Assembly (NCBI GenBank): GCA_030694425.1
Contig: JAUXYI010000017.1
Span: 1-64,000, forward strand
DNA: 64,000 bases
Source of the DNA: Thermodesulfovibrionia bacterium
Lineage (GTDB): Bacteria > Nitrospirota > Thermodesulfovibrionia > UBA6902 > BMS3Bbin08
Reading direction: 5' to 3'
The translations under genes were made by a program, and so were the position numbers. The notes beneath the pieces were generated by a model that saw only the letters and a list, made by a program, of their open reading frames with translations, was not told the DNA's origin and ran no database searches. Position 1 is the stretch's first letter, and each line of letters starts with the position of its first letter. Positions 1 through 64,000 of this stretch are shown here, piece after piece.

Positions 1-227
1 TCTCCTGCAGAACCTTTGGCGATATAAAGGAATTGGATAAATTCAGTATTTGAGCCCCTTTCAAAACCTTCCGCGATGTTCGACATGACAGAAACCGCCG
101 CTCTTCTTATTTGGTCTGTAAGGCTGAAATCTTTTGAGAATTCTTTATTTTTAGTGAAGCGATATATGAAATTAACAAGTTCCCTTGCCTTCTTCCATAC
201 ATCAATCTCCTCAAAAGACCTCGCCAT
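1..227 (-). CDS. Four-helix-bundle protein (23S rRNA intervening-sequence protein family), truncated by window edge
   Basis: Reverse complement reads [76 protein letters not shown], the hallmark of this family; not in the ORF track because it runs off the edge. Confidence 0.9.
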
Positions 228-242
228 ACTCCTCTCCTTTTA

Positions 243-410
243 TTTTTGAATTTTGACTCTTAAATTATATCGAATTATCTTTTTTATTGTTTTGAATTTT
301 TAATTTTTTTGAATATTGAATATTAAATTTTCAATCTATTTTGAACCTTGAATTATCTTTTTTAGCTTATTTAAGTTTTTGAATCTTGAATTTTCAATTT
401 TGAATTATCC
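243..410. repeat. A/T-rich degenerate heptad repeat (tttttga/atcttga/attttca type)
   Basis: Successive 7-nt units such as tttttga-atcttga-attttca-attttga-attatcc. Confidence 0.55.
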
Positions 411-570
411 TTTTTTTGTCTTCCGTTATCACATAAAGCCCGAAGCACCTCCCCTTAATTAGGTGGTTATCCCTCTTTCTGCTCTTTCCATTCCGTTAAT
501 TTGAAACAGCGGCATATCTTTATCCTCCGCAAATCGTTAAAGTTCGCTGAAAACGTTGCCATCACGGCGA

Positions 571-1269
571 CTACTGGTTCAGCTCGCTCGAACCTTTAGT
601 TTCTATCAGTTTCTTCAATCGAAAGTAAGTATGGGTTAGTTTGCCAACCCCTTCTCCACCCGTATCGGTATATCCTCCAATTAGAATCTCATAGCAACCC
701 GTTCTGGCCAAGCGAGTTAATGCTCCAATAAGTTCATCCTTGTGAATGCCTATATTTTTTTCAAGTTCATCGGTAAATAGTTCCCAGAACATATATGCCC
801 TTTGTAATTCATTTTGCCCAGCACTTTTCACGAATCGGGACTCATAGCTTTCTAACATGGAAAGAATTATAAGCTCCCTATAAGACAGATCATTCAATAT
901 GCCAAGATATTCTTCGTACTCATCCGTACTGGAAAATGAACCTGGTACTAAAGATGAGTTTAATAACTTAGCGAACATCTTTATTTTTTCACGTTGCCTG
1001 GTATTTAATGCTGCCCGGGTGGTCATGAAAAAACAATGGAGAAAATCTTCACTTTGAATTAACTCTTCAGTCAGTTCATGCTTCCCCTCACCAAGCACAT
1101 CAAAAAATGTACGCAATCTATCGGCATGTATTTCGTCTGCCCGATGCTGCAATAATACGTCAGCAGAACCCCATCCCGGAATTAATTGCAACAACGACCT
1201 TAAAGCGGGCTTACTTGTATATTGCTCTGCCAGTTTGCCTATTTGGCTTAACTTTTTATCTTGCGACAT
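571..1269 (-). CDS. Hypothetical protein
   Basis: 232-aa ORF, no family recognised. Confidence 0.6.
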   Translation of the reverse strand: MSQDKKLSQIGKLAEQYTSKPALRSLLQLIPGWGSADVLLQHRADEIHADRLRTFFDVLGEGKHELTEELIQSEDFLHCFFMTTRAALNTRQREKIKMFAKLLNSSLVPGSFSSTDEYEEYLGILNDLSYRELIILSMLESYESRFVKSAGQNELQRAYMFWELFTDELEKNIGIHKDELIGALTRLARTGCYEILIGGYTDTGGEGVGKLTHTYFRLKKLIETKGSSELNQ

Positions 1270-1289
1270 TACGTATTAACCTATATGTA

Positions 1290-1384
1290 CTAAACATTAA
1301 CTTCCTGCCACACCGCGATCTCGCGTTCAATTTTTTCGCGTTCGTCGGACGGAGGTGAGGCTTTCTGTCTTAATTTATGCATTA
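1290..1384 (-). pseudogene. C-terminal fragment of a second Type IIG-like restriction-modification gene
   Basis: Minus strand reads MHKLRQKASPPSDEREKIEREIAVWQEVNV*, matching LHKKKNSLPPSAEREKIEREIAVTDEKID at the C-terminus of the 2316-5393 protein. Confidence 0.7.
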
Positions 1385-2281
1385 TGACCATATGTATTTT
1401 CTTATTTTATCCTCTTCCCAATTGTATAACCACCAATTCCCCATAAGTTCTTTTTCGGATATTTTGAGATCGGACTCGGTATATTTTATGGCCCATTCTT
1501 TATTGTCAATACCAACGAGGATTACCATATCTATTGCATTACTGTATGATTCTTTTAACATTTCATGCGCATAAATTATCGGACTATACGGGGTAGGAAT
1601 CCTGTACCTCCACTCCAAAACCAAAACTGATTTCGCCCCTTTTTCTTTATGAGGTGAAAGCTTTTTAGTTTTTGAAAGAAATGCTTTCTCTACAATGATT
1701 CTACGATCATAGGCTTCATCGCTTTTTGCAATTCTTATACATCTGAATCGGCCTATGGACTTTTCTTCTGGATATCTTAATCTGTGGCGGCCTAATCTTA
1801 ATTTAATATTATGATTCGCAACTTTAAATCTTTTTATCGCAATATTTTCTGGAAAGGATTCACCTAAGTCACCTGATTGGAAGAGAATCCACTCCTTCAC
1901 ATCAGAAAGAAAGCGAGAAAGGTTTTTTTTATTTATCTCAATTTTGTTAGGAAAAGTTAATTCTAAATCATATGACAACGACAAAGAACTATTCACCACA
2001 TCCGTAAGTTCATTAATTCTTGAACCGAAATCTCCATTCCATAAGCCATCACTATTTAATTCATTAGAAAAGGCTTCTAAGCATGTATGCTCTAAGGCAT
2101 ACTTTCTCTTATTAATTAAAAAAGTTAGATCTACTTCTGGCTTTTGCCGTTCAATCTTGTCAGGGTATTCTTCTTCTGATGCTTTATCTCCTACAATAAA
2201 CTCTATCCATCTTTTCGCCGCATGTATAACTTTTTCTTCATTTTCTGCACACAGAGCATGTTCTATTATAAATTGAGCCAT
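1382..2281 (-). CDS. Hypothetical protein, possibly a restriction-associated accessory protein
   Basis: 299-aa ORF between the RM gene and an RM scar; no confident family. Confidence 0.6.
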   Translation of the reverse strand: MAQFIIEHALCAENEEKVIHAAKRWIEFIVGDKASEEEYPDKIERQKPEVDLTFLINKRKYALEHTCLEAFSNELNSDGLWNGDFGSRINELTDVVNSSLSLSYDLELTFPNKIEINKKNLSRFLSDVKEWILFQSGDLGESFPENIAIKRFKVANHNIKLRLGRHRLRYPEEKSIGRFRCIRIAKSDEAYDRRIIVEKAFLSKTKKLSPHKEKGAKSVLVLEWRYRIPTPYSPIIYAHEMLKESYSNAIDMVILVGIDNKEWAIKYTESDLKISEKELMGNWWLYNWEEDKIRKYIWS

Positions 2282-2315
2282 ATTCTGAATTCCTCGAAAC
2301 TACAAATTATCCACA

Positions 2316-5300
2316 TTACTCTATTATCTTCCTCTCTTCCTCTGTTATCCCATACAATCCATAAACAATGCCGTCTATCTTCTCGTCCGTGACTGCAATC
2401 TCACGCTCTATCTTCTCTCTTTCTGCCGAAGGCGGGAGGGAGTTTTTCTTTTTGTGGAGTTCGAGCATGCAGTCAACGAGAGAGGCGAGTTTGTCGTGAA
2501 CGGCTTTTTCAGCAGAGTTGTTGAAGTCGATGGTGCGAATGGGGAGGCTCTTAATAAATCTGGATTCATAGGAAAAATAACCGCCCCTGAAATTTGTGCT
2601 GATTTGATGATGATACCAGTCAATCAGCTTGCTATTTAAAAGACCGATTAGATATTTGGGAGTAATCGATCCTTTAGGCAGGATTCCATAGCCTCCGGCT
2701 GCACCGCCGCTAAAATAATACTTGCCTTCTCCATCAAAACAATAAGAGGCAGATGCTGCAATATCAGGCGTGATAATTTTTCTTAAGGTAAACTTATCAA
2801 GGCTTTTGGGATAAATATACGCATACCATCTTTCACCTTTCATCTTTCCGTCTTCTCTATTTTCGAGGTATTTCTTGTTCTCATGAAGATAGGCCCAGCA
2901 TAAGGGATATTTTTCCTGAAACTCCTTCTTGGATATAAGTCGCCCATCTTCATAAGGGAAAAGAACAACCTTCTCGTTTGCTTCTATTATGTAACGCCGC
3001 ATCTGACCGCCTTTTATAAGTGGCTTTAGCGGTTCTGTTTCAAGCTCAAAATCTTTATCCAATTCTTTGGAGTGAACGGTTATTAGTTTGCCTTTATGTT
3101 CTTTGACATCCAGTATATAAATCTTATCCGCACTTGTTTTTAGCCCCTGAAAAATTCTTTCTGTGACTTCTTCAAGAGGAAGTGAGTGCTGTTTGAGTTT
3201 TTCCACAAGAGATGATGATTCTTCAAAATGGAATCTCCATGGTGAAGGGGATACGTGTTTTTTAGATACCGAAGCAATTCTCATGGCCTCATCTGAATAC
3301 TTATCGCTCGCGATTACTTTCTCTAATTGTTCAATGGGGTTTAGGAGTTTAATGATTTCCGCATACTTGAAATTCCGAGTTTTGTTTTTAGATAAGAACT
3401 GAAGGCAAGTGTATGTGCTTGCACCTTCAAATATCTGATTATCGCGAAAGTTCACAATCTCCATCACTGAATTGCTATCTGAAATTAATTTTCTTAACCC
3501 TTGCCCGTACGAAGCCTGAAAGAATTTGTGAGGCAATATGTATCCGTGTATCCCGCCTTCTTTCAATAGCTGGAGGGCCTTTTCAACAAATAGAACATAA
3601 ATGTCATAGTTGCCTTTGGACGACATGTATTTATTATTGAAGTAAGCAACCTCTTCTCTCGGTAAAGTCTGAATTCTTACATACGGAGGATTGCCAATCA
3701 CCACATCAAAACCTCCGTTTGCTATTATCTCCCCAAACCCCACGCTCTTTGAATTCCAGTCAAATGGATTTATCCTGCTCTTTGTTTCATCGTCAAAAAG
3801 GTTGCCCTGATCCAATATGTCATATCCGATAAGACTGTTTCCGCATTTGATGTTGTTGCTCAATGGAGGAAGAAGGTGCTGCTTTTTCGGAAGCATTCCG
3901 CGCTCGCCTTCGAGGGCTTTCAGATAAAGGCTCATCATTGTTATCTCAACTGCCTGAGGGTCAATGTCAACCCCAAAGATATTATTTCTTAATATCATTG
4001 CTTTTGTGCGTAAGGGTAGAGCCAGATCCTCCGGCCCTACTTTATGGTAAAAGTCAAAGAATTGTGTCTGCGCCTCTTTTGTATGCTTACGATAATATTC
4101 AAGATGATAATCCAACAAGTATTGATATGCTCCGAGCAGAAATGAGCCTGAGCCGCACGCCGGGTCAAGTATCTTTATCTTTTCTATCTGTCTCGGCGAC
4201 TTTCCTTCGATGATTTTACCGACTGTATTTTTAACGATGTAATCAACAATATATTTAGGTGTGTAATAGACACCGCCTGCTTTTCTTACATCAGGTTTTT
4301 CTTCTACCTTAACTCTTTGGGGCGTAACTCTGATTGTGCTTCCCAGATACCGTTCATAAATACTGCCAAGAAGTTCAACACCTATAGCGTCAAAACGGTA
4401 ACGACTTTTAGGGAAATACAGGTTTTCGATAATCTCTGCTAAAATGCCTGAATCTACTTTTGCTGTTTCACAGGCATGGGGTTTAAAAATATCTCCGTTT
4501 AAGTCGTCGTTGACCTCATGAAAAAGGTCTATCAAATGCGTCATTATGGATTTTCGTCTGCCCTCTTCTCTCCACTGTGCGACAATCTCCCATAGTTCTC
4601 TGTCAGGTCTTATTTTCCTGTCTTCTGCAATACGAATAAAAATAATCCGGTCAAGGAGTCTTTGAACAACATCATTCAAGAGCTTTACATCAAATTCAGG
4701 ATTTCGCCTGTGTAAATCTTTTGCAAGTTCTGTCCGCCAGTTTGTAAGGTCTTCAAGAAAAGATTTGTCAGGGGGGATTCTAAGTCTTTTACTTTTTGTA
4801 TCTCTCGGCAGAAGGGCTTCTAAAGAGCCACGTTCTACTCTTTCCTTTGACAACTCCCATAGTTTCTCAAGGTTATCAGGATAATCGGTATATTTAAAAT
4901 CAAAGATAAGACCTTCATTTGGAAACCTCGGATTTGGTTTGAGTGAAGCATCATAGAGCCTGAATTCTTCAAAGTCTGTAAGGATTACAAAATAGACTTC
5001 TTTCGTTGACCATGCATATGTCTTTGCCTGAAGTATATGGTTTATATCATCAAGCGCTACTGAGGGGGATTTCGCCTCAATAAAAAATTTGGTGGCGCCA
5101 TTTATGCGGAAATTGTAATCCGGTCTGCCTGTTGTCTCAGGCGATAATTCAACAATAACATCTCTTTCATGCGGAGTTTTTTGGGCTTTATTCTCAATAT
5201 CCCAGCCGAGGGCTTTGAAAAAGGGATTTATGAAGTCAATTCTGACCTGCGCTTCTATATATCCTTTAGAGACGTAGTGATTTTTGTCTTTCTCAAATTT

Positions 5301-5393
5301 GGAGATTAAAACATGGAGTTTTTCTCTAAATAAATTGATGTCTGACATCAGGGAAATTATATCACACGCACACTTAACTTTGAAAAATAACAA
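2316..5393 (-). CDS. Type IIG/L-like restriction endonuclease-methyltransferase (Eco57I/TaqI-like N6-adenine MTase)
   Basis: Motif I DPACGSGSFLLGAYQYL, motif IV NPPYVRIQT, N-terminal HSDR-like nuclease region (DYNFRINGATKFFIEAKSP), C-terminal target-recognition region; likely start is the internal Met (MSDINLFREKL). Confidence 0.9.
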   Translation of the reverse strand: MLFFKVKCACDIISLMSDINLFREKLHVLISKFEKDKNHYVSKGYIEAQVRIDFINPFFKALGWDIENKAQKTPHERDVIVELSPETTGRPDYNFRINGATKFFIEAKSPSVALDDINHILQAKTYAWSTKEVYFVILTDFEEFRLYDASLKPNPRFPNEGLIFDFKYTDYPDNLEKLWELSKERVERGSLEALLPRDTKSKRLRIPPDKSFLEDLTNWRTELAKDLHRRNPEFDVKLLNDVVQRLLDRIIFIRIAEDRKIRPDRELWEIVAQWREEGRRKSIMTHLIDLFHEVNDDLNGDIFKPHACETAKVDSGILAEIIENLYFPKSRYRFDAIGVELLGSIYERYLGSTIRVTPQRVKVEEKPDVRKAGGVYYTPKYIVDYIVKNTVGKIIEGKSPRQIEKIKILDPACGSGSFLLGAYQYLLDYHLEYYRKHTKEAQTQFFDFYHKVGPEDLALPLRTKAMILRNNIFGVDIDPQAVEITMMSLYLKALEGERGMLPKKQHLLPPLSNNIKCGNSLIGYDILDQGNLFDDETKSRINPFDWNSKSVGFGEIIANGGFDVVIGNPPYVRIQTLPREEVAYFNNKYMSSKGNYDIYVLFVEKALQLLKEGGIHGYILPHKFFQASYGQGLRKLISDSNSVMEIVNFRDNQIFEGASTYTCLQFLSKNKTRNFKYAEIIKLLNPIEQLEKVIASDKYSDEAMRIASVSKKHVSPSPWRFHFEESSSLVEKLKQHSLPLEEVTERIFQGLKTSADKIYILDVKEHKGKLITVHSKELDKDFELETEPLKPLIKGGQMRRYIIEANEKVVLFPYEDGRLISKKEFQEKYPLCWAYLHENKKYLENREDGKMKGERWYAYIYPKSLDKFTLRKIITPDIAASASYCFDGEGKYYFSGGAAGGYGILPKGSITPKYLIGLLNSKLIDWYHHQISTNFRGGYFSYESRFIKSLPIRTIDFNNSAEKAVHDKLASLVDCMLELHKKKNSLPPSAEREKIEREIAVTDEKIDGIVYGLYGITEEERKIIE

Positions 5394-5499
5394 GATTTAC
5401 TATTTTGAATAAACGCTATCCAAATAATTATCAGTTCTTGTTATAATAAAACAGAAATTTAATTTCGTTCAGAAGCGATTCGCATCCGAGGAGGATTTA

Positions 5500-6144
5500 A
5501 TGAAATTTTTTATTGACACTGCAAATACAAAAGAGATTAAAGAAGCATGGGATTTAGGGGTTATTGACGGCGTAACAACCAACCCCTCTCTCATATCAAA
5601 GGAAAATAAAAAACCAAGAGAACTGCTTAAAGAAATTTGTGAAATAGTTGACGGTCCTGTAAGCGCTGAAGCAATCAGCCTAAAAGCCGAAGAGATGATA
5701 GAAGAGGCAAAAGAATTATCCAAAATTCATAAAAATATCGTGGTAAAAATACCCATGACAAGAGACGGGCTAAAGGCAACAAAAAAACTCTCGGAACTTA
5801 AAATAAAAACTAATGTGACACTGATATTTTCACCAAGCCAGGCTTTGCTGGCAGCCAAAGCAGGCGCAACCTATGTAAGCCCTTTTGTAGGAAGGCTTGA
5901 TGACATTAGCCACTACGGCATGGAAATTGTTAACCAGATTCTTGAAATTTATGATAATTATAATTTTGATACCGAAGTTATTGTCGCGAGTATCCGCAAC
6001 CCTCTGCATGTAGTTGAAGCAGCAAGGATGGGCGCCCATATTGCCACAATACCATTTTCAGTGATTGAGCAGCTCTTAAAACATCCTCTTACAGACATAG
6101 GGATTGAGAAATTTCTAAAAGACTGGGAAAAGGTACCGAAGTAA
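5500..6144 (+). CDS. fsa: Transaldolase / fructose-6-phosphate aldolase family
   Basis: [35 protein letters not shown]...; SD aggagg upstream. Confidence 0.93.
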
Positions 6145-6149
6145 AGATT

Positions 6150-6230
6150 GTACTGTGTACAGCGTAGTACGTACTGCGTAAAAAATATACTCTGACGGAG
6201 TACGCAGAACGCAGTACGCGGTACGTAAGG
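6150..6230. repeat. GC-richer heptad hairpin (gtactgc/gtacgca units)
   Basis: gtactgt-gtacagc-gtagtac-gtactgc-gta ... gcagaac-gcagtac-gcggtac-gta; gtactgcgt pairs with acgcagtac. Confidence 0.75.
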
Positions 6231-6237
6231 AGTTACG

Positions 6238-6450
6238 ATGCCGATTTTTGAATATAAATGTCAAAACTGCGGAGAAGATTTTGAAAAGCTCGTCTCCGGC
6301 TCAAACCCGGAGATTTCATGCCCGAAGTGCAATTCAAAAAATATTAAAAAGAAATTTTCTGTATTCGGCATGAGCGGAGTTGAGAAACAGGTCTCTTCCG
6401 GTTCCGGTTGCACTTCTTGCAGTTCATCCTCGTGCAGCACATGCCACTGA
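6238..6450 (+). CDS. FmdB family zinc-ribbon protein
   Basis: MPIFEYKCQNCGEDFEKLVSGSNPEISCPKCNSKNIKKKFS. Confidence 0.92.
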   Translation: MPIFEYKCQNCGEDFEKLVSGSNPEISCPKCNSKNIKKKFSVFGMSGVEKQVSSGSGCTSCSSSSCSTCH

Positions 6451-6483
6451 CAAGATCCCGAATAAGTCGGGACAAAATTTAAA

Positions 6484-7386
6484 TTGCAAATTTTAAACTT
6501 AAAATTTACAATCCTTACTCTTTCCCTGCTTTTTCTCCTTCAGCAGTCATCATACGGGATGGCGCTGCTGCCAATATCCGAAAAACAGGAAACTTCAAAA
6601 TGTATTTTTCAGACGGCCTCAAGGGTAATTGACGGCGATACTTTTGAACTCTCAGATGGCGCGAGGATAAGACTGACAGGGGTTGATACACCTGAAACTG
6701 TTGACCATAGGAAAAATGTTCAATGGTTTGGCAGAGAAGCCTCAAAAAAATTAAAGGAATGGATAGAAGGAGAAACCGTTTGCCTAAGACAGGACAGGGA
6801 TAAAACCCAGAATATTGACAAATATGGAAGACTGCTCCGCTATGTCTGGAAATATACTGCACCTGACAAGACAAAGATTTCAGAGCGATTTTTTGTAAAT
6901 GCGGAAATCATCAAACAAGGTTACGGTTTTGCATATACAAGATACCCGTTTGAGTATTTAGAAGAGTTCAGGAAATATGAGAGAGATGCACGGGAAAACA
7001 ACCGCGGTTTATGGGATAATAAAAAACAAGAAGCGTGGGAGAAAGAAGTTGAAAAAAATAAGGCTTTTGCAAAAAACTGTGGAAAGGCAGAAACCATATG
7101 TCCAGAGGACGCTATAAATCATATAGGTCTGTATAAGACTGTAAGATTTTTTATTAAAAAATCCTATGACAGCGGCAAAGCTGTGTTTTTCAACAGCAAA
7201 AATGATTTCAAAGATTATGACAATTTTACCGCCGTGATTTTTGAAACAGACAAAAATAATTTTCCTCCTCAACCTGCAGATTTTTACTGGGGCAAAACCG
7301 TAGATGTCAAAGGTGAAATTAAGGAATACGAACAGAAAGCAGAAATAATCTTAAAATACAGTTCACAGATTAAGATAATAAAATAA
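6484..7386 (+). CDS. Thermonuclease (SNase-like) family protein
   Basis: RVIDGDTFELSDGARIRLTGVDTPET...WFGREASKKL...DKYGRLLRYVW; start uncertain because the first codons lie in an AT heptad repeat. Confidence 0.85.
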   Translation: MQILNLKFTILTLSLLFLLQQSSYGMALLPISEKQETSKCIFQTASRVIDGDTFELSDGARIRLTGVDTPETVDHRKNVQWFGREASKKLKEWIEGETVCLRQDRDKTQNIDKYGRLLRYVWKYTAPDKTKISERFFVNAEIIKQGYGFAYTRYPFEYLEEFRKYERDARENNRGLWDNKKQEAWEKEVEKNKAFAKNCGKAETICPEDAINHIGLYKTVRFFIKKSYDSGKAVFFNSKNDFKDYDNFTAVIFETDKNNFPPQPADFYWGKTVDVKGEIKEYEQKAEIILKYSSQIKIIK

Positions 7387-7495
7387 CCTAAATTTGGGGT
7401 AGGGAAGACTGTCTGAGTCTATGACTCGTCTACCCTACGAGTCATAGACGACCCGTAGGGTAGAGAATTTCCTACTGCCTTCTAAATTCAGGTTA
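7384..7495. repeat. Inverted-repeat hairpin element overlapping the stop codon of the thermonuclease gene
   Basis: taacctaaattt...aaattcaggtta ends; nested ctatgactcgt/acgagtcatag and ctaccctacg/cgtagggtag. Confidence 0.75.
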
Positions 7496-7540
7496 ATCTT
7501 TTATTCCAATACAAAATCTGAAATGTTATAATGTTACCTG

Positions 7541-8344
7541 ATGCCAGAGGTAATAGAGATAAATCCACTTGAGGTCAGAACACAAAGCGGCCTCCACTTT
7601 AAACTGCCTATTTTTGAAGGACCCCTTGACCTTCTCCTGCATTTGATAAAAGAAAATAAAATAGACATCTATGACATCCCTATTGCAGATATAACAAGAC
7701 AGTATCTGGGTTATTTAGAGGCAATGAAAGAACTAAACCTTGAGATTGCAGGAGAATTTATTGTAATGGCAGCAACGCTTATTTATATAAAATCCAAAAT
7801 GCTCCTGCCGCCTGATGAAAAACAGGCAGAAGAACAGATAGAAGACCCGCGAACAGAGCTTATTCAACGGCTTTTAGAATATCAGGCATTTAAAGATGCC
7901 TCATCAAGCCTCCGTGAAAGAGAAGATATATGGAAAAACATTTTCAGGAGAACACCGCCAGAGGCGCAGGATTTTGAAAATGAGCCAGGAATGCTCCTCT
8001 TTGAGGCAAGCCTTTTTGACCTTGTCTCAGCATTTAAAAACCTTCTGATAAAAACGCCTGAACAGATTATTGAAATATCACGTGAAACCTTAACTGTTTC
8101 AGACAAAATAAACTACATAATGGAAAAACTTGAAGGGAAAGACGGAATAAAATTTGAAGAGTTTTTTGAACAAGATTTAACAAGGATTACGCTTATTGTG
8201 ACATTTCTCGCCATCCTGGAGATTATACGCCTCGGTCTTATAAAGGCATATCAGGAAAAAACATTTGGCTCCATCTGGATTATAAATGCCCAGAGAATGG
8301 ATACAACAGAAAATATAAACACCGAGCCCGCAGAAAAGATATAA
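7541..8344 (+). CDS. scpA: Segregation and condensation protein A
   Basis: FKLPIFEGPLDLLLHLIKENKIDIYDIPIADITRQYL. Confidence 0.95.
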   Translation: MPEVIEINPLEVRTQSGLHFKLPIFEGPLDLLLHLIKENKIDIYDIPIADITRQYLGYLEAMKELNLEIAGEFIVMAATLIYIKSKMLLPPDEKQAEEQIEDPRTELIQRLLEYQAFKDASSSLREREDIWKNIFRRTPPEAQDFENEPGMLLFEASLFDLVSAFKNLLIKTPEQIIEISRETLTVSDKINYIMEKLEGKDGIKFEEFFEQDLTRITLIVTFLAILEIIRLGLIKAYQEKTFGSIWIINAQRMDTTENINTEPAEKI

Positions 8345-8360
8345 CATTATAAATCCCCCA

Positions 8361-8512
8361 AAAATGCAATTGGACGCAGATAAACACAGAAACTACCAGA
8401 TTATAAAAAAACTGATTATTTCTCCTGATAAAAATATTCAAGATTTATCTGCGTCCCGCTAATGCGGGATGATAAATCCTGTAAATCTGTGTTCCAAATC
8501 TTTTTAACTGCA
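8361..8512. repeat. Inverted repeat (ggacgcagataaa/tttatctgcgtcc) with cgcagatt/aatctgtg-type nonamer remnants
   Basis: 13-bp perfect inverted arms at 8372-8384 and 8444-8456, outer aatgcaatt/aactgcatt. Confidence 0.65.
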
Positions 8513-9595
8513 TTATTTTGCTGCGGATTCTGCAAGAGCATTGTGCATAATTTTGCCCTTATAAATATTTAATGCCGTTCTTAATGGTTCGTTTCCCTTT
8601 ATTGCATTTTCTATTCCGGTTTTTGCAAGAATTTTAATGTACGGAAGAGTCCTGTTTGTAAGTGCAAGGGTAGAGGTTCTTGGATAGGCTCCCGGCATGT
8701 TGACAACCGCATAATGAACTACGCCGTCAACAATATAAACTGGATTACTGTGTGTAGTGGGCATCGTTGTTTCTACACATCCACCCTGGTCAACAGCCAC
8801 ATCAACAATTACAGAACCTTTTTTCATCTTTGATACCAACGCCCTTGAAATTAATTTCGGCGTAATTGCCCCGGTTATAAGCACAGCGCCTATTACCACA
8901 TCAGCATTTAATACCTCTGCTCCTATGTTTTTCTCTGTTGCAGCAAGAGTTTTTACTTTGCCATTATATAACTCATCTATTACCTTAAGTTTATCCATCC
9001 CTCTGTTTATAACAGTAATATTTGCACCCATTCCAAAAGCTACCTTTATAGCATTCATGCCAACAGTTCCTGCTCCCAGAACAAGAACATTCGCAGAAGG
9101 AACTCCCTCAACATCTGTTAAAAGTATACCCTCTCCTCCGTGAACCTTCTGTAAATAAAAAGCAGCAACAACAGGTGCCATTTTCCCTGCTATTTCGCTC
9201 ATAGGCATGAGAAGCGGTAATGTTCCGTTTACTTCAAGGGTTTCATAAGCAAATGCAGTAATGTTTTTTCTTAATAAGAAGTGTGTAAGTTCAGGATTTG
9301 CTGCGAGGTGAAGAAACGTAAACAATGACTGGCATTCACAAAACAAATCATACTCAACAGGAAGAGGCTCTTTTACCTTTATAATTAGCTCAGATTCTTT
9401 AAATAAATGCAATTTATCTGATATCTCAGCTCCTGCGTTTTGGTAATCCTCATCAGAGAAACCGCTTCCCTCTCCTGCTGATTTTTCTATTATTATCCGA
9501 TGACCGTCTTTTTTAAGTTCTTTAACGCCTTCAGGTGTTATGCCGACTCTGTATTCATGCTCCCTTATTTCTTTGGGAATGCCTATTATCATCAA
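8513..9595 (-). CDS. ald: Alanine dehydrogenase
   Basis: MIIGIPKEIREHEYRVGITPEGVKEL...VLVLGAGTVGMNAIKVA. Confidence 0.96.
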   Translation of the reverse strand: MMIIGIPKEIREHEYRVGITPEGVKELKKDGHRIIIEKSAGEGSGFSDEDYQNAGAEISDKLHLFKESELIIKVKEPLPVEYDLFCECQSLFTFLHLAANPELTHFLLRKNITAFAYETLEVNGTLPLLMPMSEIAGKMAPVVAAFYLQKVHGGEGILLTDVEGVPSANVLVLGAGTVGMNAIKVAFGMGANITVINRGMDKLKVIDELYNGKVKTLAATEKNIGAEVLNADVVIGAVLITGAITPKLISRALVSKMKKGSVIVDVAVDQGGCVETTMPTTHSNPVYIVDGVVHYAVVNMPGAYPRTSTLALTNRTLPYIKILAKTGIENAIKGNEPLRTALNIYKGKIMHNALAESAAK

Positions 9596-9663
9596 GGAAT
9601 ATCATATAAAAAACATGTTATTTCATCAACTAATGTTCTGCTTTTATAAATAACTTTACAAAA

Positions 9664-9816
9664 GAGGCTCTTGCAAAAGTCTTTATTCGTCATTCCCGTC
9701 CCGATGTTTCGGGATTATCGGGAATCCAGTATTCTTTAAAACCAAAAACTTCTGGATACCCGCCTTCGCGGGTATGACAGCAAAAGCAATTTCCTCGATA
9801 CTTTTGCAATAGGCTC
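9664..9816. repeat. Composite palindromic element: outer IR gaggctcttgcaaaag/cttttgcaataggctc with inner GTCATTCCCG..GGGAATCCAG..CTGGATACCCGC..GCGGGTATGAC
   Basis: Direct reading of inverted arms. Confidence 0.8.
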
Positions 9817-9822
9817 AAAATA

Positions 9823-9906
9823 TGTCATTGCGAGCGTAGCGAAGCAATCTCTCTTTTTTATAAGACTTTTATGATTGCTTCGGCACTTTGTGCCTCGCAA
9901 TGACAG
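9823..9906. repeat. GTCATTGCGAGC-GAAGCAATC..GATTGCTTC-GCAATGAC palindromic repeat
   Basis: Inverted gtcattgcgag/ctcgcaatgac ends; same family at about 38742 and 44090. Confidence 0.85.
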
Positions 9907-10002
9907 TTTCTGTTATTAACCAGCCTCAATTTAAAAGATATTTTAAAGTATTTTAAAGACAAGGAATTTGAAAGATTTGAGTACTTTATTTTTATAAGAA
10001 AT

Positions 10003-10046
10003 AAAAAAGGGGTGTATCTTTAAACTGATGCACCCCTCTTTTTTTC
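10003..10046 (-). terminator. Rho-independent terminator (probably bidirectional)
   Basis: aaaaaaggggtgtatc-tttaaact-gatgcacccctcttttttt. Confidence 0.8.
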
Positions 10047-10053
10047 TGCTACT

Positions 10054-11313
10054 TTAATCTATGTATTTTTCTGTTGTTTCAAACACATTATAATAACCAT
10101 TAAGCACCTGCCACTGTGTTTTAAATTTTCTGTCAGGCTCTGCTGTCTCAATCTTTTTCTTCACCTCGAGCTTTTTCATGTCTATGACATAAACAGCGTC
10201 TTCCTCTCTGTTGGTTACAAATGCCTTTTCACCGTCTTTTGTAAATGCCATAAACCCTACATGCTTTCCGGTCCCAACAGGAATTTCTTTTACTATTTTG
10301 TGCTCTTTAGCATCAATAAAGGTAATCACATTAGAACCATATTGTGTTATGGCAACATATTTGCCGTCAGCAGACATATATGGATGCCCATGTCCTTTCC
10401 CGCCGGCAGTAAGATGAGCTACTTGTTTTTTCGTTGCCACATCAAAAACATTTATGCTGGTGCCTGCAAAATCAGGCCCTGGCCCTCTGTTTGCCATATA
10501 GTAGAACTTACCGTCGCGGGTAAATGCCCCGTGATGCCCTTCGCTTACCTCCTCTTTCTTTAAAATCATACAAAAACTTCCTTCCGGAGTGGCGCCTGGT
10601 GCCGCTACAACAAGATTTGCAATACTATATCCATGTATCTTAGGACAACCCACAATCTTACCCGCTGCATCTTCTTCACCCTCTACAAGCACCCAGAGTT
10701 CCTTGTTGTCAGAGGTTATATCAAAGTAATGAGGATTACCATCAAACTGAAGTTTAACTGTCTCTTTGCCTGCATTTGCATCAATTACATGGACAGTATT
10801 GTCTGCATAATTACCAATGATGAAATATTTACTGTCTTTTGTCCAGATAGGGTGCATGGATATGTCGCCTTTGTATGCAAGGTTGCTAATATCAATTCTT
10901 ACAGAATGCTTTACAGTATTATTAGAGGTATCAATAATGGCTATAACCATCTTTCCATGTTCTGTGTTTGAATGATTTATCCCAACCCATTTACCATCCG
11001 GGCTTACAAGAGGGACTTTTGGCCGCGGACCTGTTGGAAGGCTCTTAATAAGAGTGCGCTGTTTCAAGTCAATAACTGATACAGTGTACTGCCCAAGAAA
11101 GTTATTGGCCACATAAAGCAGTTTTCCATCTGGAGTCACCGATCCTAGGGCACCGGCCACACCATCTGTAATAATTTTCCCTGTAATCTCCTCATTTTTG
11201 TCATCAATAAATACCACTCTTCCATCGCCCCTTAAGGCAATAACCGTCCCTGCCATTGCTGTCCCTGCAAGAAAAACAACAAGACATAGAATTACAAAAA
11301 AGACTTTTTTCAT
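10054..11313 (-). CDS. Exported YVTN-type beta-propeller protein (cytochrome d1-like fold)
   Basis: Signal peptide MKKVFFVILCLVVFLAGTAMA; repeated VSVIDLKQ/VHVIDANAGK/VYVIDMKK blades. Confidence 0.85.
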   Translation of the reverse strand: MKKVFFVILCLVVFLAGTAMAGTVIALRGDGRVVFIDDKNEEITGKIITDGVAGALGSVTPDGKLLYVANNFLGQYTVSVIDLKQRTLIKSLPTGPRPKVPLVSPDGKWVGINHSNTEHGKMVIAIIDTSNNTVKHSVRIDISNLAYKGDISMHPIWTKDSKYFIIGNYADNTVHVIDANAGKETVKLQFDGNPHYFDITSDNKELWVLVEGEEDAAGKIVGCPKIHGYSIANLVVAAPGATPEGSFCMILKKEEVSEGHHGAFTRDGKFYYMANRGPGPDFAGTSINVFDVATKKQVAHLTAGGKGHGHPYMSADGKYVAITQYGSNVITFIDAKEHKIVKEIPVGTGKHVGFMAFTKDGEKAFVTNREEDAVYVIDMKKLEVKKKIETAEPDRKFKTQWQVLNGYYNVFETTEKYID

Positions 11314-11480
11314 AACTCCTCCTTTCTGCTTATAAAAATTTTACAAAAAAACTTAAAAAGCTGCTATACCCCACGGGCACAGACCGCGATTGGTTTTCTA
11401 AAATAACTAATCTATGATACAACATTTTTTTTTATTGTCAAGTAATTTGTATAAATTTAGAAATAAAAACTTTTAAACTG

Positions 11481-12203
11481 TTATGTAAGCTCTTTCCTTT
11501 CTATCCTGTCAATAATATCAATAACTTTTTTAATAATTAATTGAGCTGCCTTCTCACCTTTTTCTCTGGTTGCTTTCTGCGGGTTGCCCCATACGCCTCC
11601 ACGCCAGTATTTAAGCTTGTTTTTTACTATAAATGGTCTGGGTAATTCAGGATATTCTTCTTTTGAACGCCCCTTTACAAGTTCAGGTGCAAGACAGAGA
11701 ACCAATGATGTCTCAAGTTCACCTGCGTGAGAGTCATTGGGTGTATCCACAAGTTTAGAAAATTCTTTTAAAAGAAGCTCATAAGGAGAAAGAACCGCTA
11801 TCCTTATTCCATCGAGTTCCTCGATTAAAATCTCCGCTGCTTCTTTTAAGGCGTAATTATGAAGGCCACCGCCATGCCCTGTTATGAGAATAAAGTTTCT
11901 CAGACCCTTCTGGAAAGCATCTTTTACAATATCAGTTGTAAGTCTTCGGAGCGTCTCTGGCGTTATGCTAATTGTACCAGGGTGCTGCTTTGTAGAGGTG
12001 CACACGCCGTAATATACAGGAGGGGCAAGAAAAACCTTTCTTTTCCTTACAGCGCGTTTCAGCAGTTCATAAACTATTAAAGTATCTGTGTTCAGTGGAA
12101 GATGTCTGCCGTGTTCTTCTACTGTTCCGAAAGGGAAAATTATTGTCTTTGTCTTTTTCAGGTGTTTTGCAAACTCTGCCATTGTTGCATTCTCAAGAAT
12201 CAT
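11481..12203 (-). CDS. Creatininase family protein
   Basis: FPFGTVEEHGRHLPLNTDT...GHGGGLHNY...DSHAGELETS. Confidence 0.92.
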   Translation of the reverse strand: MILENATMAEFAKHLKKTKTIIFPFGTVEEHGRHLPLNTDTLIVYELLKRAVRKRKVFLAPPVYYGVCTSTKQHPGTISITPETLRRLTTDIVKDAFQKGLRNFILITGHGGGLHNYALKEAAEILIEELDGIRIAVLSPYELLLKEFSKLVDTPNDSHAGELETSLVLCLAPELVKGRSKEEYPELPRPFIVKNKLKYWRGGVWGNPQKATREKGEKAAQLIIKKVIDIIDRIERKELT

Positions 12204-12206
12204 AGA

Positions 12207-13898
12207 CTACCTCCCTTGAATCCCTATTTCTTTTATTTTTTTAATTGCAACATCTACTGATAACTTCTCAACCTCTTTTGTTTTCCTTGATTTAATCTCC
12301 ACAAAGCCGTCTTTCAGACTTCTTCCCCCGATTATTACCTGACAAGGTATTCCTATCAAATCTGCATCCTTAAACTTCACACCCGGTCTTTCATCCCTGT
12401 CATCCATCAGAACGTCAATGCCTTCTTTTATCAGCTCATTATAAAACTGATTTGTTATACGAGAAACTTCTGCATCCTCCATATTAAGAGGGATAATCTC
12501 CATATCAAACGGAGCAATGCTTGAGGGCCAGATTATTCCATCTTTGTCATTATTCTGCTCAATTGCTGCTGCTGCAATGCGCGCAGGGCCAATGCCATAA
12601 CTGCCCATTATTATCGGAATCTCCCTGCCTTTTTCGTCAAGATAAAAAGCCTTAAGGGGTTTGGAATATTTGGTCCCGAGTTTGAAGATATTGCCTATCT
12701 CAATTGCCTTTCCCAGCGCTATCTCTTCACTGCATTTTGAACACTTATCCCCTTCTCCGGCAACATGGATATCATGCCATTCTGCCTCAAAATGAACAGA
12801 GGGTTTTATCCCTTTTGTATGAAATCCCTCTTTATTTGCCCCTGAAATATAGATGCCATCTTTAAGAGAGATATCAGCAATCTTTCTTAATTTATTATTA
12901 TGAGGTCCGATAAAACCTGCCTCAACACCAAGAATATTTCTTACCTCATCTCTCTGTGCTGGTCTGAAATCCCCGACAATCTTCTGGAGTTTCTTTTCAT
13001 GAAGTTCCTGGTCTCCTCTCACAAGCGCAAGAAAAGGCCCTTCCTTACCTATTAAAACAAGGCTCTTGATAAAAAATATTGGACTTATCTTCAAAAATCC
13101 TGAGACTTCATCAACTGTCCTTTTCCCAGGTGTCGGAATGTCTTCTAATATCCAGCTTTCCTGAGGAGGCTGCGACATAGGAGTTGATTTTGCAATCTCT
13201 ATATTCGCAGCATACCCGCATTTTTTGCAAAGTATGATGGTGTCCTCACCTGCAGGGCTTGGCGCCATAAATTCATGCGCTGTGGCTCCGCCCATCATCC
13301 CGGGGTCGCTCTCTACCTGATAAAACTTGAGCCCGCATCTGCTGAATATCCTGTGATATGCTTCAGCATGTTTTTTATAACTCTCTTCAAGACCATTTTC
13401 ATCCCTGTCAAAACTGTAGCTGTCCTTCATGATAAATTCACGTGTTCTCAATACACCGCTTTTAGGCCTTGCTTCATCCCTGAACTTCGCCTGTATCTGA
13501 TACCATATCTGAGGCAGCCCCCTGTATGAGCGTATCTCCATTGAGGCAAGCCATGTTATTATTTCTTCATGAGTCATGCCAAGACACATATCCCTGCCTC
13601 CCCTGTCACTCAGCCTGAACATCTCTTCGCCTATATCATCCCACCTTCCTGTCTTCTGCCAGATTTCAGAGGGATGAAGTGAAGGCATGGATATTTCCTG
13701 CGCTCCAATTGCATCCATTTCCTCTCTTATAATTTTGTTTATTTTCCCCATAACCTTCCATGCAAGAGGAAGATATATATACAGACCTGCTGCAAGCTGT
13801 CTTACATACCCTGCACGGAGCATAAGCACATGGCTTACAGCCTCTGCCTCTGAAGGGGCTTCTCTTAAAGTAGGTATAAATATTTTAGAAAAAAGCAA
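12207..13898 (-). CDS. proS: Prolyl-tRNA synthetase
   Basis: Class II aaRS motifs: YLPLAWKVMGKINKIIREEMDAIGAQE, FRDEARPKSGVLRTREFIMKDSYSFD, bacterial-type insertion domain. Confidence 0.97.
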   Translation of the reverse strand: MLFSKIFIPTLREAPSEAEAVSHVLMLRAGYVRQLAAGLYIYLPLAWKVMGKINKIIREEMDAIGAQEISMPSLHPSEIWQKTGRWDDIGEEMFRLSDRGGRDMCLGMTHEEIITWLASMEIRSYRGLPQIWYQIQAKFRDEARPKSGVLRTREFIMKDSYSFDRDENGLEESYKKHAEAYHRIFSRCGLKFYQVESDPGMMGGATAHEFMAPSPAGEDTIILCKKCGYAANIEIAKSTPMSQPPQESWILEDIPTPGKRTVDEVSGFLKISPIFFIKSLVLIGKEGPFLALVRGDQELHEKKLQKIVGDFRPAQRDEVRNILGVEAGFIGPHNNKLRKIADISLKDGIYISGANKEGFHTKGIKPSVHFEAEWHDIHVAGEGDKCSKCSEEIALGKAIEIGNIFKLGTKYSKPLKAFYLDEKGREIPIIMGSYGIGPARIAAAAIEQNNDKDGIIWPSSIAPFDMEIIPLNMEDAEVSRITNQFYNELIKEGIDVLMDDRDERPGVKFKDADLIGIPCQVIIGGRSLKDGFVEIKSRKTKEVEKLSVDVAIKKIKEIGIQGR

Positions 13899-14026
13899 TT
13901 AACCGCCTCTTGGGAATCCAAGTTGTAAACTAAAACGAAAGTATTTTATCATATATATAACCTTAATTACAGTATCTAAATGAACCGAAAAATAGAGATA
14001 GAACTGAGAAATGCAGTAAAACTGAC

Positions 14027-14186
14027 AAAATAGATAGGGAAGGCTGGTGAAGAATTTCTATACGACACCTTATAAAAAAGAACTTTATGGATTTAACAGA
14101 AGACATTGAAACTAAAAGGCTAAAACAGAATATAAATAATCTGTCGATTATAGAAATTCTGAGACTGCCTTCCCTATCTCTATTTT
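14027..14186. repeat. 160-bp MITE-like element with about 40-bp imperfect terminal inverted repeats
   Basis: AAAATAGATAGGGAAGGC..AGAATTTCTATACGACA versus right-arm complement AAAATAGAGATAGGGAAGGC..AGAATTTCTATAATCGACA. Confidence 0.85.
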
Positions 14187-14190
14187 CAGG

Positions 14191-16407
14191 ATGAAGATAA
14201 TTTATAAACTTATTATTGGGTTTATGGCAGTTATATTATTGATCTGGGCTGTCGGATACTTTGCTGTTAACTCAAGCCAAAAAGCATTGCAAAAATCCAT
14301 TATAGATAATTCCGTACTTCTATCTAATAAAATCATGGATGAGATAGATAGGGACATTTATAACAGGATTGAGATATTCAGGGAGTATGGAAGAGATTTA
14401 ATATTACAGAAAGCTGTTTTAGAATCAAACAAAGAATTCGCAGGATTAGATAATATACAGGGCTTTATTGACTGGCAGGACCGTGAATGGACTTCTGTGC
14501 CTAAAAAAACAATAACTCCCTTTATGCATAAATTAATAAATAACCAATTATCACGTGAATTAAGAGAGAAAAAGGAATTCTATGAGCAATCTTACGGGCA
14601 CAAAATTTTCAGCGAGATATTTGTAACAAACAAATATGGCGCCAATGCCGCTCAAACGAATAAAACCACCGACTACAGGCAGGATGATGAAGAGTGGTGG
14701 CAGTCTGCAAAAAAAGATGGTTTATATATAAGTGATATTGCATATGATGAGAGCGCAGGAGTTTATTCCACCGACATCGGGATAAGGATTAATGACCCTG
14801 ATGGAAATTTTATCGGGGTAATGAAGGTTGTTCTGAATATTGACGATGCGATTAACAAGATAAGGGAATTAAAACCGGAAGGTATTCACAAAGAACACCA
14901 TACCATAGAATACAAACTGACCACCAGAGACGGGAAAGTAATCTATTCAACAGAAAATTTTAAGTTTCTTGAAAATGTTTATAGTGAGCTTATTCAACAT
15001 GTTGGGATCCCCTCAACACACGCACACAGCGACTATTTTATAGGCGAAGAGTCCGGGATAAAAAAATTATTTATTCATGCCCATTCAAAAGGGTATAGAG
15101 ATTATAAAGGCCTTGGCTGGGTCTTAATAATAGAGCACCGCACAAATGAAATATTTGCTCCCATAACCAAACTAAGAAACCATATATTAATTATCTTGCT
15201 TATTGTTACGGTGGTAGCTGTTGTAATGAGTTTTTTCATCTCCACTGTCTTTGCAAAACCTATTGAAAAACTAAGAGATGCCACTGATGAAATCAGTAAA
15301 AGCCATCTGGATATCCACATTGAGACCAGGTCTAATGATGAGATAGGCCAGCTTGCTGTATCTTTCAATAAGATGACTGAAAATTTAAAAAAATCAAGAG
15401 AGGAACTCATCGGCCAACGCACTGCATTAAAAGAAAAAAACTCGGAGCTATCAGCCCTTTATGAAGTCTCCTCTGTAATCAGCCGCACAATAAGCATGGA
15501 TAAACTCCTCCATCAAATTTTAGATACCCTCACAAGACTTGAGCTGTTTAATGTTAAACGAAAAGGCGGAATCTTTATTATTGAAGGCGACAGAATGAAT
15601 CTTGCTGCCCATCTTGGACACACAGAGACTTTTCTAAACATTCACAAAGGCATGAAAGTCGGCGACTGCCTCTGCGGACTTGCTGCAAAAACAGGAGAGA
15701 TTGTTATATCTAAAAATTCCGCAAAAGACAGCAGGCACACTTTCACATATCCGGAAATAACTCCGCACGGACACATCATTTTACCTCTCAAGACAAGGGA
15801 AAGGGTTATGGGAGTTTTATACCTTTATATTTCACCTGATGTTGATATAGATGAACGTAAAATAGCGCTATTCCATAGCATAGGAAGCCAGATAGGGATA
15901 GCAATTGAGAACTCAAAACTTTATGAACAAACAAAATCCCTCTCACTCCATGACCCGCTTACAGGGCTTGCAAACAGACGGCTTATGCACATAATATTTG
16001 AAAAGAATTTAGCCGAGGCAAGGAGATTCAATAAACCGTTTTCAATTCTTATGCTTGATATAGATGATTTCAAAACATATAATGACATGAAGGGTCATGC
16101 TGCAGGCGATAAGCTGCTCTGCGAACTTGCAAACCTGATTTCAAAAGAAATAAGAAAAGTAGACCTTGCTGTCAGATACGGCGGTGAAGAATTCCTTTTA
16201 CTGCTTAATGGAGATATAAAAGGAGCACATATATTGGCTGAAAAAATACGGAAAACTGTTGAGGCAGAGTTGGGAGTTACAATAAGTCTCGGCATCTCAA
16301 CTTCTTATCAGGGGACTGAGGAAGAGGACGAGCTTATTAACAAAGCAGACCGTGCCCTGTATCAGACTAAGCAGAAAGGCAAGAATCGGGTTGAGGTGAG
16401 CGCTTAG
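14191..16407 (+). CDS. Membrane diguanylate cyclase (Cache-like sensor, HAMP, GAF, GGDEF)
   Basis: TM helix, extracellular sensor, HAMP region SKSHLDIHIETRSNDEIGQLAVSFNKM, GAF, LTGLANRR...VRYGGEEF. Confidence 0.93.
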   Translation: MKIIYKLIIGFMAVILLIWAVGYFAVNSSQKALQKSIIDNSVLLSNKIMDEIDRDIYNRIEIFREYGRDLILQKAVLESNKEFAGLDNIQGFIDWQDREWTSVPKKTITPFMHKLINNQLSRELREKKEFYEQSYGHKIFSEIFVTNKYGANAAQTNKTTDYRQDDEEWWQSAKKDGLYISDIAYDESAGVYSTDIGIRINDPDGNFIGVMKVVLNIDDAINKIRELKPEGIHKEHHTIEYKLTTRDGKVIYSTENFKFLENVYSELIQHVGIPSTHAHSDYFIGEESGIKKLFIHAHSKGYRDYKGLGWVLIIEHRTNEIFAPITKLRNHILIILLIVTVVAVVMSFFISTVFAKPIEKLRDATDEISKSHLDIHIETRSNDEIGQLAVSFNKMTENLKKSREELIGQRTALKEKNSELSALYEVSSVISRTISMDKLLHQILDTLTRLELFNVKRKGGIFIIEGDRMNLAAHLGHTETFLNIHKGMKVGDCLCGLAAKTGEIVISKNSAKDSRHTFTYPEITPHGHIILPLKTRERVMGVLYLYISPDVDIDERKIALFHSIGSQIGIAIENSKLYEQTKSLSLHDPLTGLANRRLMHIIFEKNLAEARRFNKPFSILMLDIDDFKTYNDMKGHAAGDKLLCELANLISKEIRKVDLAVRYGGEEFLLLLNGDIKGAHILAEKIRKTVEAELGVTISLGISTSYQGTEEEDELINKADRALYQTKQKGKNRVEVSA

Positions 16408-16753
16408 GGACTGCCGAGTCCTGATATTTCCGGACTTATGTGGTAAAGACGTTGGCTTTATAAGAATGAACATATAGACCCTGCCCTGCAAACTAAACTT
16501 CCTAAAGTGAAAAATATTCCCTCGCCCCTTGTGGGAGAGGGTCAGGGTGAGGGGTATCAGGAAGTTATCTGCTCATTGCGGAAATGAAAAAATCGGAAAA
16601 TCGGCTTCAAACCTAAAGAATACATTTTACAGGTATGGGAAAGAGGGACAACAGCGACCATTTCAATAAGGACGCCCGCAACAAGATCCAAAGATTTTGA
16701 TATTACTGAAAACGCTATTATGTTATAATTTAGACACAAGAAAGGGGATTGTT

Positions 16754-16942
16754 ATGACAATAGCTAAACAAGAAGTTTTCGAGTTAATAAAAGACCTACC
16801 AGAAGAAGTAGATATTGACGAAATAATGTATCGGCTTTACCTCAGACAAAAACTTGAGAGTGCAGAGAAAGACGTTCGCGATGGCCGACTTGTTTCGCAT
16901 GAGGAAGTCGTCAAGGAGACTTCTAAGTGGTTCGAAAAATAA
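16754..16942 (+). CDS. Antitoxin-like small protein
   Basis: MTIAKQEVFELIKDLPEEVDIDEIMYRLYLRQKLESAEKDVRDGRLVSHEEVVKETSKWFEK; overlaps a ParE-like gene start. Confidence 0.75.
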   Translation: MTIAKQEVFELIKDLPEEVDIDEIMYRLYLRQKLESAEKDVRDGRLVSHEEVVKETSKWFEK

Positions 16943-17118
16943 AATGGACTATACGATCACTTAATGATTTACATGGTATTTATGAGTTTATTGCAAAGGA
17001 CTCAAGGCGATATGCTCAAGTACAAGTCGAGAATATCCAAAACGCTGCTTTAAATCTTACCAGTTTCTCCTTTCATCTGAACTTTTGCGACGTTCAAAAT
17101 AAATTCATAAGGAAATAA
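16927..17118 (+). pseudogene. Truncated RelE/ParE-family toxin
   Basis: VRKIKWTIRSLNDLHGIYEFIAKDSRRYAQVQVENI is a ParE N-terminus, then unrelated sequence. Confidence 0.75.
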
Positions 17119-17122
17119 GCCC

Positions 17123-18436
17123 ATGAAAAGAGCGCTTTTTCTCATAATTGGACTTTTGGTTTTGCCTTCTTTTGCTCGCACAGATGATTTTACTTTAAGT
17201 GGTTATACTGAAGTAGGAAAGAGGTCAACGGCTGAAGACTATGAGGAAGAAGATACGGATGATGATTATACTTATCGCAACTATCATCTTAAGTTTGGGC
17301 AAGAGATATCTGACCGGCTAAGTTATGATATAAGCTCGTTTATCTATGACAAAGACTACAAGTCTAAAGACTCTTTAGATAATATATCCAGGCTCTTTAA
17401 GACGAACTGGTCTTATTACATCAGGAAGCTCAGTGAAGAATCTCTAAAATTAGATTTTAAACTAAAATACAAAGAGAAACGTTATGATAACACGCCAAGA
17501 AGTGAATATGACCAGATTAGGGTAGCGCCCTCACTCACATTTTCCCGCTTTTTACGGGATCCCGCTGTGGCGGGAAAGAAAAAGGATCTCTATACGGTTG
17601 ATTTAACTGTCGGGTTTGATAATTACGATTATTTAGAGGCAGGAGAGAAGGATCAACTTAAGATTTTTGGTAAGATTGGGGCAGATGGATACTTCTTGGA
17701 GAAAAAATTAATGCTTACTTCATCCTACAAGATAGAGCAACAAGAGCAGAAAAAGGTGGACCGTAAAAAGACTAAGCACGAGGTCATGGGAGGATTTGAT
17801 TATGTGTTTGAACTTCCCATGGTCTATAAAATTACAACCAGGGCAGGGTGGGGTGAGAGAGATACCAAGGAAGAAGAGGAAAGAGATGAAGATTATGATT
17901 ATGAATATTGGCGCTATTATACTAAGACAGAGCACAGTATCAACCCGAGATTAAAAACAAATCTAAAATATCAATACTTCAAAAAGGACTATGTTACTGC
18001 CGACTTAGATCATAGAGGTTTTTATATTCAAAATGGATGGGATTATGAAGTATTAAACGATGAAAAGCAGAGGATCTGGTTTGACTTTGATATTGAACAC
18101 AAAGATGTAGATTATACCCAAAAGAGCGGCAATGATTACCAGAAAGAAACGCTTAAGATAAAAGCAAGCTATAAGAGAAAGAAAAATTGGGAGGTCTCGG
18201 CAGCATTGGAGGGGAATTCTTATGATTTTTCCCTCCCCAGCGGGATCCCGCAGAATGCGGGAAATGATTCAAGCAATGATAAGAAAAGATACTATGCCAA
18301 ACTATCAGGTGAGAAATTATTTTTAGATGGGGATTTAGTTCTATCTTTAGACTTAAAATACAGATACACAGACTACGAACAAAAAGACGATACCGAACAA
18401 GAGGCGGTAAGGGCAGCCTTTAAGTATGAATTTTAG
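17123..18436 (+). CDS. Predicted outer-membrane beta-barrel protein
   Basis: Signal peptide MKRALFLIIGLLVLPSFA; alternating aromatic/charged beta-strand pattern, terminal aromatic (KYEF). Confidence 0.75.
   Translation: MKRALFLIIGLLVLPSFARTDDFTLSGYTEVGKRSTAEDYEEEDTDDDYTYRNYHLKFGQEISDRLSYDISSFIYDKDYKSKDSLDNISRLFKTNWSYYIRKLSEESLKLDFKLKYKEKRYDNTPRSEYDQIRVAPSLTFSRFLRDPAVAGKKKDLYTVDLTVGFDNYDYLEAGEKDQLKIFGKIGADGYFLEKKLMLTSSYKIEQQEQKKVDRKKTKHEVMGGFDYVFELPMVYKITTRAGWGERDTKEEEERDEDYDYEYWRYYTKTEHSINPRLKTNLKYQYFKKDYVTADLDHRGFYIQNGWDYEVLNDEKQRIWFDFDIEHKDVDYTQKSGNDYQKETLKIKASYKRKKNWEVSAALEGNSYDFSLPSGIPQNAGNDSSNDKKRYYAKLSGEKLFLDGDLVLSLDLKYRYTDYEQKDDTEQEAVRAAFKYEF
17543..17575. repeat. TCCCGC..GCGGGA palindrome pair inside the beta-barrel gene
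   Basis: tcccgctttttacgggatcccgctgtggcggga, translated in frame as ..FLRDPAVAGK.. Confidence 0.8.
18239..18262. repeat. Second TCCCGC..GCGGGA palindrome inside the same gene
   Basis: cagcgggatcccgcagaatgcggga, translated as ..SGIPQNAG.. Confidence 0.8.
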
Positions 18437-18521
18437 AAGGGCAGAGGGTAAGGACAATAGTTTCAGAGGGGCCATTCGACTGCGCTCAGGGTCATCCTGA
18501 GCGACTGAAAGGAGCCGAAGG

Positions 18522-19304
18522 ATGACTAAATTTGGATGTATAAGAGATAAGTTTGACGAGAGAGATTATTTAATGCGGGCATATCTGCCAGTGATAAAAC
18601 TTCCCAAAAGGATTGACTATATGTCTCAGATGTCGCCAGTCAGGGATCAAGGAGAAGAAGGCACCTGCGTAGGTTTTGCCACAGCTACCGGCATGAAAGA
18701 ATATCAGGAATTCCTTGACTACGAAAAGTTAGTAATACTTTCGCCTCGGTTTGTTTATAGTGAATGCAAGAAGATTGACGGCATGCCCAAATTAGAAGGC
18801 ACCACCATTCGCGCGGCGATGCAGGTGCTTGAAAGTAGAGGTGTTTGTCAGGAAAAGTTTTGGCCATATCTTCCCCATCAAAAGACCAAAGACCGGGAAG
18901 GCGCCATCTCTAACGCCAAAAAATTTCGCATTATTACCTATGCTCGCATACTTAATCTAAACGAGCTGCGCTTGAGTCTTGCTACTAAAGGGCCCTCCGT
19001 TATTGGTATTGAGGTTTTTAAAGGTATGCTGAAAACCAAAACAGGTCTTGTGCCTTTGCCAAAGAAAAATGAAACTACCCTGGGTGGTCATGCTATTTGC
19101 ACGATAGGATACGACGATGAAAAGAAAGTTATCAAATTTAAAAACTCCTGGTCTAATAAATGGGGGCAGAATGGTTGCGGATTCTTACCCTATGCCTATA
19201 TTGAGCGATATATGATGGATGCATGGAGCTCGGTTGATATTGAGGACCCCAATCCGCTTACTCTGGCAAGCATATTGAATTACAGAGAACGGGCTTTAGT
19301 TTGA
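18522..19304 (+). CDS. C1 (papain-like) family peptidase, cytoplasmic form
   Basis: SPVRDQGEEGTCVGFA (Gln/Cys), GGHAICTIGYDD (His), FKNSWSNKWGQNGCGFLPYAYI (Asn). Confidence 0.9.
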   Translation: MTKFGCIRDKFDERDYLMRAYLPVIKLPKRIDYMSQMSPVRDQGEEGTCVGFATATGMKEYQEFLDYEKLVILSPRFVYSECKKIDGMPKLEGTTIRAAMQVLESRGVCQEKFWPYLPHQKTKDREGAISNAKKFRIITYARILNLNELRLSLATKGPSVIGIEVFKGMLKTKTGLVPLPKKNETTLGGHAICTIGYDDEKKVIKFKNSWSNKWGQNGCGFLPYAYIERYMMDAWSSVDIEDPNPLTLASILNYRERALV

Positions 19305-19320
19305 TATTCAAACTACATAA

Positions 19321-19494
19321 GAACGGAAAAAAGAGGCGGCTGACTTTATCGCTTATCTTAAGGTAAAAGAAGAACTTGAGGCTGCAAAGGAGATTCTCAG
19401 AGATAAAGATTTCCTTCAAAGCATTATGAGAGGTGATGAGGACTTCAAAGCAGGCCGCTTTAAGAAGCGGTCTGAGGTTAAAGAAAATGCCTGA
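19321..19494 (+). pseudogene. Decayed antitoxin C-terminal fragment
   Basis: Frame reads ERKKEAADFIAYLKVKEELEAAKEILRDKDFLQSIMRGDEDFKAGRFKKRSEVKENA* with no start codon. Confidence 0.6.
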
Positions 19495-19520
19495 ACATTA
19501 GCCTCCTAAATAATTTCCCC

Positions 19521-20657
19521 TCATAGACTACCAATTTTATCAGAGTTAAAACTGGATTTCCTCATGAATGTTGGAATATTAAGGTCAGTCTGATCCAGAT
19601 TTAAATGTGTTTCTTTAGAAAGTATTTTCTCAGAGCCCTTCAGCGTAAAAACTTCCTTTGACGGTCTCCATTTATCGTATGAAGGCATTGCCATCTGCGG
19701 TCTATCTTCAAAACCTGTTGCAATAACCGTTACTATTATTTCATCGTCAAGGTCAGGGTCAATCACAGAGCCAAAAATTATATTGGCATCTTCATGCACT
19801 GCCTCCCTCACAAGACTTGCTGCCTCGTTAACTTCGTGCAGGGCGAGGGAGGAGCCTCCTGTTATATTAATCAGTAAGCCTCTGGCGCCATCAATTGAAG
19901 GCTCCTCCAGTAGGGGGCTTGAGATGGCTATTTTTGCTGCATTTGTAGCGCGGCTTTCACCTCTGGCGCTGCCAATTCCCATAAGCGCTCTTCCGCTTTC
20001 TGCCATTATAGCTCTTATATCGGCAAAATCATGATTTATCAATCCTGGAACAAGTATTAAGTCCGATATACCCTTAATAGCCTGCCTCAAAACATCATTT
20101 GCAAGACTCAGGGCTTGAAGCCACGGTGTGTTTTTATCAGTAACACTTAAAAGTCTGTTATTATGTATGGTGATAATTGCATCTACACTTTTTCTAAGCT
20201 CTTTTAAACCCGCCTCTGCATTCTGCGCTCTTTTACTGCCTTCAAAAAGAAATGGTTTTGTTACAACAGCAGTAGTAAGGATTCCAAGTTCTTTTGCCAC
20301 TTTTGCAACAATAGGGGAAGCTCCGGTTCCTGTCCCGCCGCCCATGCCTGCTGTTATAAATATCATATCAGCGCCTTTTACTGCGTCTCTGATTAAATCC
20401 ATATAATCCAACGCTGCCTGCCTTCCGATTTCAGGGTTTGCTCCTGCGCCGAGCCCTGAAACGCCTATCTGAATCTTTTGATGAGCAAGGGACGACTCAA
20501 GCGCCTGTGCATCTGTATTAATGGCTATGAACTCAATGCCCTGGATATTGGATGCTATCATTCCATTAACTGCGTTACTGCCTCCTCCGCCTACACCTAC
20601 AACCTTGATTTTTGCTGCTGAAGAATTTTTTAGTTCCTCCATCTCAAAGATTTTCAT
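19521..20657 (-). CDS. ftsZ: Cell division protein FtsZ
   Basis: IKVVGVGGGGSNAVNGMI...TAGMGGGTGTGASP. Confidence 0.98.
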   Translation of the reverse strand: MKIFEMEELKNSSAAKIKVVGVGGGGSNAVNGMIASNIQGIEFIAINTDAQALESSLAHQKIQIGVSGLGAGANPEIGRQAALDYMDLIRDAVKGADMIFITAGMGGGTGTGASPIVAKVAKELGILTTAVVTKPFLFEGSKRAQNAEAGLKELRKSVDAIITIHNNRLLSVTDKNTPWLQALSLANDVLRQAIKGISDLILVPGLINHDFADIRAIMAESGRALMGIGSARGESRATNAAKIAISSPLLEEPSIDGARGLLINITGGSSLALHEVNEAASLVREAVHEDANIIFGSVIDPDLDDEIIVTVIATGFEDRPQMAMPSYDKWRPSKEVFTLKGSEKILSKETHLNLDQTDLNIPTFMRKSSFNSDKIGSL

Positions 20658-20732
20658 ATTAGTCTCCTTTCTTTAATTTTTTTATTTCTATAAATATTCC
20701 ATAATTTTTATTTTTGATTTTTAATTTTTGAT

Positions 20733-21998
20733 TTATTTAAATATCCCATTAACCCATCTCTTTATCATCATCTTGACTTCGCTAAACTGCCCGCCGCCAT
20801 TCATTCTTCTTTCAGCTGCGGATTCTTTTGCCCCGCAAAGAACAAGCCCGACTCCTGTTGCATATTCCGGACTGCTGACAATATCAGTAAGACCCTTGAT
20901 GCCTTTTGCCTTTCCAATTCTTACTGGCAGCTCAAGTATATTTTCAGCCATAATATCCATTCCATGAAGCAAAACAGCGCCTCCCGTCAGGACTATGCCT
21001 GATGTCATAAGGCCATAAAAACCGCTTTTTATTATTTCCTCTTTTATGAGATAAAGCACTTCTTCAGCCCTCGGCTGAAGGATCTCAATTAGATGCTGTC
21101 TTGGTATTTTTCTACCCGGTTTATCTTCATAAGCAATCTCTATCTCTTCATTGTTTTTGACCATCGTTAACAGTGCGCAGCCATATTCTTTTTTTATTTT
21201 CTCAGCCTCTGACGCAGGCACCCTTAAGCCTATTGCAATGTCATTGGTGAAATTACTGCCGCCAACGTTTAAAACAGAGTTATAACAAATATTCCCTTCA
21301 TGAAACAGTGTAATATTAGTTGTGCCTCCGCCTATATCTACAATGCCTGCTCCCATATCCCTCTCTTCCATACTCAGGATTGCCTCAGCACAGGCAAGAG
21401 GTTCAAGCATAATACCTAAAATATCAAGGCCTGCCCTCTGGCAGCTTTTAATCAGGTTTTTCACTGACGTGGCAGAGCCGGTTATTATTCTGACATTTGC
21501 CTCAAGCCTTATGCCGCTCATGCCGCGCGGGTCATTAATCCCGTTCTGCCCATCCACCGTAAACCCCACAGGAGCCACGTGAAGTATTTCCCTGTCAAGC
21601 GGAATTGCTACGGTCTTTGCTGCATCTATAACCTTCTCAACCTCTCGCTGGTTAATCTCTTTATCCCTAACTGCTATAACTCCCTGACTTGAAAAACTAT
21701 CCACATGGTCTCCTGCTATGCCAACATACACTGCCTTTATCTCAATGCCTGTCATAGCCTCTACTTCCTCAATCGCCCTTTTTATAGACTCGGCTGTTCT
21801 CTCTATATTTATCACTACGCCCTTTTTAACCCCTGACGACGGCGCATTCCCTACGCCGATAATATCAACCACGGCATCATTTGTATTATCAGAAAAAAAG
21901 CCCCTGTCTGTCTTTTTAACAGGGACTATTTCACCGACAACAGCACATGTCTTTGTTGTCCCTACATCAAGTCCCACTATAAGACTGCCTTTTTTCAT
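20733..21998 (-). CDS. ftsA: Cell division protein FtsA
   Basis: IVGLDVGTTKTCAVVGE...GIVDIGGGTTNI. Confidence 0.97.
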   Translation of the reverse strand: MKKGSLIVGLDVGTTKTCAVVGEIVPVKKTDRGFFSDNTNDAVVDIIGVGNAPSSGVKKGVVINIERTAESIKRAIEEVEAMTGIEIKAVYVGIAGDHVDSFSSQGVIAVRDKEINQREVEKVIDAAKTVAIPLDREILHVAPVGFTVDGQNGINDPRGMSGIRLEANVRIITGSATSVKNLIKSCQRAGLDILGIMLEPLACAEAILSMEERDMGAGIVDIGGGTTNITLFHEGNICYNSVLNVGGSNFTNDIAIGLRVPASEAEKIKKEYGCALLTMVKNNEEIEIAYEDKPGRKIPRQHLIEILQPRAEEVLYLIKEEIIKSGFYGLMTSGIVLTGGAVLLHGMDIMAENILELPVRIGKAKGIKGLTDIVSSPEYATGVGLVLCGAKESAAERRMNGGGQFSEVKMMIKRWVNGIFK

Positions 21999-22028
21999 AT
22001 TACAATAAGGTTCAAAGATTCGAGAAAA

Positions 22029-22086
22029 AATAAAAAATCAAAATGCATCCCGACTATTCGGGATAATTTTTGCATTTTACATTTTA
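22029..22086. repeat. Heptad hairpin (gcatttt-acatttt-actttttt) at ftsA/ftsQ junction
   Basis: aaaaaataaaaaatcaaaatgcat..atcccgactattcgggat..tttttgcattttacattttactttttt; right arm encodes FtsQ C-term EKSKM*. Confidence 0.7.
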
Positions 22087-22898
22087 CTTTTTTCACTTGA
22101 CCCCTTGATCCCTTTTTTAACCTCTTTTAATGGTTTCACTATTACTTTATCCTTAAATCTCAGGTCAATATAAGCTACATTTATATTTTTCTTCCTTATC
22201 TCTGTCTCAAGTTCCTTCCATCTAACAATCTTCTCTCTATATTCTCCATACCCAACTTTCAGTAATTCGCCGTCCATAGCCAGCGCCAGTCCATATGGTT
22301 CTATCTTAATTTCTACTGATTCCCTGCCAGAAACAATATTTTTTTCAATCAGGGCATCAACTAATTTCAATGCCTCTGAAATACCCCCTCTGTCTTTTAC
22401 AGGGTCTATCTCAACTATTAGCGGAAGAAAATAAGCGCCTTTCTCTCTTATCTCTTCAAGCAATCCGCCATCTGAACTAACAAGAAACAAACGCCCGTTA
22501 AATTTAAGTAATGCCTTGGGCGTTGTCTCCTCAACATTTACCACAAGGGTATCAGGAAACTGTTTTCTGAGAGAGACCTTTTTTACCCATGCAATATTTT
22601 TAATCCTTGTTTCAAGTTCATCAAAGGAAACCATGAGAAGGCTTTCACTGTCCCTGACAGCAGCTTTTTTAATTTCGTATTCTTCAACGTTATGATTTCC
22701 AGAAACTAAAACGTTCCTGATAAGGAATGGCCTCGCCGACAGTTTTGCACCAACTACAACAATTACAATTAAGATAGCAATTGATAAGATGATGATGCCC
22801 CTCTTTATGAAAATCAGGATCTTTTCGCCGCGCCGGTATGCAGACCTTTGTTTAGGACGCATGTCCATTTGACGTTCCTTATTATTCCTTGAGCGCAA
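22077..22898 (-). CDS. ftsQ: Cell division protein FtsQ (POTRA)
   Basis: Single TM then [21 protein letters not shown]...[27 protein letters not shown]. Confidence 0.93.
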
Positions 22899-23847
22899 GT
22901 CTTATTATCTCCTCTATAAGATTTTTAAAACTTAAGCCTGCGGATTGAGCTATCTTGGGAAGCAGGCTTGTTGCTGTCATGCCGGGAAGTGTATTAACCT
23001 CAAGAACATACGGAGTGGCATTTTCATCTATTCTCAAATCCACTCTGGTAGCGCCTGAACAGCCAAGCGCTGTATGGGCATTTAGAGCAATGTTTTTCGC
23101 CTTTTCATATACTGCCTCCTCTATCTGAGGCGGAATTATATATTCGGTAAGACCGGACGTGTATTTAGCTTCATAGTTATAAAACTCTAATGATGGTTTT
23201 ATCTCTACACCGCCGAGAGCCCTGCTGCCAAGTATTCCTATATGGACTTCTTTGCCTTCAACGAATTTTTCAATTATTGCTCTTTTGCCCAATGAAAAAG
23301 CTTTTTCCAGAGCCGGAACAAGCCCCGCCTGCTCTTTAACTATGCTAATCCCTATGCTTGAACCCTCAGCAGCGGGTTTTACAACCCACGGCATTTCAAA
23401 GTCAGTTCTGAGTTCTGAGTTCTGAATTCTGAGTTTAGAATCTTTTTCTTGACGCTGAACGCTGAACGCTGAACGCTGAACGACCACAAAAGGCGCCACA
23501 GGCAATCCATGATACATAAATATTTTTTTTGATGCTTCCTTATCCATTGCAAGTGCAGAAGCCAAAACGCCCGAGCCGGTATATGGAATCTCTAAAATTT
23601 CAAGCATGCCCTGAATTGCGCCATTTTCACCTATGCCTCCGTGGAGCGCCAGAAAAGCAAGTTTTACCTTTTCTTTCTTCAGGACGTTTACTATCTCTTT
23701 ACCAACATCTATGAGCACGGAGTTGTATCCGAGTTCTTGCAGGGCCTGATATATCGCGAGTCCGCTTCTTATTGAAACATCTCTTTCAGAAGAAAACCCG
23801 CCCATTAATACGCCTATTCTCTTGGTGGTAACCTGCCTTTTAGTCAT
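22882..23847 (-). CDS. ddl: D-alanine--D-alanine ligase
   Basis: [19 protein letters not shown]...[15 protein letters not shown]...[13 protein letters not shown]; carries an in-frame heptad insert. Confidence 0.97.
23404..23482. repeat. Heptad repeats inside ddl (gttctga x4; gctgaac x4)
   Basis: gttctgagttctgagttctgaattctgag...gacgctgaacgctgaacgctgaacgctgaac, translated [27 protein letters not shown]. Confidence 0.9.
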
Positions 23848-23869
23848 ACTTGAAACTCTCCATTAACAG

Positions 23870-24029
23870 CAGACATAGATGCTCGAAAAAGCTTTAGAGC
23901 AACACCTTTGAATATGCCATGTTGCAATTCTTGAGTGCATAGATTTACACAAAAAACCTTAATGCATTGCAACATGGCATCTAATAACCTTTGTTGCATT
24001 CTAAAGATTTTGAGGGTATCTATGTCTGG
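23870..24029. repeat. 160-bp imperfect palindrome (about 60-bp arms) between ddl and murB
   Basis: Left AGACATAGATGCTC..CTTTAGAG..ATGCCATGTTGCAAT versus right-arm complement AGACATAGATACCC..CTTTAGAA..ATGCCATGTTGCAAT. Confidence 0.85.
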
Positions 24030-24058
24030 CATTTGAACAAATAATTGCATCTTTTGGA

Positions 24059-25024
24059 TTATCCATCCTTTCCAATAATCTTTATTTCAGGCTCAAGCGT
24101 TACGCCGCTCTGCTCGTTGACCCTTCTCTTTACAGTTTCCATAAGCTCTATAAAATCTCTACCTGTAGCTTTGCCTTTGTTAACAAAATAATTTGCATGG
24201 GCGCTGCTCACCTCAGCATCTCCTGCCCTCATCCCCTTGCATCCAGAAGCTTCTATAAGTCTTCCGGCAAAATCTCCCTCAGGATTTTTAAATACACAAC
24301 CTGCAGAGTATCCATCTATTGGCTGCGAACTTTTTTTCCTTTTTAGAAACTCGGTTATACGTGCCGAGACATTTTCGGGAATATCTTTTTTCAGAATAAT
24401 ATTGGCGCTGATAATTATATTATCACCTGAAATATTTAAGCTCCTGTAAGAGAATTTAAATCTGTCTTTTTCCAAAATCTCAATCCTGCCGTCCATATTC
24501 ATCAAGGCTATAGAAATAATTACATCTTTAATCTCCACACCAAAAGAACCTGCATTCATATAAACAGCTCCGCCAAATGTCCCTGGAATTCCGGCAAGCG
24601 CCTCAATTCCTGAATACCCATTTTTTTTTGCAAAATTTATTAAACTGCCAAGAGGCACTCCTGCCTCAACAAAAAAACCTGCAGATGTTCCCAAAACCTC
24701 CTTTGAGAAAAAACGCCCGGCTATTCCATTTATGTTCTGAATAACCTCAATCCTCTTAAAAGCCTTTAAACATACAGCTATACCATCTATCCCGCTATCT
24801 CTTACAAGCAGGTTTGTCCCGGCGCCGAGCACAAAAATTGGAATACTTTCCTTTTTTGCTTCAATAAGGACATTTTTTAATGACACGACATCATCAGGGA
24901 AAACCATAGCCTCAACAGGACCGCCTATTTTTAAAGACGTATAGGCTGACATAGACTGGTCAAATTTTATCTCACCCCTGAAAATTTTCTTATCAAATAT
25001 TTCTTTAACTTTTTTGCTGCTCAC
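24059..25024 (-). CDS. murB: UDP-N-acetylmuramate dehydrogenase
   Basis: FVLGAGTNLLVRDSGIDG...GIPGTFGGAVYMNAG...AGCVFKNPEGDFAGRLIE. Confidence 0.97.
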   Translation of the reverse strand: MSSKKVKEIFDKKIFRGEIKFDQSMSAYTSLKIGGPVEAMVFPDDVVSLKNVLIEAKKESIPIFVLGAGTNLLVRDSGIDGIAVCLKAFKRIEVIQNINGIAGRFFSKEVLGTSAGFFVEAGVPLGSLINFAKKNGYSGIEALAGIPGTFGGAVYMNAGSFGVEIKDVIISIALMNMDGRIEILEKDRFKFSYRSLNISGDNIIISANIILKKDIPENVSARITEFLKRKKSSQPIDGYSAGCVFKNPEGDFAGRLIEASGCKGMRAGDAEVSSAHANYFVNKGKATGRDFIELMETVKRRVNEQSGVTLEPEIKIIGKDG

Positions 25025-25040
25025 TTTAAATTCACTTCCT

Positions 25041-25070
25041 CAATTTTATTTTTGAATTTTAAATTTCAAG
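25041..25070. repeat. Heptad repeat at murB/murC junction
   Basis: attttat-ttttgaa-ttttaaa-tttcaag; encodes MurC C-term FLKFKIQK*. Confidence 0.55.
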
Positions 25071-26455
25071 AATTCCTCCCCTATCTTCCACACATCGCCT
25101 GCTCCGAGGGTAATCAGTATATCTCCCTTTTTTAACTCTTCATCAAGATAATTAAGTATCTCGCCCCTTTCTTTTATATACGCAATATCCTTCACGCTGT
25201 CTTTTATCCCTTTAAGCAAGACCTCTGAATTTATTCCGTTTAATGGTTTTTCTCCTGCGGGATAAATGTCCATAAGAATGACTTTGTCCGCATCCGTAAA
25301 CGCCGTGAAAAAATCATTCAGTAAATCTCTTGTCCTTGTATATCTATGAGGTTGAAAAAGAACAACCAACCTCCCCTGACGTTTTGAGTTTTGAGTTTTG
25401 AGTTTTGAGTTTTGAGTTATTGCTTCTTTTGCTGCCTTTAGCGTTGCCATAATTTCTGTAGGATGGTGACCATAATCATCAAATATTTTGATTCCGGGAA
25501 CCTCACCCTTAAATTCAAATCTCCTCTGAACACCGGTAAATCCTTTGAGCGCCTCTTTTATCCTGTTACTATCAATGCCGAGTTCATAAGCAACACCAAT
25601 AGCAGCCAGACTGTTGCAAATATTGTGCAAACCCGGAAGCGGCACTTCAAAAAAACCAAGGGAAACACCCCTGAGAATCGCCTCAAATTTTGACCTGAGT
25701 CCTTCTATCTCTATGTTCTCAGCTACAAGGTCAAGCCCTTTACTCAAACCGTATGTGATAAACCTTCTCTGAACTTTTGGTAAAATTTCTTTTATATATT
25801 CGTTCTCAGCGCAAAGCAGTGAAACTCCATAAAATGGCACCTTGTTCACAAAAGACAGGAATGCGTCTTTTAATGCATCAATGTCTTTAAAGAAATCCAT
25901 GTGTTCTCGGTCAATATTGGTAACTACTGCAATAGTAGGCGAGAGTTTTAAGAACGAACCATCGCTCTCGTCTGCTTCTGCCACAAGGTATTCTCCCTGT
26001 CCGAGTCTGGCATTACTGCCAATGCCCTTTAATTTGCCCCCTATCACTACAGTGGGGTCAAACCCTCCGGATGCAAGCAGGCTTGCTATTAAAGATGTAG
26101 TTGTGGTCTTCCCGTGTGCTCCGGCAACTAAAACGCCGTATTTAAGCCTCGCTATTTCCGCAAGCATCTCAGCCCTTGGTATTACAGGGATAGACTGCTT
26201 CCTTGCAGCCAATACCTCAAGGTTATCAGAAGAAACAGCAGAGGAAATAACCACGACATGGGCATCTTTTATATTTTCTGCACCGTGCCCTATTGTTACA
26301 TGAATTCCCAGCGATTTAAGTCTTCTAATTGTCTCGGACTCTTTTAGGTCTGAGCCTGTAACCTCATAGCCAAGATTTTTAAGCACCTCTGCAATGCCGC
26401 TCATGCCCACGCCGCCGATGCCTACAAAATGAACTATCTCAAATTTTCTATACAT
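25046..26455 (-). CDS. murC: UDP-N-acetylmuramate--L-alanine ligase
   Basis: VHFVGIGGVGMSGIAEVL...AGAHGKTTTTSL...FQPHRYTRTRDLL; in-frame heptad insert. Confidence 0.97.
   Translation of the reverse strand: MYRKFEIVHFVGIGGVGMSGIAEVLKNLGYEVTGSDLKESETIRRLKSLGIHVTIGHGAENIKDAHVVVISSAVSSDNLEVLAARKQSIPVIPRAEMLAEIARLKYGVLVAGAHGKTTTTSLIASLLASGGFDPTVVIGGKLKGIGSNARLGQGEYLVAEADESDGSFLKLSPTIAVVTNIDREHMDFFKDIDALKDAFLSFVNKVPFYGVSLLCAENEYIKEILPKVQRRFITYGLSKGLDLVAENIEIEGLRSKFEAILRGVSLGFFEVPLPGLHNICNSLAAIGVAYELGIDSNRIKEALKGFTGVQRRFEFKGEVPGIKIFDDYGHHPTEIMATLKAAKEAITQNSKLKTQNSKRQGRLVVLFQPHRYTRTRDLLNDFFTAFTDADKVILMDIYPAGEKPLNGINSEVLLKGIKDSVKDIAYIKERGEILNYLDEELKKGDILITLGAGDVWKIGEEFLKFKIQK
25381..25422. repeat. 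Heptad tandem (gttttga x5 + 1) inside murC
   Basis: gttttgagttttgagttttgagttttgagttttgagttattg, translated TQNSKLKTQNSK. Confidence 0.92.
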
Positions 26456-26614
26456 ATACAGTTATTGAGTGATTGAGGGTCATAAATAATGCCACATTGG
26501 CTTCCATTTCTGTCATTGCGGCTTGTCCGCAATCCTTCTTAAGAAAGATTCCCGATCCCGAAGCATCGGGAGGAATGACAAATTGTGTGGTTCTACTTAC
26601 GAACTCTTTAGTAA

Positions 26615-27730
26615 TTATTTCCCTGTTCCCTCCTTTTTCGTTTTTATTAGGCTCATTACAAGCTCAAGTATTTTCTTGGTTGCGTCAGGTTTGCCAAGGG
26701 ATTTGCTAATTCTCTCCAACTCTCCAATTGCATCAGGTTCTTCAAATAAATATTTAATTAAATCAAAAAGCGTCTTGCCATTAAGTTCCCTATCAAGAAT
26801 CATCTGGGCTGCGCCGAAGTCCCAGAGTTTTCTTGCATTAACTTCCTGATGATTGCCGGCAGCATAAGGATACGGAATAAGTATGGCTGCTTTCCCGCAT
26901 GCTGTTAGCTCAGCGATGGTGGTTGCGCCAGCCCTTGATATAACAAGGTCTGCAACTGCATATGCATCGGGCATATCATATATAAACGGGATAATGGTTC
27001 CCTTAAAGCCCCTTGCCTGATAGAACTCTCTAATAAAATTAAAGTCTTTTTCTCCTGTTTGATGAAGAAATTGAATTTTATCTTTATACCTTTCCAGATA
27101 TACCAGCGCTTCAGTTACTGCTTTATTAATCTTATTTGCGCCTAAACTGCCGCCAAATACAAATATTGTAAAAAGTTCCTTATTAAGACGGAATGTATCG
27201 TAACCCCTATTTCTGTCTCCTTTTAATATCTCATCTCTTATAGGATTACCTGTAAGATAGGTTCTATCTTTTGAGAAGAAATCCATGCTTTCAAGGTATG
27301 TTACTGCAACCATATTTACAAATTTTCCGAGCAATTTGTTGGTAAGCCCTGGTGTTGTGTTTTGTTCATGTATTATTGTAGGTATGCCCATAAAATGCGC
27401 GCTAAAAAGCACAGGGCCCGAACAATAACCGCCAACACCCAGAACTACATCGGGTTTAACCTCTTTAAGAATTGCTCTGGAATCTTTTATAGATAACGGC
27501 ACCTTGCCAATAGATTTAATCGTCTTGAAAATACCCCGTCCAACAATACCCTCAGACCTTATAAATCTTATGTCAAAACCTTCTTTCGGGACTATTGTTA
27601 ACTCAATGCCTTCAGTAGTCCCGATAAAAGTTATCTCTGCATTGTTTATTGTCTTTTTTAATTCTTTGGCAATAGCGATTCCAGGGAATACATGGCCGCC
27701 TGTGCCACCGCCTGCAATTACCACCTTCAT
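26615..27730 (-). CDS. murG: UDP-GlcNAc:undecaprenyl-PP-MurNAc-pentapeptide GlcNAc transferase
   Basis: VVIAGGGTGGHVFPGIAIA...VVGVGGYCSGP-type motif...ISRAGATTIAEL. Confidence 0.97.
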   Translation of the reverse strand: MKVVIAGGGTGGHVFPGIAIAKELKKTINNAEITFIGTTEGIELTIVPKEGFDIRFIRSEGIVGRGIFKTIKSIGKVPLSIKDSRAILKEVKPDVVLGVGGYCSGPVLFSAHFMGIPTIIHEQNTTPGLTNKLLGKFVNMVAVTYLESMDFFSKDRTYLTGNPIRDEILKGDRNRGYDTFRLNKELFTIFVFGGSLGANKINKAVTEALVYLERYKDKIQFLHQTGEKDFNFIREFYQARGFKGTIIPFIYDMPDAYAVADLVISRAGATTIAELTACGKAAILIPYPYAAGNHQEVNARKLWDFGAAQMILDRELNGKTLFDLIKYLFEEPDAIGELERISKSLGKPDATKKILELVMSLIKTKKEGTGK

Positions 27731-28977
27731 TTATATCTCTTCCACCTTGAAACAGGCATTGATATTCTACCCCCTCTTGGTTTCCCCATGGATATAGAGT
27801 TAAAAGCTCCTCTATCTACATTTCTTGATAATTTAGAACCGAGCTGCATCTGAACTCGGGTCGTACTGATTAAAGGGTTGCAGCAATTTTTGGATATATT
27901 TATAAGTATGCCTACTGCCATCATGTTTACAAGAAGGGCTGAGCCGCCGTAACTTATGAATGGCAGCGGTAACCCCTTTGTTGGCATTAAGCCTGTAGAA
28001 ACAGCAAAATTTATAAGTGCCTGGCTTCCTATCATTATAGTTAGGCCAATGGCAAGATAATAACCAAAAGAATCTTCTGCCTGCATCGCGATTTTAAAAC
28101 CTCTTATTAAAAGATAGACGAAAAGACCAACCACAATTATTGTGCCTATAAGCCCTGTTTCCTCTCCTATTAATGAAAAGATAAAATCAGTGTGCGCCTC
28201 TGGCAGAAAATAAAGCTTTTGTTTACTGCTGCCAAGGCCTACGCCTGTAATCCATCCCCTTCCAAATGCATAAAAAGATTGAATCAACTGATATCCGGTG
28301 CCCTGTGAATCTTTCCATGGGTCAATAAAAGCTAATATCCTTTTCAGTCTGTAAGGAGCAGCTATAATAAGTACCGCAACAGCAGGGATTGACACAGCAA
28401 TAACACTCACAATATACCTCCATCGTATACCGCCTATAATTAACAGAGTCAGTGTAATAATGCCTATGCTCATTGCTGCTCCAAAATCAGGCTGCAGAAG
28501 GATAATACCCTGGAAAACAATCATCACAGCAATCGGAATCATAATTCCGTAACGTAAGGTATTCATCCTGTTAGCATTTCTGCTTATATATTTAGATAGG
28601 AATACCACCATTGTTATTTTTGCAAATTCTGAGGGCTGAAAAGTTAACAGCCGCATATTAATCCATCTTTTAACCGTGCTTTTTGCTCCTGCAGACATTC
28701 CAATGCCTGGTACAAAAACCAGAATGAGAAGAATAAAGGAAAATACAAGCAAGGGGATAACAAACCTTTTGAGGTCCTGATAATCTAATTTTACGAAAAA
28801 AATCATCCCCATAAAACCAATGAGAGCAGAAAAAAGGTGCTTCCATATGTAGTGGAAACTATTGCCGTATTTTTCTGTTGACATAAAGGCGCTTGAGCTG
28901 TAAACCATGATAATCCCTATGCAAAGAAGAATTACCACTGGTACGAGTATGCCGCGTGTATTTTTTTCCAGAATCAT
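27727..28977 (-). CDS. ftsW: SEDS glycosyltransferase FtsW
   Basis: Multi-TM; VYSSSAFMS..., GLPLPFISYGGSALLVNM. Confidence 0.95.
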   Translation of the reverse strand: MILEKNTRGILVPVVILLCIGIIMVYSSSAFMSTEKYGNSFHYIWKHLFSALIGFMGMIFFVKLDYQDLKRFVIPLLVFSFILLILVFVPGIGMSAGAKSTVKRWINMRLLTFQPSEFAKITMVVFLSKYISRNANRMNTLRYGIMIPIAVMIVFQGIILLQPDFGAAMSIGIITLTLLIIGGIRWRYIVSVIAVSIPAVAVLIIAAPYRLKRILAFIDPWKDSQGTGYQLIQSFYAFGRGWITGVGLGSSKQKLYFLPEAHTDFIFSLIGEETGLIGTIIVVGLFVYLLIRGFKIAMQAEDSFGYYLAIGLTIMIGSQALINFAVSTGLMPTKGLPLPFISYGGSALLVNMMAVGILINISKNCCNPLISTTRVQMQLGSKLSRNVDRGAFNSISMGKPRGGRISMPVSRWKRYK

Positions 28978-28995
28978 ATATCACCCACAAAAATC

Positions 28996-29090
28996 CCAGA
29001 GTGTAGAACACAGAATACAGAACCCAGACTAACAAATATCTATTTTTCTTTGTCTGTAATCTGTCATCTGTGTTCTGTAATCTGTTTTAC
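28996..29090. repeat. Heptad hairpin at ftsW/murD junction
   Basis: aacacag-aatacag-aacccag ... gtaatct-gtcatct-gtgttct-gtaatct; complementary arms; right arm supplies the MurD C-term (KQITEHR*). Confidence 0.88.
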
Positions 29091-30608
29091 CGCCTCTTTA
29101 AATTTTCTTCCCCTGTCTTCAAAATCTGCAAACATATCGAAACTTGCGCATCCTGGGGACAACAATACAGCATCACCGGCAGATGCCTTTGACATAGACA
29201 TTTCAACAGCCTCTTTAATATCCTTAACAAATACCGTATCTGCCGCTCCTTCTAATGCCTTTGCAATTTTCTCTTTTGCTTCACCAAGCAGAATAAGCGC
29301 TTTTACTTTTTTCTTTACTAAATCTTTCAAAACTGTAAAATCGCCGTCTTTATCTCTTCCGCCCATAATCAATACAATATTTTTAAGGCCCTCCAGAGAT
29401 TTAACCACAGCTCCTACATTTGTCCCTTTGGAATCATTAATAAAACTTACCCCGTCAATCTCGCAAACAAATTCAAGCCTGTGCTCAAGACCGGAAAAAT
29501 CCTTAAGCACATCTCTGATAGCCTCTGCAGAACATCCGCAAATCAATGCAGCAAGAGAAGCCGCCATTGAATTCTCAAGATTATGAACTCCTTTAATCTT
29601 TATTTCATCAGTTGTGATAATATGGAAGGGGGGGACAACTCCCTTCCGTAAAAAACCGGAAGGGGTTGTCCCTGGGGTGGAAAGCAGATTAGAGAGGAGT
29701 CCTCCATTTTTATAATAAATTCCTTGGACTTCTGTCTTTCGACTGAAAAACAATACATTTATATTCCTTAATTTTGATTTTTGAGTTTTAACTTTTGATT
29801 TATATAGTTCCATAATTGTCGGGTCATCGGCATTAAGAATCAGGTAATCGTCAGGACCCTGATTTTTGAATATATTTGCTTTTGCGTCAATGTATTCCTC
29901 CATGCTTCTGTATCTGTTAAGATGGTCCGGGGTTATATTAAGTATCAAAGCAACAAAGGGTCTAAAATCTCTTATGGTCTCCAGTTGAAAACTGGAAATC
30001 TCTGTAACGATGTAATCTATTTTTAATTCTTCACTTTCAACTCTTAATTTATTCAATTCTTCTGTCAGTGCATTGCCGATGTTACCAGCCAGCAGAGTTT
30101 TAAAACCTGCCCTTTTCAGCATTAAATCAATAAGAGTAGTTGTTGTTGACTTGCCATTAGTGCCTGTAATCCCTATAAAAGCTGGTAATGCGTGATGCGT
30201 AATGGGTAATGAGTTCATTTTTGTGTTTTGTTTTTTACTCATAACTCTTAACTCATCACTCATTACTATCTGATAAGCAAGTTCCAGCTCTCCGATAACA
30301 GGTATGCCCTTCCCCTTTGCATGAATAAGGGGCGGGATATCAGGCGGCACACCGGGGCTTACAACTATCAGGTCTGAATTGCTGAATATTTCTTCAGGAT
30401 GTCCGCCAGCTATAACCTCAACAGAAGGGGCAAGTTTCTTTATATCATCTGCAAGAAAATCATATGATTTAACATCTGTCACACTTACTTTTGCACCAAA
30501 TGAGGATAGAAGATTTGCGGAACCGACCCCGCTTCTTGCCAGGCCAACCACAAGGACTTTTCTATCCTTAAATTTGAAATTTTCCATTATCATCTCACCC
30601 TCCCCCAT
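29064..30608 (-). CDS. murD: UDP-N-acetylmuramoylalanine--D-glutamate ligase
   Basis: VLVVGLARSGVGSANLLSSFGA...GITGTNGKSTTTTL...NDSKGTNVGAVVKSLEG; three in-frame repeat inserts. Confidence 0.96.
   Translation of the reverse strand: MGEGEMIMENFKFKDRKVLVVGLARSGVGSANLLSSFGAKVSVTDVKSYDFLADDIKKLAPSVEVIAGGHPEEIFSNSDLIVVSPGVPPDIPPLIHAKGKGIPVIGELELAYQIVMSDELRVMSKKQNTKMNSLPITHHALPAFIGITGTNGKSTTTTLIDLMLKRAGFKTLLAGNIGNALTEELNKLRVESEELKIDYIVTEISSFQLETIRDFRPFVALILNITPDHLNRYRSMEEYIDAKANIFKNQGPDDYLILNADDPTIMELYKSKVKTQKSKLRNINVLFFSRKTEVQGIYYKNGGLLSNLLSTPGTTPSGFLRKGVVPPFHIITTDEIKIKGVHNLENSMAASLAALICGCSAEAIRDVLKDFSGLEHRLEFVCEIDGVSFINDSKGTNVGAVVKSLEGLKNIVLIMGGRDKDGDFTVLKDLVKKKVKALILLGEAKEKIAKALEGAADTVFVKDIKEAVEMSMSKASAGDAVLLSPGCASFDMFADFEDRGRKFKEAVKQITEHR
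29769..29806. repeat. Heptads inside murD (internal insert 1)
   Basis: aattttg-atttttg-agtttta-acttttg-att, translated SKVKTQKSKLRN. Confidence 0.75.
30021..30060. repeat. Heptads inside murD (internal insert 2)
   Basis: ttcttca-ctttcaa-ctcttaa-tttattc, translated LNKLRVESEELKI. Confidence 0.65.
30185..30266. repeat. Heptad hairpin inside murD (internal insert 3)
   Basis: gtaatgcgtgatgcgtaatgggtaatgagt ... actcataactcttaactcatcactcattac; about 24 of 30 positions complementary; translated VMSDELRVMSKKQNTKMNSLPITHHALP. Confidence 0.92.
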
Positions 30609-30676
30609 CCCCCTCCCCTTGAGGGAGGGGGATGGGGGAGGGGTAATTTTTATCCTCCTTTATATGTCACGAAGTT

Positions 30677-31759
30677 TCATCTTACCTTTAAAGTCGTCAG
30701 GCTCAAAAGAGCAAGTATAATCCCGATTATCCAGAATCTTACAATTACCTTTGGCTCAGGCCATCCTTTTAGCTCAAAATGGTGATGCAAAGGCGCCATC
30801 TTAAAAATGCGTTTCCCTGTAATCTTGTAAGACACAACCTGTAATATCACTGAAATCGTCTCAACAACAAAAATACCGCCAACAATAAGTAAAACTAATT
30901 CATGCTTAGTTATTACTGCAAGTGTTCCCAGCGTACCGCCAAGCCCAAGGGACCCTACATCTCCCATAAATATTTCAGCAGGATAGCTGTTATACCATAG
31001 AAAGCCCAGCGTAGCGCCGAACATCGCACCGCAGAAGACAGTAAGTTCCCCTATCCCCGGCAGATAAAGCACTTGAAGGTACCGCGCAAATCCTGAATGC
31101 CCTGATATATATACAAGGGCGCCGTTAGCCAGTGTTGCTATGCCAACAAGCCCTATGGCAAGACCATCTATGCCATCTGTAAGATTAACAGCATTAGAAG
31201 CGCCGACAATAACAAAAACAGAAAAAGGAATATAAAACCAGCCCATGTCTAACAACCATTTCTTGAAAAAAGGTATGCTGAGCTTTGAAGCATAAGGGTC
31301 GCCGGGGTTATAGTAAAGCAGCAGCCCTATTGCCAGCGCCAGAACTATTTGAGCGGCAAATTTATATCTTGCCTTCAATCCTTTTGCATTTTGTTTCTTT
31401 ATCTTAAGATAATCATCCACGAGACCGATACTGCCAAAACCAAATACTGCAGTAAGCATTATCCATATATATTTATTGCTGATGTCTCCCCACATTAAAA
31501 CGCTCAAGATTATAGCGGAAAGAATTAAAATACCGCCCATTGTGGGGGTGCCGGTTTTGTCAAGATGGGTCACGGGCCCATCATATCTGACATGCTGTGT
31601 AAAGCTAAATTGTCTCAGCCTTCCTATAACCCACGGCGCCAGAAGAAAATTTATTGAAAAGGCTGTAACAATCGCAAGGGCAGTTCTGAAAGTAATGTAA
31701 CGGAATACATTAAATGGAGAAAAAATTTCATGAAGGGAATAAAATAAAGAATATAGCAC
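30677..31759 (-). CDS. mraY: Phospho-N-acetylmuramoyl-pentapeptide transferase
   Basis: KTGTPTMGGILIL...NAVNLTDGIDGLA...HHHFELKGWPE. Confidence 0.98.
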   Translation of the reverse strand: MLYSLFYSLHEIFSPFNVFRYITFRTALAIVTAFSINFLLAPWVIGRLRQFSFTQHVRYDGPVTHLDKTGTPTMGGILILSAIILSVLMWGDISNKYIWIMLTAVFGFGSIGLVDDYLKIKKQNAKGLKARYKFAAQIVLALAIGLLLYYNPGDPYASKLSIPFFKKWLLDMGWFYIPFSVFVIVGASNAVNLTDGIDGLAIGLVGIATLANGALVYISGHSGFARYLQVLYLPGIGELTVFCGAMFGATLGFLWYNSYPAEIFMGDVGSLGLGGTLGTLAVITKHELVLLIVGGIFVVETISVILQVVSYKITGKRIFKMAPLHHHFELKGWPEPKVIVRFWIIGIILALLSLTTLKVR

Positions 31760-31761
31760 CT

Positions 31762-33213
31762 TTACCCTCTTATCCTTTCTATTATTCTTTCCATGCCCAT
31801 TGCACGTGAACCCTTTATAAGAACAACATCCCTTTGTTTGATTATACCGGAGATGTTCTGTCCAGCTTCATCTGCATTGTTAAAAGCATAAATTGTAAAT
31901 CCTGAGTTACTTCCAAGTTTCTGATTTATTTCTTCCCTGCTTTTTTGTGCAGCAAGACTCATCATCTCTCCGACTGCAACAAAAATATTAATGCCCGTAT
32001 CAGCAGCCATTTTTATAATATCTGAGTGTGCCTTCCCTGAAAATTCACCCAGTTCGAGCATATCGCCGAGAACAGCAACCGCTCTTCCTTCACCTTTCAT
32101 ATGCACTAATTCTTTTAATGCCTCTTTCATTGATGAAGGATTAGCATTGTAAGAATCATTTATTAAAGTTATGCTGCTCTGTCTTACAACCTCGAACCTC
32201 ATGGGAAAGGCTTTATAAGACTCAAGGGCAGTTTTTATTTCTTCAAGAGACATGCCAAGGGAAAGACAGACAGCAGATGCAGCAAGTGCATTATATACAT
32301 TAAATAATCCATGGACATTCAATGTAATTGATATACTCCCTACGTCTCTGAATTTCAATCTAAAACTGCTGCCGTTGTCAGTCGCAACTACATCATCAGC
32401 CCTTACATCAGAATTACTATTTACTGAAAAAGTAATTAATCTGGCATCAAAATTTCCCTGTGTACGAATTGATTCATATCCCTGCATCAAAAAGCTATCA
32501 TCAGCGTTAAGGACAATCGCAGCGAGTCCTTTTAAAATCTCCAGTTTCGCACTTCTTATTGATTCAAGGCTCCCAAGATTGCCAATATGCGCAGAACCTA
32601 TATTTGTAATCACGCCGTAAGTAGGAATAGCTATTTCACACAACCTTCTTATCTCACCCGATGCATTCATTCCAAGCTCAAGAACAGCCACCTCGTCATC
32701 AGGCGCAATCCTTGTAAGGCTCAGGGGCAAGCCAATATGATTATTAAGATTGCCCTCATTTTTAATAACCTTAAAACGTTTAGAAAGAATGGCGTATAGC
32801 ATCTCTTTTGTCGTTGTTTTGCCATTGCTCCCTGTAATTGCAATAACAGAAATATCCTGTTTCAGTCTCAGGAAATGCGCCAGATCCTGTAATGCCCTCA
32901 GGGTATCTTCTACATAAATAATTACCTTTCCCTCCGACACTTCTTGAGGCTCAATATCTACAACAGCGCCATCCCCTTTTAAAAGGGCTTCTTTAAGAAA
33001 ATCATGACCATCAAACCTCTGTCCCCTTAAGGTAAAGAATATTTCACCATCTGAAATAGTGCGTGAATCTATTGAAACACCTCTGAAATGTTCCGGTGAC
33101 TTTAAATCCCCGGACAACAATTTGCCGCTTGTTGCCTTGATGATTTCCTCTGTCGTCAAATTCGCCATATCTTTAATTGAACCTTTTGTCACCCTCACCC
33201 TGACCCCCTCCAA
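31762..33213 (-). CDS. murF: UDP-MurNAc-tripeptide--D-Ala-D-Ala ligase
   Basis: AITGSNGKTTTKEML...NDSYNANPSSMKEAL...LKGSRAMGMERI. Confidence 0.96.
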   Translation of the reverse strand: MEGVRVRVTKGSIKDMANLTTEEIIKATSGKLLSGDLKSPEHFRGVSIDSRTISDGEIFFTLRGQRFDGHDFLKEALLKGDGAVVDIEPQEVSEGKVIIYVEDTLRALQDLAHFLRLKQDISVIAITGSNGKTTTKEMLYAILSKRFKVIKNEGNLNNHIGLPLSLTRIAPDDEVAVLELGMNASGEIRRLCEIAIPTYGVITNIGSAHIGNLGSLESIRSAKLEILKGLAAIVLNADDSFLMQGYESIRTQGNFDARLITFSVNSNSDVRADDVVATDNGSSFRLKFRDVGSISITLNVHGLFNVYNALAASAVCLSLGMSLEEIKTALESYKAFPMRFEVVRQSSITLINDSYNANPSSMKEALKELVHMKGEGRAVAVLGDMLELGEFSGKAHSDIIKMAADTGINIFVAVGEMMSLAAQKSREEINQKLGSNSGFTIYAFNNADEAGQNISGIIKQRDVVLIKGSRAMGMERIIERIRG

Positions 33214-33278
33214 TCAAGGGAGGGGGAACTATAGTAGTCCCCCTCTCCCCTTGTGGGAGAGGGTCAGGGTGAGGGGTA
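33186..33278. repeat. ccctcaccctgaccccctcc..gagggtcagggtgaggg palindromic repeat at the murF start
   Basis: Same family at 16520, 30598, 45603 and 49060; overlaps the first codons of the MurF ORF (MEGVRVRVTKGS). Confidence 0.8.
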
Positions 33279-33287
33279 TTTTCATTC

Positions 33288-34808
33288 TCATTTCAAATTT
33301 TGAATTGTTTTTTTAAACACTTCTTTGTCGCTAAACGGATATCTTATGCCTTTTATCTCCTGATAATTCTCATGTCCCTTGCCAGCGATGAGCAATATAT
33401 CTCCTGTCTTCGCTATAGATATGGCTTTTTCTATAGCCTTTGCCCTGTCAGGCTCTATCATATAATTGTCTTTTTTTATCCCTTTAATTATGTCTTTAAT
33501 AATCTCTGATGGTTCCTCTATCCTTGAATTATCTGACGTAATAACCACAAAATCACTTAAATCACTTGCTACAGCGCCCATCTTAGGCCTTTTCGTCCTG
33601 TCCCTGTCGCCGCCGCATCCAAAAACTGTTATAATCTTTCCGCTTGTTATCAGCCTCGCTTCTTCTATCAGTTTTTTTAATGCATCTTCTGTATGGGCAT
33701 AATCCACTATGCACAGAAAGTTCTGCCCCGCATCTATTTTTTCAAGCCTTCCCTCAACTGGTTTCACTGTTCTAATCCCTTCTATAATCGCCTCTCTGCT
33801 AACGCCAAGTGCATAAGCTACTCCGGCTGACATAAGGATGTTATATACATTATTACGGCCTATGAGTGCTGAACTAACAGCAAATCTATCCTCAGGAGTT
33901 TGAATCATGAATGAAAGCTCCCACTGTCGTCTGTTGTCTGTTGTCTGTAGTCTGTTGTCTGCTGTCTGTTGTCTATAGTCTGTTGTCTGTTGTCTGTTGT
34001 CTGTTATATTCATAGCCCTCAACATCGCTCCTCTTTCAAGCCCGCATGTTATGCAATGACAGTTAAGTTTTTCTGCAAGACTTCTCACCATGGAGTCATC
34101 CCAGTTCAGCACCGCATAATCATCTTTCCCAAGATAATCAAAGAGCATGGCTTTAGCTGCGAAATAATCATCCATTGTTCCGTGAAAATCAAGGTGGTCC
34201 TGAGAAAAATTAGTAAATACAGCTACCCTGAATGAGCATCCTTTCACCCTTTTGAGCGCTAATGCATGAGAGGATACCTCAATAACTCCATACTCTATGT
34301 TGTTATCCACCATTTCCCTTAAATATCCTTGAAGATCCAATGACTCAGGGGTTGTATGAGATGCGGGTAGAATCTTATTGGCTACAATATACTGAACTGT
34401 TCCCAGTAAACCCACTTTCTTTCCCCATACCTCAAGAATATTTTTAGTAATGTAGCTTGTGGTGGTTTTGCCGTTTGTCCCGGTAATACCAATAAGTGAT
34501 AATTTTTTAGAAGGGTCTCTATAAAAAGCAGCAGACATCAGAGCCAATGCATCTCTGCTGTCATCAACTTTAATAACAGTTATTTCATTCTGTACATCTA
34601 CTGCTTTCTCAGTAACCACCCCCACAGCCCCCTTGCTTATTACATCTTTTATAAAAGCGTGACCATCTACAGAAAGCCCTTTAATCGCCACAAAAAGAAA
34701 ACCTTTTTTTACAACTCTTGAATCATATGCTATCCCTTCTATTTCTTTCTCAAGAGGTCCTGTAATTCGTTTTACATTTAAACCCCTTAAAATCTCTGCG
34801 ATAGTCAT
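33288..34808 (-). CDS. murE: UDP-MurNAc-L-Ala-D-Glu--2,6-diaminopimelate ligase
   Basis: GITGTNGKTTTSYI...HTTPESLDLQ...VFGCGGDRDRTKRPKMG; long in-frame heptad insert. Confidence 0.96.
   Translation of the reverse strand: MTIAEILRGLNVKRITGPLEKEIEGIAYDSRVVKKGFLFVAIKGLSVDGHAFIKDVISKGAVGVVTEKAVDVQNEITVIKVDDSRDALALMSAAFYRDPSKKLSLIGITGTNGKTTTSYITKNILEVWGKKVGLLGTVQYIVANKILPASHTTPESLDLQGYLREMVDNNIEYGVIEVSSHALALKRVKGCSFRVAVFTNFSQDHLDFHGTMDDYFAAKAMLFDYLGKDDYAVLNWDDSMVRSLAEKLNCHCITCGLERGAMLRAMNITDNRQQTTDYRQQTADNRLQTTDNRRQWELSFMIQTPEDRFAVSSALIGRNNVYNILMSAGVAYALGVSREAIIEGIRTVKPVEGRLEKIDAGQNFLCIVDYAHTEDALKKLIEEARLITSGKIITVFGCGGDRDRTKRPKMGAVASDLSDFVVITSDNSRIEEPSEIIKDIIKGIKKDNYMIEPDRAKAIEKAISIAKTGDILLIAGKGHENYQEIKGIRYPFSDKEVFKKTIQNLK
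33926..34006. repeat. Heptad tandem (gtctgtt, about 11 copies) inside murE
   Basis: gtctgttgtctgttgtctgtagtctgttgtctgctgtctgttgtctatagtctgttgtctgttgtctgttgtctgtt, translated ITDNRQQTTDYRQQTADNRLQTTDNRRQW. Confidence 0.95.
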
Positions 34809-34811
34809 TTA

Positions 34812-34862
34812 CCCAATCCTCCCTTAACCCCCCTTTACTAAAGGGGTGATAGGGGGATTTTC
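34812..34862. repeat. CCCTTTACTAAAGGGG palindromic repeat between ftsI and murE
   Basis: cctcccttaacccccctttactaaaggggtgatagggggatttt; same family inside the znuA-like gene (63140-63182). Confidence 0.8.
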
Positions 34863-34874
34863 AGGTGAATCTTT

Positions 34875-36671
34875 CTAATTTGAATTACTGACAAGATAGA
34901 CATAATTCTGTTCTTTTTCCATGGGTACGTTGAGATATACAAGCGTATTTTCAACAATCTTTTTAAATACAGGGGCCGCTACTACACCACCATATCTTGC
35001 GCCCCTGGGTTTATATACTACCACTATTAGCGCAAATTTGGGATTATCAGCAGGGACAAAACCAACAAACGAGCTCACATAATTGTCTTTAGAGTACCTG
35101 CCTGTTTTAGGGTCAATCATCTGAGCAGTACCGGTTTTTCCTGCTGCCAGGTTTCCCATGATAGACGCCCTTTGTGCTGTACCGCCTTCCTCAACAACTG
35201 TTTTTAATATACCCCTCATTGTTCTTGCAGTATTTTCAGATATAACCTTTTTTTCCATTTCAGGAGAAAACTTTTTTACGCTTTCACCTGACTGTGAAAT
35301 TATCTCAGAAACAATATACGGCTTCATTAACTTCCCGCCATTAGCAATTGCAGAATACGCCCTCAGAACCTGCAAAGGAGTAACAGCTATTTCCTGTCCA
35401 ATCGCCATAGAAGGCAGCGATCTGCCTGACCAGTGCTGAGGGTCTCTCAAAAGCCCCCTGACCTCTCCTATTAAATCTACGCCTGTTTTATCTCCAAAAC
35501 CAAATTTTTTTACATAGTTATAAAATCTTTCTTTTCCCAGTCTAATCCCTATTGTTGCTGCGCCGACATTTGAAGATTTTTGTATAACCTCAGTAAATGT
35601 GAGTACCCCGTGCCTATGGTCTTCACGAATAATCCCCCCGGGAATCTTTATAAATCCCCTTGAAACGTCAAATTTCTCATTAAGGCTGACTATCTTTTCT
35701 TCAATAGCAGCAGAAGCCACAAATGCCTTGAATGTAGAACCGGGCTCATAAACATCTGTAATAGCCCTGTTGCGCCTCTTGTCTGCATCAGAATCGCCAA
35801 CAGCATTAGGATCATAAGTCGGCCTGTTAGCCATGGCAATGATTTCACCAGTATTCGGGTCCATCATAATCGCAACCGCTGCTTCTGCCTCCCATGTTTC
35901 AACCGCATTTTCTATCTCCCTCTCAACAATATTCTGGATATTTCCGTCTATAGTAAGTATCAGGTTATCGCCGTGAACATTATCCTCAGTGCCTTCGGAA
36001 AGGCTGTTGCCGCGTGCATCCTTGCCTATATCTACCTTTTTTACCTTGCCTTTTATATATTTATCATATTTAAGCTCAATGCCGTTAAGCCCCTCATTAT
36101 CAATATTTGTGTAACCTATAATATGCGCTGCTACATGACCGTTAGGGTAAAAACGTTTTGTCTCAGTCAAAAAATCTATTTCTTTAAGTTTTAAATCATT
36201 TTTTAATTTATCAACTTTTTGAGATGTTTCTTCATCCATTCTTCTTGCGAGCCATATAAAACTCTTGTCTTTTTTAGACAAAAACTTTTCATTAAGCTTT
36301 TCTACCGATACATTTATAAGGGGGGCGAGCTGTGATGATAATTTTTTAGTATCGCCAATCTGGGACGGCACTGCATAAAGAGAGTCTGTCTCTATATTTA
36401 CAGCCAACGGCCTCATCTCCCTGTCCCAGATGCTGCCTCTTTTTGCCTTTAATATTTTCGTGCTTTGATATTGTTTTTCTGCCTTTTGTGAGAGCATCTC
36501 ATGGTCAAAAACCATAAGAACAATCAGGCGCACAAAAACAACAAAAAAACAAAAGAATATGATTGTGCGTATTATTATGAATCTCTTTTTACTCTTTGCA
36601 AGCTGTATTCCTTCAAAATCTTCATCCCAGAGTTTTTTCCCTTCTATTAATATTTTTCTTTTATTCCTCAT
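34875..36671 (-). CDS. ftsI: Peptidoglycan transpeptidase FtsI / PBP2-class
   Basis: YEPGSTFKAFV (SxxK), SSN motif (KSSNVGAATI), AAGKTGTAQ (KTG). Confidence 0.95.
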   Translation of the reverse strand: MRNKRKILIEGKKLWDEDFEGIQLAKSKKRFIIIRTIIFFCFFVVFVRLIVLMVFDHEMLSQKAEKQYQSTKILKAKRGSIWDREMRPLAVNIETDSLYAVPSQIGDTKKLSSQLAPLINVSVEKLNEKFLSKKDKSFIWLARRMDEETSQKVDKLKNDLKLKEIDFLTETKRFYPNGHVAAHIIGYTNIDNEGLNGIELKYDKYIKGKVKKVDIGKDARGNSLSEGTEDNVHGDNLILTIDGNIQNIVEREIENAVETWEAEAAVAIMMDPNTGEIIAMANRPTYDPNAVGDSDADKRRNRAITDVYEPGSTFKAFVASAAIEEKIVSLNEKFDVSRGFIKIPGGIIREDHRHGVLTFTEVIQKSSNVGAATIGIRLGKERFYNYVKKFGFGDKTGVDLIGEVRGLLRDPQHWSGRSLPSMAIGQEIAVTPLQVLRAYSAIANGGKLMKPYIVSEIISQSGESVKKFSPEMEKKVISENTARTMRGILKTVVEEGGTAQRASIMGNLAAGKTGTAQMIDPKTGRYSKDNYVSSFVGFVPADNPKFALIVVVYKPRGARYGGVVAAPVFKKIVENTLVYLNVPMEKEQNYVYLVSNSN

Positions 36672-36727
36672 ACCATTTGTATCAGTTATTTTTATTTATT
36701 AGTCCTCGTCCCAGAGCGTAATTATCC

Positions 36728-37147
36728 TCATCTTCTCCTCTTGTCCGATTTATCTTTTTTCAACACCTTCGGGTTAGATAAACTGATAGCTGGTTCGGCA
36801 CGGTTCAGTTCTGAGGCAGCCTCTACAGATGCCTTGTAAGGAGCAGCGCCTGTTGTCTTTTTAACAGTAAAAATCCTTTCCCTATTAGGGACATTCATAC
36901 CAAGTTGTTTCATTGCAACCTCTTCTATTTTCCCTACCGAATACATGTTTGCCCTTTCTGCTGACGCCAATGCCGCTACTCTTACAAGCTTCGTTTTTTT
37001 ACTCTCCATATGGCCGATTTCTTTTTCAAGGCTGACAACCTCATTCCTGAGCCATACAAGAGTAAAAAAACTCATAACTATGTAACTCAAAATACAGAAT
37101 TTTTTAAATGCCCATCTTTTATCTTTTTTTAATCGTCTTGCTGTCAT
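36728..37147 (-). CDS. ftsL: Cell division protein FtsL-like
   Basis: Position between rsmH and ftsI; single TM plus coiled coil. Confidence 0.8.
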   Translation of the reverse strand: MTARRLKKDKRWAFKKFCILSYIVMSFFTLVWLRNEVVSLEKEIGHMESKKTKLVRVAALASAERANMYSVGKIEEVAMKQLGMNVPNRERIFTVKKTTGAAPYKASVEAASELNRAEPAISLSNPKVLKKDKSDKRRR

Positions 37148-38019
37148 AATTTCTCCACTGTTCTGAGCTTTGCGCTGCGCGAAGACGGATTTAACCGCTG
37201 CTCCTCTTTTTTCGGAATCAGCGGTTTTTTTGTAATAATTGAAACCATCCCCTTATGTGCCAGTTCCTTAAATGAGTGTTTTACAATCCTGTCCTCAAGA
37301 GAATGATAAGATAGAATGCAAAACCTTCCACCGCTCTTGAGTATGTTTATTCCTGTATTAATTGCCATTGATAACTCGGTAAGTTCCTTGTTCACTTCTA
37401 TCCTCAGCGCCTGAAAGGTCTTTGTAGCAGGATGAATCCTGCCTTTTCTGCCAATGGCTTTTTCAATTATTTGAGATAGTTCCCTGCATGTTCTGATTGG
37501 TTTTTGCTCTCTAACATTAACAATTGCCCTTGCTATCTTCCTGCTAAATCTTTCCTCGCCATACTGCCATAAAATATGCGCCAAATCCTTTTCAGGGTAT
37601 CCACTGATTATTCTGAGCGCTGTAAGCGTCTGCCGATTGTCCATTCTCATATCAAGAGGCTCATCTTTTAAAAAACTAAATCCCCTGCCTTCTGATTTAA
37701 GCTGTAAAGTTGAGACCCCCAGGTCAAGAAGAATCCCGTCCACTTCTCTATAGCCTAAATTGCTGATTACAGCATCCGTATTTGGAAACCTATCCCTTAT
37801 AAGATGGACATCAAAGCCTTTTAGTCTTTCTTTTGCTATCTTAAGCGCTTCTTCATCCTTATCTATACCAATCAATGTACATCCTCCCTCAACACTCTTC
37901 AAAATGCCTTCTGCATGACCGCCGAGCCCTACGGTGCCATCCACATAAACACCTGACTTTTTTACCTTCAGCATTCTTAACACTTCCTCCAGCATAACTG
38001 GTACATGCGCTATCTCCAT
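37144..38019 (-). CDS. rsmH: 16S rRNA (cytosine1402-N4)-methyltransferase
   Basis: HVPVMLEEVLRML...YVDGTVGLGGHAEGIL...FCILSYHSLEDRIVK. Confidence 0.98.
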   Translation of the reverse strand: MEIAHVPVMLEEVLRMLKVKKSGVYVDGTVGLGGHAEGILKSVEGGCTLIGIDKDEEALKIAKERLKGFDVHLIRDRFPNTDAVISNLGYREVDGILLDLGVSTLQLKSEGRGFSFLKDEPLDMRMDNRQTLTALRIISGYPEKDLAHILWQYGEERFSRKIARAIVNVREQKPIRTCRELSQIIEKAIGRKGRIHPATKTFQALRIEVNKELTELSMAINTGINILKSGGRFCILSYHSLEDRIVKHSFKELAHKGMVSIITKKPLIPKKEEQRLNPSSRSAKLRTVEKL

Positions 38020-38480
38020 TACAAGCCATGATTTGATAGTTCATTTTTGTATTGTTTAGTTGTTTCTTTATCAAGTTTTGACGGGTCAGCAACGTTTTCA
38101 TACTCTTTTTTATCCCATATTTCTATTTTGTGCCCTTGACCAACTAAAACTACCTCATCGTTTAGATGAGCATCCATCCTTAAAGCTGAGGGAATAAGAA
38201 CCCTGCCCTGCTTGTCAATCTCACATTCAACAGCCGAACCTATAACGCGGCGCCTGTAGTATTTAACAGCATCTGACGTCTGAGGCATTCCCTTTACCTT
38301 TTCAATTAGCTTGTTCCACTCGTCAATAGGATAGGCGCAAAGACAATTGTCAAATTCATCATTGACAAATACTAATTTCATGCTATAATTGGACGAAAGA
38401 ATTTCCTTAATAGATGGAGGGATGGGTATACGGCCCTTGGAATCTAAGGCATAATAATTTTTACCAGAAAAGCCAGGCAA
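38019..38480 (-). CDS. mraZ: Transcriptional regulator MraZ; TTG start proposed
   Basis: FSGKNYYALDSKGRIPIPPSIKEIL...AVECEIDKQGRVLIPSALR; TTG preceded by gggaggtaaaa. The ORF-track start at 38555 would lie upstream of the promoter. Confidence 0.88.
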   Translation of the reverse strand: MPGFSGKNYYALDSKGRIPIPPSIKEILSSNYSMKLVFVNDEFDNCLCAYPIDEWNKLIEKVKGMPQTSDAVKYYRRRVIGSAVECEIDKQGRVLIPSALRMDAHLNDEVVLVGQGHKIEIWDKKEYENVADPSKLDKETTKQYKNELSNHGL

Positions 38481-38481
38481 T

Positions 38482-38513
38482 TTTACCTCCCACTGTTTAC
38501 CACTTTTTACCAC
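38482..38513 (-). promoter_or_regulatory. Putative MraZ operator: three GTGG boxes at 10-bp spacing
   Basis: GTGGTAAAAA-GTGGTAAACA-GTGGGAGGTA directly after the -10. Confidence 0.75.
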
Positions 38514-38543
38514 ATTATAGAGGCAAAATAATATACCTGTCAA
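38514..38543 (-). promoter_or_regulatory. Sigma70-type dcw promoter (Pmra)
   Basis: TTGACA-18 bp-TATAAT on the minus strand. Confidence 0.85.
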
Positions 38544-38670
38544 GAAAAAAAACAATTATTTATAAAATTTCTATATTTTGTGGTATTTAATTGTAATAAC
38601 ACCTACTTATAGTAGTAAGATTTTCCAGTAGATTAAATTTGTGTAATAAATTATCAGCATTTAAATAAAA

Positions 38671-38722
38671 TGATGCATGATGCTTGATATCAAAAATAAA
38701 AATCTTGCATCGTGTATCTTCT
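38671..38722. repeat. Heptad hairpin (gatgcat/gatgctt versus gatacac/gatgcaa)
   Basis: tgatgcatgatgcttgatatc..aaaataaaaatc..ttgcatcgtgtatc. Confidence 0.6.
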
Positions 38723-38741
38723 CAAATTCCGATATAGAAAA

Positions 38742-38822
38742 TGTCATTGCGAGTGAAACGAAGCAATCTCATCTTTTTACAATAAGATTGCCACGAACCC
38801 TTCGGGTTCTCGCAATGACAAG
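38742..38822. repeat. GTCATTGCGAG..CTCGCAATGAC palindromic repeat
   Basis: Same family as 9823-9906. Confidence 0.85.
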
Positions 38823-38912
38823 AAAATTTAAGGAGTCACATGCCCTATAGCAAGATTTGGGTATCTTGCTAAAACTTGCATCCTCCATCCTGCATCCTGT
38901 ATTCTGAAATAA

Positions 38913-39788
38913 ATGATAAACATTGTAGAAAGATTCCTGAATTACCTGACTGTAGAGAAAGGACTTTCAGCAAATACAATAGAGTCATACAAAAACGATA
39001 TTAACAAGTTCAAAAAATATCTTTCGGACATCAACAAGGATATAACGGGTTTTACCAGAAGTGATGTCATCTCTTATTTAAATCACCTCAGAGATAACAA
39101 CAACCAAACCCCAACCATAGCCCGAAATATTGCCAGCATCAGGGGTTTATGCAGATTCATGCTCTCAGAGGGAATAATAGAAGAAGACCCGCTTGAAAAC
39201 CTCAGCACTCCAAAAGGATGGAAACACCTTCCGAAAATACTGGGGATTGAAGATGTTGTTTCTCTAATAGAAAAACCAAAAGGCAAAAAATTCTCATTGA
39301 GAGACAGGGCAATTCTTGAGTTTATGTATTCCTCCGGCTTGAGGGCAAGCGAAATAATTAACATGAAACTGAACGACATAAATTTTGAGGCAGGCTTTAT
39401 CACGGTTATCGGCAAAGGCTCCAAGGAGAGAGTGGTTCCAATGAATGAAAGGGCAATAAAGTCATTAAAAAAATACATAAATGAATTAAGACCATCTATT
39501 CTTAAGAAAAAAACAAGCCCTAATTTATTTATTGCAAAGGGCGGAAAGCCCATGACACGGCAGCGATTGTGGCAGTTAATAAAACTATACTCTGAAGGAT
39601 TACCAATAAAAATATCTCCGCACACCCTCAGGCATTGTTTTGCAAGCCATCTTTTAGATGGAGGCGCAGATTTGAGGGCGCTTCAAAAAATGCTCGGACA
39701 CGCCGATATATCAACAACTCAAATATATACCACGGTGACACCCGAAAGGCTTAAAAAAGTGCACAAGGAATATCACCCGCGGGGGTAA
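38913..39788 (+). CDS. Tyrosine recombinase XerC/XerD
   Basis: R-K-H-R-H-Y set: SGLRASEI, GKGSKERVVP, SPHTLRHCFASHLLDGGADLRALQKMLGHADISTTQIYT. Confidence 0.95.
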   Translation: MINIVERFLNYLTVEKGLSANTIESYKNDINKFKKYLSDINKDITGFTRSDVISYLNHLRDNNNQTPTIARNIASIRGLCRFMLSEGIIEEDPLENLSTPKGWKHLPKILGIEDVVSLIEKPKGKKFSLRDRAILEFMYSSGLRASEIINMKLNDINFEAGFITVIGKGSKERVVPMNERAIKSLKKYINELRPSILKKKTSPNLFIAKGGKPMTRQRLWQLIKLYSEGLPIKISPHTLRHCFASHLLDGGADLRALQKMLGHADISTTQIYTTVTPERLKKVHKEYHPRG

Positions 39789-39903
39789 AAGGATCGAAAA
39801 TAATTTTTTAAAAATGTCGGGAATCCTTGATTTTGTCGGAAAAGCTTACACTTTTTAAGCCTTGAGTTTTATAAAATCGTTAAAAATCAATTTATTTTTA
39901 ACG

Positions 39904-39919
39904 TGGCATTGATTTTGCG
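39904..39919 (+). promoter_or_regulatory. Candidate sigma54 promoter
   Basis: TGGCATTGATTTTGCG versus TGGCACG-N4-TTGCW. Confidence 0.6.
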
Positions 39920-40009
39920 TAATTATATTTGAATATAAAAAAAGAGGATAAAGATGTTTAAAAAATCAGAACCAATCCTACTTGTCAAAAAAGCAGCAAA
40001 TTTTATACC

Positions 40010-40375
40010 CTATACCTCTAATTTCATAATTTCAAGATTAGATATATTTTTGAAGTGTTTATAATTTGCTGTTGCAAAGACAGAGGTATTTATCAAAACA
40101 GATGATGCTATAAGTGCATCAACAGTTCTTAATCCGTCAGATAAGGAATATCGTTCAAGTAAGATTATTGCTTTTTCTGATATTTTTTCGTCTGGATGCA
40201 TTACGGTTGAGATATTTTCTTTTATAAATTTCTTTATAATTTTTAACTCATTCTTATCCAGACATCCCTGAATAAGCTCCATAATACAAAGAGAACTTGT
40301 AAGCCTATCCTCATAGGAAATGTTTTTTATCAGTTTCTCAGCATCCTGATTCCCCTTAAAATACCAGATGAGCAC
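40010..40375 (-). CDS. VapC-like PIN-domain toxin
   Basis: LIWYFKGNQDAEKLI...LCIMELIQG...DALIASSVLINTSVFATANYKHF. Confidence 0.85.
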   Translation of the reverse strand: MLIWYFKGNQDAEKLIKNISYEDRLTSSLCIMELIQGCLDKNELKIIKKFIKENISTVMHPDEKISEKAIILLERYSLSDGLRTVDALIASSVLINTSVFATANYKHFKNISNLEIMKLEV

Positions 40376-40389
40376 ATCTGTATCAAGAA

Positions 40390-40629
40390 TTACCTTTGAA
40401 ATCTTTCTCTCCTTCTCTCGTCAACCCACTTTTGTACATCTTTTAAATCTTTTCTATCCTTCCATATGCCAAACCCCACAGGGCTAAATTGTTTTTCAAT
40501 TTTCTTAAAGGGTTTTACAACAGCTATGGATTTTCCTCTCATTGTTATAATTACCTCTTCACCTTTTCTAACGCTTTCAAGGATTGCAGATGCCCGATTT
40601 CTTAGTTCCCTTGCAGTTGCTGTTTTCAT
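40390..40629 (-). CDS. Phd/YefM-family antitoxin
   Basis: MKTATARELRNRASAILESVRKGEEVIITMRGKSIAVVKP. Confidence 0.88.
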   Translation of the reverse strand: MKTATARELRNRASAILESVRKGEEVIITMRGKSIAVVKPFKKIEKQFSPVGFGIWKDRKDLKDVQKWVDERRRERFQR

Positions 40630-40734
40630 AAATAACTTCAAAGTGTATATTTTAAAGTGTATACTATTATTATCTCTGATGTCAATGCCAAAATTCTGGG
40701 TTATAGGGAACATTACAATCTAAATTGCAGCAGA

Positions 40735-40764
40735 CAGGGGCGTATTGCAATACGCCCCTTTTTA
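40735..40764. terminator. Rho-independent terminator
   Basis: aggggcgtattgcaatacgccccttttta. Confidence 0.85.
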
Positions 40765-40804
40765 TTTTCTGCCTTAAATTCCAAAAAATTCTATAATAAG
40801 AGGG

Positions 40805-41566
40805 ATGAGAAGACCATTTGGACAGCATTTTCTTTTTGACCCGCGGATTCTAAAAAAAATCATAGACTGCAGCCGGGTAACTTCTGATGACACTGTTATT
40901 GAGATAGGGCCTGGTCATGGAATTATGACAAAACTCCTTGCCGAGCGCGTTAAAAAAGTCATTGCCATAGAAATCGACAAGCGACTGACTGAAAAGCTAA
41001 AGGAATTGCTTTCAATAAACAAAAATGTGGAAGTGATAATAGCAGATGCCCTGAAATTTCCTTACGAGACAATTAAGGGTAAATTTAAGGTTGTTGCAAA
41101 TATCCCCTACTACATAACAACCCCCCTTTTATTCAGACTCCTTGAATTCAGAGAGAAAATAATAAGCATGACGCTGCTTTTGCAAAAAGAGGTTGCTCAA
41201 AGGATTGTTGCATCTCCGGGTAATAAGGATTACGGCGTTCTTTCTGTCTCTGTTCAATTATACACAAAACCAACTCTGAAATTTTTAGTCCGAAAAGGGG
41301 CATTTTCTCCGCCGCCGGATGTAGACTCGGCAGTTGTGCACTTTGAGGTTTGTCCGCAAATACTTTATAAACTAAAAGGTGAAGAGTTTTTGCTAAAGGT
41401 TGTAAAAACAGCTTTTTCACAAAGACGAAAGACCATATCCAACAGCCTGAGGTCATTTAAAAATATAAAAGAAGCGCTTATAGAAGCTGGCATTGACTCA
41501 AAACTGCGGCCGGAGATGTTGAGTATAGAAGACTTTATAAGACTGGCAAATGCCTTAATGGGTTAA
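40805..41566 (+). CDS. rsmA: 16S rRNA dimethyladenosine transferase
   Basis: FGQHFLFDPRILKKI...VIEIGPGHGIMTKLL...VANIPYYITTPLL. Confidence 0.96.
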   Translation: MRRPFGQHFLFDPRILKKIIDCSRVTSDDTVIEIGPGHGIMTKLLAERVKKVIAIEIDKRLTEKLKELLSINKNVEVIIADALKFPYETIKGKFKVVANIPYYITTPLLFRLLEFREKIISMTLLLQKEVAQRIVASPGNKDYGVLSVSVQLYTKPTLKFLVRKGAFSPPPDVDSAVVHFEVCPQILYKLKGEEFLLKVVKTAFSQRRKTISNSLRSFKNIKEALIEAGIDSKLRPEMLSIEDFIRLANALMG

Positions 41567-41643
41567 TGAGTAATCTGGACTGGTTTATCCCTTAAGAAAT
41601 AAATTTTTTTGACTGGGGACTAAAATCCAATTATAATCTGTAT

Positions 41644-42231
41644 ATGTTAGAAATCTTAAAAGCCTTACCTAATACCTTTATCCCTCTCTTTGTCGCTATG
41701 GATATATTTGTTGTGCTTCCGATATTCATTTCAGTAACCAATAATATGACGGAGAGCAAAAGGAGTGCTGTTGTCAGACAATCAATAGTTACTGCATTGG
41801 CGGTAAGCATGGTTTTCGTTGTTATAGGCAGGGCAGTTTTTAGAATCTTAGGAATTACTGTTGATGACTTTAAAATAGCAGGCGGGCTCATTCTCCTTGT
41901 AATAGCTATCCTTGACCTTATAAGGCACGGCGAGGACAAAAGAAAACCTTATGAGACAATCGGAGTGGTTCCTCTAGGAGTTCCTCTGATAGTTGGTCCA
42001 GCGGTTCTAACTACTCTCATAGTCCTTATCAGTAATTACGGGCTAATCCCCACAACCATTTCTCTTATACTCAACCTTCTCATCGTATGGATTTCTTTTG
42101 TAAAGGCACAGGAAATAATCAAACTTTTCGGGAAAAACGGTATCGCTGCCATATCAAAAGTAATGGCGCTTCTTCTTGCTGCTATCGCTGTAATGATGGT
42201 TAGATTAGGTTTAGAGGGAATTATTAAATAA
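41644..42231 (+). CDS. MarC family membrane protein
   Basis: FIPLFVAMDIFVVLPIFISVTNNM...VPLGVPLIVGPAVLTTLIVL. Confidence 0.93.
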   Translation: MLEILKALPNTFIPLFVAMDIFVVLPIFISVTNNMTESKRSAVVRQSIVTALAVSMVFVVIGRAVFRILGITVDDFKIAGGLILLVIAILDLIRHGEDKRKPYETIGVVPLGVPLIVGPAVLTTLIVLISNYGLIPTTISLILNLLIVWISFVKAQEIIKLFGKNGIAAISKVMALLLAAIAVMMVRLGLEGIIK

Positions 42232-42266
42232 GGCATTCGTGAATTTCATTTGTTAAATTTAAAAAA

Positions 42267-42656
42267 ATGAAACTTGCTGATGATGGATATTGTTTTGTAT
42301 GCGGGCCCAAAAATCCCATTGGCCTCAAGTTAAAATTTCATTTTAACGGTAAAACAATAAAAACAGAATTTATCTCTAAAAAAGAACACCAGGGATATTT
42401 GAATATTGTCCACGGCGGAATAATATCAACCCTGCTTGATGAGGCAATGGTTAAACTTGCCCTTGCCATGGATATTCCGGTTGTTACTGCCCAGATGGAA
42501 ATCCGCTTAAAAAAACCTCTAAGGGTTGGCGAAAAAATAATTGTTGAGGCAGAAATTTTACACAACACAAAAAAGCTTCTGGAGGCATATGCAAAGGCAG
42601 TTACAATGAATAATGTGCTTATTGCAGATGCAAAAGGGAAATTAGTTAAAGTATAA
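42267..42656 (+). CDS. PaaI-like hotdog thioesterase
   Basis: CFVCGPKNPIGLKLKF...GYLNIVHGGIISTLLDEAM. Confidence 0.92.
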   Translation: MKLADDGYCFVCGPKNPIGLKLKFHFNGKTIKTEFISKKEHQGYLNIVHGGIISTLLDEAMVKLALAMDIPVVTAQMEIRLKKPLRVGEKIIVEAEILHNTKKLLEAYAKAVTMNNVLIADAKGKLVKV

Positions 42657-42670
42657 AAATTTTTCACTTG

Positions 42671-43072
42671 TTAATATTTGCCGCTAAAATAATCTTCCAG
42701 AATCTGTCTGTGATCAAAAGCGATGTCCTCAGGAAGATTATCTTTATTGAAAATCCCGACTTCTCTGGCATCGTCTCCTGCTTTTGGTTTGCCCGCAGCA
42801 GTAGCTATGAATATTGTTGATACAGTGTGATGTCTCGGGTCTCTTTTTGGGTCAGAATATGTATGAAACTGCCTTATCAGCTTTATGTCAAGCCTTGTTT
42901 CTTCTTTGGCCTCCCTGCGAACCGCATCTTCAAGAGTCTCCCCATAATCTACAAACCCGCCTGGTATCGCCCATCCTGGCGGCGGATTCTTTCTTTTGAT
43001 GAGAACAATCCCCCCTTCAATTTCTATAATCGCATCAACTGTAAGAACTGGCTTTCTCGGAGCAGCCTGCAT
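42671..43072 (-). CDS. NUDIX hydrolase
   Basis: [26 protein letters not shown]. Confidence 0.95.
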
Positions 43073-43077
43073 TAACT

Positions 43078-44175
43078 TTATTTCTCCACAGGACTTTCAA
43101 CCTGATTTAAGACTTTTGTAAAAATTTCTTTTGCATCCATAATCCCGGTCACATCTACCCAATTTATATCCGGTTCTTTTTTAAACCAGGTAAACTGCCT
43201 TTTGGCATACATTTTAGTGCGTTTTTTGAGCAACCTTACGGCATCTTCAAAACTAATAAGTCCATCGAGATAAAGCTGCATCTCTTTATAGCCGAGCGCC
43301 TGCAGAGGTATTTTATGCGGATTCATTTTTAAGAGTTTTTCTGTCTCCTGCAAAATGCCCTTTTCTATCATGCTGTCAACTCTGCGTTCGATAATCGCAT
43401 ATAACTCTTTTCTGTCTCTCAAGAGTCCTATTTTTATAAAATTATAATCCTGAGGCGCTGTTAATAAGTTCTGAAACTCCGAGATTGTTTTCCTGCCCTT
43501 GAGCGAAACCTCAAGCGCTCTTATTATCCTTCTTGTATCATTTGGATTGATTTTATTCGCTGATGCAGGATCAATTTCTTTAAGGTATTGATAGAGATAT
43601 CCTTTGCCAAAACTTTTTTCTTTTTTTGATAATTCATCCCTTAATGCCCAGTCTGCTCCCGGTCCCTCAAAGAGACCTTTTGTAAGCGTTTTTATATAAA
43701 GCCCTGTCCCCCCAGCCACTATTGGAATCTTACCTTTCCTGTGAAGAACGTCTATGATTTCTGTTGCCATCTTTTTGAACATGCCGGCGCTGAAAGATTC
43801 ATGAGGAGATAATATGTCAATCAGGTGATGCTTTACTTCTTTGAGTTCTTTTTTTGAAGGCTTGGCAGTTCCTATGTCCATGTGACGGTAAGTCTGCATT
43901 GAGTCCGCGCTTATTATCTCTGTGTTAAGGGCTGTTGCGAGGAGGATAGAAACGCCTGTTTTGCCAACGCCAGTTGGGCCAAGGAGGATAATAACCGATT
44001 TGTGAGATTTACTTAGGAAGTTCAATTCTGGATTATTGGAACTCCTTACAGCAGGCAGACTGCCGGATAATTCCTTCTTGTCATTGCGAGTCCCGATTAT
44101 TTGGGACGTGGCAATCTCTTTATTTTCAATGCATTTGTTAGATTGCTTCGTCGCTAACGCTTCTCGCAATGACAT
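43078..44175 (-). CDS. miaA: tRNA dimethylallyltransferase; N-terminal ~35 codons are repeat-derived, true start uncertain
   Basis: [17 protein letters not shown]...[17 protein letters not shown]-term [14 protein letters not shown]... is translated GTCATTGCGAG repeat. Confidence 0.93.
44079..44175. repeat. GTCATTGCGAG..CTCGCAATGAC palindromic repeat overlapping the miaA ORF 5' end
   Basis: gtcattgcgagtcccgattatttgggac...gcttctcgcaatgac. Confidence 0.85.
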
Positions 44176-44213
44176 ACAATTTGCAAATTACAGAAAAATT
44201 TCTCTGTGTTCAT

Positions 44214-44903
44214 TTAAAACAAATTCTTAAATATTGTCGAGATAATTCTATAACCTACCCTGATTACCCCCTTTACATTTCCGGTTATTTTAGACTTGCC
44301 TGTTCCTTTACGATAGTTTACCGGCACCTCGATTATTTTATAATTTTTTTTAACTGCCTTAACCTGCATCTCTACTGTCCAGCCAAGATTATCATGCATG
44401 TCCAAAGCTAATAGCTTGGTGAATTTAATTGCCCTGAACGGACCAAGGTCAGTATATTTGAATCCATAAAGCAATCTGATAAGGGTGGTGGCAAGAAGAT
44501 TGCCAAAGTAAACCGGGGCCCTGAGCGAGCCTTTTTCATAATTACCCATAACCCTTGAACCAATAACCATATCATAATCTTCCCTGACTATTGGATTAAT
44601 TAATTTGATTATCTCCGTGGGATAATCACTATAATTGCCGTCTAAAAAAACCACAATATCAGGATTCTTTTCCTTAAGATATTCAATTCCCTTAAGACAG
44701 GGGTATCCATACCCCTTTCTAGACTCAAATAAAAGGGTTGCACCTAATTCCTCTGCTATTTGCGGTGTTCTATCCGCGCTTCCGTTATCTACGACTACAA
44801 CCTCATCAACTAAATCTTTAGGTATGTCCCCCATAACTTTCGGCAGGGTTTTTTCTTCGTTAAGCGCAGGAATAATTACTGCTATTTTTTTATCAGATAA
44901 CAT
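44214..44903 (-). CDS. Family 2 glycosyltransferase (dolichol-phosphate-mannose-synthase-like)
   Basis: IAVIIPALNEEKTLPKVMGDIP...EVVVVDNGSADRT...FLDGNYSDYP. Confidence 0.93.
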   Translation of the reverse strand: MLSDKKIAVIIPALNEEKTLPKVMGDIPKDLVDEVVVVDNGSADRTPQIAEELGATLLFESRKGYGYPCLKGIEYLKEKNPDIVVFLDGNYSDYPTEIIKLINPIVREDYDMVIGSRVMGNYEKGSLRAPVYFGNLLATTLIRLLYGFKYTDLGPFRAIKFTKLLALDMHDNLGWTVEMQVKAVKKNYKIIEVPVNYRKGTGKSKITGNVKGVIRVGYRIISTIFKNLF

Positions 44904-45063
44904 TCTTAAATTATAGCAGATTTACATTGAATCTAAATTGCAGAGGAAGAATTAGAAAATCTGCGCTGGAATTGAAAGTAGGTTTTATACAACTTCTAAA
45001 GGAGAATCTTGACTTTTAATTGTCTAAAGGTGTAGTGAGTGGTTAAGCATTTCTTATTGTTTT

Positions 45064-45273
45064 TTATGCAAAAACCAATCTACCTTTAGGCTTAGGAATT
45101 GGGCGTCCTAATTCTTTTGCAGTCTCTATCCACTCTTTAATAATAATCTCGACGTTAGTGAGTGCTTCCTTATATGTAGCGCCATCCGCTGCACATCCCG
45201 GCAACTCTGGTGCTTCAGCAATAAAAGCTTGGTCGTCTTCGCTCCAATAGATAATTATTTCGTATTTACTCAT
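45064..45273 (-). CDS. hicB: HicB-family antitoxin
   Basis: YEIIIYWSEDDQAFIAEAPELPGCAADGATYKEALTNVEIIIKEWIETAKELGRPIP. Confidence 0.92.
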   Translation of the reverse strand: MSKYEIIIYWSEDDQAFIAEAPELPGCAADGATYKEALTNVEIIIKEWIETAKELGRPIPKPKGRLVFA

Positions 45274-45274
45274 C

Positions 45275-45505
45275 TTATTTTTCTCCTAACTTGTGTTTCA
45301 GAATTACATTACGAACCTGCTTAACCTGATAAGGCTTTGACTTATTACCTTTAGGCTGTAAATTAAGTATCTCCTCAATGTCATCTTTTGTAAATATATG
45401 ATGGCTGCCACGAATTCTTTCGTCAAACCCTAAATATTTCAAAAGACCACATAATCCATCAAAAGGAATATTAGCATCGGATGTCCCACTTAAAACTTGT
45501 AACAA
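45275..45505 (-). CDS. hicA: HicA-family toxin
   Basis: LCGLLKYLGFDERIRGSHHIFTKDDIEEILNLQPKGNKSKPYQVKQVRNVI (HicA catalytic His). Confidence 0.88.
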   Translation of the reverse strand: MLQVLSGTSDANIPFDGLCGLLKYLGFDERIRGSHHIFTKDDIEEILNLQPKGNKSKPYQVKQVRNVILKHKLGEK

Positions 45506-45602
45506 TAGTTTTTAATGGTTATTTTTAATTGATACACTTCTGAATTTTCATCTTTTTCCATTTTGTTCTCCTATACTGAAAGCAAAAAATAAGTTTACAT
45601 AC

Positions 45603-45690
45603 CCCCTCACCCTAACCCTCTCCCACAAGGGGAGAGGGGACTCTAAAATCCCCCCTCCCTTGACGGGAGGGGGTGAGGGGGAGGGTGAAT
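45603..45690. repeat. ccctcaccctaaccctctccc..gagggggtgaggg palindromic repeat
   Basis: Same family as 33186-33278. Confidence 0.8.
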
Positions 45691-45729
45691 TATGTAATTT
45701 TATTTAATTCCTTTGATATAATTTGTAGT

Positions 45730-45860
45730 AAATGGTCAATTAGGGGTCTTGAATTATCACTTTTTCCCCTTCTACCTTCTTTAATGCTTTGTATATGATA
45801 CTGAATTAAATAAAAAATTAAACCAAAATTTCTTATATTTCAAGACCCCATGACTCATTT
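45730..45860. repeat. 131-bp inverted-repeat element
   Basis: aaatggtcaattaggggtcttgaattat versus right-arm complement aaatgagtcat-ggggtcttgaaatat. Confidence 0.75.
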
Positions 45861-45869
45861 CACAGTTCG

Positions 45870-45911
45870 TGCGGCACACCGCTTTTTCAAATTTATTTAA
45901 TTCGTGCCGCA
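45870..45911. repeat. Hairpin tgcggcac..gtgccgca flanking the nuclease cassette (possible attC-like stem)
   Basis: 8-bp perfect inverted arms adjacent to the 21-bp IR. Confidence 0.5.
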
Positions 45912-45926
45912 TGACGGCAAGGTGCT

Positions 45927-46885
45927 GTTGGCAGCAGGCATACTTGTCATTTGTTTGGAAATAAGTCGTCTTCTATTAATTTCATATATCTTTCAATGTA
46001 GAACATATCTGGTTCGTGTCGTGATGCCCTTACTCGTATTTCAAATTTTGGTTCTTGAACAGATGTGTTGTCAAATAGAATAAGTCCTATTCCACAAATT
46101 CTTGATAAAACATCCAACCTCGCAATTTCTTCCTTTGAGGATGTGTTGGGAATAACAATATAGGATTTATGACTAAATAGTTTGTAAGCATTTGCTTGTC
46201 CAAATGCTTGTATTAAGTCAAGCGTGTTAGTTTTTATTTCAGCAGAGATAATTTCTGTTGGTGGTTTTATTATAGCACTCGGTCTTGGAGATCTAATACC
46301 AATTACATCTGGAGTCCCCCATTTGTCTTGGAATATTTTACCACCAAGAGGAACCGCCCGAGTGCATTCCTCCAAACTATTTACAATCCAGTCAGCAAAA
46401 GGAGCATAAAAATCTTCTTCTTTCAAAGGCGTAAAAGTTTTGCTTGTCGGGTCACTTGTCGTTTTAACTGGTGACTGTGATTGTACTGGTCCATTTGTAG
46501 TTTGTGTAATTGTGTTAGCAAGTCCTAATTTTTGAATGATGTAATTTTTTCCAGCGTCTGTAATTTTCCAAACCCCACGCTCGGGATTTTCAAGATATCC
46601 GTCTTTGTCTTTTAACTGTTGAGATGAACTTGCTATTCTATGCCAATACAAAGGTTTGCCCACGCCTTTTTCAATTTCATATTCTTTGGCCTTTAGTTCC
46701 CAATATTCAGGAACTTTTGAATTGATTAATTCTCTGTCGCCTTCTCCACCAATGTCTATGAATAGTTTGAGCAAGGCGTCTTTTCTGCTTTTTATTTTCA
46801 TTATCGTATTAGTTTGGTTTTACAAATTATTTGTCACGCTGTAAAGTTAAAAGTTTGCACTGTCACAAGTATGCCTGCTGCCAAC
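45927..46885. mobile_element. Single-gene cassette bounded by 21-bp perfect inverted repeats (possible integron-type cassette)
   Basis: gttggcagcaggcatacttgt at 45927-45947 and acaagtatgcctgctgccaac at 46865-46885. Confidence 0.6.
45947..46801 (-). CDS. Winged-helix (Mrr_N-like) plus PD-(D/E)XK-like nuclease
   Basis: GTPDVIGIRSPR...EIISAEIKTNTLDLIQAFGQANAYKLFSHKSYIVIP (D...ExK core); N-terminal wHTH-like region. Confidence 0.75.
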   Translation of the reverse strand: MKIKSRKDALLKLFIDIGGEGDRELINSKVPEYWELKAKEYEIEKGVGKPLYWHRIASSSQQLKDKDGYLENPERGVWKITDAGKNYIIQKLGLANTITQTTNGPVQSQSPVKTTSDPTSKTFTPLKEEDFYAPFADWIVNSLEECTRAVPLGGKIFQDKWGTPDVIGIRSPRPSAIIKPPTEIISAEIKTNTLDLIQAFGQANAYKLFSHKSYIVIPNTSSKEEIARLDVLSRICGIGLILFDNTSVQEPKFEIRVRASRHEPDMFYIERYMKLIEDDLFPNK

Positions 46886-46948
46886 GTATATCGTTTTATC
46901 CATAGTGCCGGAGGCATTGCGGATAAAACGGGTTGAACTGAGCCGTTG
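46882..46948 (-). repeat. attC-like palindromic site
   Basis: Minus strand ACTCAAC(G)..CGTTTTATCC..GGATAAAACG-atata-CGTTGGCA. Confidence 0.5.
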
Positions 46949-47136
46949 AGTCGATGACGTTAATATAGTGTATTTTTATGGGGATTGTAAATAAGAATTT
47001 ACCTGAATTTTACTGGTCAGCAGTTATAAATTTCGCAATTTTCAACCAGTCTGAATGAATATAATTTTTTTGACAGGATATGAATAAGTAAAAATCTCTT
47101 TTATGAAGGCATAAAGTCTTTTTAATCTCTTATCCA

Positions 47137-47264
47137 GAGGCATTCGAGAAATCCACTTTTTTGTCACCCTGAGCGAAGCGAAGGGTCTCGCAGCATCATG
47201 ATTTTATGAGATTCTTCACTTCGTTCAGAATGACTTTTTTTGCATTATTATTTCTCGAAAGCCT
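47137..47264. repeat. Composite palindromic element: outer gaggcattcgagaaat/atttctcgaaagcctc, inner GTCACCCTGAGCGAAG..CTTCGTTCAGAATGAC
   Basis: Outer arms match 15 of 16. Confidence 0.8.
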
Positions 47265-47351
47265 CATCCATCATATATTCCATTATATAATCTTGATTTC
47301 TGACAATATTTGGTATAATATAGTCAATAAAGTGACTGAATTTTAGAAAAT

Positions 47352-48488
47352 ATGGCTATTTATATTCCTCAAAGGCAACTTGAAAACCTGTCAAAGCTAC
47401 TTTCTCCTAATAAACTAATTGTGATTTATGGGCCACGGCGATGCGGCAAAACAACCTTGCTTAATAAGTTTTTAGAAGGCATTAGCGAGAAATATCTCCT
47501 TGTAAGCGGAGAGGATTTAACGGTTCAAAATTACCTGAGCAGTCAGTCTATCCAAAAACTCAGGGAGTTTGTAGGGGGGAATGAGTTAATTGCAATAGAT
47601 GAGGCTCAAAGGATAGAAAAGATTGGCATAAACCTGAAATTAATCGTTGACCATATAAAAAATATAAAGGTTATTGCAACAGGTTCCTCATCTTTTGATC
47701 TGGAAAGGGATGTCGGAGAACCTCTTACAGGCAGAAAATTTGTTCTGAAACTTTTCCCATTGGCTCAGATGGAAATATCCAGAATTGAACAGAGATTTGA
47801 GACCGATGCAAACCTGGAGTCAAGGTTAATCTATGGGTCTTATCCAGAGATAGTAATTACAAACGATAATAAGCAAAGAGAACTCTACCTGAGAGAGATA
47901 ATAAGTTCATATTTATATAAAGATATTCTTGAACTTGAGGGAATCAGGCATTCTAACAAACTCATAAGGCTCCTTCAGCTTCTTGCCTTTCAAATTGGCA
48001 AGGAGGTTTCTTATAACGAACTGGGCACACAACTCGGGATGAGCAAGAACACAGTTGAGAGATATCTTGACCTGCTTGAAAAGGTATTTGTGGTTAATAA
48101 GCTTTCGGGTTTTAGCAGAAATCTGCGAAAAGAGGTCAGCAAAAACCACCGTTATTATTTTTATGACAATGGCATACGCAATGCCATTATAGGTAATCTT
48201 AATCCTTTAGAAATGCGTGATGATACAGGAACATTGTGGGAAAACTACATCATAATGGAAAGGATAAAGAAACAGGAGTATCTTCAGGTAGTTGCCAATA
48301 ACTATTTCTGGAGGACTTATGACAAGAAGGAGATAGATTTAATAGAGGAAAGAGAAGGAAGGCTTTATGGCTATGAGATAAAATGGAAAAAGACTAAAGC
48401 AAGACCACCAAAGGACTGGCTTGCGACTTACAAAAATGCAACCTACGAAGTCATTACAAGGGAAAATTACCTTGAGTTTATCATATAA
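47352..48488 (+). CDS. AAA ATPase with DUF4143-like C-terminus
   Basis: VIYGPRRCGKTTLLNKFLE...IAIDEAQRIE...YFYDNGIRNAII. Confidence 0.9.
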   Translation: MAIYIPQRQLENLSKLLSPNKLIVIYGPRRCGKTTLLNKFLEGISEKYLLVSGEDLTVQNYLSSQSIQKLREFVGGNELIAIDEAQRIEKIGINLKLIVDHIKNIKVIATGSSSFDLERDVGEPLTGRKFVLKLFPLAQMEISRIEQRFETDANLESRLIYGSYPEIVITNDNKQRELYLREIISSYLYKDILELEGIRHSNKLIRLLQLLAFQIGKEVSYNELGTQLGMSKNTVERYLDLLEKVFVVNKLSGFSRNLRKEVSKNHRYYFYDNGIRNAIIGNLNPLEMRDDTGTLWENYIIMERIKKQEYLQVVANNYFWRTYDKKEIDLIEEREGRLYGYEIKWKKTKARPPKDWLATYKNATYEVITRENYLEFII

Positions 48489-48576
48489 GAGATTACAACC
48501 TTTAGGGGATTCTTTGTTTGACAAAAATTAAGATACTCTTTAAAGTTTAAAATCAGTTATAAAAGGAGGTAAGAAA

Positions 48577-48996
48577 ATGGCAAAGGCTAAAGTAACACTT
48601 GTTAACGGCATGCAGTTTGTCGGCGCTGCTGATTCAGGTCACGCCGTAGTAATGGACGCTCCGGCATCAAGCAGCGGAGGCAACACAGGCTCAAGACCAA
48701 TGGAACTGCTCCTTATGGCTTTTGGCGGATGTTCCGGGATGGATGTAATTTCTATCTTAAGGAAGAAAAAACAGAATGTGAGCAAATTTGAGACAAATGT
48801 AGAAGGTGAGATAGCAGAAGGTTATCCTCATATGTATACTGCGCTTCATATAGAATATGTGGTAACAGGAAAAAATATCTCGGAAGAGGCTGTAAAAAGG
48901 GCAATAGAGCTTTCGCTTGACAAATATTGCTCAGTTGGAGCTACACTGGGCAAAGCAGCAAAAATAACCCATTCATATAAGATTATTCAGGAGTAA
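48577..48996 (+). CDS. OsmC family protein
   Basis: GSRPMELLLMAFGGCSGMDVISILRKKKQ. Confidence 0.93.
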   Translation: MAKAKVTLVNGMQFVGAADSGHAVVMDAPASSSGGNTGSRPMELLLMAFGGCSGMDVISILRKKKQNVSKFETNVEGEIAEGYPHMYTALHIEYVVTGKNISEEAVKRAIELSLDKYCSVGATLGKAAKITHSYKIIQE

Positions 48997-49171
48997 AGAT
49001 AAAGCTTTTGGGTCATGAAAGTAAGTCTCCAGAAATAGAGATAGAAATTTATCAATAATCCCCTCTCCCTTGATGGGAGAGGGTTAGGGTGAGGGTGAAA
49101 TATAACCAAAATGCCACCCCTCCCCTTTATCCCCTCCCGCAAGTGGAGGGGATTTATAAGGGAGTTACATC

Positions 49172-49615
49172 GTTAATATTTTATCTAAACACATTGCAAC
49201 TCTTGGTTTTATAGGCTATCTGCCTGTTGCGCCGGGCACATGGGGAACAGCATTAGCTTTTTTATTAACGATTCTCCTTAAACCTGATGATTTTACTCTT
49301 CTGATGATTTTCATACCTGCGTTTCTACTCGGAATAATAACTTCCCATAATGCAGAAAAAATGCTTGGCAAAGACAGCATACACATAGTAATAGATGAAT
49401 TTTGCGGTTATCTGCTGTCTGTTGCATTTATTCCCAAAAGCACAATTTATCTTCTATCAGGGTTTATATTATTCAGGATTTTTGATGTAATAAAACCGCC
49501 GCCAATAAGAAGGCTTGAGGAAACAGTTCCGGGTGGCGCAGGGATAATGATAGATGATATCTTAGCAGCAGTTTATACTAACATTTGCATGCAATTGTGG
49601 AGATACTTCATATAA
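49172..49615 (+). CDS. pgpA: Phosphatidylglycerophosphatase A; no canonical start at the conserved N-terminus
   Basis: NILSKHIATLGFIGYLPVAPGTWGTA...IHIVIDEFCGYL; track ORF 49304 misses about 44 conserved residues. Confidence 0.85.
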   Translation, partial: VNILSKHIATLGFIGYLPVAPGTWGTALAFLLTILLKPDDFTLLMIFIPAFLLGIITSHNAEKMLGKDSIHIVIDEFCGYLLSVAFIPKSTIYLLSGFILFRIFDVIKPPPIRRLEETVPGGAGIMIDDILAAVYTNICMQLWRYFI

Positions 49616-49616
49616 A

Positions 49617-49745
49617 AATACCAGATCTCAAGTACCGTGAAATTCAATCCCAATAATTAATTCCCGAACCGTTTGTTTCTTGTCCCGAAGAGTCGGGATT
49701 GATTATTATTTAAATATTGGAGCTTGGGTTTTGGAATTTTGATTC
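49617..49745. repeat. Imperfect hairpin (accagatctcaagtacc../..ggagcttgggttttgg)
   Basis: Partial complementarity between spacer ends; cccgaagagtcggg in the loop. Confidence 0.5.
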
Positions 49746-49826
49746 TTATTTAATCACTGAATATTTTAACAACTCTGTGGTATGCTATTCTGAAAAGCAA
49801 TATTGATAGTTATTGAGAATTGAGAT

Positions 49827-50402
49827 ATGAGGTGTTTTATTGCAATAGAGCTGCCTGAAGCAGTAAAATCTGCTTTATCAGGGATTGAAGAAGAGCTTAG
49901 AAAGAGCAAGGCTGATGTGAGATGGGTTAAACCGGACAATGTACACCTTACACTTAAGTTTTTTGGAAATATTGAAGAGAAAAAGACTGAAAAAATTATA
50001 GAAATAATGGAGAGTATCTGCAACCAATATGCCCCCTTTACTATTGAAATTAAAGGAATGGGAACATTTCCTAACATAAAATCTCCGAGGGTTCTGTGGG
50101 TTGGCATTGAAGGCAACGATACCCTTAAAACCCTTCAGGAAGAAATTGAAAACAAAATGGAGTCAATAGGATTTGAGAGAGAAGATAGGGCATTTACCGC
50201 ACATCTTACCCTCGGCAGATTTAGGTCTTCCATAGAAAAAGAAGGACTTTTGAAAGCAGTTAAACTACAAGAAAAAGATACTTTTGCTGGATTAATAAAT
50301 GTTCAATCTCTATCTCTAATCAGAAGCGACTTACATCCTGAAGGAGCGCGTTATAGTAAAATTATTGATATTCCCTTAGGTAAAACTACAGCAAATACTT
50401 AA
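49827..50402 (+). CDS. thpR: RNA 2',3'-cyclic phosphodiesterase
   Basis: [11 protein letters not shown]...[11 protein letters not shown]...[10 protein letters not shown] (two HxT motifs). Confidence 0.95.
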
Positions 50403-50437
50403 ATATAAATTTACTTATACTAATTAAGGAGGAGAAG

Positions 50438-51439
50438 ATGTCTAACCCCACTAAAGAACGTTCAAAAGCCCTTGAGATGGCTATTTCACAAATAGAAAAA
50501 CAGTTCGGAAAAGGCGCAATAATGCGTCTCGGCGCTGATACTATTACAGAAGTGCAGATTATCCCCTCGGGCTCTATTGGTCTGAATATAGCGCTGGGTG
50601 TCGGCGGTTATCCAAGAGGCAGGGTTATTGAAATCTATGGTCCCGAATCATCAGGAAAGACCACATTAGCTCTTAATGCAATTGCTGAGGCACAAAAAAC
50701 AGGTGGTTCAGCTGCTTTTATTGATGTAGAATATGCGCTGGACGTCAGTTATGCCTCAAAACTCGGCGTGAAAATAGACGACCTCTTGATAAGCCAGCCT
50801 GATACCGGGGAACAGGCATTAGAGGTTGTTGAAACACTTGTCCGCAGCGGCGCCCTGGACGTAATAGTAATAGATTCTGTCGCAGCCCTTGTCCCAAAGG
50901 CAGAGATTGAAGGCGATATGGGAGACTCTCTGCCAGGACTTCAGGCAAGGCTTATGAGCCAGGCATTGCGCAAACTCACAGCTACAATATCAAAAAGTCA
51001 TACAACTGTTATTTTTATAAACCAGATTAGAATGAAAATAGGCGTCATGTTCGGAAACCCTGAAACCACCACAGGCGGCAATGCCCTTAAATTTTATTCG
51101 TCTATAAGGCTTGACATAAGAAAGATTGACAACATAAAAATTGCGCAGGAAGCTATCGGCAACCGTGTAAGAGTAAAGGTAGTTAAAAACAAAGTTGCCC
51201 CGCCTTTTAAACAGGCAGAGTTTGACATATATTTTAATGAGGGAATCTCTAAAACAGGCGAGCTTGTTGACCTTGGCGTTGAAAAAGGTATTATAGAAAA
51301 GGCAGGAGCATGGTATGCTTATAATGGAAATCGGATTGGACAGGGAAGAGAAAACGTTAAGGAGTACTTAAAAGCAAACCCTGAAACAGCCAAAGAACTT
51401 GAAACAAAAATTCTTGAGGCTTATAATTTCAAAAAATAA
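50438..51439 (+). CDS. recA: Recombinase A
   Basis: [26 protein letters not shown]...[27 protein letters not shown]. Confidence 0.99.
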
Positions 51440-51442
51440 GCT

Positions 51443-52594
51443 ATGTCCGTAGATATTAACGAACTACTTAAAAAAGCTGTCCAAATGGGCGCTTCTGACC
51501 TGCATATAAAGGTAGGAAGCGTTCCCATTATCAGACTTGACGGCGAACTCACAACTTTATCAGGGGAAAGAAGACTTACCTTAGAAGACACCTCAAATAT
51601 CGCTTCTACTATTATGAACGAGGCACAAAAAGAGGCATTCAAAAAGAAAAACGAAATTGATATATCATACAGCATTCCGGGATTTGGAAGGTTTAGATGC
51701 AATACCTATGTACAGAGAGGAACAATAGGAATAGTCTTCAGGGTAATCCCCACAAAAATTCCTGACATAGAGCAACTCTATCTGCCGCCAGTTTTAAAAA
51801 AGATTGCTTTAGAGCCGAGAGGGCTTATCCTTGTAACAGGCACAACAGGAAGCGGTAAAACCACCACGCTTGCATCCATGATTGAATTCATAAATTTAAA
51901 CAGGACAAATAATATAATAACTATTGAAGACCCTATTGAATTCCTTTTCAGGGATAAAAGCAGCATTATAAGTCAGCGAGAGATAGGCAGTGATACCGAG
52001 TCATTCAGCAAAGCGCTCAGATCCGCCCTCAGGCAGGACCCGGATGTAATACTCGTAGGCGAGATGCGTGATTTTGAAACAATCCAGACAGCCCTTGTCG
52101 CAGCAGAAACCGGGCACTTAGTATTGAGCACCCTGCACACTGTTGACGCAACTGAAACCGTGAACAGAATTATTGCGGTATTTCCGCCTTACCAGCATAA
52201 ACAGGTAAGAATGCAGCTTGCATCTATTCTAAGGGCTATTATTTCCATGAGGCTTGTGCCACGCGCAGACGGCAATGGAAGGGTTCCTGCTGTTGAGGTG
52301 CTGATAGGAACCTCAACTATAAAGGACTGCGTAGAAGACCCTGATAAAACAAAATTAATACCAGACTTTATTGCTCAGGGTTATACTCAGTACGGGATGC
52401 AGACATTTGACCAATCCCTCTTTGATTTATATAAGAACGGACTAATCACTTATGAAGATGCACTTCAGAGGGCTACAAAACCTGATGATTTTGTCCTCAA
52501 GATTAAAGGTATCCGGTCAACAAGTGAATGGCAGGAGGGCATAATCTCCTCTGAGAAAAAAGAGGAACCTAAAATTGACAGGTTCGGCGACTGA
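51443..52594 (+). CDS. pilT: Type IV pilus retraction ATPase PilT
   Basis: ASDLHIKVGSVPIIRLDGEL...GTTGSGKTTTLASMI...VILVGEMRDFETIQTAL. Confidence 0.95.
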   Translation: MSVDINELLKKAVQMGASDLHIKVGSVPIIRLDGELTTLSGERRLTLEDTSNIASTIMNEAQKEAFKKKNEIDISYSIPGFGRFRCNTYVQRGTIGIVFRVIPTKIPDIEQLYLPPVLKKIALEPRGLILVTGTTGSGKTTTLASMIEFINLNRTNNIITIEDPIEFLFRDKSSIISQREIGSDTESFSKALRSALRQDPDVILVGEMRDFETIQTALVAAETGHLVLSTLHTVDATETVNRIIAVFPPYQHKQVRMQLASILRAIISMRLVPRADGNGRVPAVEVLIGTSTIKDCVEDPDKTKLIPDFIAQGYTQYGMQTFDQSLFDLYKNGLITYEDALQRATKPDDFVLKIKGIRSTSEWQEGIISSEKKEEPKIDRFGD

Positions 52595-53051
52595 AGTTAG
52601 ACGCTACGCATTAAAACTCCTGCATTACCGCTCCAGAAGCGAAAAAGAAATAATTCAGAGATTAAAACGAAAAGGTTTTGACGACAACCATATAAACAAT
52701 ATCGTTGAATTTCTGAAGAATGCAGAATTGATAAAAGACAACGTTCTTGCCTCTGAACTCCTTAGGAATGCAACTGAAAATAAACTGCTCGGCAGAAAAG
52801 GTATTCAAGCATTTCTTTCCAACCGCGGAATAAAAAAAGATTTGGCAACTGAAACTTTATCATGCCTTTCAGAAGACACAGAAAAAGAAACTGCATTAAG
52901 ACTTGTGGAGAAAAAGATGAAGGTTCTGAGAAATCATCCTAAGAATGTCATAAAAAGAAGATTATGGGGAATGCTTGAGCGAAGAGGATTTTCAGCGGAT
53001 GTGATTAACGAAGCGGTTAAATCTATAGAAAACAAAGAACCTTTGCCTTGA
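52575..53051 (+). CDS. recX: Regulatory protein RecX
   Basis: ALKLLHYRSRSEKEIIQRLKRKGF...IKRRLWGMLERRGFSADVI. Confidence 0.9.
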   Translation: MTGSATEVRRYALKLLHYRSRSEKEIIQRLKRKGFDDNHINNIVEFLKNAELIKDNVLASELLRNATENKLLGRKGIQAFLSNRGIKKDLATETLSCLSEDTEKETALRLVEKKMKVLRNHPKNVIKRRLWGMLERRGFSADVINEAVKSIENKEPLP

Positions 53052-53052
53052 A

Positions 53053-53211
53053 AAACCGTTAATTAGAGTCTGTCCATAAACTAACCTTGTCTGTCTGTCA
53101 TTCCGGCAGTCCTTAAGCCGGAATCCAGTGGTTTAAATGCCTTCTGGATGCAGGATCAAGTCCGGCATGACAACAATAAGACATTTATGGACAGACTCTA
53201 ATTAACGGTTT
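53053..53211. mobile_element. 159-bp MITE-like element with 28-bp perfect terminal inverted repeats
   Basis: aaaccgttaattagagtctgtccataaa ... tttatggacagactctaattaacggttt; inner GTCATTCCGGC..GGAATCCAG..CTTCTGGAT..GTCCGGCATGAC core. Confidence 0.88.
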
Positions 53212-53300
53212 ATTCACTATAGGATAAATAACACTTCATGATTGACATACTTATTGGAAATACTTTAATATGTATTAAATAGAAATATAAGGAGATGTAT

Positions 53301-53507
53301 ATGAGTAAGACAACAGTTATGATAAATGATACCCTTATAAAGGAAGCCCTTAGGGCAACAAACCTCAGGACTAAGAAAGAAGTCATTGAAAGGGGATTAA
53401 AAGAGTTAATCAGGATTAAAAACCGCGAGCTTTTGAGAAAAGAGCTTGGAACCTTTGAAATTGACCTTTCAGTAGAAGAATTGAAAAAGAAAAGGGAAGA
53501 AAGGTAG
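53301..53507 (+). CDS. VapB-type antitoxin
   Basis: MSKTTVMINDTLIKEALRATNLRTKKEVIERGLKELIR. Confidence 0.9.
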   Translation: MSKTTVMINDTLIKEALRATNLRTKKEVIERGLKELIRIKNRELLRKELGTFEIDLSVEELKKKREER

Positions 53508-53509
53508 GC

Positions 53510-53917
53510 ATGATACTTATTGATACGTCTGCATGGATTTTCGCTCTGAAAAAGAACTTTCATCCCTTTGTAAAAGAAAGAATTGATACTATACTTATAG
53601 AAAGCGATGTTGCAATCAACGGAATTATAGGGCTTGAACTTCTCGGTGGCGCCAAAACTGAAAAAGAATATGATAGGCTGAAAAGCAGGCTTGACGCCCT
53701 CTGCTACATTGAAGCCACCAAATCTCTGTGGGATAATGCTTCGAAACTTGCCTTTGACTTAAAAAGAAAAGGAATAAATGTTCCATATACCGATATTTTT
53801 ATCGCTGCTTCTGCCATACAGGAAATGACTGTTCTTCTGCATGCTGATTCTCATTTTGATACCATCGCAAAACATTCAGACTTAAAAGTTGAGAGCCTTG
53901 TGCCGCGTCTAAAATAA
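53510..53917 (+). CDS. VapC PIN-domain toxin
   Basis: MILIDTSAWIFALKK...GIIGLELLGGAKTEKEY...VPYTDIFIAASA. Confidence 0.92.
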   Translation: MILIDTSAWIFALKKNFHPFVKERIDTILIESDVAINGIIGLELLGGAKTEKEYDRLKSRLDALCYIEATKSLWDNASKLAFDLKRKGINVPYTDIFIAASAIQEMTVLLHADSHFDTIAKHSDLKVESLVPRLK

Positions 53918-54002
53918 TGAGGAAGACCCTTCTATTTAAAGAAAGTCTCCCCTATCCTCATATCCACTTACTTACGGATTTATGGTTATAGCCCTAGACC
54001 TC

Positions 54003-54041
54003 CAAAAAGGGCGTCCCGAAACATCGGAACGCCCTTTTTGC
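54003..54041. terminator. Terminator-like hairpin
   Basis: aaaaagggcgt-tcccgaaacatcggaa-cgcccttttt. Confidence 0.75.
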
Positions 54042-54069
54042 AATTGTATTATTCTGATAAAGCCTTAAA

Positions 54070-54096
54070 TCTGTCTGTCTGTCTGTCTGTCTGTCT
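54070..54096. repeat. (CTGT)6 tetranucleotide microsatellite
   Basis: ctgtctgtctgtctgtctgtctgtctc. Confidence 0.95.
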
Positions 54097-54127
54097 CAAC
54101 ATCAAAAAGGTCCTGCCCTATTAAAAC

Positions 54128-54298
54128 ATGAAAATTCTGCATATAATCAAATCCAGACAAACAGAGCTGACAAAAAAAATTATAGAGCAACAGTCTAAAA
54201 AACATGATGTAAGGGTTATAGACATCAAGAAAAAAGATATATCCTTTGAAGATGTTATTGATGAAATATTCTCTTATGATAAAGTAATATCATGGTAA
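54128..54298 (+). CDS. Small protein (56 aa)
   Basis: MKILHIIKSRQTELTKKIIEQQSKKHDVRVIDIKKKDISFEDVIDEIFSYDKVISW*; below the track's length cut-off. Confidence 0.5.
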   Translation: MKILHIIKSRQTELTKKIIEQQSKKHDVRVIDIKKKDISFEDVIDEIFSYDKVISW

Positions 54299-54429
54299 GG
54301 CTGTCATTGAACCCATGCAAACATAAAAAACCTCTCTTTAAGTTTTAGCCCGGAAATCAGGTGATAGACTATTTTTATCTACAAATTTTGATATAATACA
54401 AGCATTATAAAAAACCTTATAATTTAACC

Positions 54430-54755
54430 CAGAAAATGCCATTAACCACAGAGGACTCAGAGAAAGACATTAATAATAAAAGAGGAAAGGCTCATTTTTA
54501 TTACTTTTCTCTGTGCACTCTTTTATGCAAAAAGGATTTATATTACATAAACGAGTTAGCTTATGAGAACACAGAGAATTATAAATTACATCCACAGATT
54601 TCGCAGATTGCACAGATAACACTACCCTGCCTCCCCTTAATTTAAAGGGAGGTGTGGAGGGGTTAAAATCTGTGTAAATCTGAGTAATCTGCGGATTATC
54701 TTTATAAAAAATTATCTCGGTGCTCTCTGTGGTTTCTTAAAATGCATTTTCCGGG
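54430..54755. repeat. Nested hairpin composite upstream of alaS (ccacagag / cgcagatt nonamer type)
   Basis: Outer gaaaatgccattaaccacagag/ctctgtggtttcttaaaatgcattttc; inner actcagagaaag/cttttctctgtg and cacagatttcgcagattgcacagat/atctgtgtaaatctgagtaatctgcgg. Confidence 0.75.
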
Positions 54756-54759
54756 TTAT

Positions 54760-57417
54760 ATGAAGAGCAATGAAATAAGACAACTATTTTTAGATTTTTT
54801 CATGCAGAACGGCCATGAGGCGCTCCCAGGCTCGCCTCTCATAGCAAAAGATGACCCCACGCTTTTATTTACTAACGCAGGCATGGTTCAATTCAAGTCT
54901 GTTTTTCTTGGAGATGAAATCAGACCATATAAAAGGGCGGTGACAGTTCAAAAATGCCTGAGGGCAGGCGGCAAGCATAATGACCTTGAAAATGTCGGCA
55001 GGACCGCAAGACATCACACCTTCTTTGAAATGCTGGGCAATTTCTCCTTTGGCGACTATTTTAAAAAAGACGCAATAAAATGGGCCTGGGAGTTTTTGAC
55101 AGAGCGGGGAAAACTGCCGGCAGACAAGCTCTTTATAACTGTTTATGAAAAAGATGATGAATCAGCCCGCATCTGGCAGGATGAAATAGGCATTGCGCCC
55201 GAGAAGATTTTCAAGCTTGGAGAAAAAGACAATTTCTGGCAGATGGGAGATACAGGACCATGCGGTCCGTGTTCTGAGATATTAATAGACCAGGGTCCTG
55301 AAATGAGTTGTAATAAGCCCGGCTGCACTGTTGGCTGCGACTGCGACAGGTATCTTGAAATATGGAATCTGGTATTCATGCAGTACAACAGGGATTCGTC
55401 AGGCAAGTTAACTACTTTACCAAAACCAAGCATAGATACCGGTATGGGAATAGAAAGGCTTTCAGCAGTGTTCCAGGGGAAAAAGAGCAATTTTGATTCT
55501 GACCTTTTCAGCCCTATTATCAAAAATATTGAAGATATCTCAGGCAAAAAATATGGCAGCAATCCTTCAACAGATATTTCTATCCGTGTAATAGCAGACC
55601 ATATCAGGGCAGCGGCCTTTGTTCTTTCAGAGGGGCTGGTTCCTTCAAATGAAGGACGGGGTTATGTGCTGAGAAGGATTATAAGAAGGGCTGCAAGACA
55701 CGGCTTTATGCTCGGGATTGATAAACCATTTCTCTACAAAGTCATGGACTCGGTTTATGACATAATGTCCGGAGCCTATCCTGAGCTGCTTGAAGATATA
55801 CAGAGACGCAAAAAAGTTCTCCGGTTTGAAGAAGAGAGGTTTGCACATACCCTTTCGTCAGGAATGGCAACCTTAAGCAAACTCATAAATGAGGTTAAGT
55901 TGTCAGGAAAGGATTTAATCCCCGGCGCTGAACTTTTTAAATTGTATGATACCTACGGTTTCCCCCTTGACCTTGCCAGGGATATCGCAGAAGATAACAA
56001 CCTTAAAATTGATGAGCAGGGCTTTAATGAAGAGATGGAACTTCAAAAAACAAAGGCAAGGGCTTCATGGGTTGGAGCAGTCTACGACCCGTCTACGACC
56101 CATAGGGAAGAAGAAATTTTAAGCGTCTATAAAGACGTTCTAAAAAAATTCGGCACCACAAAATTCCTTGGTTATGAAACCCTGCAGACAGACTGTATAG
56201 TTAATGCATTAATAAAAAATAATTCATTTACAAAAGAGGCAAACGAAGGGGATAGAGTAGAGATAATCATGGATGAGACGCCGTTTTATGGTGAATCAGG
56301 AGGTCAGGTTGGCGACAAGGGAACCATAAGGGCAGATGGCTTAAAGATTGATGTGCTGGATACAAAAAAATTCAACGAGGCAATAATTCATATTGCTGAC
56401 ATAAAAAAAGGAACCATCCGCTCAGGGATGACAGTCAACGCGTCTGTTGACATGGACAAAAGAAAATCCACTATGCGAAATCATACTGCCACCCATCTCT
56501 TGCATTCCGCATTAAAAACAGTTCTCGGCGACCATATTAAACAGGCAGGCTCTTTTGTTAGCCCTGAAAGACTCAGATTTGATTTTACTCATTTTTATGC
56601 AATGGAAGACAGGGAACTGCAAGAGGTAGAAGCGATTGTTAACGAGAAGGTGATTGAAAATTCACCTGTCAATATAGCATGGACTACCATTGATGATGCT
56701 GTTTCAAAAGGAGCCATAGCGCTTTTTGGAGAAAAGTACGGAGAAAGAGTAAGAGTAGTACGTGCAGGAGATTTCACTGCTGAACTTTGCGGCGGAATCC
56801 ACTGTAATGCAACAGGAGAAATAGGTCCATTCAAAATAATCTCTGAAGGCAGTGTCTCTGCCGGAACCAGACGTATAGAAGCCGTCACTGGTTTTGCAGC
56901 GCTTGAATTTATAAAGACAGAGGAGTATGAATTAAAGAAAATAGCTGAACTGCTTAAGGTTAAAGAAATTAAGGTTTCGGATAGAGTTGAAAAACTGTTA
57001 AATGAGTTTAAATCACAATTGAAAGGACTTGAGAGGGCACAAAGCAAGGCAGCATCTGACAATGTCAGCGCTCTCATTGAAAAGGCAATAGATGTAGACA
57101 AAATCAAAGTGCTTTCTCACAAGATTGACGGCTTTGACATAAAGACATTAAGAGACCTTGTAGACAAACTAAAAGATAAAATTGGTTCCGGGGTTATTGT
57201 GCTTGCCTCTTTAAAAGACAGCCAGGTTTCTTATGTAGCAGCGGTCACAAAGGATTTAACTTCAAAACTTAATGCAGGAGAAATACTTAAAATAATTTCA
57301 GGGGGGAAAGGCGGCGGCAGACCTGATATGGCACAGGGCGGCTCAAAGGATGTAGAAGGTATTAATAAAGCAGTCAGCTTAGTGATAGATATTGTAAAAA
57401 CCAAGTTAAAAGTGTAA
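54760..57417 (+). CDS. alaS: Alanyl-tRNA synthetase; second Met proposed as start
   Basis: MKSNEIRQLFLDFFMQNGHEALPGSPLI...LRAGGKHNDLENVGRTARHHTFFEMLGNFSFGDYFK; the first Met at 54742 lies in a repeat arm. Confidence 0.97.
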   Translation: MKSNEIRQLFLDFFMQNGHEALPGSPLIAKDDPTLLFTNAGMVQFKSVFLGDEIRPYKRAVTVQKCLRAGGKHNDLENVGRTARHHTFFEMLGNFSFGDYFKKDAIKWAWEFLTERGKLPADKLFITVYEKDDESARIWQDEIGIAPEKIFKLGEKDNFWQMGDTGPCGPCSEILIDQGPEMSCNKPGCTVGCDCDRYLEIWNLVFMQYNRDSSGKLTTLPKPSIDTGMGIERLSAVFQGKKSNFDSDLFSPIIKNIEDISGKKYGSNPSTDISIRVIADHIRAAAFVLSEGLVPSNEGRGYVLRRIIRRAARHGFMLGIDKPFLYKVMDSVYDIMSGAYPELLEDIQRRKKVLRFEEERFAHTLSSGMATLSKLINEVKLSGKDLIPGAELFKLYDTYGFPLDLARDIAEDNNLKIDEQGFNEEMELQKTKARASWVGAVYDPSTTHREEEILSVYKDVLKKFGTTKFLGYETLQTDCIVNALIKNNSFTKEANEGDRVEIIMDETPFYGESGGQVGDKGTIRADGLKIDVLDTKKFNEAIIHIADIKKGTIRSGMTVNASVDMDKRKSTMRNHTATHLLHSALKTVLGDHIKQAGSFVSPERLRFDFTHFYAMEDRELQEVEAIVNEKVIENSPVNIAWTTIDDAVSKGAIALFGEKYGERVRVVRAGDFTAELCGGIHCNATGEIGPFKIISEGSVSAGTRRIEAVTGFAALEFIKTEEYELKKIAELLKVKEIKVSDRVEKLLNEFKSQLKGLERAQSKAASDNVSALIEKAIDVDKIKVLSHKIDGFDIKTLRDLVDKLKDKIGSGVIVLASLKDSQVSYVAAVTKDLTSKLNAGEILKIISGGKGGGRPDMAQGGSKDVEGINKAVSLVIDIVKTKLKV
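56080..56106. repeat. 11-nt tandem gtctacgaccc x2 inside alaS
   Basis: gtctacgacccgtctacgacccataggg, translated VYDPSTTHRE; shares gaccc[g/a]taggg with 7448-7461. Confidence 0.75.
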
Positions 57418-57476
57418 AGTGAAAAGTTAAGAATGATGGAATTATAACTTTCAACTATTAACTTTTAACTTATTAA
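57400..57476. repeat. Heptad hairpin after alaS
   Basis: aagttaa-aagtgta-aagtgaa-aagttaa ... aactttcaactattaacttttaactt; left arm encodes AlaS C-term KLKV*. Confidence 0.85.
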
Positions 57477-57488
57477 AAGGAGGGCATC

Positions 57489-57806
57489 ATGACTGTGTTT
57501 GAATCCATACGAAAGGCATTGCTGGCAGGAATAGGAGTACCGGAGAAAATGAAAGAACTGGTTGACGAACTTATTAAAAAAGGTGAATTAAGCAAATCTC
57601 AGGGCGCCAAGCTCGTAAAGGAATGGTCAGATAAGATGAGTAAGTCAGGGGAAGAACTTAGTAAAAAACCAACTGAGATTATGCATAAAACCCTTGAAAA
57701 AATGAATATAGCCACAAAAGACGAGGTAGAAAAGTTAAACAGAAAAATATTATCACTTTCTGCAAGGCTTAAAAAACTGGAAGAGGCTGCTGCAAAAAAA
57801 GAGTAA
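57489..57806 (+). CDS. Phasin-family / coiled-coil protein
   Basis: TVFESIRKALLAGIGVPEKMKELVDELIKKGELSKSQGAKLVKEW. Confidence 0.8.
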   Translation: MTVFESIRKALLAGIGVPEKMKELVDELIKKGELSKSQGAKLVKEWSDKMSKSGEELSKKPTEIMHKTLEKMNIATKDEVEKLNRKILSLSARLKKLEEAAAKKE

Positions 57807-57840
57807 AAATTATCAGCAGTATATAAAAGGGGTTAATCCT

Positions 57841-58278
57841 ATGACCAAAGAAGAGCTTAAAGAATATTGTGATAATGAGCTGAAAAATATTGAGAAGGTT
57901 ATTGACGAACTCTTCACTATATTCAACCCTGAAAAGTCTGAATATTCCCTTGCCGAGCGCGCAGCAATCGCTACATTTATCGCAAATGTTTACTCGGGCA
58001 TTGAAAATATTCTGAAGCAGATACTTATGTTTGACAACCTCAATGTAAAAGATTCAGCCACATGGCATGAAGAATTGCTTAAGAAAGCGGCTGAACTTGC
58101 CATCCTGCCGAGAGACCTCTATCAGATTTTCACCCGTTATCTTGTCTTCAGAAACTCTCTTGTTCACACATATATTTTTAACATTAAGTTGGAGGAATTA
58201 AAGGTTTTAGCAAGCGCAATAAAGGATATTATAGAAAAGTTTAAATCAGAGGTTGACGAGTATATACAGACGATATAG
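57841..58278 (+). CDS. HEPN-like alpha-helical protein
   Basis: RNSLVH (Rx4H) motif in the FRNSLVHTYIF context; helical, no adjacent MNT partner. Confidence 0.65.
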   Translation: MTKEELKEYCDNELKNIEKVIDELFTIFNPEKSEYSLAERAAIATFIANVYSGIENILKQILMFDNLNVKDSATWHEELLKKAAELAILPRDLYQIFTRYLVFRNSLVHTYIFNIKLEELKVLASAIKDIIEKFKSEVDEYIQTI

Positions 58279-58284
58279 AATTAG

Positions 58285-58387
58285 CAACTCAAAATGTAAA
58301 AAGCAAAATGTAAAATTAAGGAATTTTTATTTATTTAAATTTGATTTCCTTCTCCACAATTTTTATTTTTAATTTTTAATTTTTGCA
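58285..58387. repeat. A/T heptad hairpin
   Basis: aaatgta-aaaagca-aaatgta-aaattaa ... acaattt-ttatttt-taatttt-taatttt-tgcatta. Confidence 0.7.
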
Positions 58388-59602
58388 TTAACGTTTCAGT
58401 ATCTCCGGTTTTTTCCATAAGAGCAGGATTGTGCCAAGCAGGCAGAATTTTGCGCTGATTCCCAATGCCATTGGAGTTTCGACATAGGCAGCTAAACTGC
58501 CGACTGCAAAATTCCCTATGGTTGCCATGCCTAAAAACACCAGAGTAAAGGAACTCATCACCCTTCCCCTTAATTCATGAGGGACAGTAAGCTGAAGAAG
58601 GCTGTTGGCAAGTGCCACCTGGCTTATAGCGCCCCATCCAATAAGAAAAAGCATTGCGTAGGAAAGATAGGCATTAGTTGAAAGAGAAAATATAAGAAGC
58701 GCTAACGAAAAAATTATCCCGGATGCTGCAAGGAAAATGCCTTTTTTTGCAAAATCCCCTCTGATTGCAATGCTTATTGCTCCGGTAAATGCTCCTGCCC
58801 CTGCAAAACTCATCAATATTCCAAGTCCTGCAGCTCCTGTTTTCAGGATATCTCTTGCATAAACAGGCAAAAAAGTAATATAGGGAAATCCGAAGAAACT
58901 TATTATCCCCACCAGTATGATAAGAGTATATATTTTAGGCTCGCTAAAAATATATTTAAGCCCCTCTTTAAACTCTTCTTTAACGCTTACCTCTGAAGAT
59001 TTGCCCACATCGCTACCATTAAATTTCATTCTTACAAGAGCAATAATTGCAGCGAGAAAACTCAGTGAATTAATGTAAAAGCAAACAGCCACCCCAAAAT
59101 AACCTATGAGTATTCCTGCAATGGCTGGACCTATAATCCTTGCTCCGTTAAAAGCTGCTGAGTTAAGCGCAATAGCGTTCAGCAGATTCTCCTTTCCAAC
59201 CATTTCTATAAAAAAGGATTGTCTTGCCGGAATATCAAAGGCATTAACCGTACCTATAAGAAAGCCTATAACCAGCACATACCAGACAGTGACAATCTCC
59301 GTTGATACCAGGACTGCTAATATGAATGCAAATATCATTAGCATCATCTGGGTTGTTAGCAAGATTTTCCTCTTGGATAATCTGTCAGCAGCAACTCCTC
59401 CTGCTAACGTAAAAAGAAGTATCGGCATTGAAGATACTGAACCCACAAGCCCCAGATAAAACGGAGAATCGGTAAGTTTTAATACAAGCCATCCCTGCCC
59501 TGCAGAGTGCATCCAGGTGCCTGTAAGCGATATTATCTGGCCAAACCAGAAGAGTCTGAAATTTCTGTATGTTAGTGCTGAAAAAGGACGAAAAGATTTC
59601 AT
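58388..59602 (-). CDS. MFS transporter (MFS_3 / EntS-like)
   Basis: FRPFSALTYRNFRLFWFGQIISLTGTWMHSAGQGWLVLKLT. Confidence 0.93.
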   Translation of the reverse strand: MKSFRPFSALTYRNFRLFWFGQIISLTGTWMHSAGQGWLVLKLTDSPFYLGLVGSVSSMPILLFTLAGGVAADRLSKRKILLTTQMMLMIFAFILAVLVSTEIVTVWYVLVIGFLIGTVNAFDIPARQSFFIEMVGKENLLNAIALNSAAFNGARIIGPAIAGILIGYFGVAVCFYINSLSFLAAIIALVRMKFNGSDVGKSSEVSVKEEFKEGLKYIFSEPKIYTLIILVGIISFFGFPYITFLPVYARDILKTGAAGLGILMSFAGAGAFTGAISIAIRGDFAKKGIFLAASGIIFSLALLIFSLSTNAYLSYAMLFLIGWGAISQVALANSLLQLTVPHELRGRVMSSFTLVFLGMATIGNFAVGSLAAYVETPMALGISAKFCLLGTILLLWKKPEILKR

Positions 59603-59681
59603 TGTAGTAATGATAACATATGCTTAAAACAGATAATCTCTAAATTGATTTAAAAACTGGCAGGATAAGGAGTTTTTGAAA

Positions 59682-60080
59682 CTATAATTTTTTAAGTTTT
59701 AATCCTTTAAGAATATCCATCTCAGGGTCTTTATGAACAAGCGTAGTTCCTGTTTTTTGGGCTGTAGCTGCAACCCATGCATCTGCTACAGAAAGAGAAT
59801 TTGTTGCCTTTATGGCAGCGGCTCTTAAAAGTAAGTCTTCATCATGAGTAACTTCTTTAACCGGCAGATTTCTTAGCATTATATAAGCTTTTTTCCCTGT
59901 TTCTTCATCGGAAAGTTTCCATGTTCTGTAAAGGATTTCCATATAACTCATAAAAGAGACGTAAACTGTTATCTCTTGCTTTTTAGCCTTAGAAAGAATA
60001 AGTGATATCTCGTCTTTACCTTTTTCTCCTAAAAAATAAGCCATAATTGCTGAGGTGTCCAAGGTGTATGATTCTTTCAT
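59682..60080 (-). CDS. VapC PIN-domain toxin
   Basis: YTLDTSAIMAYFLGEKGKDEI...LSVADAWVAATA. Confidence 0.92.
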   Translation of the reverse strand: MKESYTLDTSAIMAYFLGEKGKDEISLILSKAKKQEITVYVSFMSYMEILYRTWKLSDEETGKKAYIMLRNLPVKEVTHDEDLLLRAAAIKATNSLSVADAWVAATAQKTGTTLVHKDPEMDILKGLKLKKL

Positions 60081-60082
60081 AT

Positions 60083-60322
60083 TTATCCCTTCTTAGACTC
60101 TTCTTTCCTTTCTTGTCGTCTGTCCTCAATAAATTTTTTGAAGTCAAGGCTTCCCTTCAAAGCCCCTTCAAATGCCTTAACAGTATCTTTTGGTATAGGA
60201 ATTACTTTAATTACATTACCCTCCACTACCCATTCGATTTTAGAGTCGGCACTTAGATGAAATTTTTTTCTTATTTTAGCCGGGATTACCGTCTGTCCTC
60301 TTTCTGTTAAAGTGGTTCGCAT
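60083..60322 (-). CDS. AbrB/MazE-type antitoxin
   Basis: TTLTERGQTVIPAKIRKKFHLSADSKIEWVVEGNVIKVIPI. Confidence 0.92.
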   Translation of the reverse strand: MRTTLTERGQTVIPAKIRKKFHLSADSKIEWVVEGNVIKVIPIPKDTVKAFEGALKGSLDFKKFIEDRRQERKEESKKG

Positions 60323-60395
60323 ATTTTACCCTCCATATAAATTTGCTTTTTATTAATTTTACAATACACTTAGTCATTTAGCAAGTTTTTTAAAA

Positions 60396-60503
60396 TTTTA
60401 CAAGATAAAAATAATTTTGACTTGTTTTTTAGTGGGATACAACAAAAAGGGCGTTAAGAAATTCCCTGATGCCTGTGGGTTGTAAGGATTCAAAACGGGT
60501 TTG
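60396..60503. repeat. Dispersed ~108-bp repeat, copy 1
   Basis: ttttacaagataaaaataattttgacttgttttttagtgggatac...ggattcaaaacgggtttgg; copy 2 at 61909. Confidence 0.88.
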
Positions 60504-60691
60504 GTAATCTTTGTATCACTCGTTTTGTAAATTCTTTTAATCAAGACTGGGACTCTGTTTGGGGAGGTTAATAGAAGAGGGAAAACAATTGAAGGGGGCG
60601 ACTGATATTTCAAAAGCCTGTTATAACATGCCCCCTTTCCCCTAACTAAACCAACGTCTGCAAGAAGAAGTGAAAAAAGGTATAATTAACT

Positions 60692-60838
60692 ATGCGAATT
60701 TATTGTGATATGAATATATACAACAGGTGTTTTGATGATCAAGGTCAGTTGCGGATAAGAGAAATCGGTTTAAAAATAAAGCCAATTAATCCTATAGATT
60801 TAATCAGGAAGGAGGTAATAAAAGATGCAGAAAGTTAA
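60692..60838 (+). pseudogene. Internally deleted PIN-domain toxin
   Basis: MRIYCDMNIYNRCFDDQGQLRIREIGLKIKPINPIDLIRKEVIKDAES*: PIN N-terminus joined to a PIN C-terminus, 48 aa. Confidence 0.7.
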
Positions 60839-61043
60839 AAATGATTTGGAGATAAGGAATCTAGGCATGAAGAGTCTTATAGATACATTGGGCTACGCAG
60901 GTATGGTGAGATTTTTGAGACAGTTTACAAAAGGTGGCAGCGACTACCTTGAGCTTCAGGAAAAGATATTTAAAGGAATGAGTGTTGATGAAATATTTGA
61001 AAAAGCGAAAAAGCATCATGAAGGAAAACAGAGAAAAAGATAA
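60825..61043 (+). CDS. Putative antitoxin / small helical partner
   Basis: MQKVKNDLEIRNLGMKSLIDTLGYAGMVRFLRQFTKGGSDYLELQEKIFKGMSVDEIFEKAKKH; overlaps the toxin remnant. Confidence 0.65.
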   Translation: MQKVKNDLEIRNLGMKSLIDTLGYAGMVRFLRQFTKGGSDYLELQEKIFKGMSVDEIFEKAKKHHEGKQRKR

Positions 61044-61180
61044 CGCCGAACCAGAGACTCTGTTTGGGGAGATTAAGAGGATGAGGGAAGGTGGTTTATG
61101 GTGCTTGGGAAGAAATAATATGGGATGTGTCCCTTTTAAGACACCTTTTAAGACATTTAAGCAGATTACTTCAACCTGCG

Positions 61181-61570
61181 CTATCTTTCATAGCTGTATA
61201 TCATAAGGTCTTCTGCTGGAAAGTGTTTTTCATTGTTTGTTACGAGTATGAGATGTTTTTTTATAGCAGTAGCAGCAATAAGTACATCAGGGGCACTTAA
61301 GGTAATACCTTTTTTTGAATATTTCCTCTTTAGTTCACCTGCAAGGTTTGCAATCTCTCTATCAATCTCATAGCATTCAAGGCTATTCAGGAATTCATCA
61401 GTTGCTGTCTTTTCCTTATCCTTCATCCCTGCATACACTTCCACTATGTTTATAGGGCAGCAGCATAACAGCCCGCCCTCATTGCAAAATTCTTCTAATA
61501 GTTCTGGAACACTACTTTTATCTCTGAGATAATCAATAATTGCAGTGGTATCAAGAAGATAATCAGGCAA
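61181..61570 (-). CDS. VapC PIN-domain toxin
   Basis: YLLDTTAIIDYLRDK...NIVEVYAGMKDKE...LSAPDVLIAATAI. Confidence 0.92.
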   Translation of the reverse strand: MPDYLLDTTAIIDYLRDKSSVPELLEEFCNEGGLLCCCPINIVEVYAGMKDKEKTATDEFLNSLECYEIDREIANLAGELKRKYSKKGITLSAPDVLIAATAIKKHLILVTNNEKHFPAEDLMIYSYER

Positions 61571-61835
61571 GTTTTTTCCTCAGCATTTTTTCGTCTTCAT
61601 CTCTTAATTTTCTGACCCACTTATAAGTGCCTTCCTTGCCTGTCAGCTCAGGATGGTCAGCATCCTTCCATGTTCCTTTGAATTTTTGAATTATAGAAAG
61701 CTGTTTTACTCTCTTTAATTCTTTTTTTGCAGCGCCGGCTATGAAACTGCTCCTCTTTTTTTTACCGATAAGCCTGTCTATCTCTTTTACTATATCTTCT
61801 TCAATGATTACATGCGCTCTTGCTTTAGTACCCAT
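61563..61835 (-). CDS. Ribbon-helix-helix-like antitoxin
   Basis: TKARAHVIIEEDIVKEIDRLIGKKKRSSFIAGAAKKELKRV; overlaps the toxin. Confidence 0.85.
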   Translation of the reverse strand: MGTKARAHVIIEEDIVKEIDRLIGKKKRSSFIAGAAKKELKRVKQLSIIQKFKGTWKDADHPELTGKEGTYKWVRKLRDEDEKMLRKKLA

Positions 61836-61908
61836 ATTTAATCTCCTTGTTAATTACAAAGTCACACTATAAGTTAACTAAATTTTAGTTATTTGTCAAT
61901 TTTTACTG

Positions 61909-62016
61909 TTTTACAAGATAAAAATAATTTTGACTTGTTTTTTATGTGGATAAGACAAAAAGGGGGTTAAGAAATCCTCTGATGTCTGTGGTTTGTGAGG
62001 ATTCAAAACGGGCTTA
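61909..62016. repeat. Dispersed ~108-bp repeat, copy 2
   Basis: ttttacaagataaaaataattttgacttgttttttatgtggataag...ggattcaaaacgggcttag. Confidence 0.88.
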
Positions 62017-62041
62017 GATTTATCCTTCTTTATAGCATACA

Positions 62042-62257
62042 CTACAGAATTTTCAACCTTCTTCTCCTGTCCCCTACAGGGATAAAATTGTTTTTTTCTT
62101 CTTCTTTCATTTTCTTTAATCCAAGATCTATGAGGATTTCCCTTTCCTCTTTATCCCTTTTAATCCTCTTCCTATATTTTCCAAAACCAAGCCTGTCTTT
62201 TAAGACAAGAAAATCTACCGGAGACATATCTTTATATTTTTTCGTTCTTAATTTCAT
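62042..62257 (-). CDS. Small basic protein overlapping the NTase-like gene
   Basis: 71-aa ORF, 4-nt overlap with 62254-62820. Confidence 0.5.
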   Translation of the reverse strand: MKLRTKKYKDMSPVDFLVLKDRLGFGKYRKRIKRDKEEREILIDLGLKKMKEEEKNNFIPVGDRRRRLKIL

Positions 62258-62820
62258 TGCTCAGCCTTTCTTTTTAATTCTAAAAGCTCTGATAGAATAT
62301 TATTTTCAGTGATTACAGCTTTTTTTTCCAGATAGAGCCAGTCTATTTCCCCTGTATATCTCCTTATAAGCAATTCTGCCATCTCGCAGTCTATTTCTGA
62401 TTTCCAGTATTTACATGCATTCAGGCGGTCTATTATCAGATCTTCTATCCCGATAATCTTGCATTGAAGGTCTTCTGCAAGCTCAACAATCTCAACAGGA
62501 GAATCTTCTCCAATTAGTACCGATGATGGAACCTCTATAGCCATTTTCAACCCCTCATTAACCCAGTACCTCCCCTGTTTTTTAAATCCTATACCTTTTA
62601 AAACAGCATCTAACGCTTCTCTGTCAGCATAAGCCAAATCTATATCTGCTGTGAAATAAACTTCTCTTGAGTAGTAGGATAAGGCACAGCCACCTATAAC
62701 TATGGGGACATTTTTACCCTTCTGCTCAAGTAGATTAGTTATCAACGCAACCATTAGAAGCTGCCTCTTTAAAGGAGATTCCATCTGCCTTATTTTCTCA
62801 AGTATTTCATTGGTATTCAT
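62254..62820 (-). CDS. Nucleotidyltransferase-like protein (DUF6036/AbiEii-like)
   Basis: VIGGCALSYYSREVYFTADIDLAYADREALDAVLKGIGF...IEDLIIDRLNACKYW. Confidence 0.75.
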   Translation of the reverse strand: MNTNEILEKIRQMESPLKRQLLMVALITNLLEQKGKNVPIVIGGCALSYYSREVYFTADIDLAYADREALDAVLKGIGFKKQGRYWVNEGLKMAIEVPSSVLIGEDSPVEIVELAEDLQCKIIGIEDLIIDRLNACKYWKSEIDCEMAELLIRRYTGEIDWLYLEKKAVITENNILSELLELKRKAEQ

Positions 62821-63042
62821 AACTTAAATAATAACAACTCTTTAATGTTACTACAAGAGGAAATAGATGAAGACTTGGTTCTTTATTTACTTTTATGAAG
62901 ATTTAAAGAAAGAAGAATTAGGAATAACTGCTTCTAACTGCAAATATCATTTTTTAAATAATTACCATACATTGTTAGGTAATATCAAAATAAACGATTC
63001 TTTTAATCTTTTTATGCTCATTCTATATGGTATAATTTTATC

Positions 63043-63964
63043 CGTGAAAATAATCAGGGGTTTTATCTTTTTTAACATTCTACTCTTAATTGTCAGTCTT
63101 TCTTCCTGCCAGCAATCCCCCCCTCAGCACGACAATAAAAATAATCCCCCCATCCCTCCTTTACTAAAGGGGGGTTCAGGGGAAAGAAAACTTAAAGTCC
63201 TCACAACAATTGCGCCGCTTTACAGCTTTACCAAGAATATTACAGGAGACCTTGCAGATATTGATAATCTCCTGCCTTCAGGCGTTGGTCCGCATGAATA
63301 TTCTTTCAGTCCTCTGGATGTAAAAAAAATTACAGGGGCAGATGTTCTTATAAAAAATGGCGTTAATCTTGAAAGCTGGATGGATAAATTAATAGCATCT
63401 GCTGGCAAGGAAAAGCTAATTATAGTGGACACAAGTTCAGGCGTAAAGATTATGAATAATGACCCTCATATATGGCTTTCTCCAAAAAATGCTATTATTC
63501 AGGTGGAAAATATTACAAATGCACTGGTAAAAACAGACCCCGGGCACAGTGAGGCGTATAAAAACAATGCGGAAAACTATATTCAGCAGCTTAAGACACT
63601 TGATAAAGAGATACAGGAAGAGGTCAATAAATTGAAGCAAAAAGAATTTGTTGCTTTTCACTCTGCATTTTTGTATTTTGCAAAGGATTACGGACTTAAA
63701 CAGGCAGCCGTGATTCAGGAGTATCCTGAAAAAGAGCCGTCTCCGAAACATATTGCATCTGTTATAGATACAATAAGAGCTGCTGGCATCAAGGCTATTT
63801 TTTCAGAGCCGCAAATTTCCCCTAAGATAGTGGAAGCAATTGCAAAGGATTTAAACCTGCGGGTTTACAGCCTTGACACTCTGGAAACCGGAGCGCCCTA
63901 TCCTGAATGGTATGAAGATAAAATAAGGGCGAACCTTGAAGTATTTAAAAAGGCATTAAATTGA
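63043..63964 (+). CDS. ZnuA-type metal ABC transporter substrate-binding lipoprotein; GTG start proposed
   Basis: VKIIRGFIFFNILLLIVSLSSCQQ lipobox; KVLTTIAPLYSFTKNITGD...GPHEYSFSPLD...DPHIWLSPKNA...FHSAFLYFAKDYGL. Confidence 0.9.
63140..63182. repeat. CCCTCCTTTACTAAAGGGGGG palindromic repeat translated inside the znuA-like gene
   Basis: aatccccccatccctcctttactaaaggggggttcagggg, translated NNPPIPPLLKGGSGE. Confidence 0.88.
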
Positions 63965-64000
63965 TTTCACAGATAAAAAAATCGGAGTAATCATATATAA

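Follow-up and report, generated by a model that had tools for sequence, protein, structure and literature searches.

A single nuclease gene between inverted repeats

We analysed one window, the whole 64,000-nucleotide stretch of Thermodesulfovibrionia contig JAUXYI010000017.1, in which a lone nuclease gene lies on the minus strand between two arms of a 21-bp inverted repeat. The arms are 100% complementary, as had been read from the sequence alone, and 917 nt separate them. The nuclease stop codon shares 1 nt with one arm, and the other arm stands 64 nt ahead of the start codon. A scan of ~460 kb of host DNA returned only a handful of perfect inverted repeats of at least 16 bp spaced 0.3-3.5 kb apart, so that a 21-bp repeat is beyond chance. 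The repeat ends carry the AAC/GTT cores of R boxes (TGCCAAC / GTTGGCA), which bound the gene. The features of the locus are as follows.

45947..46801, minus strand: nuclease gene, 284 aa, with an Mrr_N winged helix at residues 10-87 and PD-(D/E)XK-type motifs GTPDVIG ... SAEIK
46865..46885: upstream repeat arm, holding R' (GTTGGCA on the minus strand) of the upstream site and an extension into the putative cassette
45927..45947: downstream repeat arm, holding R'' (TGCCAAC on the minus strand) of the putative cassette's own site and an extension
46879..46938, minus strand: site B, upstream attC-like site; R'' GTTCAAC 46932-46938, 1 nt, L'' CGTTTTATCC 46921-46930, loop, L' GGATAAAACG 46892-46901, 6 nt, R' GTTGGCA 46879-46885
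45862..45933, minus strand: site A, downstream attC-like site of the putative cassette; R'' TGCCAAC, 1 nt, imperfect L'' GCACCTTGC 45917-45925 / L' GCGGTGTGC 45874-45882, 5 nt, G|AACTG
45868..46884, minus strand: putative cassette of 1017 bp, from the T of the upstream-site G|TT to the G preceding the downstream G|AACTG
45843..45868: right half of the putative pre-insertion site, which folds with site B into one longer hairpin

The sequence-only reading had placed a hairpin beside each arm. The upstream one, which lies outside the repeat and forms the L stem of site B, is a perfect 10-bp stem; the downstream 8-bp pair TGCGGCAC/GTGCCGCA (45870-45877/45904-45911) is present, weaker, and may not be the functional stem. 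The R''-L''-L'-R' geometry claimed for the upstream side likewise held, with one correction: the R'' box is the stem-adjacent GTTCAAC, which fits RYYYAAC, and not the farther ACTCAAC. The L stem of site A has 6 Watson-Crick and 2 GU pairs out of 9 and is weak on its own (shuffle p 0.059); the spacers of the site are 1 and 5 nt and its crossover is G|A, as at other terminal sites of the R2-type family described below. The crossover that delimits the putative cassette was placed by the integron G|TT rule. When the outer flanks were joined they folded better than random flanks (p 0.007), as expected if a cassette had entered an older attC-like site; their similarity by plain sequence alone was not significant (p 0.1-0.18). 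For the putative cassette, neither an excised circle nor an empty site was seen, and a search of the window against Rfam gave no match.

A profile search confirmed the winged-helix-like domain suspected in the nuclease, with a match to Mrr_N (PF14338) at 32.9 bits against a cut-off of 29.5 (E 7e-8). The motifs GTPD...AE(I/V)K are kept in 14 proteins, and relatives with GTPDVIG...SAEIK motifs occur in a Methanophagales MAG, Desulfonema, Burkholderiaceae and 10 more genomes of the phylum. The cargo is thus probably, to judge by its domain and motifs, an Mrr_N/PD-(D/E)XK restriction nuclease, and a role in restriction or anti-phage defence is plausible. PADLOC matched it to a type IV restriction model at E 0.002 only. 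No solved relative was found in the PDB by sequence, the AlphaFold model (pLDDT 43) was too poor for interpretation, and the nuclease was not found in phages and viral contigs.

Downstream and on the same strand are HicA/HicB toxin-antitoxin genes (45064-45505), around which no site was found. A gene for an AAA/DUF4143 protein (47352-48488; PADLOC PDC-S01, E 1.8e-153) is divergent from the nuclease gene, and the Desulfonema homologue (L017) too has a divergent DUF4143-like gene. A perfect 28-bp inverted repeat of short span at 53053-53211 is insertion-sequence-like. The window had been described as free of integrases; it holds no integron integrase, but it does encode one tyrosine recombinase (~38915-39790, plus strand), which groups with Xer proteins in a tree.

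Canonical attCs and a non-canonical site family

The proposal that the ends are attC sites was examined with a covariance model (R1) built from 19 canonical attCs, taken from beside IntI genes of the phylum and from class 1 integrons. R1 recovered attCs outside its training set, used as positive controls. Across the window it gave no match at E<=1, and with filters off there was still none at sites A and B, so a canonical attC at this locus was not borne out. In the host genome R1 matched 7 attCs, isolated and all elsewhere (C19:57081, C19:58587, C45:47370, C23:1884, C60:1413, C25:16936 and C1:23334; L229-L234). IntI (TIGR02249) had no match above cut-off in the host assembly, which is 96% complete, and exceeded the cut-off in 68/296 genomes of the phylum. 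Nor did the same ends recur around other genes: exact or near ends were confined to this locus among the host, 396 phylum genomes, viral contigs and plasmids, and end-like matches outside it were about as numerous as in a reversed control. The sequence-only reading had named these two outcomes, no attC match and ends found nowhere else, as what would refute it. Its cassette interpretation nevertheless appears largely right; the test was drawn too tightly, since each cassette has an R-box sequence of its own and what sites A and B resemble is a non-canonical family.

This family emerged from the long-inverted-repeat scan of the host DNA, which revealed on contig C7 a repeat-bounded unit with GTTAGGCGACATGTGC around a VapC-like toxin and its partner, flanked by two directly repeated sites. 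A query with one C7 site retrieved a family of attC-like sites from the host as well as from relatives. The layout of these R2-type sites is R''-1 nt-L''...L'-5 nt-R' with GTT/AAC cores. Their stems carry compensatory changes: in 12 sites, 14 cells were altered on both sides, 0/500 shuffles scored as high, and slid controls were far lower. A covariance model of the 12 sites (R2) found ~14 sites in the host and more in 13/59 relatives, and R1 had no match at loci holding R2-type arrays. Toxin-antitoxin genes, on the same strand, make up most of the cargo of R2-type cassettes. Host family sites lie on C95 (13677, 16552, 18112, 37170), C7, C19, C61, C87 and C91, in clusters and singly, often with toxin-antitoxin cargo.

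Some R2-type cassettes are bounded by inverted repeats of 16-23 bp that start at GTT.

Extended repeat lengths: G000:C19 (host), 22/23 bp; G010:C29, 22/23 bp; G053:C27, 16/17 bp; G000:C7, 16/16 bp

The G010:C29 cassette with the 22/23-bp repeat is HicAB and adjoins a recombinase gene. R stems longer than 13 bp were found in 4/10 R2-type pairs with a GTT core versus 0/23 canonical pairs (maximum 13), and that of the nuclease cassette pairs at 21/21, extending beyond 13 bp into the cassette as in some R2-type cassettes. Since repeat length did not differ significantly overall between R1- and R2-type cassettes (Mann-Whitney p 0.26), a length of 21 bp is not enough by itself to assign the class. 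In three independent cassettes (L292, L302, L348) the first mismatch of the long R stem falls at the same place, the 11th base, with A opposite C; it may be an extrahelical or strand-choice mark.

The R2 score of site B itself was not significant (5.8 bits, E 3.9), in the correct register, and the site is without the family core AAAAG...CTTTT. Its geometry is that of the family, with 1/6-nt spacers (d=1, e=6) and a perfect 10-bp stem. When 12,385 GTT positions of the host DNA were scanned, only two reached a 10-bp stem, one being a family site and the other site B. A geometry descriptor that uses no sequence, applied with stems of at least 9 to 478 kb of host DNA, returned only family sites, a site on contig C32 beside a toxin-antitoxin pair, and site B; a Markov null for the whole geometry range gave ~0.5 per 478 kb.

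Candidate recombinase and proposed movement of the nuclease gene

A tyrosine recombinase is associated with this site family.

L012 (G000:C32) 3391-4599, minus strand: C32 tyrosine recombinase, 403 aa, followed by same-strand site-bounded genes

The C32 sites are at 1229-1312 and 598-681; they bound RelBE-like genes, and an IS3-type insertion follows the recombinase. The protein has a ~115-aa N-terminal extension, and its N-terminal domain is common to some true IntIs. In the tree, where IntI and Xer split, its clade falls on the IntI side, yet outside IntI itself, and over the whole IntI-specific insert it and its orthologues show an alignment gap. Orthologues (at least 55% identity) were found in 11/60 genomes. 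R2 sites occurred in 10/11 genomes with a C32-type recombinase versus 4/49 without one (Fisher p 1.4e-7, phylogeny ignored). Sites and the recombinase or its remnants adjoin on one strand at G010:C29, G052:C1, G000:C32, C61, C9, G006:C30 and G010:C10, and G052, a one-contig genome, has a C32-type recombinase and an R2 site with no IntI match. The C32-type recombinase is thus tied to the R2-type family by association, which is not proof. The host remnants lie at C9 46401-46737 and C61 23476-24063; on C9 the 3' part of the gene comes directly after a site, as if cut through by recombination.

Homologues of the nuclease occur as cassettes elsewhere. The one in G083 lies directly behind a canonical attC (23.9 bits), between GTTAGCCATATG and CATATGGCTAAC, a 12-bp repeat, and G103 has sequence in common with G083 from that repeat boundary inward. 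The homologue in the Methanophagales MAG has a family-type site that begins 15 bp past its stop codon (22.2 bits, E 0.001), and a GTTAGGC core precedes the gene; this nuclease (L016 3260-4163) is in a cassette-type setting and is a possible cross-domain cassette. No cassette ends were found at the remaining nuclease homologues, and because those homologues are without them, the ends belong to a mobile unit.

We consider it highly probable that the nuclease gene is a single-gene, integron-type mobile cassette with non-canonical sites, likely moved by a C32-type recombinase. The cassette (45868-46884, minus strand) would carry its own folded recombination site, split on integration, and the 21-bp inverted repeat would be the long R stem of that site, parted into halves. 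It would have entered at the G|TT of a pre-existing attC-like site, site B, presumably by a single-strand mechanism. Sites A and B are not canonical attCs; their resemblance is to a lineage-specific family in which the spacers are asymmetric (1/5-6 nt), the L stem is long and the R stem measures 16-23 bp in several cassettes. The likeliest enzyme to have acted at the locus would be a member of the C32 family, from the IntI side of the tree and without the IntI-specific domain. Site geometry, like-built host cassettes and the homologues in cassettes elsewhere also back two points of the sequence-only reading, that the gene is oriented as in a cassette and that a lone nuclease is its cargo.

Among the other explanations, an ordinary IntI cassette with diverged attC sites, mobilised by a genuine IntI while in an earlier host and since left stranded, survives best, and we regard it as improbable. 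IntI is common in the phylum, the host has canonical attCs of its own and the G083 homologue sits behind one, all of which agree with such an origin; the silence of R1 at sites A and B even with filters off, spacers of 1/6 nt instead of about 6/7, and a 21-bp repeat where 23 canonical pairs reach at most 13 count against it. It is very unlikely that the gene is a transposon-like unit (a mobile insertion cassette), with 21-bp terminal repeats, a passenger gene and a transposase acting in trans. Such a unit would account for perfect terminal repeats with no recombinase inside, but no target-site duplication can be read from the flanks (GGTGCT / GTATAT at the repeat ends, and none at any other trim), no further copy of the ends exists in the host or the 396 phylum genomes, and the GTT/AAC cores and the correctly spaced hairpin outside the repeat are left unexplained. 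Least likely of all is a phase-variable invertible segment, which one gene flanked by perfect 21-bp inverted sites might suggest, since the neighbouring genes point outwards with no evident inward promoter, the hairpins beyond the two repeat arms show no sequence relationship to each other and no invertase is adjacent. The transposon and inverton readings were rejected for want of a target duplication, an invertase or an inward promoter.

Relation to known systems

Beyond the single cassette, the data raise the prospect, to which we give even chances, of a separate integron class in this phylum that reaches archaea. It would combine an IntI-side recombinase without the IntI-specific domain, co-oriented attC-like arrays with asymmetric spacers and no evident extrahelical L-stem base, R stems up to 23 bp, and cargo made up largely of toxin-antitoxin genes, with a restriction nuclease in the present case. 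The IntI-specific domain is treated as the defining mark of integrons, and tools seek IntI and canonical attCs. Should attC-like sites be recombined by an enzyme without this domain, the capture of cassettes would go back further or extend more widely than has been assumed, and arrays of this kind would escape present-day searches. With one nuclease family associated with either type of site, and present in an archaeal MAG as well as in bacteria, the gene would count as a defence-type gene traded via more than one cassette system.

Like integron cassettes and CALINs (IntegronFinder; PMC9024848), the unit described here consists of one co-oriented gene that splits the AAC/GTT R boxes, has a foldable site, and comes with sites that no integrase adjoins. 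It differs from them in that the canonical attC model fails, the spacers and L stem are unlike theirs, and the R stem is extended to 21 bp. The cargo resembles Mrr-type restriction endonucleases (Pfam Mrr_N) in having an Mrr_N winged helix followed by a PD-(D/E)XK-like region; it differs from them in giving no match to the Pfam Mrr catalytic domain and no NCBIfam match.

The C32 type shares an IntI-related catalytic domain with the integron-like subgroup of simple tyrosine recombinases (Smyshlyaev et al. 2021, PMC8138268); in the accessible part of that paper no cognate sites or cassettes are described for members without the insertion, unlike here. Within the accessible open-access literature we found no description of cognate sites for recombinases without the IntI domain. 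Ghaly et al. 2022 (PMC9668308) reported archaeal integrons and cross-domain sharing of cassettes. They treat the additional domain as defining for integrons and cite Messier and Roy 2001 for the IntI-specific domain being needed for integron recombination. Cross-domain cassettes are a point in common, the same nuclease family occurring in the Methanophagales MAG with a cassette-type site. The difference is that integrons are defined in that work by an IntI that has the additional domain, which is missing from the recombinase linked to the sites here.
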